From: Tubiluchus corallicola
Taxonomy: Eukaryota; Priapulida; Priapulimorpha; Priapulimorphida; Tubiluchidae
Length of the DNA: 64,000 nt
NCBI GenBank assembly: GCA_030141605.1
Contig: JAQGDQ010000045.1
Location: 744,001 to 808,000, forward strand
Direction of reading: 5' to 3'
Each line of letters opens with the position of its first letter. Position 1 is the stretch's first letter. Positions 1 to 64,000 of the stretch are shown here, piece by piece. The notes beneath the pieces are model-generated. The model was not told where the DNA came from. It did not search any database and worked only from the letters and a program-made list of their open reading frames with translations. Both the position numbers and the translations under genes were made by a program.

Positions 1-3000
1 ATCAATTTAATTTCACTCCCGGAGCTGATTTAATTTACTGATTCATTACAAAACTTGTATAGAGATTCATTACATAGTTGCTGTTAAATTTGATTTTCTC
101 CATATGCTTAGCACTAAAAGGTGAAAACAAACTTAGAGTGAGACAGAGCAAATACATAGTGACAGTACTCAGTCCTATTTAAAAAACAGCAACGCAGGTA
201 AAGAAACCAGCCTTTGAACTTTATGACTTGGCCAACATTTTATCTGTAGATTCAAATCTGAACATCTGAACTAACAGTAACAGCTGAATTTATTTTGTGA
301 ACACGCATTCTCCAGGCTAGCACTAAATACTAGTATTTTGGCCTTGCATGATAAAAGATGTCGATACATTCACAAATTTTCTATTGGATTTCATAACGGT
401 TTTTGATACAATCATTATATTAGCACAGGTCGTTTAATTGACTCGTTGCAATTCAATTTTACTGCATTTTGTTAAAGTTCACATTAACTCACAATCGCAG
501 TTAACAACTGGTATAATCTACATCCACAGACAGCTCAACATCATACCAATTTCTTGTAGCCTTGTAAAAGGACGTACGTGTATAGAGGAGGGTGATAGTT
601 TGTGTATACACAACAAGTGGCAATTATAGTACCTTACAAATAGTTAAGTACTAATTAAGCTTAAAAAAGTTCAGATATAAAAACACATGCCAACAATTCC
701 CAACAATAATAAATGACACCCGTCATGTCTCCAATGAACTGCACTTCAAAACGTGGCTTGAAATCAAATTGAGTGAATAAAAAGCAAAACTCGACAAGCC
801 GCTTCTAACTTACGGTGAATTAAACTTCAACAAGTAATAGTCCACGGAAGCTGCTACAAAAACAAATGTGTATGCAAAATTGTCCATAACGTCATAGATT
901 ACAAAGCAGTTTATGCCATGTCACGAAATCCATGAAAGATGTTTGTTCTACAGGAAGACATTAAAAAAATGTTTTCTCATTAAAACTAAAAATGACTTAA
1001 ATTACCTCTGATGCAAAGCCCACAGCGAGTACTCATCATATCTAAAGCTTCAATAACCGCACAATACGGGCAATCCAAATATAAAAGGTAAGAAGTGGCA
1101 AGCATTACGTAGATGCGTAGTGTGCAGTTCTCCAAACTAGAAGGGTTCAAACCAAAATTTTAAATTATATTTCGCGAAGTTTTGTCGTCTTTGGCATAGA
1201 AACCAGTCTCTCTCGATCCTTCGCTAAGAAGCCAGTCTCTGTGCAATCTAAAGCACTTCCGTTGTATTTGCGAAGTATGGAAGCAAATCTAGCATTTCCT
1301 TCTTCATCAGACACAAATGGTTGACTTCTTTGACATTTTTTCTTACTTAAAAATCAGAAATCAGACCACGTTTTATAACTGCACCTTCACACAAGCACTG
1401 CTGGCTGCAATTTGTGACACTGAAGGTCTAAAAACAGCAGAAGTTCTCATACGAAGCAGAAAACTTTAAGCTCTTGTTGGTTCATGTGTAATCCCCCAGC
1501 CTCAGAAATAGCGTCAGACCTACGATATGACTTCAAAGTTTCACCAGCGGCAAAGTATTTTGAAAAACTGGGATACGTGATATTAGCATTGAACTGTGTC
1601 CAACCATAGCTTGCCAGTACAAGAAGCCAGCAAGCAACATAAACAAACTCCGCCACGCCACACTATCTAGTCAGGGTCAGTATGTTCAGGAAAAGGTCAA
1701 AACAGACCGTTCAATTTAATTTAATCCTACATAATGTAACTTGGAGGTAATGTACATTAACTAAGTCAATTACAGCAAGCTAATAATGGTTTTATTTATA
1801 ATCTAAGATGCACCACGACAGCTACCGTAACGGGGGGAAAATGTTCTTTATCGACTTACGACAAACATAAGTGTTACGAAGGTCAAGAACTATATTTCGG
1901 TTTCACAAAACTTTTGCAAGAGGATAAAAATGACTCGCTACCTTTAACACGTGATAAGAGAATATATTACCATGTAACGGATGGCGTTTAACTGGTTATG
2001 AACACTCATATTTGTACGGTTTGTTTGCACGTAATCTGGATTCTAGAACAAGTACAACCGAAACTGAATGCGTCAACGCACATAACCCAATCGCTTACCC
2101 TATAATATAATACAGGAAAAAGTACATATATTTGTATTTTGTGGTATAATTTATGAAAGGTATTCTCGGGATTTCTCTTCCAGAGTAACGACAATTGATA
2201 ACTCATTTTACAGTAGTTTCTCTTGATTTTGCCCAGGGTATTTGTTATAGACATTGTAGGTCTATGAACGTGGGTTTTCCCGCGGCATCTAATTTGCGTG
2301 CACAGTTCTTTACCAGAAAAAGTTGCTTCCTTGGCTCTTTTCCACAATTTTATTTTTCTGGTCCTACATCCATATTCTCGGATGATAGATTAAAATCTGC
2401 TTAATGGGCAAGTTTGATAGTGTTCATTGCAAAGAGTCAATGATTTACGGACAAAATAAACACCACATTGACAGTATTGTAGATTCTTTCAAGTCAATCT
2501 ACACAGTCAGAAAACAGCGAATGTAGCAGAAGTAATGCAACAGGCCTGTGTGGCAGCAACTAACAAGTGGCGCCTTCATACTTCAAGCAGCGCAACTTCG
2601 CCGGATCGGATTTACTGTTTTAGCTTTTAAGTACACACATAGCTATACGAAACTTTTTATTTAAACAAAATGAAAAGGAAAAATAGCACTAAAGATGAAT
2701 TTAAATTAATAAAATCCTTAATAAACGGCATTTTTAATACTTGAAATGTTTTGCTCTAAGTTTAACACTTACTCTCAGACTACCATCTTCTCAGTAGATA
2801 GCAAATAAGTATGACAGTACAAATATTTACTTAGTATATACCTTGGTAATTCTCCCAGTTATCATCATCAACAGCAAACATATCAGAGACATCATTAGCT
2901 ACTGCCATCATGTATCCAAAATTAAGATTGCGCAGCATCATCAACATCTTCAACATCCGAGGCAGTTTGACGTGTAAACCAAGGAAACGGAAGCGAATCA

Positions 3001-6000
3001 TTTATATTACTAATAAATCAATGCACGCGTTAGTGCACTATAAACATAATACAGTATTTCATTCTACCTAGCCGCAGCTCCTTTTCAAATTAAGTGCATC
3101 TTCGGGTATACCTCGGCACTTAAAAGTGTGGCACATGAATTCTTTTGCCATATAAAAGTTACTGTATTTTTCGAGGCACCAAAGGCTTTCCGTGAGTACT
3201 GATTGGCATACTTCTGCATAAACACAAGGCAAAGAGCTGATAACAAAGTACAACACACACACACAGTACTTATTTAGTGATAATTAAAACTTCATAGCGA
3301 ATTTTATATGTTGGTAGGGACTTCGTGAAAGCGAGGTTTTAGCTCACGTATTAGCATTCTTACTCGTCTTTCATTCAAAGTTTTAACAGCACCGTTTGTA
3401 AAAATAAGCAATTGGAGAAATATTTTCCATCCTAGTTGGGCAATGGCGTTCATATATCCCTACGTTGGAGAAATATTTTTCCATCCTACTAGGGTAAACG
3501 CGTTCATATATCCTAACATCATGTTTAGCTGGTTTAGCAACATCCACAGAACTCAATCAGACATTTTGACACTATCATACATAATAATTATATAATTCAT
3601 CCACGGTCCACATAGCAATTTCCCAAGCACATTAATTACAGGGAGCAGCTTAAAGCTGTCAAAATTAGCACCGTATAATCAACACACACCGTAATGAAAC
3701 TGAACGTCAGTATAGTTGTAAATAAACTCAGTATGCAAATGAAAACAGTTGTTGGAAAACGGTGAGCTTAAACGTCTTGTTAAAGCAATCATCACGGCAC
3801 GGCTCCAGCCACATGATACAAAACACAGCCACTCAAAAGATAAGCAGAGGCCAAACAAACTAGTGTTGCAAGCCTGGTACCGAAACTAGGCCTATTCCAG
3901 TAACTAAATGACAGCTTATTCAAATAAGAAGACACCTAGTTAGCGATAGCACATATTTGTTGGAAAGTTGATTTGTATTGAAGCTGTTTTTGTGTTTCCC
4001 CAAAAATTTCCATCAAGAAGTTTTCACTTGAGAGTTTAGACACGGTACATCCTTAGTTATACAAGCTGCAGCTAAATGTTTGCACTATTTTCTAAGAATC
4101 ACAAAAAACGCCAGCGCGTCTCAGCAATCATGAGCTGAATGGGAACCGCATGCACACAAACTCAGTATCAAAATCCATAACTCCTCCAAAAATAGAGCGT
4201 ACGCGCTGGTTTTAAAGAACGTATAAAATTCGTGCAAGCTGGAGGTAATGGACGAAAGAGTTCTAATGGCCTGTGCTATGAATATCTGCAACTCTGTAAC
4301 TGGCCAGCGTGGATCATCGTAAAGAATTTGGAACATAAATGATTATAAACATTATGATAATTCATAAAATGAAAGTCCAACAAGTTTGAAATTTGCATAT
4401 TACAGATTTACAGTTATTTTTGACTACCCAAAACCAAAACATTCAAACCTAAATTAATCATCATACCACTCTTGACTGGAGCATGCGAATTGATCAATGA
4501 AAGACTAGAATTGTGTACAGTAAAATTCCTAATGAACATAAAAACATAAATCAGATACACAGGAGATGTCATAGAAACGGATACATTGAACGCGTAAATC
4601 TAGCATTGAAAATCCTTTAGGTGAACTGATTTATTATGGCATTCTATCCGAAACTACATACTTCTTAGCTCAACTAGTTGCTTACTTACTATCATTCAAT
4701 GTCATGTGGGAGTTGAACATTTCGAATGTGCCAGCAGGCAGCGGTCTAGGTTCATCTACAGTTGGAGGTAATCAATAAACTAAGGCAAAAAATACCAAGA
4801 TATAAATTAAACACTCCTTTTGCAAAAGCCTGGTACCAGATTCATGTAAGTAGTAACTTTATGCCCTTAAGTGAATTTTCTTACGACACTTCTAAGACAG
4901 TGTTGTAAATCGCATTCATGTAGCTGTCTTAAACCAGCTATACGCACGGTTTTAACTAAATGTGTTTGTGCAATGTTTCAAATTATCATAAATTTATATA
5001 TGACTACATAAAATTCAGATTTCGCTTAAATACCAGCCGAGCTAGTACTCGCAAAAATTCTATTTCACCCGAAGAATTTTAGTAGCAGAAAGTAAAAACC
5101 CTTTGGGACAAGAACTTCTGTATTGCAGTGGTTTCGTTAGGAATGTTGAAAAGACTCCAGCATTCGATAGATTTTCACATATGCAAGTCATTAACTTCCT
5201 CCTTGCTGGTAAACATGTCCTTAGAAAAACGGAGCAATCCACTCGTTAGATAAGTCAAGTAACGCGTTCATATGATAACACAGAATAAAACTGAGATGGT
5301 ATTAGACATAGAGTCTACCGTAAAAATGATAAAGTGAGATGGCTCTGTATACAGGCTCAAGAGTTTACAGGCATTTGGTCTAGATAATAAAACCAGTCTT
5401 TTGAAAATCAGTAAAGATACTGAATCTGATCAGTGAACGTTTAACTCACTGCAAGGTTACAAACAACAGGCAGTAGGTAAAACTGTCAACTGTCAACATC
5501 ACAAACAACTGTACATTAATTACACGTTAAAACGAAATACATGTATGCCCAGGAAGTGTGATAAAATTAATAGCAAAGCAAAAATTGAGAGGTAAGATAC
5601 AAACGAGCTTCATATTGCGAGGGAAGTTCAATAGATTACCACAGTTTACGTGACAGGCTAGGATGATTTGAGGGAGTGCTTCAACCCATTTTTGTTTTTT
5701 GATAGAAAGATTACACGAGATGAATGAACTGTTAGCAATGTACATGTCATTCAAGATTTTTTGTTTCGTTGACAAGATGATTAGCCAATTTTAGAACTGT
5801 TTTGAAATAATGTTCATTTTATTGATTTATGATAGCCTCTTGAACCAATTTTCACTGCAAACAATTTAGACTTATGCGTGCATTTTACTGCCATTATTGT
5901 AACCCTACGCTATGCTGTCTTCAGTGACTCTTGCTGTAGGGCTTACTTGAGTTTAGAAAAATGCTAACTTTTCATTCTGATGAAAAGATATAAGATTTCT

Positions 6001-9000
6001 CACTAATTAGAATTCAAAACGGTAATGACAAATATCATAAAATAGATATTTTTAGAATCGCGTATAAAACCCTATTGGTAAACCTTACAGCAAAAATTAG
6101 TAATTATTTTCAGAATACCTTAAAAAATAGAGAATTGTTTAAATATAATGAAGCCACATATTGCTAAGTACTGTGTATTTATTACATGGCAGGTGGGTAT
6201 AATTTGAAACCAGAACGTTATCCGCGTATGAAGTCATTAACATTGAAACAGGTCAAGGAGTTACGAACTTCAGTGAAGGAGATTTAGAAGGCAAATGAGG
6301 ACCTTTACTGAATTCAATATTCATTGATACAGCAATATCTGCTCAACTGCTACTGGGACGCCATATAAACCAGTGTTGCCTAATGAGTCACACAGATGAG
6401 TGTACATGTAGTTAATGCAAGACTAGCATGAGAGATAAGCTTTATTTTGAGCGTTATGAGGATTTTCTCTTCTCAATATCTACAAGTATCCATAGTGCCT
6501 ACAAAAGCGCCACAAAAAATATTTAAATGATTAACTGGCATTCAATTAAACTTGCAGTAACCTGCATTATCATCCAATAGATATACGATTTCAGAGTTTT
6601 CTATTTACTTGCAACTTCTGTGGTTTTGTTCGCAACAGGATTTGTTTGCATGAAAATCAGCTAGATTGTAGATGTTCAATTAGGATATATATAAAAGTAT
6701 TTTTAGTTAAATTGTTCCTCATGTAATATAATTATATAATGAACAATATTTCTGTCACATATTTCGCAGGAAAGACCAATTTCGCAGCTAGTTACTTCCC
6801 CCTTCATTTGAAACTCTTACAAGCACAGAAGAGACAAAAATAATATTGAATAATGAACAATGAAGTGCTAGTTTAGCCTAGGTAGGTAATTAAAACTCGT
6901 ATTGCCAGCGCCAGATTCCAACTCTGAATAAGCTTTTCTTCGTTGATCATCAGTCATGAAACTAAGCACTTGGGAATTTTAAGGGATCATCACAAATGTT
7001 AATGGCAGGCACTACATACACTAAGGCTAAGCATAAATCAAGATACTTGAACTATTCTGAATTTAAACTCTTTAAGAAACTGAAAAGTGAAGCTTCTATT
7101 TTGTTTTAGGGAATAACAGGGACAATACGAAAATGTCGACAAAAAACTATAAGAGACTGTACATGGTATTTATTTTATTCTTATTTATAACTCGATTACA
7201 ACTTTGAAAATGCTGCATTTAACAGGAACTTACTATGAAGCACAAGTACGGAAATTATAAGTGTAAATTTTACTGCATGTTCGGCTTATATCCTATACTA
7301 CAGTAGTTTAAATGCTTAATGATTAATGAGCATAATTTTGTCATAAGGCTATGCTACATTGTGCTATAATTGTTTTATAATAAGAATCAAATTTTGCTTG
7401 CCGTTAGTGTTAAATTTTTGCTAACGGTCTTACACAAATTTAATAAGCTTTTAGTACTTTAATTATATTCAAGAATTAAAGAAACTCAACAGCAAAATAA
7501 AAACTGTTAAAGACACTGATTTGATTAATGTACATATAACTATAATCTTAAACTTCTTGCACTAACTTCTACATTTTTCAAAATCAAAATTCAAACTTTT
7601 TATGTTTTGTAGGTCCACTTTGTAGGAAACTTCCCCGTAAGACACTAAAAGACTGCATAACCATTTTCTTTGTTTACATTGTTATATAGGGGAAACTTGC
7701 TTTTCCATTGTTCATGTGATAATTTTGGTGAAGTTGGTGTCTGAAAAAAGCTTTTATATCTTACAGGGTGCAGCCATCCTAAATCGAAGTTTTCAAAGTT
7801 TGATGGTTTAGCCAGGTTTACTATTTACATTTTTGGTACAGATTCTTCTTGAGTTCTTCTAGTTTGACCAGCATTGGCACAATGACAACTATGCATCAAA
7901 TTAGAACCTACATTTTTTTATACTAGACCTACTATAAATAATGCGACTTAAACATAGCACAGCCATAGATATAGACATAGCATCTTTATTGGACATATAA
8001 TTATGCTATGCATAGTATACATAAAATTTGTCGTCTATGCTTTGCACAGACTTAGCTAATTAAGCGATTAAGTATTGCACCTATAAGGCAACAAGCAATT
8101 AAGCAACAAGTATGCACCTATAATTAAATTCAACTGTAAATAAATCTAAATGTTACAATTAAAATAAAGCTTAAAAATAGAACAAAATAATAATTATTGA
8201 AAAGTGTTTAGCTACTACTGAACTGCAATTAAGTGCTTTAATTAATGCTTTAATTGATTGGAATGGAAAAAAATTAAAATTTAAAGCGGTTTGTTTTTGA
8301 AAAGTTCACATTTAATCTTACTTTGTGCAGGGAAAATAGTGAATTGTTCATGTAGCGGATGATAGGTGCCTTCCATAATATTCTTTAGCATCTTCGGTAC
8401 CATTACACACAATACAGTAGGCCTACGGTCAGGAATTAAATGTTCATTAATCATGGATCTAGAATTACCCACAAATCTTACCTACTTAATGCATATTCTC
8501 TTTAGTCTTTCCAAATTAATTTCTAAGGTAGAGTTTGTCAGCATATAAAAAGTGCCAAATTTACATTAGTTTAGAAAAGAAAGCTGTTTTATAAAACACA
8601 ATTACGTATACTGCTATTAGTATTAGTAAAACTAGCGAAGTATTGTTCATCAACAAACGCAAACAAAACAAAAAGAAAATTATCGATTTTAATAATAATT
8701 TTGATGCTGCCACTTACCGAATGGCTTCTGGTAACCTAGTGAGAATGTAAACGAAATTCCAACATGTTTCGCTAATGTTTTTCCGTAATGCAATCTAATA
8801 ATGACAATCTTAGCACTCCCATTTTCCATTTTACAACCCCAACATTTTCATGTTTAGCTGAGGCGACTTACATCGTAATTTCTGATTTATCGACAGAGGC
8901 AGTTGGTTATTCGTGATTGTTGTTAACCAATCACAAAGATTCATACAAAATCGTTACGCCTTGTGAGCAAATCTTGCTCAACAGCGCTGGAATTTGCTGA

Positions 9001-9012
9001 GAACTAAGAAAT
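1..9012. other. Mostly non-coding left flank; three weak minus-strand exon-like stretches
   Basis: No recognised gene. Minus-strand stretches that look more coding than their surroundings are 1345-1165 (59 codons to a stop), about 3003-2843 (two overlapping frames, donor CAAG|gtatat) and 4755-4690 (22 codons between a tgtag acceptor and a gtaagt donor). None gave a family match. The rest is AT-rich sequence with short chance ORFs. Confidence 0.5.
1165..1345 (-). CDS. Candidate terminal exon of an unrecognised gene
   Basis: After an acceptor-like tttttaag the frame stays open for 59 codons to TAA at 1165. It begins KKKCQRSQPFVSDEEGNARF and ends KDRERLVSMPKTTKLREI. Composition is soluble-protein-like and unlike translated AT-rich filler. 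No upstream exon is assigned with confidence and I do not recognise the family. It could equally be a transposon remnant. Confidence 0.3.
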
Positions 9013-9084
9013 GGTTCTATGGTGTAATGGTTAGCACTCTGGACTTTGAATCCAGCGATCCGAGTTCAAATCTCGGTAGAACCT
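9013..9084 (+). tRNA. trnQ(TTG): tRNA-Gln (anticodon TTG)
   Basis: 72 nt. The acceptor stem GGTTCTA (9013-9019) pairs with TAGAACC (9077-9083), followed by discriminator T. The D-arm holds an A box (TGGTGTAATGG). The anticodon stem CTGGA/TCCAG has the loop CTTTGAA, with TTG at 9046-9048 reading CAA. The T-arm has the B box GAGTTCAAATC. There is no intron and no encoded CCA. A TTTT Pol III terminator starts at 9089. All stems are intact, so it is probably functional. Confidence 0.95.
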
Positions 9085-9087
9085 GAT

Positions 9088-9157
9088 GTTTTGCAAATGA
9101 CTATAAGTGAATCTGTTTACGTGTTTTGCAAATGACTGTAAATGAATCTGTTCACAT
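9088..9157 (+). repeat. 35-bp tandem duplication just after the tRNA gene
   Basis: Two imperfect copies (starts 9088 and 9123) beginning GTTTTGCAAATGACT. The first copy contains the tRNA's T-run terminator and the second supplies another one. It looks like a local duplication of the 3' trailer. Confidence 0.8.
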
Positions 9158-9627
9158 ATTCTGCGTTTTGCTTTAGCGACATTATCCATTATTTTCAGAA
9201 ATTTTCCATTGCATATGTTTGAATTCTTTTGACCAGTATCACACTAACCTCTATTCTTCGTTGTTCAGAGTTGCATTGTTTGGTCAGCGTATTGATAGAA
9301 GTACATGTAGAACTATCTATACTGAAACGTGAATTCGGAAGGAAAATGCCGTAATATTGTTACGTTTTAATTTTGATTTGACACCTCTCACGATTAAATT
9401 TTTGAGAAAGGAACATGGTGCCCCACTGCCAGGCTTTAAATAATCTGACATCATCCTTGCACTGCTTCAATTTTCCACAGGTATAACCAAAGCTATCAAT
9501 TTTATTTTAGTAGCAATGAAAAATACGAGACTACACATCATTAGTCTGTGTCCTAAAGCCACAAGGAACTATTATAATTGATTTGTTAAGCCATGGACAA
9601 AAAATAGAAGAGAATGCGTTTAACATT

Positions 9628-9661
9628 ACATGCTACAAAGGATTAATCTTTTGTAGCATGT
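9628..9661. repeat. Near-perfect 34-bp palindrome
   Basis: The arms 9628-9643 (ACATGCTACAAAGGAT) and 9646-9661 are complementary except at one position, which would be a G-U pair in RNA, with a 2-bp centre. No ORF or known RNA family is recognised. It could be a hairpin-forming element or a tiny MITE core. Confidence 0.75.
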
Positions 9662-10405
9662 AGTAATTTTTAGAAGCATTTAAGCGACATTTGAGTGACC
9701 ACTGTTCACGACTGTTTGAGAATAACTGCAAGTGAATGGTTATAAATAGCTAATTTGAATTTGCGCTGTGTATAGGTGTAGACTGAAATTCCTTATTCCT
9801 TATGGTCACCACACCTGGTTATTCCATCTTTGATGGTAGAACTTCATGCTTATAACGTTATTCTAATCGATCTCTTAGATTTGTGCAGGAGCATATTTAC
9901 ACATTCCAAGCTTGCTATTTCTCAGAGGCACACTAAAAATACAAAATAGCTCTCATTACCTAGCAGCACAACTGTAATTTGACATCGAGTTGGTAAGACA
10001 TTAAATCGGAGCTGAATTAAATTTGTTTGCTTATATATGCTGTCTTGTATGCCTACAGCCTACAACAAATTTAGCAAAGCTGTTTGATTTGTCCTTTCCA
10101 GTATTTTAACCCAACCTATATTTGTATTACAATTTTATAGTGTCTAAAAGATTGCAAGTTACAGTTGCAACAGATATTAAATTCATCAGAATTTTAGTAA
10201 AACGCTCAAAAAATAATATCTGTTATTGCATACAAATTTCTTACAATTTATTGGTAATATATAATATAAGTATATAACATAACGCAAGGCAGATCCTTTT
10301 TTACAACTATACAGTTTATGATAACTATGGCAACATCATAGAAAACGGAAAATTTACATGGAGGTGAACCATACATACAACAATAATTATTATTATCAAA
10401 AATAG

Positions 10406-10446
10406 ATATATATATATATGTGTATGTGTGTGTGTATATATACATG
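10406..10446. repeat. TA/TG dinucleotide microsatellite
   Basis: About 40 bp of alternating TA and TG units. It produces the spurious His/Tyr/Ile-rich ORFs read through it on the minus strand. Confidence 0.8.
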
Positions 10447-11341
10447 TACTCTGCTGTGCTTTCAAATGGTGTAACGTAGAATAGTAGGTACTCACTGAAA
10501 AACTTAAATTTACATGATTTACATTGACTGGCTGCAACATCAGCAAAGCTATACAAATTTACACAAATACTCAAAGTCAAATAAGCCTGATAATCTACAG
10601 AATATAAAATTCTAAATTACACTCTTTAAAATCATTTTAGAATCACTACAAAAATGCATCAATCGCTTTAAACATCATACAACATAAATATTGTACGGTA
10701 ACTTATAGCAACAACAGGGTAATTATGGCAACATTATTATTATGAGAAAAAAGAGAAATGAGTGTAAACACACAACTGTGAATTTCATACAAGTAAATGA
10801 ACTGATGACATTCATTAACATATTTCATTAACTTTACTAAATAAGTCAAGCATAACTGAACACTGAAATACAATTTGGATTACTAGGCATAATTCAGTAC
10901 GTAATTTTCATCAGGCATGTATGTAAAGAAACTAAAAAAGCATTGACAATGCCCTCGTGTGTTTCTAGAGTCAAACCAATTACTTTATCTTTTATCAAGA
11001 TTGAATAGTTCAACTACTGTCCAAAAACCAAGATAAAAATATGTATAATAAATCTCATAACGGATACATATTTAAGATACTTTTAAGAAATAATTGTTTG
11101 AGTTAAAATTACAAATTCCGAAAACTGTACCCTTCTATTCCTTTTCAAGATTAGTTTCTAAAGCACTAACATACTCATTGAATCGAACATGATAAAAATT
11201 ACTTTTTATGCAAACAATTGCCACAGTTGTTACACCAACTTATGAAAGCAGATAAGATCTTATAATACGCAAAAGAACTTGAATGTGCACACCAGTACTG
11301 GTGAACAATAATGTATGTAAAACCCCACTGATAAAGATATA

Positions 11342-11796
11342 CCGTATTTTCCCGTGTATAAGAGACCCTTGTGTATAAGAGACCCCTTCAATTTTTAGGC
11401 AAAAATTCTGGAAAAAAGTTTTTTCAGACGGACATTTTTAGAGGGCAGAGTACAACTTTTTTCAACTCAGTGCGGTACTGAAAACAAAATAAAACCAGTT
11501 AATGTGTTGTAGAAAAAGAGTACTGTTATATATTAAAGTGCGTACCTGCAAACCTGTAACAGGAAAAGAGAAAACGAGGAGATAATGCCTGTGTCACGAT
11601 GCTTGTATTGCTTACAACCGCTTCATAGTCGAACGCGACACGCAAAACAGTTGTAGAGCACTTATTTCTTTAAAATCATTAGTGTCACAATTTATGCATC
11701 TTATTGAAAAGACTTACTCCCATGTATAAGAGACCCCCTATTTTTAAAGTGAAAATTCTGAGCAAAAAAGGGTCTCTTATACACGGGAAAATACGG
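11342..11796. mobile_element. MITE with 27-bp perfect terminal inverted repeats and TA target duplication
   Basis: The left end CCGTATTTTCCCGTGTATAA (continuing to 11368) is exactly inverted at 11770-11796. TA flanks both ends (11340-11341 and 11797-11798). The element is 455 bp with no transposase ORF. The TA duplication points to the Tc1/mariner superfamily. The motif GTGTATAAGAGACCC is repeated just inside the left end and again near 11703-11717, and the two ends share a sub-terminal direct repeat. Confidence 0.9.
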
Positions 11797-13371
11797 TAAT
11801 TAACTTTCTGACACTCTTTAGTTAAATGTAAAAGTAAGTCATATACGATTGATTCAACATAACTAAAAACATACAACTTCCCTGGCATGTAGCAGCCTTT
11901 AACATAAAGCAACACTTACAATTGTCTTGTCAATTATTGCACTTAAGACACAAATTGACGAGCTATTCCGGGCACCAAAAATCACCTCTAAAAGAATTCT
12001 GTATGAGCATAAAACTGGTGTTTCTGCTAAATTTTACTTGGAGTAAACTTATTAAAAACACGATGCTCAGAAACATGTAACGGTTAAAGACATCATACAG
12101 ATATGAATGGCAAATTAAAATAAATTAAAAATGCTGAGTTTACCAAAAAGCAACACAAAAACAATTGTTTCCACATGACAGCTGAGTCATCAAAAGCAAA
12201 TTTATCTTAGTAGGTGAACACGAGGAATTAGACAGAAAATTAATTAATTATAAAATACTCTGCCAACAAAAATATAACTTAGGCAGCAAACAACGCTATG
12301 GACCGCCAGTCAGTACAAGTGTCTGAATATGTACATACATAAGCTAAGCAAACAAAGTATAAAGAAAATGCAAATAAATGACATGTAAAATCACAACAAT
12401 CACAACAATTCTTGAATTAGATGGCTGAATTAAAGACAGTTTTGCATGAATGTCAACCTCTTTCAAATGAGATAAATTAAAAAATTTACATGACGTCTGA
12501 AAAAAAGGCAGAATTCACAATCACCATTAAATAATGTTCTAGCTAACATGATTTAAAATCATTTACTCCAGTGCATTTACCTTTTTTACAACAAAATCCT
12601 CTGATACTAGTAGTGACAGATTTCACAATAAAAATTAAAAAAAATTCTCTGGCAATCATTATAAAATATACAATAAAAAGTAAAAAAATCATCTTAAAAG
12701 ACATTTTCATAAATTTCATTTTCTAAGACCAGCTTCAAAGCAGTCCAGTTAAGCTATGAAGTTACTCTTGATTACCCAACAAACTTCTAATTGGAAAATG
12801 TATTCCCAATGTAAACTTGCTTTTTTTTAATTTACACTTCATTGTATTGTGGTGTGGTGTTTAATATGAAATAAGCCGAAAATAATCCAACAAATTTAAA
12901 TGCAAAAAGCATGAAACGCATACTACACTTAGTGCTATGAACAAATCGAGAAGAAAACCATAAATTACAAAACGCATATTCCAAGCAAGTAGTTGATACA
13001 AACAGTAAAAAAAACAAATTGAAAATTCCACCATATCTGTCAATTATAATCCATGATTTGATAATGTCCAATTTAAGAACAAGAAAAATGCTACTTAAAA
13101 CCAACTAACCATAACAACACCATTTCTCAATCAGAAAGAGGTAGTGCCACACTGTTTGCACCATTTGCGTCATGGTAACACAATTATTGCTTAATACATG
13201 TCACGACAGTACTAAATTTCCACTAAAAATGTCTAAAAAATCTAGTAATCACTAATGAGGCACAATCATTTTCAAACAATGCATTAAAAAAGCTTGTTCT
13301 TAACGACTTAGCAAGTGACAAAACCCAGCATCAGGTGTATATGTCAGGTGTATATTGATTACGCTAATAAA

Positions 13372-15710
13372 TTAAAATGGTGGCAAACCTGTATTTGAAT
13401 GCTGTTGTTGCTGCTTTGATTTGCTTGTTGTCGCATATAGCTGTTTCTGAAAATTTTGAAACTGTACATTGTAGGCTGGATCAGATGAGACGGGCGGATA
13501 ATACGGCTGGTTCGGATCTAATGGCTGCATTGACGAGTTTATGTGCATTGACTGCGACATCCCCGGCATATTTTGTTGCATGTGAGCTTGCACTGACATC
13601 TGAGGATCCGGCATCATAATTTTTGGGCCTGGACCTGGTCCGGTAGGAGGTAGGCCATGCTGCATTCCACCGGGCATGTGCACAGACGCCTGCATATGCT
13701 GAGTGGGCACTGCCATTCCTGGATGTGCTGCCATTCCAGGACCAGTAACCATATTTGGATTATTAGGTCCTTGCATGCCCATACCTGGATGACCGGTAAC
13801 CTGATTCGTCCCTCCTACAGGTTGCATTAGATGTTGAGATGGATCCATTGGATTCTGCACATACATACCTCCTGTTTGAGGCATTACTTCTCCTTTCATC
13901 CCAACACCAGCGGGAAAATACTGCATATTTTGTTTTGAAGTCTTCTTCTCCATGGTTCCCATTGGCGATGCAAAACGCTGAAGAAAGTCAACATTTGGAG
14001 GTCGATTGATACCCATAGTTGGCCGAGGATTTGCTGGACGGTACTGAATTGTGTTTGGTGTATTAGCTTGCACCTGTACATTGGTACCTTTGAATGGTAC
14101 AGTAGGGGTAGGTCCACGCCGACTTTGCTGTGACATGCTAGTATGCATCAAACTACCCTGGCTAGCACTAACTGTTGTATAACCACTTGGTACCTGTGGA
14201 ACACCCATTGACATTGACTGATGCATTGCCATGCCACTTTGTGCCATGGCATTAGCATGATGAGAACTAGCTGAATCGTTTGTTTGTCCGACCTGCATAT
14301 TTGCACTATATGCAGAGCCTGGAACATTTTGAATGTTCAGCTGCTGTATCGACATTGTAGCATTCACATACGTGTTGTTCACAGTTGGTGGCATATGCTG
14401 AAGTGGTTGCCGTCCAAACTGTTGAGCATCGTGAGGCACTAATTCACCTGCGATCGTTTCTGGGTTAGGTCGAGGCACTGCACTACCAGGTGGATCAAAA
14501 TGAGATAGGCGACTACCCTGTAAATACACATCTTGCCCGTGTATTAAACCTTGCTGAGATGAGATTTGAGCAGGCACATTTTGCGGAAAATTCGGATCAC
14601 CTTGCACATTAACTGTACCAGGGAGTACCCTTTGCGTAACTGGCGAACCAATTCTTTGATTCATCATACTACCGGGCAAATTTGCGTGTTGTGGCACATT
14701 AGTATGAATTAACTGACCCGACTGATCAAACTGCCCATCCCCAGGAAACATTTTTAACTGTTCATCGACGTATCCTACAGAAGTTGGCACATTTGGTTCC
14801 ATATATGCAGTATTCAACTGCTTCTGTATTGTCAACTCTTGTGAATCAAATGCACTCACATAACACATGGGCTGTGGTGACGGCACTGGTATGACATCCT
14901 TCCTAAGGTCCATGTCCTTTACTTTGTTTGCAGCTTGCACATATGCTGGTGGCTTAGGCCCATAAATGGGTTCACCGGGTAATGGACTAGGAAAATCCTG
15001 AGGGCTTCTAGGCATCATCATACCGCTTTTGTACATTCGTTCTTGCTGCAACTTGGAAAGCATTGGGTCTGGACTGTTGTAGTTTTGGTCAAGGCCACCA
15101 GGTGGTACTGGATGTCGAGGCGGGGATCCCACTCCAGGACCCCGAGGTCCGAATTCGACTGGGCTTGGAAACGATTGAGGCATATGCGGTAAAGGGAAGT
15201 GCGGTGAGGTAGGGGAGGCTCTACCATTAATACTGAGTAAACGATGTCCTAAGCTTTGATTGTAAGAAGGCGGTGGGCCAGGAGGGCCAGATACATTTTG
15301 ATTCATCAAATGGCTTGGTTGTAACTGACCTTGTACTTGAACGGGCATGCCATGCTGTGGATGACCCTGTGGTGGTAAGCCTGCTTGTGGATGTCGATGC
15401 ACATGGCCCATAGCCACTGCCTGTTTTTCACGAGCATACTGTTCTTGCAGCCGTTGCCACTCAATCTGAGCTTGATTTTGTTCTGGTGATTGAGGCTGAG
15501 CCATGCGATGAGGCGGCATGCCCATCATTGGACGCTGCTGCATACCAGCCATCATGACAGGCTGCTGCTGTGCATAGTAATTATCTGGTGGACAGCCAGA
15601 GTGCTGGACAGGCGGCTGACACTTTTCTGGAAATAAAACTTCCTGCATACGTCTTATTTTGCGAAGTTGTTCCTCCCTCCTCTGAAGGTTCTGAGGTGTG
15701 AGATTCTCTC
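13372..15710 (-). CDS. BCL9-like gene, last exon: HD2 and long Met/Pro/Gln-rich C-terminus
   Basis: Acceptor tattttcttttag; 778 codons and a TAA stop at 13372. HD2 is the first 29 residues (NLQRREEQL, RMQEVLFPE). The remainder is low-complexity M/P/Q/G/N sequence with conserved islands: QIEWQRLQEQYAREK, PPPSYNQS and QNMQYFPAG. The tail ends in a KQQQQH stretch. Upstream in-frame codons from an ATG at 15738 are intronic (they cover the polypyrimidine tract), so that ATG is not the start. Confidence 0.93.
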
Positions 15711-18700
15711 CTAAAAGAAAATATGTTGTTATTGCCATAAAATACTCAGATGAAAAACTAAAATAATCAATACTATATACTCATTAACAAAGTGTTTTGA
15801 TTATAGAGAAGGTACAATTTGTCAAAAACACTTTTTATAAAGTATTATTAATTAGATTTATAAAATATGGCTTACTCGTAATTGGTATTTTACTAAATAG
15901 TGTCAAAAGTTCTCATTTTTCTGCAGGAATTTCTGCGATAAAGCAACGCTGATGGAAATATTAGGAAGCAAATTTCTTAATATGATTATACATGGTCATG
16001 TTTGCTTTGACGTTCATCATTAATATTATCACTTAATTTTTAATACATCCATATTACCTGCTTACATAAACAAAGCGGAAAAACTATGAAGACCATAATA
16101 ATCTGTTAGCTCAACAAATTAAAATTTTAATCATTCTAGTGCTCACAATTTTCATACAAAAAATATTGGAAACTGAGAAAATCAAAAGTAACCAAGCTAG
16201 CAATAAACTGGCTGCTAAGTTGTTTTTGTAAAAATGTAATAAGCCGCTAACACATTATAGGTGCTACATTATAGTCTTAAACCATTGCAAAGATACAAAC
16301 ACGCAATAACCAGCTGCTCACAAATGGAAACAAATCTTAAAATCAGCAAGAATAAAATTTAGATAACAAAACTATCATAACAGTAAGGAGTTGTCTCATC
16401 CAAAAACACACAAGAAAGCAAGCACCATTGCCGACTATTCCTACTTGATCTTTAAAATCAGCAAATCAGTAATTTGTACTGCTTGAAAATGCCTCTTTTT
16501 AACACAGTTAATACATTCATAAAACTGTGTGTTGTACTCGGGGTAACTAGCTGTAAACATGGCATTAAGCTGAAAATGCAAATGTACCACCACCATTAAC
16601 TATGCATGAACCTACATACCTTTTGACATAACATTACTTTCGGCAGACATTGGAGGTCCTTGATTAACACCACTTGGGCTTGAGGTAGCTCCCCACGAAC
16701 CAGGTTGATTAGGCCATTCATTACCTAACTGGTTGACTTTGTCTTGCAGCTGCTCAAGTGGTCTTGATGACCCTGTAAATATTAATGGCACCATTCTTTA
16801 TAATACTGCACCTATAATATTACATATTATATACTACGATTGTTGAATTATTCTACAAAAGATGATAGACAATTGTTCACAATGAATTTTAGAATATCAA
16901 CAGTTTAAGACAAAAAACTATACAAATTGCATGCATTTCACTTATAATCCTTAAATTCTCAATGTTAAATTTAACATGTGAGACATCAAATTGCAAAACA
17001 AATTGCTATATGGTAGTAAATACTCCATACAAGAACACTAAAATGAATGAAAAAAATTTTACATCAATAAAGAAGAAATGAAGTGTATATTAGTTCTCAC
17101 AGTTGAAATAACAAATCTGAGTTTTTACCTTATACATTAGTATATTCAAAAATATTATATTACAACTTGATAATGCCCGGAAATATGTTTTCTAAAGTTA
17201 AGCCGTAGCTGTAATAAAAATCTTTCTTTAAAAAATTCAGAAAACACGATTACTTGTCAAGCAACAGACATGGCTGTACTCTTTAGAGAAGCACTTACCT
17301 CAGCACTATAATTTACAAAACATACAAAGAGTATAAATTCATGTTTTGTTACAGGATAACAGAACAATTTCTAGACCACAACTCATTCTGACCCATGGTT
17401 TACAATACACATTTCATTACCTACAATATTACCAAGATGCTCTGATAATTACGCACTTAGACTGTAATTAACTAATGCAAGTGTAAGTTAATGATACTTC
17501 ACAACAAGGAAAAATTTTCCAATAGCAACCACGTTTATGACAGCCAAACAAGTTTCCAAAAATAAAAACATGGCAAACTTTCAAGTACAAAATTTCATTA
17601 CTGGAACAATAAAGTTAAAAGAATTAGGTTTGCACGGTAATAATCTTCTAAAGTTAATCTTCAAAACAATATTTTCTCTTTTGATATTTTATAGATGAGA
17701 TCATTTTGGGCTATGATCTTAAATTGGTTATAATTTTCCTTTAATATAACAACTGAGAAGTTACATACCGACTGGCACAGAGCATATTAGTCCAGGTTTA
17801 CTACCAGTTTGATTCATTAATGGAGTTGAGAACCTATTCCACTGCTGCATCTTCATAGGGTATTTCTAAAAAAGTATCTGCACTTTAATTGTCAAATCTT
17901 TTTTTTTCTGCGGACAGACAAGTTCATTTACGTAATGGATGACAAACAAATCGCACATGCTATAGAGAATAGACTGCTTTGCATGACAAAGGTAATCCCA
18001 AATAAAGTCCCAGAGATTTTACAAGGAAACTATGGGTCGAAGTAGCTTTGAAGTTAATTGGAAAGGTAGCAAAAATTTAAGCCTGATTTTGCAATTCTAC
18101 GATCCGTACATTTTTTTTAAATTCATAGTACATAGTTATACATGCTGCTGCCCTCCTGAAAATGTTCTTGCATAGTTATGCTGTCATAATGGAGAAAATT
18201 ATCAGTTTCAAAACATTGTTAGCTGTATAATAAAAGCCACTTTTTTATTTGAAGTGAATACAATGTACTAGTTTATTTAAACTCCAATGGAAAACGCTGT
18301 AAAAAATTGTAAACAGGGGCATGCAAAATAAAGTTTCGTGCAAGATTTCTTTGAAACTGCGACTGCTTGGCTTTACCACCAAGTGAAAGAAACAAAGTTA
18401 AAGGCAACCAGTACTTTGCCGGGGCACAGAGTCAGCAGGAGATACGAAGTAATTCATGCAAGCTTGTCTGGTACTCATTACTGAACGCTTTATTGGACGC
18501 TATCCAAATTTTTATTGCAAGCCTTATTAATAATTACAATTAGATATTAATTATATAAAATATGGTGCATGTATAATAATAATAATCAAACTTTTATATG
18601 ATAACTTCGTGTTAAGGGTCAGTTAATTAATTGTTGGCTTTGTCTACCTTAACGTAACAACAAGGCACTGTTCATGTGAAATACAATTCGGAAGGTTGCA

Positions 18701-21700
18701 GGCTGCATTCTCAAATTACTTAGGCACTTTTCTTTGTGTATTTACAACTTGTTGCAATAAATAATGATAATTGCCTTACTGTTTACAGTTTTCCAAAATT
18801 GGGTGAACCCAAAAACGGTGTTGTCGCCTCCTGTATAGCCTACTTGGCTTTTTCTTTAACTACCACACCAAAATAAAAATCATCTTTCTTCTACAAAGTC
18901 TCATGTCTAGAATTTCATGCTAAAAATTTTGCCCCGTTTATGACATATTGTATGGAATGAGTACAGACGTAGTGGAAATAATTTTTGCGGATGTAAAACA
19001 TGCAGATAGAAAACTCTGAGTGTGTGCGTGCCTGTGCAGACGCAGTGGAAATGCCGTAGGGCCCCATAGATAAGCAAAAACCAAATCCTGTTGATATATC
19101 AGTTCAGAAGGTTAATTATAAGCTGACCTGTAACGTCATAATGCTTAAAAACAAACAGGAAAATATCATATAATTTCCAATGTCCCAGAAAAAACGTGAG
19201 GTTAACCTCCAATTTCCTATATTTAGATAGTTTGAAACATTGAAAAAAAAACAATAAACTGACCTCATAATCTTATTTGTACATTTGTACTACATTAAGA
19301 CCACTCATTTTGATGAAAACAACAAAATATACTTATTTCATTTTCTGGTAGCCGATTAAACAAAATTCAACACTGTATAAACAAAATTCAACACTGTATA
19401 AACAAAATTCAACATTTCACCTGTACAGCACATCTTTATTACTTGGTTTTCATGTTTTAAATTACACGTGAATTTTGCCTACAAATTACACTTGAAATTT
19501 ACCTGCAAGAAGTTTTTAGTTAGAGGCTGTGCACAATGAAAAGCAATTATTGATGGATAAACCGACTGCATCACAAGCTCGGCAGCCTTGTTAGCCATTT
19601 GTGTTGTGAAAACAAATATTTGACTCTGTTGTTGCATATATTGGGGATCTGTCGAAGATTTCGCTGTATTATTCATAGCCTGCAAGAAAACAAAAACAAT
19701 GCAACTACGACACTACAAAAGAACAAACTAAAAATACAAGCCAAATTATGTTTCAGTTTTGCTTTTGTGTAAAAGTCACATTTACATCGGCCTATAGAGG
19801 ACCATACACATATAACAATACCAAGTTCAGGGTAGGCAGGTGACAGAAAATGTGACGCACTATAATGCAAGGTAGGTAAGTGATTTTGTCATAAAATATC
19901 GTTATCAAGAGTTGGAACAAGGAATGGCTGGCTGTAATCGGCCGTGAGGAGGAGGAATCTGCAGAATGGATCGATGAGAATGCGTTCAAGTGAATTACGG
20001 CTGCCACCGACTGCACTGCTGATGCCAGTAGAATCCACTGATGGTTTCCTTTAATTAACACAAATGATGCTGTTGCCTGTCTTTGGGAGGAGGTAAGGAT
20101 AAAATGTAGAAAAAGCTACATCGGCCGTGTGATATCAATTTCAATACAAGGGACAGGTAGGTGGTGAGGCATATGATAACGTCATTATAATACAAGGTAA
20201 GGTTGCTTATAATACAAACTTGCTATCGTTATATGTGGATGGCCTCCAGACAGAAGATGGGTATATAGAAAACGAGTATGTAGGCTAAATAGGGCATGCA
20301 TGACAAAACCAAGCTACTATAACATTAAGTTCTCATTTAATGACGCCTCAGTAGTGACGAGTCGTTTCTGAAAGATGTTACATTTTAGTCATAAATTGTA
20401 TTTCATTCTACATCTGTGGCAGGAAGCCCGACATGTGGCATGTGCATTGTACATATGCCTATTATGACATTTGTTGAATGCTGGTGCACGACGAAGAACT
20501 TCATTTGTATAAAAGCAATGAACGTCGAGAACTGCATTCTCGAGAATTATAAAATGACAATCCAAGCATTTTCTGTTTTTTTTAATAAGCTACTACTAAA
20601 TGAAGTGTACAAAGTCTAATAATTATTGATTCAAAGATTTTTCAAAAACCATTGTGAACAAACCTGTGGCGTGTTCGCCGTTTGATTTTTCCCACTATTT
20701 TGCCTCTGTACTTTTGTAGATGAAACATTAACTTGTGATGGAGTCTGTGGTGTTGACACTAACATTTTAAGATCTAAATTCTTTTTATCGTCATTTCCGC
20801 TTGAAGGCTGACCTGCACATATAAAAATATCCACAAGTGTAATATAATGATTACAATACATGATCCAATGTAACGTTTGTAATACAATATAATGGTATAA
20901 TGATCCTATAGTAGAAATGTTTGCACAATACATGATAATCATCCATTACAACAAAATGTATATACGCTATAAATACATTTAGGAAAAATGTTGACAAGGA
21001 AAAAGCTAGTACATGTTAACTCTGTTTAATTTTTTGGTTTAAATAAATAGGTCTATTGTGATTTGCATATTTACGCTAATATTGTCTGAATATTTATTTA
21101 CAAAATTGTTATAGTTTTCGTTACAAAACACTAAAATGTGAACTATAAACCACGTTTTTTGAAGAAATTAACAGTACTGAATTAACAAGGACTTTTCTTT
21201 TAGCTTAGCACACTAATACATCTACTGCTTTGGTAAATGCTTTTATTGTTACTATGGTTATTGCCATAAATAAAGACTAAGATATGACGATGATCTATTA
21301 AACGAAGGCGCTATCATAACTTATTCACGTGCTTTATTTAAGTCCATTATTCAATGAATAATGTTGTCGGCCTCGTCACCGTCTTAATCTGTGATGAGCA
21401 GGCAATCACAACAACAAGGAAGAAGGCAAGGAATATTAAGATGAAGTCTCATAATGTTATTAAGATAATAATAAAGCCAGCTGATAATCAAACTAAACAA
21501 ATGGAAATTAACGGTGAAAAAGTATGAGCAAATCTGCAATACCCTGTGATTGTGGTGTAGCTGGTGTACTGGGCATTATTTGACCAACAGATGGTAAACC
21601 AACATCTCCACTGTCTGACACCTCTTTCTTTATATCATCAGACTTAACAACTGTAGAGTCATCAGTTTCACTATTACTAGCACCTGGCTTCTTGACAATT

Positions 21701-23949
21701 TTTGTCATTGCTTCAACTCGTTCGCGCTTCGACAACTTATTATTTTCTATAAAACCTTTCTGATCCTTGGCTCCTTCTTTTGCCTAAAAACAGAAAATGA
21801 AACAGAATTAGACATAACACTATTTTAGCAGCACTACTGCGATAAAAAACAACACTAAATAATGAATTCAATTAGTGAATGAGTTATGGTTTCTACAACT
21901 GGGCTTTTCAATAATAAAGCAAAATGCTACAGTCCCAGCATTTCAATACTTCTTCAAAACAGTTCTTTTTCAAAATATTTTATACTAGCTATGTACTGTT
22001 TGTCATAATTTTGGCAAGTTTATTTTGAAAGACAGGGGCAAAACTGACCCTTTAAAAAATAACTCAAAATTTTAATTATAAATGTGTTATTGGTAGGCAG
22101 CGTGCTGAACATTTATCAGAGTTTGCCTGTCTGTCCATGTAATATTCAAGAAAATCTTGAACATACTTTAACCAAATTTACCAGAAAGACTGACCAGATT
22201 TAGGTGATAATTTATTTGACAATACCAAAGAAATCAACATTTGCTGATTACTAGTTTCATGGAAGGGCTCTAATTCTATCTGTCCTACTAGTTTCATGGA
22301 AGGGCTCTAATTCTATCTGTCCAAGATGTTTATCTTAAGGAGTTATGGATAGATTACAATGACAAAAGGGCTACAATCAAAGAAAAGCTGACTATATTTT
22401 GAGATGAATGGCCATCTGAAAATAACTTAATTGAATTATCATGGATGTCTACGTGATGTCATAAGAGAGTGCTGTAGAAAACTTCCAAAAACAAGCAAAG
22501 AATCCCAAAGAACAATTACTGCCATACACACTATACATTTTTTATTTTGCCAAGTCTTAAAAGTTTAAAACGTTAGGGTGATGCTCACTATGCCTAACAA
22601 GTTATTGACAATTTTTGGTCAAGGGACTCTACCCAAATCTCTACTCATCTGGAAGTTGTTTTTGTTGTTAGGAAAGAGCTTTTGAAAAAAAGGCTTAAGA
22701 CTCTGTGAACTCGCAGCGGATCTTCCTGAAACTTTATACTAGAACAATTTCCACATTGATTGGCAAATAGCATTTTCCATCTGCCATTTTGAATACGAAA
22801 TTGCGACACCATTTTCGAAAAAAGTCTAAGGCTCCGCCAATTTGCAACAAATCGGCACGAAAAATAGGAATATACTAGAATGAATTCTGCATCGATTAAT
22901 TTGAACTTCAATTTGCCATCTTAAATTCAAAACAGTGACAGTTCAAGTTGAATTTACTCAATATCATAATTAGTTGAGTCTAAAAAATATAACTACCTTC
23001 AACTGAGGTTCTATCACTGGAAAAAGTGTTTCATTCACGTATGCGAATAAATCCTTCTCTGCCGGACACGTGCTGTTCTGATACTGCTTGAGAAAGTTTT
23101 GCCAGTGCAGCAGCGTGGAACATATACACTCAAAGTCTCTCTTTACTGGCTTCTTTGACGTATTTTCCTTAAACAGTTTTAATTCTGCAACACAAAGTTC
23201 AATAATTTAGTAATAATCAAATTATAAAAAAAGAGTAAGAAAGGTAAATGAAATAAAAACTCACTCGCAAATGAATTGCCAAGTAAAATTTATTAAAGCA
23301 TTCAGCAGATTCTCCGATATGAAACATTTATACTTTCTACTGTAAAAGGGTGTACAATACATGAAAATTTAATGAAGAGCTTTACAATGAAATCGCTGAT
23401 ATCAATGTAAATATTTAAAGGAGAAGCGGACGATTGTGTAGATATTAGTTCAAAATAAAGTATGCTCTAAAATATAGAAAATTACAACAGCTTATTTTAC
23501 ATCAAAGCTTAGATTAAATAATAATTACTTCTGAATGTTAAATTTTGTTAAACCTACGTGCAGCTCAGCGAACATACTAAGACTGGCAATGGAGCCTTTT
23601 TGTCACATTTGTCATATATGAGCAATAGCAATCTTCGCTTAAGCAGACGTGTTTGACGTGCAGGGAAGATGCCTACCATTGCACAAGCTGTGGTTAGTTT
23701 GTGGCATAAGCGACAGCTGTGTTCAGTTGCCTTTTCATTAACTTTCCAAGCTAATTATTCAAATACTAGAAACAACTGCTAGCGTTTATAGGTAAGAAAA
23801 TGTATATTTTGAGCAGCAAATTAAAATGACATATGTCTAATCAGTCGTATAGTTTTTCTTTATTTCACTAGCTAATCACTAAAAAACCTCACATAGTAAT
23901 ACAGTGTAATAATGATAGTGATAATTATGTTTAATAATGATGATGATGG

Positions 23950-23989
<40 letters not shown>

Positions 23990-25414
23990 AATAATAATAA
24001 TAATAACAGGCTATTAAAATGATACAAAACACGTAATGCACTACATATTATAAGTGCAGAGTACATAACATTTGAAATGAAAATAAAAAAAATCTGGTTT
24101 GCTTAGCTCTAAATATGAACTTTCTTTAAACACACAAACAGTGATGAGCTGAACAATTATTCAAAAGTCCAGGTGCTTAAATTATGAAGATAAGAATACT
24201 ATGCAGGTAGTATATTCACTTGTTAGATGCTTCCCTTGAAAACATGCTGGACAATAATGTAAATTAAGAATTTTTTCAGAAAAACTTATATAAAGGAATC
24301 AATATACACTTAATAGGTTGACCGTAACATAACTTGCAAATGACAGGCAAGTTGAAGCAACAGATTAAGAACTGGGCACCCAACCATAACCATAACTTGA
24401 AAATCAGGAATTGCATCTATTTACACTTTTGAGAAGCAAGTAATTATACATAATTTCATCAGTACAATCCTCCGTCTGTCCTAAATACAAAATTTCACGT
24501 ATGGCAGGTGATTGTTGACACTAAATAGAAGGAGCTATATAGGCAATATTTAAAATGCTTTTTAGTCAATTACTTAGTAATTTCAGTTATCCTACAATGT
24601 CACTTAACCTCTTAAGTTGTTTTAAAAAATGTAATGAGCACTTTTAGTGCATCTGAAGTAAAATACAGCTCTATGATAATAAAAGCCCAACACTTAAAAT
24701 TATGATATTAACATTATTTCTTTTACTACTTTTGTGCCATATTTTTCTGGGTCTGTATGCTGATGTGCATTTTATAATATTATTTTACTTGCACATCGAA
24801 ATAAAAATAAAAATGTAAAATTCTAAGTTATTAACTTATTGTGCAGAAAGTAAATCTTTTTAGGGACCAAACTGAATGCATAATTCACGCATAAACTTAG
24901 TTCACGAAATGGAATATTTCAGCCTTTTTTTCAATTCAGTTAATCAGTTACAAGAAACTCTTTAGAAATTAAAAAATGTTGAAACATCTAACTTAGTTAA
25001 TACTGTAAATCCTTTATAAAATACTAAACTAAACACTTCAGCAGAAATATTTTTGTACTCACTCATTGCAATTTGTAAAGCTAATCAAACATTTACCAAA
25101 ACTTGAAGAACATAATTTATGAACTTTTATGATCATATCATGAACTTTGCAATTCAAGATAATTTTTTTTGGTAAATAATTCACACAATCGATGTTTTAC
25201 ATTCATATCCGCAGAATTAGTACGTTGGTGAGAAAATCACATTCCTAATATTTTTCTACATTTATATACATACTTTTTTCTATACAAGTACATATACAAG
25301 AAAATAAATTTTTCCTAGAAAAAGCTAAAGACGTCGCAATAAATAAACTATGCACTTACCATTATACCAGTACTTATTATTAAAAGCATCCTGACCAATC
25401 ACCATACCATAATA
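13372..25414 (-). CDS. BCL9: BCL9/Legless-like Wnt co-activator with a CECR2-type N-terminal segment (8 exons, 5' end not located)
   Basis: Minus-strand exons: 25414-25360, 23184-22997, 21783-21543, 20812-20664, 19679-19503, 17865-17769, 16772-16620 and 15710-13372. All introns are GT-AG and the phases (1,0,1,0,0,1,1) keep one frame of 1132 residues to a TAA stop. Residues 1-90 match the CECR2 family (see the first two exon entries). About 232-266 is the BCL9 HD1 motif (starts IFVFTTQMANKAAEL), which in the family binds the Pygopus PHD finger. About 355-383 is HD2 (LRKIRRMQEVLFPE), the helix that binds beta-catenin. About 430-450 (QAQIEWQRLQEQYAREKQ) matches the conserved BCL9 segment TPEQIAWLKLQQEF. 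About 946-955 has QYFP, as in the C-terminal homology region. The rest is Met/Pro/Gln-rich disorder. Known role: scaffold linking beta-catenin to Pygopus in the nucleus. BCL9 identity is firm. The N-terminal join is inferred from splice phases only. The start codon is unknown; the first in-frame ATG is at 25405. Confidence 0.85.
16620..16772 (-). CDS. BCL9-like gene, seventh exon: linker before HD2
   Basis: Acceptor aatatttacag, donor AAAAG|gtatgt; 50 codons flanked by split glycine codons. Begins SSRPLEQLQDKVNQLG and continues in Trp/Pro/Ser-rich disorder. It connects HD1 to HD2 and keeps phase 1 on both sides. Confidence 0.82.
17769..17865 (-). CDS. BCL9-like gene, sixth exon: post-HD1 linker
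   Basis: Thirty-two codons plus one base; acceptor ttttttag, donor GTCG|gtatgt. Begins KYPMKMQQWNRF, directly continuing the TKNFLQ end of the HD1 exon. Invertebrate Legless proteins have a similar basic/aromatic segment after HD1, from recall. The frame continues into the next exon. Confidence 0.8.
19357..19413. repeat. 21-bp tandem repeat, about 2.7 copies
   Basis: The unit TAAACAAAATTCAACACTGTA is repeated directly inside the intron next to the HD1 exon. The first two copies are identical and the third is truncated. Confidence 0.85.
19503..19679 (-). CDS. BCL9-like gene, fifth exon: HD1 (Pygopus-binding) motif
   Basis: Fifty-nine codons; acceptor gttttcttgcag, donor TTGCAG|gtaaat, phase 0 at both ends. 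Contains IFVFTTQMANKAAELVMQ followed by IIAFHCAQPLTK. This is the HD1 motif of BCL9/Legless (human VFSTEMANKAAEAVLKG...), which docks on the Pygopus PHD finger. The ANKAAE core is fully kept. Confidence 0.93.
20664..20812 (-). CDS. BCL9-like gene, fourth exon: Ser/Thr/Gln-rich linker
   Basis: Forty-nine codons in phase with both neighbours; acceptor atatgtgcag, donor CCACAG|gtttgt. Composition is rich in S, T, P, Q and N with a QTPSQV motif. There is no folded domain, as expected for the disordered stretch that precedes HD1 in BCL9 proteins. Confidence 0.8.
21543..21783 (-). CDS. BCL9-like gene, third exon: lysine-rich linker
   Basis: Eighty codons between the acceptor tctgtttttag and the donor CAGG|gtattg. 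It starts AKEGAKDQKGF, contains KLSKRERVEAMTKIVKK and ends in a TPATPQSQ low-complexity tail. The KRER cluster followed by acidic Ser/Asp sequence resembles the N-terminal basic region of vertebrate BCL9 (KGKRERS...). It may be where native BCL9 sequence begins, and if so the boundary between the two homologies is the intron at 21784-22996. Confidence 0.75.
22249..22322. repeat. 37-bp perfect tandem duplication
   Basis: Two identical copies starting TACTAGTTTCATGGAAGG, in the intron between the second and third exons of the BCL9-like gene. Confidence 0.9.
22997..23184 (-). CDS. BCL9-like gene, second exon: CECR2-like helical segment
   Basis: The acceptor is ttgtgttgcag and the donor AAG|gtagtt; it enters in phase 1 and leaves in phase 0. 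The 62 codons begin LKLFKENTSKK and continue through CSTLLHWQNFLKQYQNST to NETLFPVIEPQLK. This aligns without gaps to the region after the WHIM motif in CECR2 as I remember it (CQTEEEWRQVTESFRERT ... LSEDFLPEI). Shared positions include the C-x-T-x3-W spacing, E..L and P.I. No bromodomain exon follows; the next exon in frame leads into BCL9 sequence. Confidence 0.65.
23185..25359. other. Intron of the BCL9-like gene
   Basis: About 2.2 kb of AT-rich intron between the two CECR2-like exons, containing the trinucleotide microsatellite. No other feature seen. Confidence 0.6.
23934..24007. repeat. (GAT)n/(AAT)n trinucleotide microsatellite
   Basis: A run of GAT units passing into AAT units within the intron at 23185-25359. 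A serine-rich minus-strand ORF there is its translation, not a gene. Confidence 0.95.
25360..25414 (-). CDS. BCL9-like gene, first recognised exon: CECR2/WHIM-type GxDxxxNxYWY segment
   Basis: The acceptor is ttttttctag and the donor is ATG|gtaagt-like (AATG|GTAAGT). It encodes YYGMVIGQDAFNNKYWYN. The pattern hydrophobic-G-x-D-x4-YWY is what I recall from the WHIM region of CECR2 ([13 protein letters not shown]). It enters in phase 0 and leaves in phase 1. An in-frame ATG lies four codons in, and an in-frame TAG overlaps the acceptor. The exon is therefore either internal, with exons missing upstream, or carries the start codon after a non-coding 5' part. Confidence 0.6.
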
Positions 25415-28242
25415 CTAGAAAAAAGAGCAATTTAGAATATTTAAGGAACATTATATAAAGTGTTGAAGAAATTATAAATTTTTGATAGAATCCTATCATA
25501 TATTAATCAGAATGAATCTATCAAGCTAATTTAAAACTAATCTACTTTTATACCAACTGATATACATTTTTCATTGCTCTGCATTGTTCAGATTATAAAG
25601 CCAGAACAATTATTCACCAGCATTGTACTGTTCACAAGTTACACAAAACTTAATGTTTATAAGCAAAGAGCTGTAGGATAGATTGTAGAATCTATTCAAA
25701 AACACTGATTCAGAAAATCCTAAAATTTATTCTTTTTGAAATCTATGGTAATTTACACAGTAGGCTAGACAGTAATGCGACTACCATAAAGAAAATAAAG
25801 AGTTACTAATTGGGAAATCAAATGCTTTGCATTAAAAAGTACTAAAAATGCACAAACTCACAAGATGTAGTTTATGAATTGTATTACTCAGAAACATACC
25901 ATTTTCAATACCGAGCACGCTTAGCACAGATGGCATATACAAGTTTTCTTGCTAACTGAGATCTCATGAAGTATGTTTGTAAAAGTGAAGTTCCACTTCC
26001 TCCACCGGCCTTCAGACTCCTTAAATGCCCATCTTCTGGGTGGTCCTCAAAAAACAAAAAACAGGGTAAGCACAATGTTTATGATTAAAATAAATTTATG
26101 TTTACTTTCTCAGTTATCAAAGTTAAGTGTTTATAAATACCTTTGTATCAAAATCTCAGTAATTCTGTAAATAAGCACAATGAAATGCCACTGCAAAACA
26201 CGATGTGCCAATAATGCCTTACATTCTACGTCAGTCAGTCATTAATTCAGTCATTAACGTGCACTGCAAAACTTTTCCTGAAAACCTCAATTATGCACAG
26301 CGAAAGTAAATTATGATTATAAATATTTACAGAAACAAAAACTGCAGTAAAAACAAATTTAAGTTCATGTTTAACATTCCCCACCTGGTGTTAGCTGTAA
26401 TAATACCAACTATTTTCAATATTTAAATAGCATTGTAATTGTTCGAAAAGGTAAATAAAATACAACTATTACAAACAAATAACAATGATGTAATTGCAGC
26501 AAGCAAATTGCAGTGCTTATGCTAATTTTAGTAAGTGATGTTATGCAGCACAGAAAAACTTTAAACATTAAATAATAATTGTCATTAGTTGATATTTTTA
26601 ATATAAGTATCTGAAATATGACGGCTTCAGATAAATTCTAGAGTTATGAACTAAACATAATGTGAAAGTTATTGATTGTACAATAATTAATGCTTTAGAA
26701 ACCGTCATGCAAATTGATTAAATTTGAAAATCAAGTTTTGCAAATTTTCCAAGTGACCTAGTCATCACTGTGCACATAATTTGTAATAGTGAAGACACGA
26801 AAGGTGCAACGAACTTGTGACATTTCATCAGATTATTTGACTCCGCAAGAATGTAGCATCATTAATTATATTTCAGATAGTTATACCACAGGTAGAATAA
26901 TTTAATGTCATCGTCTATTATAAACAGCTCTCGCAGCATTTTGCCCAAACTAATTATTTAAAGCACTTCTTGAGGAGTTACGATTTTAAATGAGAAAGTG
27001 AGACAGCTTTGAATGTTGTCTCTGAGCAGAATAAGAAAGAAATGTAACAATTAGCATTCTGTTTAACTGGCCTTTAAACAGTAAGACTTTAAACGAGTCC
27101 TCAATCAGTGTTGTGCTTCAGCATTTTTTGGGTGTAGAAAACTACAAACCTAGTTAAAATACAGGTGTGTTTGATGAAATGGACGGGCAACGTTTGGAAA
27201 GTCTGTATTCTGAGAAAACTGACAATTAGACAATCAGCAAAACATCTCATCTTTCATGCAACAGAAATCATACTGGTTCTCTATACTCATGATAATGTGT
27301 CTTGTAAATGTGCAAGCATACAGGGACAATGTATAGTCTTAATACTATAGTGGAAAACTACTAAAGCAATGTCAGTGCAAGAGCATAAGTCTATATCAGG
27401 ATATACCAAAGTTTTGATCACGTTAGTGTAAATATAAAATAACCAAATTACCCGAATCTTACCACATTGATTTTACAGACATTTAAGTATGGATACCAAA
27501 AATTTTAGGTGATTCTGTTAGATGTATCCAAAGGTACAGAAGTTCTAAATCAACAAGTCAAAAAATAAAGTGCAGGAAAAAAATTGCCGCTATCGTTAAA
27601 ATTTACAGCAAGTGCTCTTGTAAATGTGCAAGCATACAGGGACAATGTATAGTCTTGCACACATAAAGCAAATTTTAATTGTCAGTTTTAAACTTTGGCA
27701 ATAGTTTAATGCATAGTACAGACTACATTCTGTCAGACTACATTTTACCACGCTTTGTCAGATTATATTTTTACGTAAATAAAATGTTCCGCCTAAGCTT
27801 ACAGATATGCTTTCAGCCATAGGCCCTAGTAAACTTGCCATGAATTGTGCAGGTATGCAAAAAAAAAACAGGCAAGTTCAAATCTGAAAAAGCTCACAGT
27901 CAAACTTGTAATACACATTTCAGAATTCAAAAACACAGCGATGAATTCTTAATACTTGACACAAATCTACCCTGGCTGGTATGCTATCCTAGGCCAGTAT
28001 AAAATTCTGAAAAAACACTGATAAATGGTGGACAGAGCAGAGACATCGTACAGATTAAAATCTTTAAAAATTGTGATTTATGAATGTTATTCCATTTAAG
28101 TAGAATGTGTGCGACAAATAACAAGTATGACAACTTGTGCTTTGAAGATTATTTTACAGTAGTATAAGGCATGAATAATTTCAGACACGAAGGCCTGGCT
28201 TTTAAACCAAATTCCATAATCTACAGATCTGTCATTTTAACA

Positions 28243-28435
28243 TGGACGTATCCATGTTCCACAATTTATTTCATATTTTCGCCTTTTTGTGGACACATCC
28301 CTGTTGCACAATCTACTTAAAATTTTCACTTTGCTGTGAATAAATCACTGTTCTGCAATCTACTTCAAATTCGCCACGTTACCGTGGATGTATCGCTTTT
28401 ACAAGTCTGCTGATAATTTGTCACCTTATCATGAC
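28243..28435. repeat. Degenerate ~47-bp minisatellite, four copies
   Basis: Four adjacent blocks share the pattern GTGGAxxxATCxxTGTTxCACAATxTACTT followed by an AT-rich tail. Unit length is 47-48 bp and copies have diverged substantially, so the array is old. Confidence 0.65.
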
Positions 28436-31400
28436 ATATGTTTTCAAATACGGCTTAAACAATTTAATATTCACCAATACAGTACGAAATAACTCAGATT
28501 TTATTCAAATATAGAATCGGTCACAAATACAGTATCAGATTATGTCAATAAACGTTGTCAGCAGTACGGATATTGTAGTTAAGGGTCAAAGGTAAGATCA
28601 ACGGTTAAGAACTCGTGAAATTGATGTTGTCTCAATAATCACTGCTCTGAGATTTCAAAAAAGTATTAATTTATCCAGATATAAATTAGTAAACAGATTA
28701 CGAGACGAGCAATCATGTCAAACTAATTTGATAATCACAGTGAATCAAGTTGAACGGAAAAAGCGACAAAATCAAACATCGGCACCATCAGATCACCAAC
28801 TCTGATTAATCTATAAACAAGTTTATAGCGAACGTCATGCAACAGCTAAGTAAAGAGTCTATCAAATACTTCATCAAATAAACCACTCAAGATCAAGTGC
28901 CCGCCACTTCTTAAAGCTCATCATCTAGAGTTGTTGATACATTCTCAATAACAATTTTCGGCAAAGTGCATATACTAGGAATAGATCCATATTTACCGAT
29001 CAATCAAATGGCGATTTCCATCTATAAATCAGACTGTATAATACGCGCATGTTACAAATACTGTAAAAACTCAAATGCACTTCCATATATCAAATGCACT
29101 ATCACACGTTTACAAGACGAACACAAGTTTTCTACTACTCTATGCAGTAAATGCGTACACAGGCAATAATGAATTCAGCCAAGCAGCGCGGCAGGTCAAA
29201 TAAACCTGAACATACTACCACTACACGTCTGCGAACTACAACAGAGAAATACTTGTACTGGCCAGACAATACGACTCCAGGCTATGTGTGAATAAAACGG
29301 ACGCCGAGAGGTATATCATGGGGCAAAATAAAACCTAGTTGAAGGTATCAATGTCAAGAGAGTTATAATAAGCATTCCACGCACAAACGTGATAACATCT
29401 GATGTAATTAATTATAATTCATCTTAAGAAAATAGCTGGGCCATTAGGACTGCTGAAGACTTGACAGCGAACGATAATACTAGTGAAATGTCACTCACTA
29501 CAAAAATAAAAGTTGCAAATAGCTAGTGATTAAGCTTTCTATTCAGCATATGTAACTTGTCACACAGGGCCACATAGTAACTCGTCTTACTGTACATGAA
29601 CAGGGTAAGAATGGATGCAACACTTTTTCCTTAAATTCAATTCAGAAAATGAGAACTGTAATGAGTGTAATCATTTGACTCAAGCCACTCAACAGTCCAC
29701 GTGCCACCTGCATAATGCAACCATCTCATAATAGAAATTTAATTGCAAGAGCGGTTCCCTAAGTGGACATTCAGTAGCCAAAATACAGTGAAACTGCACA
29801 AGAAAACGTCCTCTTTTTAATCATGCCCAAAACACTACCATAGCGACGTTAGTGTGTATGATAAAAGGACGTCAAGTTTTGCTAATGAGGCCTGACACTC
29901 ACGAGACCACTAAACTGACATGCAAAATACATATAATTACTAGTAAATAATAATACACTGTGTCAAACTGATATACTGGCAGGTGTATTTTAAAATATAT
30001 GCTGCTAAACGTGGTACTTACGTAAATTAGTAAGGACGGAGTGTGGAATACAGATAAATATGCCATTACAACGAACATAGAAATTTAAAATTAAATTATC
30101 GAATAAAGTTTTTAAGATATGTAAAAATATTTTTCTATCTTCTTGTCTCAATATCTAATAGCACAAAATTCTTCGCAGCGTTACAAAACTTTTAAAACCT
30201 GTTCACAATTTCTGCCTTGATCACTACCAAACTGGTTATTTGGACATTCTTCTAAGCCCTGAATGCTCAGAGTTTACTCAGGAATTGCCATGGCTGGCAG
30301 TGGTGTTCGACTTGAATCGAAATGTAAACACAAAAAAGACAAAACTCGCGTGTGGTTTGAATGGTCTACCATAAGGACAACTGTGGTCTTAACTGATATA
30401 CCAAATAGATTTATAAAAAATATCAATAGTTACTATTAATTTGGACTTTGGCAGTTAACAATGGAGCAATGAACAAAATTTAACAGTTGAAGAAATAATT
30501 TGCGCCTTTTTAAAAAAATAAATATGAAAATAAAAAAGCGTCAGTCTCTAATGGAAAGGCTTGAAATAGTTGTCATGGTTGCATGCTACTTTAATATTGT
30601 TTCATTAATCTTGCATTTTTTCAGGGCTTAACGCACCAGATTAATTATTTTAAGCATTTACCTAGTTAACTTGTCCCAGCCCTGCAGCAAAGATTTGAAT
30701 AAGGGACTTAAAGATACTTTATTAATGATAGAACGCATTCACGGTTATTAAATAAAATAATGTTGGAAAGAGAGGAAGTTTAAAAAGTCTGACTGCGCCT
30801 TTAATTTGATCCAAAGATAGAGGTTAAAACTATAAATACGGCAATTGCTTAATACTTGATTAACTGTAGTTCATTTTCCTCCCAAACGTACATAAAAAGC
30901 AAACGGTGAATCATGCACAGTGAAAAAAGCTCGTGTCTACCACATCACGAATACCCGTCTCACTTCTGACGAGGCGAAAAGTGCATTTGACACTCTCCGA
31001 GAAACGACGTCCTGAAAACGTGAAAGCTCTCTCTCAAGGCCACAACGGTGAAAAGCACGGTAGATTTGCCATGACCCCATCCGACCTGCCCACAGTCAAT
31101 TGACGTCTGCTTGAGGTGCAAGCTATTGAATACTTTGCTAACACAATAAACATTTTACACAGAAAAAACAGATTTCGTCTACTTTTCTCTCTTCGTGGCT
31201 GTACACATCGCACACCAGCTGCAAATACAGAAATAAGAAAAAGGCAACAATTCGGAATTATCATACAGAGGCACAGAAGTTTAATCCCATAATTTTTTGG
31301 AGTTGAAAACTTACAAGGCTACTATGCTAGAGTATAAGTGCTGCCATAAAATACAGGATTTTTGAAAACTTGTTCTTCAATAAACAAATCCAAATAAAAT

Positions 31401-31546
31401 GTTTTTAAAATAAGTGCACTTTTAAAGACCTTTTAATAATTAAGTTTTTGGTAAATCAGTGAACATTCCTTTACAAGACAAAAACGAAACTTCCTAACTT
31501 CCAGAACATCAACTAAGACACAAGAAATACTAGTGAACATTCTATC

Positions 31547-31612
31547 GCCGAGAAGGCTCACCGGTAGCGTGCTTGCTTTCCACTGGGTCATGAGTTCAGT
31601 TCTTTGGCCAAG
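31547..31612 (+). repeat. tRNA-like head, probable SINE remnant
   Basis: A-box-like GGCTCACCGGTAGCGT and B-box-like GAGTTCAGTTC are spaced as in a tRNA, but no complete cloverleaf forms. Consistent with the head of a tRNA-derived SINE. Confidence 0.4.
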
Positions 31613-33896
31613 TAAGCTATATACCAAAAGCTCAAAAGTGGCACTGCTCGTTCTTACATCTAGCTTAGGATGTGGTATATGGAATAGCACGCGGATAATT
31701 TAAACCCCTGTTAATTATAGGTTTCATTTATTAAGCTTTAAGCCTATGTTAACTATTGTTTACCTCAGTCCCAATACAATTGATTACAGTGCTAATACAC
31801 CGCAAAAGCTTTAGGAGGAAAATCACATAAATATTTAAAAAGCTTTAAAATTTGACTGAGTATGAAATAAATTGATTTTTGATTACCTGGAGAAGGAGAA
31901 ATACGATGATTGGTACTGAAACCTGCTGCCTGCAGTTACATAATTGAGTAACATACATACCACAACAAACTAGAAAGTTATAATAATCCCATTTTGAAAT
32001 CAACTAAAAACTAAGCAAATTAGCCAAATCAAAAACCAGCTTACAACTCAGAATTTATTCAGATAAAACTCTTCAATCAATATTACTCTATACGATAAGT
32101 TTATTACGGGCATGTACCTCTCTTTCTCCTTTAACAATTTCTTAAAACATTCTTTGAGCTAAAATATCAAAACAAAAATATACATTTTCCAAAATAACAA
32201 GGGATATTGAAAGTGACCTTGATGGTAGAGCTATCTTTAAACGATTACTCAATGTGTAGCCATCTGTTCATCCATGTGAACATAGCTTATACCAACTTAC
32301 TCTTTTTGGTTTAAGCAACAGACTTCTCACGATACAATGCTATAATTCAGCCTAATTCTTTTTACTAAATTCAACGGCATAATTTCACCACTAACAAACA
32401 AAATACACCTCGCATTTGCTTATTTTTGAGACCACTTTCAAAACACTAATGTGCACCTTGGTAGCAATGTCTTAAGTAGTTTTACAATATGGATTGTTAT
32501 CAAAACAAACCATTTAAAACTGTAGTGAAAACGAACCCCTGATTAACTGAATCAGTCTCTACCTACTGCAACATTCAGACGTGGTGTGAATGGTATGCAT
32601 GCCAAAGTGAGTTTAAATCTCAAATGACCCTATTGTGTTTTTGGTTCCAATCCTGGTCGACCAACAATGTTACAGGGCCTTCCTCCTCCAAAATTTGACT
32701 GCTGATTAAAGACAATGTTTGGCAACATTAAATTTCTGTACAATTACACAACGACTGAGCTTGCTTCAAATTAAAATGTGTACATTAATCTATGGGCTGT
32801 AAAGTAATAAAAAAACTCAAATTTTATTAACAGTTATCAAACAATATATCACGCAGGGTCACTGTCAATATATGAGTGTTGATTGGCGCACACACAGCAC
32901 ACAGTGACAGAACAACTGTTGAAGGCTTGAAGCAGAGCGCATTAAAATGCTTTATAACTGACTGCTGTACATCGCGATCCGCGCAGCATCTGCTGGAGTT
33001 TTCCATTTCACCATATCGCACAACGTCCTTGTTGCCGAAGCTCACATTACCGAAAACATACACAGACTCCTGTCAAGTCTAGCTGCTGTTGTAACACACT
33101 GCGTGAATATACCCAGCAATGTGCATAGTCAAAATCGCAAACGCCACAATGCATATTGTATCCGCGAACTCGTCAGACAGATTCCCCACAATTTTAGTAA
33201 TTTATTTCTCAAAACGAGCACCGAGTGGCTTGTGAAGCGTTGAAACGAGCAGCTAGTAAAACAGTGCAGGGGAAGGCATTTTAACAGATGTGCGACACAT
33301 GGCAAACAACCAAAGCCAGCTAATTTGTACCAATAATTTGCAAAACTGCTCTAGAATATATACCTTGGTGCATATGGGCCGCTCACAAAGGTCACGTTTA
33401 AAGACGTAGAAAAAATGAGTTACTATTTATCCATAACGATGCACGTGTTATTAGAAAATATGCTTGCTACTTAATTAACAATTAACTCTTTTAGACTGCA
33501 CGGAAGCTATGTGTTCTTTTATAATTAAAGCTCTGTGGCAGACATGCTAATTTTCCATTTATGAAAGCATAATTAGTTACATTTCTGTAAGCGACATCTA
33601 AGAGGTTTTCGGTTCTTCGAAACAAGCCATCCGTAGAGTAAAAGAATCACAATGATTAAATTTCCGACATCAGAACTGAGCTAAATGGAAGAAATGTAAA
33701 CCAATATCCTATGCATTATAAGTCCGTGATTCATTAGACAACACCTGTGCAATGTCCAAATAATGCAATGCGACGCAGTCACAAATTCAATCCTATGTAG
33801 TATAATATTTAGTAGTAAATCACAGCAGATTACATTCGTAGCAGACGTTAATTCATTGCTGCTTATTTGTGAAATTCGACATGGCTAGCACTCAAC

Positions 33897-33972
33897 GTGC
33901 CTCGTGATCTAGTGCTTATGACAATCGACTTGAAATCCAAGGAACCCTGGTTCAAATCCAAGCAAGATCCTG
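33897..33972 (+). repeat. tRNA-Ser(TGA)-derived SINE head or tRNA pseudogene
   Basis: GATCTAGTGCTTATGACAAT resembles a D-arm/A box, ATCGACTTGAAATC is the serine TGA anticodon region, and GGTTCAAATCC is a good B box. The long variable arm of tRNA-Ser is missing and the stems mismatch, so it is not a functional tRNA. Confidence 0.6.
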
Positions 33973-35390
33973 ACATACGTTTTTCCAGGTCACTCAGGTC
34001 CGTTAGCCTTAAATAGTTATTGAACACAAGTGCTGATTATTAATGAAAATAAATGTTACATTGTCATATTACTGTAAATTACCAATGACCATTAGAGTGT
34101 GTCATAATTAATCACAAACAGTTAACTGCTTTCAAGTAAGTCATTGCAGAACGTCAAGTCCCAGGACAAATAGGTACTACGCATTTTTCGCCATTAAATC
34201 ATAATTATATTACTATCTAAAGCCAAATGTTAGTAAGGCAGATTAATATAACAAGATTCGATGCGCATGGAACGCGAAAAAAATAAATGAATTCGCTACA
34301 AATGCAGTGTATGGAAACGAACTGACACCGAAAGAAAAGGCACTACACATGGCACAATCAGCAATAATAACCACATACCATAATGTTACAAGTTAGGGAC
34401 GGGTAAGCGGTATCCCAGGCTCTGTTAATCCACTACCACTGGCTTCACGAAATCCGCGAGTTCTGGTAGCATGATCTGACAGCAGCATTCATATATTGAT
34501 AAAACAACATACAATTACGAGACAGTGTAATAGAAAAGTAAATACTACTTAAGAGAATATTGAATTTGCGGTTCGCACAAGCCTGAAAGATTCTCGCCGT
34601 TTCCCATGATATTACGTTTGTGAGGTACAGCTGCCGGCTTCGGCTATGATTCTCTATTAACGTAATGACTGCCGAGCATGCAGTCACTATAAATGTAAAT
34701 GGGACTCGAATTAGCAGCTCGCGTAATGAAATCGAATGAAATGTTGAACTTCGCAGTACCCTTGAATATGCACTCATCCAGGCACAAATGTATACATTCT
34801 GATATGAACTCAAGTCAGTCTGGTTCTGGTACTTCTCTTAGACTAAAAATAAGTTTGTCCGCAGCACATTTGCTGCCATTTATCATAATTTTAACAACGT
34901 GGCAAACAGCTGAAATTCAAATGACATGACCGTTTTGTTGTTTAGTTCTCTTGCGAATTGCTGGTGCTTTCTAGCTTTATAATACAACCCAACACAGTAA
35001 TTTTCAACCAATAATGTTGAAAATAATGTTGGCGATTACATACACAATTTTACAAGAGCAAACTAATCTTACCCGCAATACTACCAAGTTACTAAGTTTG
35101 TTGTAACGATCAAAAAATTAACACATTTCACTGATGCACATGTGCAGTAACTTTTAAAAATTTTCAAATCTATGTATGTATATATACTTCGCTAGTATCT
35201 GTACATATCTACGTAATTCAGCAATAGACCAAAGATCTTTTATTTTCAATTTATTCTACCTATGATAGCACTATTGTGCAGTAGTGGGTTAATGATTAGA
35301 TCCAGGTACCATCTATGAACGGCTACGTTCATTTAAAAAATTGTATTTTAACCATACAATTAAGTTGCATAAGCTTTTGGCAGTACTTAC

Positions 35391-35509
35391 ATTTTAAAAA
35401 TATCGTAAGACTTATGCCCTTCGGGATCGGGCTTGCTTTTTAGACGCAGACAGTCTGTCTGCGATAAGTCTAAAAGACTAGGAACCGATGTGTGTTGGCT
35501 ATTGACCAA
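35391..35509 (-). CDS. Candidate exon of unknown identity with strong GTAAGT donor
   Basis: The minus frame is open for 119 nt and ends at a consensus donor AAAAT|gtaagt (phase 2). The translation includes VPSLLDLSQTDCLRLKSKPD and EGHKSYDIFK. Several AGs could act as acceptor. It lies upstream of the BCL9-like exons on the same strand, but its phase does not fit the 25414 exon directly, so an intervening exon would be needed. It overlaps a strong hairpin. No family recognised. Confidence 0.3.
35441..35472. repeat. Hairpin-forming inverted repeat
   Basis: TAGAC-GCAGACA-gtc-TGTCTGC-gataa-GTCTA: an inner 7-bp perfect stem with a 3-nt loop and an outer 5-bp stem separated by a one-sided bulge. 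A second pair (AGACTTAT at 35407-35414 and ATAAGTCT at 35464-35471) allows an alternative fold. Confidence 0.6.
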
Positions 35510-36405
35510 TCAATTTCTACCATGATTATGGAGCACGGAAAAAAGATCTTGTCATCTGCAAGAACTCGATGAAGAAACGATTCGCCTAGGACACTATTGA
35601 TCAACACTACAGCACACAAAACATCATTAAAAATGCAACAGTATTTGTTTGAAATACATAAGCAATTTCAGCTCGCTGAGGAGTGACATTAATGCTATCA
35701 GGTTCTAGCTTACTGTCACTGAAGTTAGCCTTCGAGGCTTTTGAAATAATTGTAACTTTTCTAGATACATACTAATAACAACAAAATTAGCTGTGCACTA
35801 TTTTGGCGCATATACGAGAGTGATATCTTTTAACGATAGAACCAAAAGCAAATTAGCCTTGAAAACATATTCAGTTTATTGCAAACGTAAGTAATAATTG
35901 ACAAAAGCTAACTCAATACAGGTGCTCAAAAAGCAGTAGTCTACAATGGTGTCACTGCTTAACATCAAACCATAAAAGCTACCGTTTTAAGCTTTTCAAG
36001 TGCTATTTGTGTTAATCAAAGCACCAGCAGCCAACCTCTGGTAGAGTTTCTCATGGAATAGCGACATTTGACCAAAACGTTACATTGAAATATGATCGAA
36101 ATCCTTTCATAAAGCACACTTGGTCGACAAAAACGACCGCTGCTGTTGAAGAAAGCCTATCAAAATCACGCTCGTTTCTAAGCAGTTAAAAATGCTTTTG
36201 TGACGCGAATGAACCTCGCCTCAGACAAATCACCTCCCACTGTGTTCTACGTAAAAGAACAGCAAAAGAATGGCGGCAGTTGACATAGCTACATCACGAT
36301 AGTCGAGAATCACACCTGTGAGCACAAGGACTACATGCTAGCTGGGCCAACTGTGAATATAAAACTTGCATCCTAACAGCCAGCTAAACCAATTACTAAT
36401 ATAAG

Positions 36406-36724
36406 ACCTACATCCTACCTATACCATTTGCGACTGCATTATAGCTGTTCCAGCTGCAAAAAAGATCTGCATCTAAAGGCTAACTATACCAAACTACAAA
36501 AAACCAAAAGGTGAAATGTGCAAGATAAAAAGTATGGGCCCTACAAACGAAAGCTTGTCAAAAAAACCTACATCCTACCTATACCATTTGCGACTGCATT
36601 ATAGCTGTTCCAGCTGCAAAAAAGATCTGCATCTAAAGGCTAACTATACCAAACTACAAAAAACCAAAAGGTGAAATGTGCAAGATAAAAAGTATGGGCC
36701 CTACAAACGAAAGCTTGTCAAAAA
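36406..36724. repeat. 160-bp tandem duplication
   Basis: Two practically identical copies beginning ACCTACATCCTACCTATA (starts 36406 and 36566). The lack of divergence implies a recent duplication, or an assembly duplication. Confidence 0.95.
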
Positions 36725-38109
36725 ACAAGGTCTCTTTTTCACAAATTACGTAGCATAGTCAGTATAGGACAAAAAAACCAAAAATTAATAATCTACTTTT
36801 TTAATCTTCTTATCCAGGCACTGATCAAAGAGCTGCAGTTGTAAGGCAATAAGGCCTTTCAAGAGAGTCAGTAAATTACTTGGTGCTCAGTAGCAGTAGT
36901 ATTTACGCCTTGCCAGTGCTCACTAACCATTCACTGTGTATTACGGACAAAACACGGCTTATTACCGATCCAATCATACAGGTAATTTCAATAAAAGCCC
37001 GGTATTACTTCCCTTCCAGCAAAATTGCTTTGTCAAACGACGCATTTTGCCAAAGTAACAAAATGAGGCGCACTACTAACTCAAGTGCTGTAAGGAAATA
37101 GAGGGAAATCTAGTTGTAGATGTCAGAAAAGCGTAAGAACATAGCATGATTTGCTGTCTTGCACGTGTATCAGTACTATACACCTAATTTGAATGTTTAA
37201 TAACGTGCATAAATGCAGCAAGTCGATAAAAAGCGTAATTTTGTTAACCCAAAAGATTAACGACATTATGAACGTAGACGTCTTTGTAATTGAACACTGA
37301 TTAAATTTTTCTCTTTTTAAAACTCCCAAGTACAATAATTTTCTCCGTAACCTTTCTGCGTCTTTCAAAAGTGTAAAATTAAATATGGATTACATAAGCC
37401 ATGGTAATTGAAATAGCAAATTATTAAAGCGCATACCTGACTGAGTAAATTCAATGGAGGTAACCATGGAAACCTTTTGTATGCATTTTTCCACATCATA
37501 AATAAAAACAAAATTTATTAAAAATGATCTGCCTTAGTGTATTATTCCTGTGAAGTTTTACCATGGCGAATTATTAAACAAATGAAACTTGCTAAGACAA
37601 TGTAAGCTCGCCACAATAACTAAAACAAATGACTATTTTTGTACACCATACTGTTGTTTAAAATAATGTTTTGATAAGTCGTTGACGTCAAAGAGAGCGA
37701 AGAGTTTCAACAAAAAAGAAAAATCAAAAATAAAACTGTCATGCCTACGCTGCTATCTGAAAACCACTTGTATTTACGAAAGTGCTTAACCAGCGTAATA
37801 TAGGTTTAGCATCTAAGCATGATCTAAGCACTAGTTTAATTCACTTAGACCAGAATGAAATTTTTGTTTTACTTTTCCTTGCAATGCAGTTGTAAACTAT
37901 ATAGTATTGTATGTAGTAGACTATAGACTATTATTACTGAAACTATTTGGCTCCCACCAAAACAAATCAAGGACCGAACAGCCCATTTTGGATCCAAATC
38001 TGAAAAGACTTTAGTTACTGCATGTCACGACAACTGCAGGATCTAGTCTTGCAACCGTCAGTCGCTAAATGAAACTTGAGGAGACAGCTTGAATAGTCTG
38101 TTCAATGAG

Positions 38110-38200
38110 CAATAGGGCGAGCATTCTCTACCAAAAAGTGATTTTCGATTTGAATCGAACCAAACTTCAGTATTTCGAATACGAACTGAGTTTGACAGAT
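38110..38200. repeat. Dispersed TTCGAA-rich repeat, copy near 38.1 kb
   Basis: GCATTCTCTACC followed by TTCGA/ATTCGAA motifs and TTCAGTATTTC matches, in inverted orientation and imperfectly, the stretch at about 61420-61503. Both belong to one degenerate dispersed family. Confidence 0.5.
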
Positions 38201-41200
38201 TTTCAGATAAGTTTTCGAACCATCAGTAAAAAGCTGTATTACAAAGATTATACATATTACTCGATTTTGTTCTGCAGTAAAACCACTAATAATTTGTTTG
38301 AAAATTGAAAACAAAATTCTATATCTATAGCATTTTGAGCTCAAATCGAATTCGAACAAAAAAATATCAGCAATGTATTGACATTTTTTTCATTCACAAG
38401 TTACTTAACAATAGGAGACGTGCAATACAGAACTGAAACCTCAGATTAGATAAAAAATTACACACCGAGTTATACCGATAAATCCAGTAAGCCACCCCCT
38501 ATTATTATGCCCTTAGCCTGCCGCTAAACGTATGATGGTAAAGTGAACTATTCCACAGTTATCCTAAGACTGTAAGCTAGTAATATTCTAACGCAAGACT
38601 TCTAAGATATCAAAAAAAAATTGTGCCACATCAGAATACTCAGTGTGCAAGACAATTCCTTAAACTGTTTTACAGAATATATAAACAAGGTTGCATAGTG
38701 TTGTTAAAAAGTATTACCATAAATCTTCTATCCAAATTGGCCAATATCGTAAAAAATTCTTAAATATCAGGCACTGATATCTGGACTAGTCATTTAGAAT
38801 ACTAATGCTGACTACACAAATTTCAAATATAATATTAAGATTTGAGGCTTACATTGTAGTGCAAAATAAATTCTTAGCATCATGCAGAAAACTAATGTTA
38901 CTGGCGAATGTACTATTTTGATATTAGATTCTATAATCTATAATATTAGATTAATTACTAGATCTGTTATTAGGTGTTATTTCTTATTACAAAACACTAA
39001 AATGAAAGTTGGAAAAATAATGTATAGAATATTTATAATGACTTGATTGAGTAATGAATGTTTTGAAGGACCATAAAAATTTAATAATTATTCTCTCACA
39101 TGTCAGTACCGACCGGTTATTATAATTTCTAAAATAAAATGCCAAGTTACCTGGTCAATTCTGCACCTGGTTTTGCATTATGCTGTGTTCACCTTGTTAT
39201 TTTCCCCCCAGTCCCTAGGTACAGCACACGTGTATGTGTATGGCTACGAGGATGTTCAAATTTCCCTGGGGCAAATACCTAATCATGCTCTATGACAACA
39301 AACGAATTCTTGAAAAGCTTACAGTTCTCCCATAACTTTATTATGAAGTTTCAAAAGAAAGACTGACTCACAATGTGTCTGTAAGTGTATTGAGCTAGTT
39401 GTATTAATATGCCTATTGTAAAAATATGACAAAAATCTTCAAAAAATTACTTGAGTTCAGCCAAAATCACCATTTAGGAAATCAAAACCAACAAACCATC
39501 AGTGCCATACGTGTAAAATTAATAACAGCCGTCCCTTCACTGTAATAGGTTTAGAACTGAACAGCATCAGATCTTAGTTTCTGGCTATATGCATCAGTCC
39601 ACTAATTTTGAACAGTGAAACAGTTTGAGGTGTGTAGCAAATTACATTAATTGTTCTGTTTGTATCAAACAGATTTTAATGAAAGAATGATGTACATTTT
39701 CACACATACAGTAAAAAGTTATGAGCAGCACAGTTATACATATGCTGAACCATTGTTTTTGTGTTCATATCAAAAGCAAAAATCTGACAGCAAAAAGTAA
39801 TATAAATTTTGCGAAATCGCGAATGAACTCCTATTTATTGTCTAATATGCCAAGAGTGCAATTTGGAAGTATTTGGACTGATAACATGTCAAGCACACTG
39901 GTTATGTCTTAAAAAACAAAAGAAACCTTTAAAGGATAAAACAGTAACTCGTCTAGTTTATAATTTTTTTCAACGTAATAACAATTTGTATGTATGTTTG
40001 TGTTGCTGTGGAATAAATTCATAATTCATAATTAAAATTAGGCATGCTTGAGGTCGCTCATTGTCTCATGTTCTAACACTGACAATTTTTTAAATTTTTA
40101 TCATTGCTTTTCTACTGCTTTTTGAAAAAATTGAGATTGTGGCCAAGTAAATTTTAGATGGTTCAGACCTTCACAAGCAAAAGCAAAAATTCGTGAATAG
40201 CTATTTACGATTCATACATGTAGTGTTTTCTCAATCAACTTTACTACTCTTTTAGGCTACTTACTACTTTTACTAAAGCCTATGCATGTGTAGGTGCACA
40301 CAGCAACATTAAAATACAGAATTCGGAAGAGGTTCACATATAAATACAAAATAATAATAGGATAATATTAGCACACTTCATACAATAAAGATCAAAAATG
40401 AGGAAGTGTTTCATTGACATTCTTAACATTGAAATAACCTAGACTAAAACATGCCAAACAAGGGAACATTTGTTTTCTCAGAGATATTGCATTTGTGATC
40501 TGACCATACTGGGCTTCCTTTTATAATTAATATAACATACAGCATTCCTAAAAACACTTTAGACAATTTTAATTATCATTCTAATTAGTTGGCTGTTAGC
40601 TACTGCCATTTTAATGTAGAATAAAATGTAGCTATGACCACCTAAATTAGAATGAGAACTAAAAATTATATATTTACATCAATTCTGATTACCTGACAAT
40701 ATATGTACCAGTGTCTACCTGCAGCAAATTATGCTTTAAGTTATAAAATGATTAACAAAACAAATCAGATTATATAGTTTATATTTAAAAATGCATGCAT
40801 GCTTGTCAGTGTTAATATTTTTGCAGAAATAGTTTGCAATGAATTGCAAAGTGGTAGGAATAGAAATTTGAAATTAAAGTAAGACAGGCTTACCATATGC
40901 TACTAAATTACTGATTTTATGTGTCTTTCTGGTCTGTATAAGCTATGACAGTGCCATTAGGCATTTGCAATTTTATTGAAAGAAAACAGGATAATTTTTC
41001 AGATACGATCCTATTATGATGTACAGTAAAAGTGCACATTTTATCACCTCTAATAATGCCAAAATGTTCCTGATAATTATTTAAATATTAGCTTAGAAAC
41101 TTAATTAATGGCCGGTAAGCACAGCTAGTGATAATATCACAAGTTCAGAAGTGAATATAAGATTTTGTAATGGCAGAAACATTGCTTGAGCATGTATGTC

Positions 41201-42288
41201 CCACGCACTCGTGAGAGTAAAAATTAAAATGGAGCACTACTATAGACTTGTACGATACACACCAGCTCGGCATTTTTATGTTTAATTTTTTTTAAATTTC
41301 AAGTTTATCATTAAAAAATTTAAATTTTAATTTCACACTGTATCAACATTTAAATTCACTAAAGTGTAGTACGTTACAAGAGAAATGTGTTCCATAATCT
41401 GATACAGTGTCTATTTTTTGTGCAATGATTAGTAATTAAGCTCAGAAGTTAGGGGCAGCAATCTTAATGGTTACTGCGTAAAGCACAAAAAGAACATACA
41501 TCAAGAACACACTTCACCAACTAAACAAATGTATGGAGTCCGCATTGTCTGAGATAGTGAAACACAGGTTTGGCACAAGCATTTTAAATTATTAAGAATG
41601 TTCTTTTTCGATTACATTAGTCTTTCCAACTGGTAAGCACAAAACTAAGTAACACAACGTTATATGCAAAGTTTCTTGGAACATACTTTAAAACTACCCT
41701 TTCTTCCCCTTTAAATTTTGGAATTTGTGTTTTTCAAGTTCGTGTAGAGCAATTTTACATCAAATTTTGTTTGGATTAAAACTATATTTGATAAACCAAT
41801 TGAGCAAAAAAGTTAGTATCGCAAAATAATTTTGATTGTGGTTTTCATCACTAAATATCTAAGGCTGTATCTTGAAATCAGTTGTGCTTACTACTAACCA
41901 ATGCTCCAACAAATTTTGCTGTAAAGGTTTAGATGTTGCAAATGGCTCTAGTAAGCTGTGTACTAAAGCCCAAAACGTACCTAGTTGCTGCTCACTCGGG
42001 GATAATGGGTGAACTCTGCAACTATATCACAACTATTTGAGTGTTATTTTACTTGCATGGAAAGTTTTTTTTGGGACATACTTTAAAATTACCGCTCTCT
42101 TCTCTTTGGCAACTACAAGTGCCAAAAGAACTTGGAATATAAAAAGCCAGAAACAAAAAAAATAACTAATGAAAGTAAAAAAATCACACATTTTTCTTAA
42201 AATACAGCTCAAAAGGATTTTACACACATATCACAATTTAATATTTTGCTCAGATAAATTAAGGGAATTACTAATTATTATTATATAA

Positions 42289-42372
42289 CAACACATTCTC
42301 ATTAATTTTACATTGTTAATAATATTAACACAACACATTCTTATTCATTTTACATCGTTAATAACATTAACA
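42289..42372. repeat. 42-bp tandem duplication
   Basis: Two diverged copies starting CAACACATTCT (42289 and 42331), each containing TTTTACAT..GTTAATAA.ATTAACA. Confidence 0.85.
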
Positions 42373-42782
42373 ATGCAAAACTAAAACTAGTAATAGGCAT
42401 AACAAAGAATTAAACCAGAAAGTGTGGTTAATGCGCCGAATTTAAACCTTTTTAAGGAGAGATTGAGGGCTCCACGATACTCGATAGTCATGCTTTAGGA
42501 AGCCAAATTTACTATGAATGATAAACTTAACAAGAACAAGCTTAACTAGCGAAATCAGATGTCTGACGGAGGAAATAAAATCAATAAAGCCAACACAATT
42601 TAAATCAGGACCGACTTTTTGCGCTATCCTTGTTACTGAAGCAGGAAAGTAATTGCATTTACATACATACGATAATTGAATAAAGATATATTATTATTAC
42701 TACTAAAGTATTTCCTGTGACTTTGCGATCAATTAATTATCGCTCTATATAGTCAGTGATGAGAAGCAAAATCGTACCTTAC

Positions 42783-42965
42783 CTTTAATAAGCCTATCAT
42801 ACGCCTCAGAAAGAAATCAGTTCAAAAATGAAACATTAATACACTTTACCGCTTCGTGTGACCCACAACTAATTCATTGCCACAAGCGCCATGATGCCAA
42901 TAACTTGCGTTTCTGTCACGTGGTGTATAAACTTATCCATGATTGGACAGGAGATTCTTTTGCGT
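42783..42965 (-). promoter_or_regulatory. Possible minus-strand promoter and non-coding first exon(s)
   Basis: Reading the minus strand: a CCAAT box (ATTGG on plus, near 42942), a CACGTG E-box at 42917-42922 in GTCACGTGG context, an AAGCG|gtaaag donor, then a polypyrimidine tract and ctgag acceptor, a 22-nt stretch and a consensus donor AAAG|gtaagg ending at 42783. The position just downstream of PINX1 suits the 5' end of the BCL9-like gene. Inferred only. Confidence 0.25.
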
Positions 42966-44573
42966 TTACTCTACGACTCATCTGTTGTGAAACCAGTCAC
43001 TACTTAGTACTCACTAGAAACACTGTTACAATGATTTTTAACTTTTAGCAGTAAAATGCTTTCTGCACTAATATCAAAACAGCAAATAAATACAGGAAAT
43101 CTTTATTCCACACTCTTCAGCAAATTTATTTCACTATTGCAATTATGAAGAAGCAAAAAATTATTGTGAATGGATAATATTATAATCAATATTCAGTTTC
43201 GGAAAGGAAATACGAGTGCACTTTCACAAGGATTGGAAGAAAAATTTTATTCAAAAGTTCTACGCATTTCAGTGATTGTAATTAATTTGAAAGTTACAAA
43301 AATCGCTTGGCAATTTTAGTAATAGTAATTATACACTTTGGTAATAAATATCACCGGACAATCTAGTTAACTGACTTTCTTTTCTTTTGTTCATTGTCCT
43401 GTTGTTATTCCAATTCTTCGCTAATTACGTTGCCTGCTTTATCTGTATTATTATTAATAATTGAATGTATATTTAACACCTTAACTATCTCAAACACCTT
43501 AATAATAAATATCACATCTTTCTAATTTTTTAAAACCATGTTTGAATAGGGTTAATATCATACAAGATGTATATTTAATAATAGTGTCTAGTAGTTTAAG
43601 GTTACATCATTCCATGTCACTCAACAATTGCTTTTCTTTTTATTATTATTTCTTATTCATTAAGTTTAAAAACAATCTTATCATACAAGTACATACTATT
43701 TCTGTTTCACAGGTACTCTTGATTAAATTTTTAGATATTTGCTTATATTTACCTACTACTAGTATACTTTTACTTATTTAATACTCGTTTACTTTAATTT
43801 TGCACTTTTGTTTTGCATAATTTCCATAATACATGTATTATATTTCTTTTGCAGTTGCTTGCCATCAATTTAACTTTAATTCTTTTCCTACACTCTTTAT
43901 TTCTTGCTAAATACTGGAGCACTGAGTAAAGTCATCGAAAAAAATTACTTTGTATGTGTACTAATATCATCAAATTTCAATATCAGCAGTATCACCAATA
44001 CTATAATAAAAAGTGTAAGCTGGAAGTTACTTGTAACTTTGAAAGCCGCAACTACAAAGGCATATTGCTAGCATAATATTGTGAAGATGTGTTACTGTTA
44101 CATTTTGTAGTTGCTACTGTCAATGTACATGTATACAATAGGGTGTATTCAGTCACAACTTGTTATAGGTGCCATTATACTTGTCTACAGCAGCTGCACT
44201 AAAATAGAATAGAAAATCCATCTACTTAAAAGTCCAAAAACTGTGTTCAGTAGAAAAACATGATGCAAACAGGCATTCCATTCTAGATGAATTTAAGCAA
44301 CCATAACAGGATAATAATAATAAAACAGGATGACAATAATAATGTATGTCATATGCCAATATTTTCCCTAAACAGTTATTCATCAGGCCAACTACTTTAA
44401 GCAGGTTGTATGAGAGTTATCAATCAAATAAACAATGGCACATACAAAGCAAGTTAAATTATCTATTGTTTTATCGAAAAAATAAGACATACTTGACAAA
44501 ATTACAAAACTAGATGATATGCCGCCTTTTACAACAACTTTAATTAGATCAAATTTCCTAGCTTTGCTATGCG

Positions 44574-44960
44574 TCAACAGCGAGTTTTGTTGGAACATGT
44601 TTCTTTGGATTTACGACAATCTGAGATCGCTCTTTTTGCATTTCTCTTGCATTTTCCCGTGCTTTTACTGTTCTTAATGACAACAGCATCATCCTGCTTG
44701 GTCTTAAGTTCTTTCTTCTTTTTATTAAACATTAAACCATCTGTGACAGGCATTGACGTGTCTGTACTAAATAATTTTGGCAAACAAGAGCCATCGTTAT
44801 CTGCTTTATCTGACGATATACTTTGGGTCCGCTCTTGTTTAGACTTTTTCTTCAATTCATCCATTTTCTTTGAGAAGTAGTCCTGTAAGGACATTGTCGA
44901 GGTAAAAAGGGGCTCGTTTCTCTCTTCTTCAAGAGAAGCAGAATCAGCACTGTTAACTTC
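44574..44960 (-). CDS. PINX1: PINX1 exon 5 (C-terminus)
   Basis: Acceptor gctttttttag; 128 codons to a stop at 44574. An acidic Ser/Glu linker leads to the SLQDYFSKKMDELKKK motif and a Lys-rich, Cys-containing tail. A minus-strand ATTAAA about 35 nt past the stop (TTTAAT near 44537) may be the poly(A) signal. Confidence 0.93.
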   Translation of the reverse strand, partial: EVNSADSASLEEERNEPLFTSTMSLQDYFSKKMDELKKKSKQERTQSISSDKADNDGSCLPKLFSTDTSMPVTDGLMFNKKKKELKTKQDDAVVIKNSKSTGKCKRNAKRAISDCRKSKETCSNKTRC

Positions 44961-47900
44961 CTAAAAAAAGCAAAGCAAATGAATGTGAGACTGTTTCTCA
45001 AAAAAAGATCAACAAAAAAAGTGTTCAGGGTAACAGGGCTAATTATCACTTGACTATGCCTGGTCTAGTATGTGTGAGATGATTCAGTAAGGTAATGCAG
45101 AGAATCACTAGCTTAACAGTTGTACACACAATTTGTTTAGATTGATAAGCTAGGCTTAACAGGAAGAGATAAACTTCTTTTGACTTTTTAGTTAAACTCA
45201 ATGCGGCTCTAAATCACATTATGTTATAAATTGCAACACCTGTTAGCTTGCGTCACATGCGTGGGTACACGAATATTACATTATAGAGAAAGTTCTTCAC
45301 GTTAAAGGTAAACCACTGAAGCCAGGTCTTCATCTGAGCAGTTTCACCTGGATATTAGGCCACTCAGTAGAGAGTGGTTTTCTGTCTTAAACAGATGTAT
45401 GTTTACAGGTCAAATACTTTTCATCTCATATCCTGTGCTCCCAGAGTTCTGATGCATGTCTCACAGCCCTAAGGAGATGCTAGCAATCACAGAAAGATGT
45501 AACGGTATAACACATCTTATGCTATTACTGTCATAAGTCATCAACTGTTAAATGCTATTTGGTGAGTCAGCACGACAGGGATGATAGACTATAAATTAGT
45601 CAAATTCACTTGAGGAGTGAGATGGTTTGTTTCTATCGGAACCGGTTATCGACACATAGATGTTTAACCTGCTGGAAACGTTGTCGGTGAGACACTGTCA
45701 TACAAACATCTGTAAGCTGTGACTGTCAGTGTAGACTATCTTATTGAAAGTGAACATTCAGCAGAACAAGGGTACCTCGCCAATATTCTGTGGAACAGGT
45801 TTTCCTTTTTTGTACATTAATGCTCACTGTCATTTTTTTTTAATATTTGTAATCCTATTAAATTAGTTGCTACATGTCATTAAATAGTACCTTTCTTGTT
45901 TATTATGAATTAGGTAAAATGTCATTAACAGAAGAAAGAAAACAACCCATTTTTTTTATAAAACTATGAACAGAATATTTATTCTGTTTATAAAATTAGC
46001 ATAAATAATCAGCTCAACATCTTTCGGCGCAAGCTACATCAAAACTGGTTTTCGAGTATCAACAATAAATAACTTAGCAGCAAGCACACATTGTGACCAC
46101 TCAGCTACTTTTTTCCATTGTTGGGTCATTAATTTTATCATACTGAAGGCTTCAACAAGTGGTACTGCAGCAACTACTGTACTGCTATAAGTTCAATGTG
46201 CATCATGACAGCAAAAAAACTAGATCGAGTGGGCATGAAAGGCTTGAGGAATTTAAATGGAGTAGTCATCTCCAGGCTCTTCAAGGTAAATGAACACACT
46301 GCACCATCAACAACCTCTTACCGTGGAATACTCCGAACCGACTTAAATACAGTATACAACAATGAAGAGTGCAAAGGCAGACAACTTCTCTGGAGAATGT
46401 TCCACTTTTTTGCAAAATACACAAAATTCTAGTTAATATTTAGAGTATCCTAAGAATGAAGTTAACATACCTGAGAATCTAGCTGCACAGTTGAGTTCAT
46501 CAAAGATGGACGATTCCCTAATATGCACGCTATGTCATTTCTGGTAGCTAATGACAAATCTTTCCCTCGGGTGAACTTGTGATAACTGTTACAAAAACAC
46601 CAATATGTTATACATGGATATGGTTAAAAAAGCTTACTAAGTACTAATTAGAATATATTTCATTAATATATATATACTAAACTATTTGCAATTTTAATTA
46701 GGCACTTTGCGAGAAATATATATAGGATAGCATAACACATATACCACTTGGTACAACTGTGTAACTTAGGTGATCATATATCATGTAACAATTAAAAATT
46801 TATGTATGAAGGTTTGGTCACAAGGTTCTATATATTGTACATCATGTCTGTAAACTATATAGGACCTAAAAGGTATTTTGCTTTTCACTTCAGCAGTTTC
46901 TAAGTTATCACATCATATATTACCAACACCCAAACCTTCACTAAATGTGACACACTTGCTTTACTGTAGTACATTATGTTACAAACGGGTCAAAGTTGCC
47001 TCAATGGCAAAAGATTGCTGAAACATGTCACAGTGTCGTGAAACATAATTTAATTCCACAGTACAAGTAACACTTACTGCACACGTCTTTTAGATGTTTT
47101 TGACTGCTTCTCTAAACTTCTAACTCGCTGTTTTGCAGTTTTCACATTCGTACTTGTTGAATGTGTTTGATTCAAGTCATCTAGTAACTTGTTAAAGTCA
47201 TCCTGGTGTGCAATCCACTTATCTTCATCATTTACCGTAAACCCAACACCTAGCGTTATTAGAAAGAAAAATCACGTACAGATTCTGAAAATTTGACATA
47301 AGTTAATTATTGTTTTATAAAGCAACTTTATGCAACAGACATGAAGGAACAGCTATTGCTATCAGCTCTTGTTAAATCAACATATGCAAACATATAATAC
47401 ATACATACACTAATGTTTCCATTGGGTATGTGGGTACACATTACCTGTATTGTTTATTACCCGAGCTTAATATCTCTACCCAGTTAATGAAAATGCAGAC
47501 ATTATTTGTACCCATTGTTAGAGAATTTAAAATTTAAATGCTATCTTCTGCTGTGTGCTTTTACAGTAGGTACATACTAGCAAACTATTAAATGCTGTTG
47601 CATTGGTAGTGCAACAGGCCAACATCCAGTAGGGACATGGCAGATCAAACCATTTTGCTGTAGGCATGACTTACAAAAAACAAGCTATAATTTACTTACC
47701 AAGAGGTTAATTATCCAAATGAAATTTATTATCAACTTTTAGAAATCTACTTCAGGCCGCTAACAAGGATAAATGGATAGTAAAGTTTAATAGCACGTAA
47801 AAAAGATAATATAGATTACTTTATTCCCCTAATCCCCATGCTGTATTAATAGTGCTCAGTGTGGTACTATCTAGGTTGACGTAGCTGACTCATTGATAAA

Positions 47901-50900
47901 GTGTGCAGAGAAGTAATTAAGGTCTAACAGATAAAACTCAGTCAAATGAATTGTGTCGGGAAAACACTAAGCTTTGCAACTCACAGCTTGTGTGTTCATG
48001 CTTTCAGAGTGTAATAAATTAATGCCTGTTGTTAACATAACAGTGTAGTTAGTTAAAATACACCAGTTGTTGTTTTTATTTATGAACATAAATGATTACA
48101 GTTTCTTTACTGCCGCTGAATCTTAACAATCGGGTGCCCAGGTACCTGACGGGTATAAAGAACAGGGTAGCTGAGTCTGACTTTTGCTGTCCGTGCAAAC
48201 ACTAACATACATGTGAATTTACAATGTAACATAGCAAAAATGTCATATATGCTGATTTTTCAGCAGTTATTACCTTTATTATCTTCTTTCATATCTAACC
48301 TAACAAAATCAGGATTGCCATCTTCATTTGCGCCTAGTCCTTTGCCTTTGGTCCATCCCATTCCTTTGAGCATCCGTTCACCAATTTTATTGGTGTCTAA
48401 AATATAGAACACTGTTCAAAGACAAATCTAATACAACTATAAATACAGCCATTGGCCGAGTGGTTAGATAGCATTTCAAAAGTATATGGTCACACTCTAT
48501 GTGACTAGATATATATAAAAAATGTAATATTTAGATAAAAAAAATCAACCTGGTTTTTGGACAGAGGTGATTACAATCTTAGTGATAAAGAATAACAGAC
48601 AATAGCAGCAAAATTCTTGAGCAGCTGGACTATCATGCCAAGACATTTAAGCAATACATTACTAACTGGGCAACTTTATTTATACACAAAGAAAATAAAG
48701 GCATAAAATGATTAGGTGAATCATGTGTTCCAGACACATGGAACTAAGGTTGGCCATTGAATGGAAAATTTCGAATTTGTGTAGAATACATGCAATTAAT
48801 TTTAAAATGTTTTGAACAGAATTTTAATCGAATAAAAACTTACATTATTGATTTAAAGTAAGAAATTGACTAATAAATTATTAATAATGATTTCCGATTT
48901 GTTACTGTAGAAAAGTTAGCAGCATTTTTATAGTTTCAAAAATAATGTAAAGATGTAAATTTAGGCCTACTGCTAGCTGATCATCTGTTTAACCTGTTCG
49001 TTAGAATAAATTGTGCTACTACTTGTAAATTTTCGATTTCAAAAAATATCAAATTTAAAAGTTCAACTTATTTAAGCCCTATCTGGATTCGAGGTATTCT
49101 TTCTGCAATTTTGTAGCTTTTAAACAAGCACAAGATTGTGAAATTTGTTCAAGGATTACCAGATGAATGCAAACTTTTCTGCCTTTTATTACACTAAATT
49201 AAGGCATTTACAATCGACAAACAAGATAACATTGCCTGATCAGTAACAACAATGTGATTTCCTTATGACAATCAGGCAACACAATTCTATGAATTTTTCG
49301 AATGTGGGACGCAGTCGAATCAAATGTTTTTAAAGGAAAACCATTTGCAGTTCTACAGCAACAGTATGATAAGTTTAAAAGCTGGAATCCATCGAGATTT
49401 TTAAGACTGCAATCGTTCTTATTTACTGAACAACAATGTCAAGTCACACACGAAATCTGCATGTCAGAGTGGGACAAATATTTAAAGTCTATTTTCAAGT
49501 AGATATTATTTGTAGTGTTCTTTAATATTATTATTATTATTTTGTAATACGTATTGCATAACTGTGATTTATTTGTGTTTAACCCAATAAGTTGAAATGT
49601 AAGTATGATACAGAACGAGTCTAGAAGTCTAGCACCGATTATTTTTCTAAACAGGTCTGATACTATGTCAAAGACTTCAGAAGTACAGTTCCCGAAAATC
49701 GAGCAGCATCGACTACGATGAGTGCCAGCTACTTTTTTTCTTACTTGTATGCCAGTCAAATAAAACATTAGTACTTAACAGATTTAGTAACCAGAACAAT
49801 TTTACACACCTCACCAAAAACCACTAGCCTAAAACATTGAAACATTATAGAGTTCATAATTCTTTTCAATTACAATTACAACAAAATTCGGTTCAGCTTT
49901 GGTCTGATATTTCAATTCTAACTTAATATTTCATTCAGAATTCAGTTCGGTAGCACAGCCAATCGTTCAGTTAAGCTTCAGCTTCGTGGCACCCAAGCAT
50001 AAAAAATCGGCTTGGGTTTGGTTGGTGAAAATGTGCCTTTGGTGCACTTCTAGGCAGCTCATGTACATTCAACTTGTTAGATGCTTTAAATGACCCTGAC
50101 TGGAAATTGAACAAGTTTGGAATACAGATGTGATATATAATGACCCTCAGAAGTATTTGAGGTTCCCCTTAAAAAAACCTCTTTTGAAACTGCAGTGTTT
50201 TTTATATTTACTTGGTAACATCTTGGTAAGGATTCAAGATTTTTTACCACTTCAGTTGCGGTATGTAATAATCAACTCTAATAAGTCGCCCGATGTTGTT
50301 ATAAAGAGCGGAATGCACGGGCCTTTGTTATTTCTTATCTGCGCCAATGACTTACTTGACAAACTAACATCAACAGTCAAAATGTTTGCTGCTGACATGA
50401 AGATATGTAAAAATATAGCCAGTTCATGGTCGTACACACTCCGGCCAGATATATCAGTCATGGATGCATGATCCAGAAAGTGGAAAATGTCATTGAAGAC
50501 AAACAAGTGTATGTAAAACTACATCTAGGGAACAACCAAGTCAAATTTAACTATATCGTGAGTGATATAACGCAAACTAAGTATCAAGGGGATCTCGGGG
50601 TACGTGTGGATAACAAGTTATCATTCAACCAACATCTGATGGTCACCAAGAAACAAAGAAAAAATATTTGGTTAATTAAAAGAACTTTTGGTTTCTTTTC
50701 ATTTCTCTAGACCCTCTAGACCTTTCCGATTCCGTATAAAACATTTGTCTGTCCTATTCTTGCTCTTCTTGACTACAGAGATGTCGTATGGAATCCATCC
50801 AGATTCCAGACTGAATGCAATCGGGAAAGTGGAATCTATGCAACGTAGAGCTATAAAAATAGTTCCTGTCATGAGACATATAACATGTTCAGAACAGATG

Positions 50901-52927
50901 AGGAGTTGGGAACCCCTTAATGACATTTTAAAGGAAGAATTAATTAAATTTTGAATTATTTATTTCGAAATCTAGTCCATAAAATACAAATATATAAATA
51001 TATATACATACAAGGATATAAAATACTACGAAAACTAATTTAAGAAAATATTTGCAGCATAATTACATGGATATTATTACACTTATTTACAAACAAAATC
51101 CTTCTCCATTTGTTAAAAATATAAGAATTCATACTATATCAGAATTTAAAATATATTGTGTTAAAATGTTACCAGAGCAATCTAGAATCGACTTTTAAAA
51201 GATTAAAATGCTACTAGAGCAATCTAGAATCGACTTTTAAAAAAACAGCTTTTCAGATAATTACTCCAAAGTGCTGAAGAGAGGCGATCTGATGCTGATG
51301 TTTCGTATGAGTTAGTATTTCAATAACAATCCACGAGGTAGAGGAGCTGGATATAAAGTTACTAAACCCAGATGCAAAAACAGATTTATGTTCAGTTTGA
51401 AGGAAGCAATTTGACCAATATACTGTTTAAAGGAGAGACTGTTATCAATTGACATACCAATCACACAATCAACTTCATGCAAAACATGATCTTCTATGTT
51501 AGGGTTTTCACTAATCATAATTACGATAAATTCCATCTGATTTATTGTGCCCCAGCTTCAATACTAAAAATTTACAGAATGAAATTCAAGCTTAATCCAG
51601 GATAAAATCGTTAGTGAGCACGCAAAATATGGAAATGCCACAAAATCTTGAATAGTAAAATCAGTGCATTATAACATAGTTTTGGGTCCTTTACACGTGA
51701 GGCTACCAACATTAAAGCAAAAGCTAAGTCTCTCGGAAAGTTCTGCATAATCTAATATTTGAGAAAAAAAGAAGTCTCAGCAATGAAACTGTGATAAGCG
51801 CCTCATGTAATTAATAATTTCAATTTGAGATCACGATCACTTCACGCTTGGGGGTGCTCATTTTGGTGCAAAATGTTGTCATCTGGTTACCGTGCAATAT
51901 ACACAGTTATTCTGCCAAGTGCTTCAGCAATCTTTTTTTTGACTTATAGAGCGAACTCTATAAACTAAGTAACCCACCTGGTATCCTACTGTTAAGTGGC
52001 CATAAAACAGATATAGAAAGTTAGAAGATAACACTTAAATTCAGACAAGAAAAATATCTTTATTAACTGAGCACTTTACACCAAACTCGCCGTTTTGCTA
52101 TCCTAGCATGAACTTTACATCTGGCGCATTGCGCCATCTATTAGTGTTCATACAAAACATGCAACACCTACTATACGCTTGCAAGTTTACACATGTATCT
52201 GAAAGTCAACAAAAATCTGTAAATTAATTACACTTGCACAATTACTACTTACACATTTTACAGTATAATCCTGTCGGTAAAGGCTATTAACCACTTTAAT
52301 ATTGGTCGTGATTGATCAAATGACTAATTTTTACATAAACACAGTTATAATACAATGCTATAATAACTGAATTTCTGAGTGAACTGTAGAAATTTCTCAA
52401 CGTGTACCTTAGTAACAGCTGGTCTTCACAGCACTAACGCTGCCCAGCAGTCACCAGCATACGCCACTTTTTTCAAATATGAAGACAGCAACGTTTGTTT
52501 GGCGGGAGATAAAAAATATTTAAATTTCTTTTACATTTTTAAGCAAAGCATTCTATGCGCATATCTTGTGTGGCGATTTCAATACTTTTAACTGCATATT
52601 AAAATGCAATAAATGTTGTTCGAGGGTTGGTTCTCCGCTTAATGCCAAAACAATGATTGATAGGTAGCTGCAAAGGTGAGTTTATCCTAGAATTTTACTG
52701 TTAGTTTTCAAACACCTCTGAAATTTAAAAAAATGTGTGTATTCATTTGCCACATCTATGAATCCGTGCATTCTGCCACTTCCTAATGCGAGCATGCAGT
52801 TATATTTGATATTTAAAATTATATTTATACTATAGTACTAGTACTACCAACTACCATTCAGCCAAGCTGTGTTCCTCGGATCTTTTGAAAACCGCCTTTT
52901 TATCTTCTTTTCGGCAAGCATCGCCAT
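44574..52927 (-). CDS. PINX1: PINX1, G-patch telomerase inhibitor / nucleolar ribosome-biogenesis factor (5 exons, complete)
   Basis: Exons: 52927-52855, 48396-48274, 47249-47078, 46585-46471 and 44960-44574. All introns are GT-AG and phases agree, giving 289 residues and a stop. The start MAMLAEKKIKRR matches the MSMLAERRRKQK start of human PINX1, with NTAWLN conserved. Residues 25-70 are the G-patch (GERMLKGMGWTKGKGLGA). FTVNDEDKWIAHQDDFNKLL follows, then KFTRGKDLS and, in the last exon, MSLQDYFSKKMDELKKK (human FTIQEYFAKRMAALKNK). The tail is Lys/Arg-rich. Human PINX1 is 328 residues, so the C-terminal telomerase-inhibitory region is shorter here. Known roles: nucleolar RNA helicase (DHX15) co-factor and TERT binding; the latter cannot be assumed here. 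Confidence 0.95.
46471..46585 (-). CDS. PINX1: PINX1 exon 4
   Basis: Acceptor tttttgtaacag, donor TCTCAG|gtatgt. Encodes YHKFTRGKDLSLATRNDIAC and ILGN, matching the human HYMKFTKGKDLSS...DLDCIFG stretch. Confidence 0.95.
47078..47249 (-). CDS. PINX1: PINX1 exon 3
   Basis: Acceptor taacgctag, donor GTGCA|gtaagt. Encodes VGFTVNDEDKWIAHQDDFNK, very close to the human LGATINNEDNWIAHQDDFNQ, then a basic coiled segment ending SKTSKRRV. Confidence 0.95.
48274..48396 (-). CDS. PINX1: PINX1 exon 2 (G-patch)
   Basis: Acceptor ctatattttag, donor AAAG|gtaata. It encodes the G-patch core GERMLKGMGWTKGKGLGA, with the glycines and the aromatic residue that mark G-patch helicase activators. Confidence 0.95.
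48449..48492 (+). repeat. tRNA-Ser/Leu-like D-arm, probable SINE fragment
   Basis: TTGGCCGAGTGGTTAGATAGC is a class II tRNA A-box region, but no anticodon or T-arm follows. Consistent with a truncated tRNA-derived SINE. Confidence 0.4.
50130..50954 (+). mobile_element. Decayed non-LTR retrotransposon (LINE), reverse-transcriptase and C-terminal part
   Basis: In overlapping frames the translation gives GPLLFLICANDLLDKLTSTV and KMFAADMKICKNI, corresponding to RT motifs GPLLFLIYINDL and the catalytic FADD box (here FAAD, so inactive). It continues with LGVRVDNKLSFNQHL, IWLIKRTF and ESMQRRAIKIVPVMRH, typical of the CR1/jockey-type C-terminal half. At least three frame breaks are present. It is antisense to PINX1 within intron 1. 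Confidence 0.85.
51161..51245. repeat. 42-bp tandem duplication
   Basis: Two near-identical copies starting TTAAAATG (51161 and 51203), sharing AGAGCAATCTAGAATCGACT, just downstream of the plus-strand LINE remnant. Confidence 0.9.
51312..51536 (-). mobile_element. Second LINE fragment, opposite orientation
   Basis: The minus-strand frame reads HEVDCVIGMSIDNSLSFKQY, equivalent to the LGVIIDNKLSFKQHI segment of CR1/jockey-like ORF2 proteins. Only this short piece is recognisable. Confidence 0.6.
52855..52927 (-). CDS. PINX1: PINX1 exon 1 (start codon)
   Basis: ATG at 52927 in the context AGAAGATGG. It encodes MAMLAEKKIKRRFSKDPRN and TAWLN, with donor ATG|gtagtt in phase 1. A second in-frame ATG lies at codon 3. 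Confidence 0.93.
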
Positions 52928-53150
52928 CTTCTGAGTTTTCACAATTTAAAAGTAAAAATGTTTTGCATTGAAAACCAAAAAAGCTTAATAATAAACCAAC
53001 AAAAACTACAATCAATCACAGCTGTTATGGTTATTTCCACTGACTTTCCCACGTGTTAAGCGCATGTCACATGATGTCATGACCACAAGTAACAAGAAAA
53101 TATCCGAATGTCTTCTTCACGACCAGCACACTGTTCACGACTAATGCATT
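52928..53150 (-). promoter_or_regulatory. PINX1 promoter region
   Basis: Upstream of the PINX1 ATG lies a CACGTG E-box (53050-53055) and, 10 bp further on, GCATGTCACATGATGTCATG, which carries a TCACATGA (M-box/CLEAR-like) site. Such bHLH-zip sites are common in growth-regulated promoters. The role is inferred. Confidence 0.4.
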
Positions 53151-55155
53151 TATTAGGGCGAGGATGAATGGACGTTGTGGAATATTCAAACACAGTACAC
53201 AAACAATTAAAATAATCATTATTAATTTTGAAATAATTGTTTATTCAAGTAATGTATGTTTAACTTACTTGAAACTTGCCTGCAATTTATGTGCTAAATT
53301 CAGATACCATTTACAGCATCAAAAGATCAAAGCGATTAATGTGAAAATGTTATGTGGACACTGGACAGAGAAGTGATTGGACTGATGCCGCTAGATGATA
53401 TTCAATTGAGCCTTTGAACAAAAGAGGCTGGTATAATAATCATTTGAAATAGTGTGTTGGTCTGTATCTCAAATGCCAGTGTTTGAAATACATATTCCAA
53501 ATTTTAACATAACAATTTATAACATTACTCTGGCTATTTCTTCTAATAAGTTCCTTAGAAAGGCAAATTGAAAATAATTATCTAATCACATCTTCTTTCC
53601 TTAATAAGGAAATTTTTATTCACTTCACTTCAAAACGAGTGTACGTGTAGCAGATTTAAATCATAGTTTGTTTACTTGCACTACAAAAAGTGAAGAATAA
53701 AGTTCAAAGAAACTGTTGTTATTTTAATCAGTGACTAAATCCTAAAATTTTTTTTAACAGCTGGTTTAGTTGTTTAAGTTTTAGATATTTTAATATTGCT
53801 TATTTTGGACAGTTTGCAACTTAGATTTAAATTTTTACATACAGCAGTCCATATTGTTTGTACTCACATGTACTGTATAAAATGAGTAAAAAAAAAACTG
53901 CAATAACAAGAATAAATATAGATAGTGTTCAAATTTCGGGAGCCAAATGATCACCAGTAAGATAGCTATTTTCAAAAAATGAAATGGGCATTTATAATAA
54001 TACAATAAGGTGCTTGATTTTCCTGTTACAATGATACATTTAAATGAAAAGCTAAGCCTTCTGGGAAAATAGTCAGGAAAGTAAGGCTTATTTCAACGTT
54101 TGCTAAAAATGTTAGAGTTCAGTACTAAAAGTGCAATAAGCATCTCGCGCAATAAGTGATAATATTAACAAAATCACTTTAAAGTCGCAATCATTTCACA
54201 CATGAGCATTTCTGTTCTCTCACCAATGACATCATTCTTTAACCGAAGAAAATCAGAGTAGAGGTTTTAACAAAAAATTACATTTGCAATATTTCTATGT
54301 GTGCATTAGGTACATTGCAGAAATTTGAAGTAATTTAAGTGGCATGCACTTACAAAAAGCCACTAGATACGTCATCATTTTCAAGTGAATGGCAGCTAGC
54401 ACATATCCTGAAAATTTCTCTACAGTGGTAGTAGCACATAGCCTGAAAATTTCTCTACAGTGGTAGTGTAAATTCACTTTGTCCTTTTTAGGCATTTTTT
54501 GCACATTTCTTTGTTATATTTTTCCAAGCTTAGGTGATAGCGGTAAAATAAGCCCTATGTCTTTTCCTTTAATGACTGAATTGAGCTAAATTTAAACAGG
54601 GCTGCCTGGAAATAGAAGCAAATACTTGCATTCACGCAAACATACAATATACACTTAAAATACTCACACAAAAATTAATTAAAAAATACGGCAAAAAAAT
54701 TTTGGCCACAAAGTTTACAAAACACAATATGTAAAATCGGCCTTACCGTTTTCACAATTTATACAGTGTATAACGCAAACTGCATTTTCAGTTATCTACA
54801 AGAAGTATATGTCAACTACTACTGGCTCACAATAATTTGCAGAAAACTACACTTCCTATAACTAACAAGAAAATTTCGAGTCAAAAACAGTACTTAATTA
54901 AATTACAACTTAAATAAGATAAAATCTAAAAATACATAATTTGTTATTATGTAACAGTACTGCCTGAAATGTTTAACCAGAAGTAAAATGTAACTGAATA
55001 TACAAGCAATTATTAGATTTGTCATTAGACTCTGAATTTCCATAATATCATGACCCATTATCGAAATGTTACATAAACATGTCCTTGCAACATCCGCTGC
55101 TTATTATAGCATAGTTATTTTCACTCTTGTTTTGCACATGATTAAAAACTGAGCT
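53151..55155. other. Intergenic region between PINX1 and cyclin B3
   Basis: About 2 kb of AT-rich sequence with a 35-bp tandem duplication at 54397. The cyclin B3 3' UTR should lie in the part just below 55156. No gene seen. Confidence 0.55.
54397..54466. repeat. 35-bp tandem duplication
   Basis: Two copies of TAGCACATA.CCTGAAAATTTC (starts 54397 and 54432) with one mismatch. Confidence 0.9.
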
Positions 55156-56409
55156 TCATTTGTCAAAATTTGTTAGTGGCGGAACTTTGGCAACTTCAAA
55201 GAATACTTTATGAGAATATTTGGTTCTTACAGTTTTCAATGACTTAGCCATAGATGTCTGAAATGACAGCATACTGTTTAATTTTTTAGCCAATGGCATT
55301 AGTTCATTCTCTGTGTATCCCGTATAGTATTCCATTGTGTTTCCCCAACTTTTACAAGATTTCATTTTCATGGCTAAAAACAAAGATGAAGCTGCCATTT
55401 CACTCTCTAAATAATCTATTAGGTCATATTCTTGCAATGATAGCTCAAGAATATAACGTCCCAGTGTTAAAAGTTCCATGTTGGCTTTTGCACACTTGGC
55501 ATATCGTCGCAGGAAACGATATGAACTTGGAATGCCAAGATCGAAATCCAGAATACGTAATAACGACATTTCCATATTCAGCAGATCTCGTTTGTTGTAA
55601 GCATCATCGCAGATATACAGAAAATCATCAACAAGAGGCGGGCAGCGCTCATCAAATTTACATGCTACAAATAATGCCGTTGATCCAACTAACTGCAATT
55701 GCTCCTTCTTTATGACTGTTTGCGATAAATAAAGATCAAGTATTTTCACAGCCAAATAAAGTGTTTCATGATTTAACTCAAAGTTCTCCTGAACCTCCAC
55801 CATCCAGTCAACTAGAATAGCTCTCATTGTCTTATTAACTTCTCCTTGCTCGTCCATGTACTTTTTGATAACAAAATTTGACTCTCTAAGTTTGTAATAC
55901 TCGAAGATATCAAAAGCGTACTCTGGTACATGAAAAACATCGTTCTTCATTTCCTCATCAATATAATAATCAGGTTTTATCTTTTCTTGTGTTTTCGGCT
56001 TCCACGATTCATCTCTGCTCAACATATGTTCAATAAAGTTGTCGTCAGAATCAGAGGAACTCTTCTGACTTAGTCTTAAACACAAAGATTCTGAATTTTC
56101 ATCAGATGACTGTGATGATCGGAGGACGGGTAACGTATTAGCGTTACCACCAACAACTGATTGGTTTTTCTGGTTCAATTCACGTTTATCTTGTAACACA
56201 TGCTTCTTTTTTCGTGTAGGATTAACAAGCACTTTCTTGTTTGGCTCTTTTTTCGTGTTAAATTTTGCATTTGTCAAATCATCAAATGCTGATCGCTTTT
56301 TAGGTATTCTTTCTGGTGAGTTCTCTGCTGATCTTTTGCATTGCAGGACACAATTGTTTTTGTCAGGTGCATTTAACCGCCCTCGGTGAATCGCTTTCAT
56401 GTCCCCCAT
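55156..56409 (-). CDS. CCNB3: Cyclin B3, intronless and complete
   Basis: 417 residues from ATG at 56409 (an in-frame TAG sits just upstream) to the stop at 55156. Residues 9-18 (RGRLNAPDKN) fit a destruction box, and KRSAFDDLTNA (38-48) is the cyclin A/B3-type N-terminal motif. The first cyclin fold starts at about 165, with MRAIL at 195-199 (the hydrophobic docking patch) followed by DWMVEVQENFELNHETLYLA. The second fold begins near 290, and the C-terminus KYSHKVFFEVAKVPPL is the B3 signature. Known role: Cdk1 partner that promotes anaphase onset by activating APC/C, in mitosis and female meiosis. The length is normal for invertebrate cyclin B3. The absence of introns is unusual next to its neighbours and may mean retroposition or intron loss. 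The ORF shows no damage. Confidence 0.96.
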   Translation of the reverse strand: MGDMKAIHRGRLNAPDKNNCVLQCKRSAENSPERIPKKRSAFDDLTNAKFNTKKEPNKKVLVNPTRKKKHVLQDKRELNQKNQSVVGGNANTLPVLRSSQSSDENSESLCLRLSQKSSSDSDDNFIEHMLSRDESWKPKTQEKIKPDYYIDEEMKNDVFHVPEYAFDIFEYYKLRESNFVIKKYMDEQGEVNKTMRAILVDWMVEVQENFELNHETLYLAVKILDLYLSQTVIKKEQLQLVGSTALFVACKFDERCPPLVDDFLYICDDAYNKRDLLNMEMSLLRILDFDLGIPSSYRFLRRYAKCAKANMELLTLGRYILELSLQEYDLIDYLESEMAASSLFLAMKMKSCKSWGNTMEYYTGYTENELMPLAKKLNSMLSFQTSMAKSLKTVRTKYSHKVFFEVAKVPPLTNFDK

Positions 56410-56560
56410 TGTCTAATCGCCGATTTTAACTGCAAATCTGCCAGTCTAAACACTTAAAATAATAAAAGCCCGGTACTGTTAAATAAGTAGTTGTCGCAAG
56501 CACAAATTATTTATAATTATGAATCAAACCAACCGTTTAAAATTCGAAACTGCCTCTCTT
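56410..56560 (-). promoter_or_regulatory. Cyclin B3 promoter with MYB/CHR-like sites
   Basis: About 120-135 bp upstream of the ATG the sequence has AACCGTT (56531-56537, a MYB-type site), TTTAAA (56536-56541) and TTCGAA (56543-56548), contiguous with one another. TTYGAA-like CHR elements and MYB sites recruit MuvB complexes at G2/M genes. No CCAAT box was seen within about 350 bp. Confidence 0.35.
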
Positions 56561-57980
56561 GAAATTCTAGCCCTTGAAGGCACCATCCACGACACTGAAT
56601 ATAGATTTCGTGCATAATTCACGTGCAGTACGTTACTACGTCGGCTAGGTAGAAATTTTATGAGAATTGAGTAAGAAAAACTACGAATTCTAAGAAAAGG
56701 TCAAATAAAATCAGTAACACTGACAGCTTAATTTGTATCAGAATTTCAACAAAGGTGCGCACAACATCCCAATGCCCTTTGAGTTGGACTAGAGTGCATA
56801 GCAAGAAATTGAAGAAACCACATTAAAGGACATGTTTTAGGCAACGTTATTTCTCATTGAGGATTGTTAATCTGTGGAATTCATTGTCATATCATGTTGC
56901 CACTACCCATCACTTAATATAGACATAGACAAACATTTTATTTATCTCCTCATTTACACCAGTGTACAAATAGACTATTATTGCTATCGTTATTAATTAA
57001 ACAGGATAACTTATGCATAAAGGAAAGAGTTAGGGGGGGCGCAGGAGAAAGGGTAGCGAAAGACCAACTGGTCATCAAGTCAGCTACCCTTCTCAGGTTA
57101 GTGTAAATTGTAAAAAATGTGTGGCGCTGCTAATTAAACCACGTAATATAATTACGAAGCAGGTTAAGAAAATCAACTGTTAACATAAATTTATGAGGGA
57201 AGAAATTAAACTTGAAAGCGAAATGACTAAATAGGCTATGCAACAAGGAAACATTAAGATAAAATGAAAAATATGAAATAATGATCAACCAAACACGTAA
57301 AGCATTTAACTAACTGATTAAAGCATAAACAAATTAGAAAAAAGTCAAACCAAAAGAAAAAACAAAACATAAACAATAAATCAGTGAGGGAAACAAAATG
57401 TGCATGATAGAAATCAAACTAAATATAATAAAACAAAAGTGCAATAGTGGTTAATCAAATTATGTCAAGCATAATGCCAACGACTGTGGAACGCAAGAAC
57501 TAGTACAGAAAAATGCAGTAAACAAAATATGTAATGAAATATGAGTAGTGACTAAATAGACAATATGATTCAATAAAAAATATAATAGGACTTAATAATA
57601 ACTGGGAAACAATGAGCAAAATAATTATAATAAAGTGAATATATATGTAGTGAAAAAAGCATAATATGTAAGCAAAAATACGTTAAGTGGAGCAGGATGC
57701 ATGATGTATAAAAAATTATGTATGAGAGAAAAAAAGTGTTGTTGCTGCTGGATTTGCTTGAGGATTGTGTAAGACCTATTTCAGTTATACTTCGACCTAT
57801 TATATTGCATGTTTACCTTCCCTTTTCATAGCTGCAAAGAAATAATAATAACAATTATACATTTTGATGAAAAGATGTACTATGACAACATAATTATAGT
57901 TAATTGATTAGTACAAGGGGAATACATTAAAACTAACAGACGCGATTTATTAGAAATAGATCTTAGCAGAAAAATCACAC
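56561..57980. other. Intergenic AT-rich sequence
   Basis: A-rich on the plus strand between about 57.1 and 57.7 kb, with an inverted GGGTAGC/GCTACCC pair near 57051-57092. This may be the 3' UTR of the LINE fragment that ends at 57984 on the minus strand. No gene seen. Confidence 0.45.
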
Positions 57981-57983
57981 ATG

Positions 57984-58172
57984 CTAATTAGAAATAAGGG
58001 TGGATTGATAGTTCATTATCAAATAGCTATGTGTGCCATTTTTTAGTTCTCTAGGCAAACTTTTCCACAACATAGCACCTCGATAAGTTAGAGATTTTTG
58101 CCCTTTGTTAGTGTCAAATCTTTGTACATAGAAGGTTTGGTTAGCGACAAATCGTGTATGATACTTGTGCAT
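57984..58172 (-). mobile_element. LINE ORF2 C-terminal fragment
   Basis: The frame reads HKYHTRFVANQTFYVQRFDT followed by SLTYRGAMLWKSLPRELKN. The order H-x-TR...R-TN-G...G..W.SLP is the typical C-terminal tail of CR1/jockey/L2-like retrotransposon polyproteins. It runs in the same direction as the RT fragment at 59.5-60.05 kb and may be the end of the same element. Confidence 0.75.
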
Positions 58173-58426
58173 CTGGGCTACTGATTTATAGCAATTCTGG
58201 AAGAATTGCTATAAATATTATAGGCTATATGCTATATGTTATTATATGCTATAATATATTGCTATTAATACATTGAAGGTCAGGTTGGGTCAGTACTGGA
58301 AAAGGTTTTGGTATCAAAATAGGCCTATATCCTTTTCCGCCAGGCGCACACAGAATGTCACGATTTTACCACTAGTAGAGATGTCGAGAACGTTGCACGG
58401 GTCTAAGATCTTAGTCAACACATCAT

Positions 58427-58973
58427 AAAAGTAAAGTAAAGTAAAGTAAAGTAAAGTAAAGTAAAGTAAAGTAAAGTAAAGTAAAGTAAAGTAAAGTAAA
58501 GTAAAGTAAAGTAAAGTAAAGTAAAGTAAAGTAAAGTAAAGTAAAGTAAAGTAAAGTAAAGTAAAGTAAAGTAAAGTAAAGTAAAGTAAAGTAAAGTAAA
58601 GTAAAGTAAAGTAAAGTAAAGTAAAGTAAAGTAAAGTAAAGTAAAGTAAAGTAAAGTAAAGTAAAGTAAAGTAAAGTAAAAGTAAAGTAAAGTAAAGTAA
58701 AGTAAAGTAAAGTAAAGTAAAGTAAAGTAAAGTAAAGTAAAGTAAAGTAAAGTAAAGTAAAGTAAAGTAAAGTAAAGTAAAGTAAAGTAAAGTAAAGTAA
58801 AGTAAAGTAAAGTAAAGTAAAGTAAAGTAAAGTAAAGTAAAGTAAAGTAAAGTAAAGTAAAGTAAAGTAAAGTAAAGTAAAGTAAAGTAAAGTAAAGTAA
58901 AGTAAAGTAAAGTAAAGTAAAGTAAAGTAAAGTAAAGTAAAGTAAAGTAAAGTAAAGTATAGTAAAGCAAAGG
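58427..58973. repeat. (AAAGT)n pentanucleotide microsatellite, ~105 perfect units
   Basis: About 545 bp of GTAAA units, 50 perfect copies then a single inserted A at 58681, then about 55 more, ending with a few mismatched units. The unit has no stop codon on the minus strand in any frame, so it yields long artefactual Leu-Tyr-Phe-Thr-Leu ORFs of about 200 residues. Confidence 0.98.
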
Positions 58974-59504
58974 CTATAGGACAAACACTTGTAAATAAAC
59001 AATGACTTCAAGTAAATAAACAATTACTTCTCCCCTTATGGGAAATTATAGCAAATTGTTGAAACCTGTGAAGGACCATCTTTCTCGACATACCTAAATT
59101 TATCTTGGTGTATATAAAAATATCATAGTGACAGTAGATTAAATACGAGTGACACAATCTCGTGGCTGGCGCACTACGAAGATACATGCTTGGGGAAGTG
59201 AGCTCAGTTTAGAGAGGTGGTGTTGGCAATGTTTAATGATGTTTTGTTTCTTTGTTTCATGATGCTGACGACGACGATGATGATCGAAATGAGGCTGTTG
59301 GCAAAAAGTAAACCAAGAAAATTCCCTGGTGGTGTAACAGATTTTATAACTCAGGTTTATATTGTAAACTTGTTGCCTCTCAAAAATTTTATGCACATTG
59401 CATTCTTAACTTTCATTTTGGGAATGACAACAACAGCTGTAGCAGCAGCAACAATAACAACAGCTATAATAAAGGTTGTTTTTCTGCACTTAACCTACCC
59501 CATA

Positions 59505-60050
59505 CTTGCCATAATTTACTTTTGTTAACTCTGTCATATGCACTTGTGACTTGTCAGATCTTGCAAAACCTCCCATAGTTTTCTGTTTTGAGTTTTAGCG
59601 AGGAAAGTGTTTCCCTAAGCAAGGAACTATTATCGTATTATTTTCTGATCCTCTATCTGAACAAAACTTATTTCGCACATCAGATACAGCATTGTTTGTG
59701 GTCTTCTGTTGCCTTCACCAGCCAATCTTTTAAAATACTCGATAGAAGCTTGCACATTACTGATATTATTACAAAGTTTTTACAATTGTCTTCCCTCTCA
59801 AAATCATCTTTTTTTTTATAAATGAGACTAATCAAATCACCCTTCCATGAATAAGGAATACATTTGGATGAAAAGATATTGTTAAAATCTTTGCACAAGT
59901 GACATTAATTTTGCCTGGTGCTGCAGTAAACCCAGGAGATGTTCACCAGCAATTTGATCACTACCACATGCTTTACCTTTTTTAATTCCTTTCAAACGAT
60001 TTTCTAGTTCATTTTTAGAAATTTCTTGTATATAGTGAATGTTCCCAGTA
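59505..60050 (-). mobile_element. Decayed LINE reverse transcriptase
   Basis: The minus strand reads LKGIKKGKACGSDQIAGEHL (RT block 1, K.GKAPGPDGI), then IPYSWKGDLISLIYKKKDD (W..A.I.PIYKKGD) and VMCKLLSSIL. After several stops it gives SAYDRVNKSKLWQV (block with the catalytic Asp in the YDRV context). Multiple stop codons make it non-functional. Confidence 0.8.
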
Positions 60051-60259
60051 AGCGCTCCAAAGACTTATCAGACAAATCACCCAAGTTTATATCTCCCGAT
60101 TTTTAAAATTGACTACTCCAAACTCGTAACAGCTCATCAGCTATTTGTTCTTCATTGCCTGTTCTTTAACCAGTTTCATAAGACATGCGTACTAACATCA
60201 AACGTGTTAGCATACTTTTATTAAAATGCATCCAAAATTTCTTCTTAGTTATACCTAGA

Positions 60260-60681
60260 GGTGAGCATCGAATGTTTGAGTTCGAACGAGCTTTTTTAGT
60301 TTCACTTAGATTCGAATCTAAAATTAGCGTTTCAGCCTCATATTTTTTGTTTATAATTAAAATGTTTGAAACAGCATGCAGTTAGCACAATTTAGCTGCA
60401 GTTTCTGTGCAATATTTTTAACAAACTAATAGTTGCTCTACTGCAGAGCAAAATTGAATAATATGCATGAGGGGTGAGCATCGAATGTCCGAGTTCGAAC
60501 GAGCTTTTTCAGTTTAACTTAGGTTTAAACCTAAAATTAGCGCTTCAGCCACATATGTTCATTATAATTAATATGTTTGAAACAGCATGCAGTTAGCACA
60601 ATTTAGCTGCAGTTTCTGTGCAACATTTTTAACAAACTAACAGTTGCTCTAGTGCAGAGCAAAATTGAATAATATGCATGA
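60260..60681. repeat. 213-bp tandem duplication
   Basis: Two copies starting GGTGAGCATCGAATG (60260 and 60473) and ending AATAATATGCATG, with scattered substitutions and small indels. Each copy contains GAGTTCGAACGAGC and CAGCATGCAGTTAGCACAAT. The sequence resembles the TTCGAA-rich repeats elsewhere in the window. Confidence 0.9.
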
Positions 60682-61359
60682 TCTTTCTAAGACCATTATT
60701 TTATGAGTAAAGTTTCAGGTGTTGTTCACAGGTTGCACAGGTCTTACCTCTCCTTCATAAAATTACTAAAAAAACCTGTGTAGTTAAATGTCTGTCTTAT
60801 CAGTATATTGAGAATTATATTATTTAGTATTATTGTTCAAGTCAGTAGATTTATTAGTAATCAATAAGCCTAGAAATAATGAAGTTGAACTCAAGTCAAA
60901 ATGTACTTAACTCCGGTTGTTGATTAATTGCATTATTAACTCAAAGTATTTTTATCATTTCATAACAATTTTGACCTGTGTTTCACAAAAAATCTAAATG
61001 CAATTTTTAGTTTACCCAAGATTGACCTTAATTTGTTGCCCACCAATTAAAGTACATGTATTTTCTTTACTGTGTGTTTAATTATACAACAAATGTCATA
61101 ATTTTAAAATTATTAATGTTTCCTAAATTAAACTGATAACATTAATGCTCACCAGTGTCTGAAAATCATTTTATCTATATTCGGTAAAGGATAGCAGACT
61201 AGGTGACTTTATAGTTTTTCGCTATCCTTCTAGTAATTCTAGATCTATCTATTCATTTTAACCATTCTTCAAAACTTATTAGCGAATCTTTTATTAATCA
61301 TGTTTTATTGCAGTATTATAAAGAGATAAATAAATTAAAATTGAATTGAATATTACAGC

Positions 61360-61503
61360 CTGATTCGAAAACTTTTTCGAAAATGTTTCAAACTTAATTA
61401 GAATTCGATACTGATTAGAAATACTGAAATTTCGTTGCGATTCGAATTCGAAAGTCACAAATTCGATTCGAATTAGCTTTCTGGTAGAGTAGAGAATGTT
61501 CAC
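61360..61503. repeat. Dispersed TTCGAA-rich repeat, copy near 61.4 kb
   Basis: Dense TTCGAA/ATTCGAAT motifs followed by GGTAGAGTAGAGAATGTTCA. It is an inverted imperfect match to the 38.1-kb copy. Confidence 0.5.
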
Positions 61504-61697
61504 TGCTACTTAGGCCTTACTGGGCATTGGCAACATAACAGGTTCAATCGTTTCAGCAATACTTTAATTTGCTGAAGTGTTTTGTATGTCAATGTTTGTT
61601 TTTGTACCCCTAGGAAAACTTATGTTGCATCCTATTATTACATACATAGCTGGGAATATAACCCTTGCTATAGTTTTTTGCTGTAACTATGTGATAT

Positions 61698-61768
61698 TAA
61701 CTTTTATATGGTTACTATTACTCTGTTAGTTTAGTTTATTCCTGCTAATTAAATTAAAACTTTGAAAC
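61698..61768 (+). repeat. 71-bp inverted-repeat partner, upstream of the PLK1 promoter
   Basis: The sequence from TAACTTTTATATGGTTACTA to AAAACTTTGAAACA recurs inverted at 63446-63516 with about two mismatches. It lies about 0.2 kb upstream of the first CCAAT box. Confidence 0.9.
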
Positions 61769-61934
61769 ATTTTTTCCATTTTCTATATAAAAAGTTAATG
61801 ACACAGGCTTAATGAAGCTCCGACTGTATCAAAGATATCATCATGCATAATAATATTTCTAACGTAATCTCATCTATGGACATCATGCTCAAGTACTCAT
61901 AGATATGTTTACTCGAGCCTTTGCTTGAAGGCTC

Positions 61935-62042
61935 ATTGGCCCGTTTAAATGGTATTCGTCAGCCAATGGCAATGTGCGATTTTCGTGCAGCGTATCCAAT
62001 CATAAAACGTGTACCATCTAAACAACACCGATTATATTTGAA
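61935..62042 (+). promoter_or_regulatory. PLK1 promoter: three CCAAT boxes and a CHR-type TTTGAA
   Basis: An inverted CCAAT (ATTGG) at 61935-61939 and CCAAT at 61963-61967 and 61996-62000 are spaced 28 and 33 bp. TTTGAA follows at 62037-62042, 85 bp before the ATG. NF-Y boxes about 31-33 bp apart with a downstream CHR are the known arrangement in vertebrate G2/M promoters. Function here is inferred from that. Confidence 0.6.
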
Positions 62043-62126
62043 AGCACAATTTTGATCTCGATTGTTAGTGTTTTAAACAAAGTTTTTTTAGTTCATTTAT
62101 GTTTTTTCGTGAGGATATTAAAAAAG

Positions 62127-62225
62127 ATGTCAAGCAAGCCAGATCTTAAGGTAAAGGAAGTACCAGAGATTGTTATCGATCCAAAATCGCAGAAAAGATA
62201 TACTAGAGGTCGATATTTGGGAAAG
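62127..62225 (+). CDS. PLK1: Polo-like kinase 1, first coding exon (gene continues beyond the window)
   Basis: ATG at 62127; 33 codons then donor AAG|gtattg, phase 0. The end KEVPEIVIDPKSQKRYTRG then RYLGK matches human PLK1 KEIPEVLVDPRSRRRYVRG and RFLGK, which leads straight into the GGFAKC glycine loop; the intron therefore falls inside the ATP-binding loop motif. The PLK2/3 version is less similar. PLK1 is the mitotic kinase acting at centrosomes, kinetochores and the cytokinetic midzone. The kinase and polo-box exons are not in this window: no GGFAKC sequence was found up to 64000. Confidence 0.9.
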
Positions 62226-62799
62226 GTATTGTACGTTTTACGTTACTACTACTAGATTGCAGTCTGTAGTATTGTATAACTATACTTTTTATTTTTTAAT
62301 TAAACAACATTTAGCAGTTGTGAGATTGTTCATTGTCTTATCAAATTAATATTATGACTAATTACACAAACCGTGTTGTGGTTAGACTTCTTAAAGCTTC
62401 ACAAGCAAGCAAGTACACAATGTCGAATTAAATTTGCCGTAGATCGACAGGGCGATGCCTATAATTAGGCTTTTTACCCATAATTATGTCTGGCATTTTA
62501 TGTTTATGTTTTCTCTCAAAAATTGTCTGTCGGATGTATCCTATGTAATATCATGTATATCGGAAGTTATATCATATTCATAATCATGGCGATTAGTAAC
62601 ACCGCCATACTGGGGATTAGTAACTGAAATAGGCATATGGCCTCTAAAACATAAAGTGAATTATAGGAGATTGATGTTTTATCGGAATTTACTGATTAGT
62701 AAACAAAGAGATTAGCATCAGAGGTACTCGAAATGCAAATAAACAGTGCACGTGAAAGGTCATGGTATAATGAAGTAGTTGAGGCTGCAAAATATATAC

Positions 62800-63280
62800 C
62801 ATAGATGCTAATAAAGAAAGGGTGAAGGTCATGAAAAAGTCTGAATGGAAGAAATAAATAAAGAATAAGATTGAATGTTGTATACAGAATGAATGTGCAG
62901 AAAAATGCAGGAGCAGCACTAAATTAAGATTTTTAAGGCATACCGAGTGGAAACGACAAAATTACATGGACACATGCAAGCGAGAAGAAGTTAAAGATAT
63001 ATTGAAAATAAGACTGAATATGATTAAAGTTAAAGGGAACTACAAGAATGAGTTTAAGGATCAGTTATTATGCCCAGTGTGTGTGGAAGATGATGACACT
63101 AAGAAACATATGCTTAGATGTGACAGATATAGAGAATGGAAAAAAAATTTGAACTCAGATATATTAATGAATAGTGAAAAGAAAAGATTGCTAGAAATAA
63201 GAAATCTAGTGAACGAATGCATGGAGTACAGGATAAAGACATTAAACTTGGAAAAGACAACTAAAAGATCAGCGTTATAG
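62800..63280 (+). mobile_element. LINE ORF2 C-terminal fragment with zinc-knuckle-like CCHC
   Basis: An open frame of about 104 codons (after one upstream stop) reads DILKIRLNMIKVKGNYKNEF and CPVCVEDDDTKKHMLRCDRY. C-x2-C-x8-H-x3-C after an IR..M..VK.N...K segment is the usual C-terminal end of many non-LTR ORF2 proteins. It lies in sense orientation in the PLK1 intron. Confidence 0.8.
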
Positions 63281-63445
63281 AAGAATAGACTTTGCACCCT
63301 ATGAAGGTGCCCGCCTCTAATAGGTGGAGAGAGTCGAGTATCGCAATCGCAATATGTTCATAACGTGTAATATACAAATATGGTTACAAATTGTGTAATA
63401 TATATATATTTAACTTTTTATATATATAACTTTGTATATAAAAAT

Positions 63446-63513
63446 GTGTCAAAGTTTTAATTTAATTAGCAGGAATAAACTAAACTAATAGAGTAATAGT
63501 AACCATATAAAAG

Positions 63514-63516
<3 letters not shown>
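63446..63516 (-). repeat. 71-bp inverted-repeat partner, inside PLK1 intron 1
   Basis: The reverse complement of 61698-61768 with about two mismatches. It abuts a (TA)n run and lies about 165 bp beyond the LINE stop codon. Confidence 0.9.

Positions 63517-63545
<29 letters not shown>
63515..63545. repeat. (TA)n microsatellite
   Basis: About 15 TA units directly after the inverted-repeat copy. A second, shorter AT-rich run lies at about 63402-63440. Confidence 0.9.
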
Positions 63546-63548
<3 letters not shown>

Positions 63549-64000
63549 AAGACATCAGTGATTTATACGTGAAACATATATTTGGAACATGGGAATATGG
63601 GAACATGAGTGGAATCACAAAAAATTCGTTGTATTGTACACAATTAAAATATCAGTAGAGAACAGGCATTACGAGCGATCGATGGATTTACCTCTAGCTT
63701 TAAACGTTGGATATGGACATGGATATACGTAGCCAATCAAATTGTAATTAGTTTGTAATATTTTTGAAAGGGTTAATGACAGTTGTTTTACTTTTGCCTT
63801 TTGACAGTATTTTTGTAACCACCACACTGTACCATGGTTTGATGTAATTTTGCATTGCTTGTAAACTTTTATGTCCACTGTCGAAATGACTAAATTTTGA
63901 AATGACAATAAGAGAATGAATATGAATTAAAAGATAATTTTAAATATGTGTATAAAGCTTAAGCTTTATATACCCAGGGCTATTGGTTTGCAAAAGTTAA

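What the first reader, a model, noticed from the sequence alone, without database searches (positions are those of the whole stretch)
22997..25414. CECR2-type WHIM segment spliced in frame to a BCL9/Legless protein
Seen: two minus-strand exons with good splice sites encode VIGQDAFNNKYWYNELKLFK and CSTLLHWQNFLKQYQNST...LFPVIEPQLK. Phases (1 then 0) carry the frame on through two linker exons into the BCL9 HD1 and HD2 exons. Known: from recall, these align without gaps to CECR2 ([22 protein letters not shown] and CQTEEEWRQVTESFRERT...FLPEI), a chromatin-remodelling partner of ISWI ATPases. BCL9 proteins I know have no such segment. Inference: a fusion would tie an ISWI-remodeller contact to the beta-catenin/Pygopus complex. 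Alternatively, a truncated CECR2-like gene sits just upstream of BCL9.
Basis: partly seen in the sequence, partly recalled or inferred. Interest (0 to 1): 0.8.

Follow-up and report, generated by a model that had tools for sequence, protein, structure and literature searches.

The report
Wnt adaptor BCL9 with chromatin-remodeller half-domain
In an unidentified invertebrate, two exons just upstream of a BCL9 (Legless) gene encode half of a fold otherwise known from partners of ISWI chromatin remodellers, and they read in frame into BCL9; if transcripts confirm the join, a Wnt adaptor carries remodeller-type protein sequence.

Summary
E1 (25360-25414) and E2 (22997-23184), minus strand, encode a WHIM2-like motif (GxD...YWY) and a WHIM3-like block, closest to CECR2 among the loci compared. 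In a scan of the whole window with half-profiles made only from CECR2, the best hits are exactly E1 and E2, in order, same strand. The spliced 81 residues score E 2.2e-5 for 20,000 sequences. The genome has a separate CECR2, one BCL9 found and a Pygopus-type PHD. With one predicted bridge exon, the model from E1 on is one open frame of 1132 codons.

Corrections: the segment is half a module. No DDT or WHIM1 exon was found upstream, so ISWI binding is doubtful. Pfam does not recognise it, and single-sequence CECR2 searches miss it.

The E2-E3 splice is inferred from phase, from no CECR2-like exon in the 1.2-kb gap, and from E3 resembling BCL9. No transcripts or relatives were available. WHIM2-3 homology is very likely; a true BCL9 fusion about 60%; ISWI or nucleosome docking about 15%.

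The parts
25360..25414 (-). E1: exon with WHIM2-like motif, YYGMVIGQDAFNNKYWYN; in-frame Met at 25405 with G at -3 and +4 (an out-of-frame ATG with a short frame lies just before it)
   Evidence: Splice sites and frame. Best N-half hit of the CECR2 profile in the window, 10.3 bits, next 9.0. Motif hit shared with RSF1, BPTF, BAZ1 and CECR2 only, in 466,562 six-frame codons. Coding score uninformative, -0.4.
22997..23184 (-). E2: exon with WHIM3-like block, ELKLFKEN...CSTLLHWQNFLKQYQ...ETLFPVIEPQLK
   Evidence: Best C-half hit, 14.9 bits, next 5.6. Coding score 11.0 against a maximum of 6.75 over 481 overlapping open 62-codon stretches. 3' intron in phase 0, as in own CECR2, aligned with a two-residue gap.
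21784..22996 (-). Intron joining the WHIM segment to BCL9; carries a dispersed repeat; no CECR2-like exon found
   Evidence: (57 matches listed, one of them itself; a lower bound).
21543..21783 (-). E3: BCL9 N-terminal linker exon (KRER...)
   Evidence: Aligns with recalled human BCL9 N-terminus, z 3.0, p 0.012; not with the next own CECR2 exon, z -0.4. Coding score 21.2.
20664..20812 (-). E4: BCL9 linker exon
   Evidence: Frame and splice sites; coding score 11.3.
19503..19679 (-). E5: BCL9 HD1 (Pygopus-binding) exon
   Evidence: Matches PDB 3zpv (BCL9 homolog) E 1.9e-7 and BCL9 chains 2vpe, 2vpb, 2vp7 at E 5.3e-5 to 8e-5.
17769..17865 (-). Predicted bridging exon (97 nt, phase 0 to 1)
   Evidence: Better of two phase-compatible candidates passing my thresholds; weak acceptor, -0.9; restores the frame.
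16620..16772 (-). E6: exon between HD1 and HD2
13372..15710 (-). E7: last large exon with HD2 (beta-catenin-binding) and C-terminal region, to the stop
   Evidence: Pfam BCL9 PF11502 E 1.9e-7; PDB 2gl7 E 0.008 and 3sl9 E 0.0089.

Best explanation
The BCL9 gene of this invertebrate has an extra N-terminus. Two 5' exons, E1 and E2, encode a compact WHIM2-WHIM3 unit most like that of CECR2, and they are spliced in phase 0 to the first BCL9-type exon (E3). Most likely an old CECR2-like exon pair came to lie upstream of BCL9, and its phase-0 donor was joined to the phase-0 acceptor of BCL9. Translation may start at the Met inside E1, so the protein would begin with about 78 WHIM-like residues, followed by HD1 (Pygopus) and HD2 (beta-catenin). 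Shown: the sequence similarity, the open frame, the splice signals, a single BCL9 found, and a separate CECR2. Inferred: the E2-E3 splice, the start site, the fusion history and any function. Most likely function: an added protein contact surface on the Wnt enhanceosome. Binding to ISWI is possible but not favoured, because DDT and WHIM1 were not found.
For: Scan with CECR2 half-profiles: top hits are E2 and E1, same strand, right order. Spliced residues: 24.8 bits, E 2.2e-5, against 13.7 for the best of 20,000 shuffles; z 10.7 against own CECR2 with its linker shortened by me. At 26% and 22% identity, an intact frame, splice sites and coding-like composition in E2 argue against neutral decay. 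Phase 0 to 0 at E2-E3; full model of 1132 codons with one terminal stop. E3 looks like BCL9, not like the next CECR2 exon. No CECR2-like exon in the 1.2-kb gap, which is partly an old repeat. 5 of 5 matches of the BCL9 query are this gene. HD1 and HD2 match PDB chains. Weak: CpG depletion runs on from BCL9 to about 28 kb and ends at 28.3-29.5 kb.
Against: No transcript evidence. A phase match has a chance of 1 in 3. E1 has an acceptor, so at least one upstream exon is unseen, and an out-of-frame ATG precedes the proposed start. Pfam WHIM1 and WSD do not match, although WSD gives 18.3 bits to own CECR2. Recalled human CECR2 by tblastn with the limit at E 50 did not report E1 or E2. Own CECR2 WHIM2-3 against the genome found only CECR2 (2 of 2 matches). 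With a longer CECR2 profile the spliced residues reach only E 0.0066. The E2 donor is mediocre (1.7) and E1 has no coding signal. Polyadenylation-like hexamers in the E2-E3 gap: 4 against 2.6 expected. CpG o/e is uneven inside BCL9 itself (0.84 and 0.70 in two introns) and noisy at three other genes. The intron inside the YWY block is absent from own CECR2, so E1 is not a recent copy of it.
Confidence: 0.6

Rival explanations
1. E1 and E2 are the last exons of a separate small or truncated WHIM gene that ends just before BCL9. E2 would read on eight codons to a stop and be polyadenylated within the 1.2-kb gap, and BCL9 would start from its own 5' exon.
For: E2 read-through meets a stop after VVIFFRLN, and AATAAA/ATTAAA hexamers occur at 22546, 22216, 22076 and 22024. 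The acceptor of E1 shows that something lies upstream.
Against: No DDT, WHIM1 or other CECR2-like exon found in the window. Hexamers 4 against 2.6 expected. A 3' end and a BCL9 promoter would both have to fit in 1.2 kb of CpG-poor, repeat-bearing sequence. E2 has a donor in phase with E3.
Confidence: 0.2
2. E1 and E2 are relics: exons of a decayed CECR2-like paralogue, not now translated, that still look open.
For: Low identity to CECR2; E1 has no coding signal; half of the module not found.
Against: E2 is open with a coding score above 481 of 481 overlapping controls; both exons keep splice sites and phase; GxD, YWY, T...W and P.I positions kept in all three rows.
Confidence: 0.1
3. Chance similarity with no homology to WHIM proteins.
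For: Pfam finds nothing; single-sequence searches do not pick it.
Confidence: 0.05
4. The WHIM-like start is an old, clade-wide part of BCL9 in this lineage rather than a recent fusion. This rival concerns the origin only and overlaps with the best explanation, so the confidences do not add up to one.
For: Deep divergence from own CECR2 (26% identity) and a different intron inside the YWY block argue for age.
Against: Not tested. Human BCL9 and fly Legless N-termini, as recalled, lack it. No relatives could be searched.
Confidence: 0.35

Closest known systems
CECR2 (CERF remodeller subunit), WHIM2-WHIM3 region
   Same: GxDxxxxxYWY motif, then T...W...E..L...P.I block in the same order; phase-0 intron after the block at nearly the same place
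   Different: No DDT, WHIM1, long linker or bromodomain found; an extra phase-1 intron inside the YWY block; 26% (own) and 22% (human, recalled) identity
BCL9 / Legless
   Same: HD1 and HD2 with PDB matches, KRER linker; long Met/Pro/Gln-rich tail by eye
   Different: N-terminus begins with a WHIM-like segment that human BCL9 and fly Legless, as recalled, lack
RSF1, BPTF, BAZ1, BAZ2 (names given by eye to other WHIM loci of the same genome)
   Same: RSF1, BPTF and BAZ1 share the GxD...YW motif with E1
   Different: E2 aligns best to CECR2 among those compared
KIAA2026/BRD10-like gene on C53
   Same: Shares with CECR2 a helical region (PF23450: recalled human CECR2, C53)
   Different: Its following segment does not align with E1-E2, z 0.5

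Membership tests
BCL9/Legless | HD1 (Pygopus PHD contact) | tested here: met
   E5 to 3zpv E 1.9e-7 and to 2vpe/2vpb/2vp7
BCL9/Legless | HD2 (beta-catenin contact) | tested here: met
   PF11502 E 1.9e-7, over cut-off; 2gl7 E 0.008
BCL9/Legless | Pygopus partner in the same genome | tested here: met
   PHD query (recalled human PYGO2): best of 18 matches is 63% over 57 residues at C1089, E 2.7e-21
WHIM/WSD proteins (E1-E2) | WHIM2 motif GxD...YW | tested here: met
   but Pfam WSD gave no match. WSD gives own CECR2 only 18.3 bits, below cut-off, and did not list it genome-wide
WHIM/WSD proteins (E1-E2) | WHIM3-like block | tested here: met
   E2, 14.9 bits, top hit in window
WHIM/WSD proteins (E1-E2) | WHIM1 motif upstream | tested here: not met
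   No hit by CECR2 profile or by phase-0 donor scan; a divergent exon could be missed
CECR2 | DDT domain | tested here: not met
   No hit in the window; present in own CECR2 at C1902
CECR2 | bromodomain | tested here: not met
   Recalled CECR2 with bromodomain against the window by tblastn: best E 8.1, none convincing; present in own CECR2
ISWI accessory subunit | binds ISWI SLIDE domain | not testable with these tools
   Structure prediction switched off; SLIDE family search unanswered
Gene fusion | spliced transcript E2-E3 | not testable with these tools
   No RNA data; only phase and frame

The most novel reading that the evidence does not exclude
A BCL9 with a built-in half-WHIM module that docks an ISWI ATPase, or nucleosomal linker DNA, directly onto the beta-catenin/Pygopus enhanceosome, so that one protein links Wnt input to nucleosome sliding in this lineage.
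Probability: 0.15. Interest if true: 0.8.

Novelty: new variant of a known kind. Interest (0 to 1): 0.5.

Why it matters
A 2017 study describes Legless/BCL9 as a scaffold of the Wnt enhanceosome, with BAF remodeller subunits in its proximity data; the words ISWI, CECR2 and WHIM do not occur in its main text (PMC5352222, passages). A natural fusion of a WHIM segment to BCL9 would be 'Rosetta stone' evidence that ISWI-type remodelling and BCL9 act together, testable in ordinary model animals. It would also show WHIM2-3 used without DDT-WHIM1.

Tried and rejected
Upstream DDT/WHIM1 exons: a CECR2 profile over six frames of the window and 20 kb of flanks found none. A scan of phase-0 donors at 25.4-44.5 kb gave best 30 against 25 on the plus strand, and 32 on both strands of 44.5-64 kb, so nothing above background. 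A look-alike at 28.3 kb (IHSKVKILSRLCN, E 31) lies in a stop-ridden 47-bp tandem repeat. E3 as a CECR2 exon: rejected. KIAA2026/BRD10 as source: rejected. Lineage: a COI query found nothing, so no mitochondrial contig is held or the query failed. TTAGGG arrays gave 63 forward and 45 reverse overlapping matches, some of them inside contigs. CpG o/e as a map of the transcription unit is suggestive but uneven inside BCL9 and noisy at CECR2, RSF1 and KIAA2026. Literature: 'CECR2' with 'BCL9' gave 8 papers, 7 listed, none about a fusion by title and abstract start; 'BCL9' with 'DDT domain' gave 0; a fusion/domain-architecture search gave 5, with BCL9 in 0. This covers only the held open library.
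Full report
What is there. The window is C1048:744001-808000 of a 343.5-Mb unnamed assembly, an animal by its genes. On the minus strand the BCL9 gene model runs from 25414 down to 13372. Exons: E1 25360-25414, E2 22997-23184, E3 21543-21783, E4 20664-20812, E5 19503-19679, a predicted bridge 17769-17865, E6 16620-16772, E7 13372-15710. Joined, they give 1132 codons with one terminal stop. Without it E5 (ends in phase 0) cannot enter E6 (needs phase 1). The bridge has a weak acceptor and was the better of two candidates passing my thresholds.

BCL9 identity is secure. E5 matches solved HD1 chains (3zpv E 1.9e-7; BCL9 chains from 5.3e-5). E7 carries HD2 (PF11502 E 1.9e-7; 2gl7 E 0.008). 5 of 5 matches of the E3-E7 query at E <= 1 lie in this gene, so one BCL9 was found. 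A Pygopus-type PHD exon, the expected HD1 partner, lies at C1089 with 63% identity over 57 residues.

Is the WHIM claim real? Results against: the 81 residues match neither Pfam WHIM1 nor WSD. Recalled human CECR2 by tblastn with the limit at E 50 reports neither E1 nor E2. Own CECR2 WHIM2-3 against the genome finds only CECR2, 2 of 2 matches. Pfam is a weak judge here: recalled human CECR2 is itself below the WSD and WHIM1 cut-offs (24.8 against 25.4 bits; 13.7 against 19.1), own CECR2 gets 18.3 bits from WSD, and WSD does not list it genome-wide.

Results for: against own CECR2, with its linker left short by me, spliced E1-E2 aligns with z 10.7, and each exon alone with z 6.4 (E2) and 6.2 (E1) over 1000 shuffles. 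Against recalled human CECR2 it is weaker, z 5.5, 5.8 and 3.5. Among own CECR2, RSF1, BPTF, BAZ1, BAZ2 and KIAA2026 loci, CECR2 scores best for both exons. The BPTF, BAZ1 and BAZ2 loci were 3-kb pieces, and a further WSD gene on C1923 was not compared. A two-sequence CECR2 profile of the WHIM2-3 region, linker shortened, gives 24.8 bits, E 2.2e-5 for 20,000 sequences; the best of 20,000 shuffles is 13.7 bits. With the longer CECR2 profile the same residues give E 0.0066, and the E2 fragment alone gives 0.0082 in 6884 six-frame fragments.

The least biased test used separate profiles for the two halves, made only from CECR2, over the whole window. The top C-half hit is E2 (14.9 bits; next 5.6) and the top N-half hit is E1 (10.3; next 9.0), same strand, right order, about 2.2 kb apart. 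In 40 first-order Markov windows the C-half score was reached in 0 (highest 14.3), the N-half in 3, and an ordered pair within 5 kb in 0. The motif [ILV]GxD(4-6)YW[YFLIV], written after seeing the family, occurs 5 times in 466,562 six-frame codons: in E1 and in the RSF1, BPTF, BAZ1 and CECR2 loci. Those four I had fetched as family members.

Is it coding? E2 scores 11.0 on a small 3-periodic model trained on six own coding pieces, above 481 of 481 overlapping open 62-codon stretches of 26.5-43.5 kb (maximum 6.75). E1 is too short to judge at -0.4. The model was trained in part on BCL9 exon 7, and its non-coding training set overlaps the control region, so this is supportive only.

Where does the segment come from? 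The genome has a separate CECR2 on C1902 with DDT, WHIM and bromodomain exons (5 of the 29 matches; exons read). Own CECR2 ends its WHIM3 exon in phase 0 at K|, and E2 ends in phase 0 at K|, aligned with a two-residue gap. So the fusion point may be an inherited CECR2-type intron. But E1-E2 split the YWY block by an intron that own CECR2 lacks, and identity is 26%. It is therefore an old divergent copy, not a recent one.

Does it join BCL9? Phase 0 meets phase 0, a one-in-three coincidence. E3 resembles the recalled human BCL9 N-terminus around KRER (z 3.0, p 0.012) and not the next own CECR2 exon (z -0.4). The 1213-base gap holds no CECR2-like exon that I could find and carries a dispersed repeat with at least 56 further matches. 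Polyadenylation-like hexamers are 4 against 2.6 expected. CpG depletion continues from BCL9 past E1 to about 28 kb and then rises to 1.02 at 28.3-29.5 kb, as for one unit with its promoter near 28-29 kb. The measure is uneven inside BCL9 (0.84 and 0.70 in two introns) and noisy at three other genes. None of this replaces a transcript.

What would it do? In print, a structure prediction has the ISWI SLIDE domain interacting with DDT and WHIM1-3 of Itc1, with DDT, WHIM1 and WHIM2 at its tip (PMC12093815, passages). WHIM1-3 with DDT are described as a module for linker DNA and ISWI, with WHIM1 residues working with DDT and WHIM2 (PMC8536118, passages). CECR2 works with SNF2L and SNF2H (PMC11661176, a preprint, passages). 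Here WHIM2 and WHIM3 are present, but DDT and WHIM1 were not found. I therefore favour an added protein contact surface of unknown partner over ISWI binding.

Verdict (my estimates). A real WHIM2-3-like segment: about 0.93. A true spliced N-terminus of BCL9: about 0.6. ISWI or nucleosome docking: about 0.15. No printed report of such a BCL9 was found in the searches named, which cover the held open library only.

The ISWI odds, given as both 0.20 and 0.15 before, are now 0.15 throughout. No other odds changed.

Noticed in passing
window 55159-56412 (-): A cyclin gene (Cyclin_N E 5.6e-46, Cyclin_C E 1.6e-32) in a single open frame of 418 codons; by eye and recall cyclin B3-like, so possibly intronless.
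   Followed up: partly
window 44574-44960 (-): Open frame that by eye and recall resembles the C-terminal part of PINX1 (SLQDYFSKKMDELKKKS); Pfam gave no match.
   Followed up: partly
window 58428-58972: Long pentanucleotide array AAAGT, about 109 copies at 99%; it opens three overlapping minus frames of about 194-219 codons.
   Followed up: no
window 36406-36725: Perfect 160-bp direct duplication, two copies at 100%, so probably recent.
   Followed up: no
window about 22606-22960 (-): Dispersed old repeat, mostly about 66-79% identity, at least 56 further matches in the genome; a perfect 37-bp duplication lies nearby at 22249-22322.
   Followed up: partly
L020/L021 (C53:115001-135000): The stretch with the KIAA2026/BRD10-like exons also holds long open tandem arrays (for example NGKQLNV and AELADLLCESADVVATYS units).
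   Followed up: no
window 50100-50710 (+) and 59680-60064 (-): Fragments that by eye look like reverse-transcriptase pieces of old retroelements; Pfam gave no match for the one tested.
   Followed up: no
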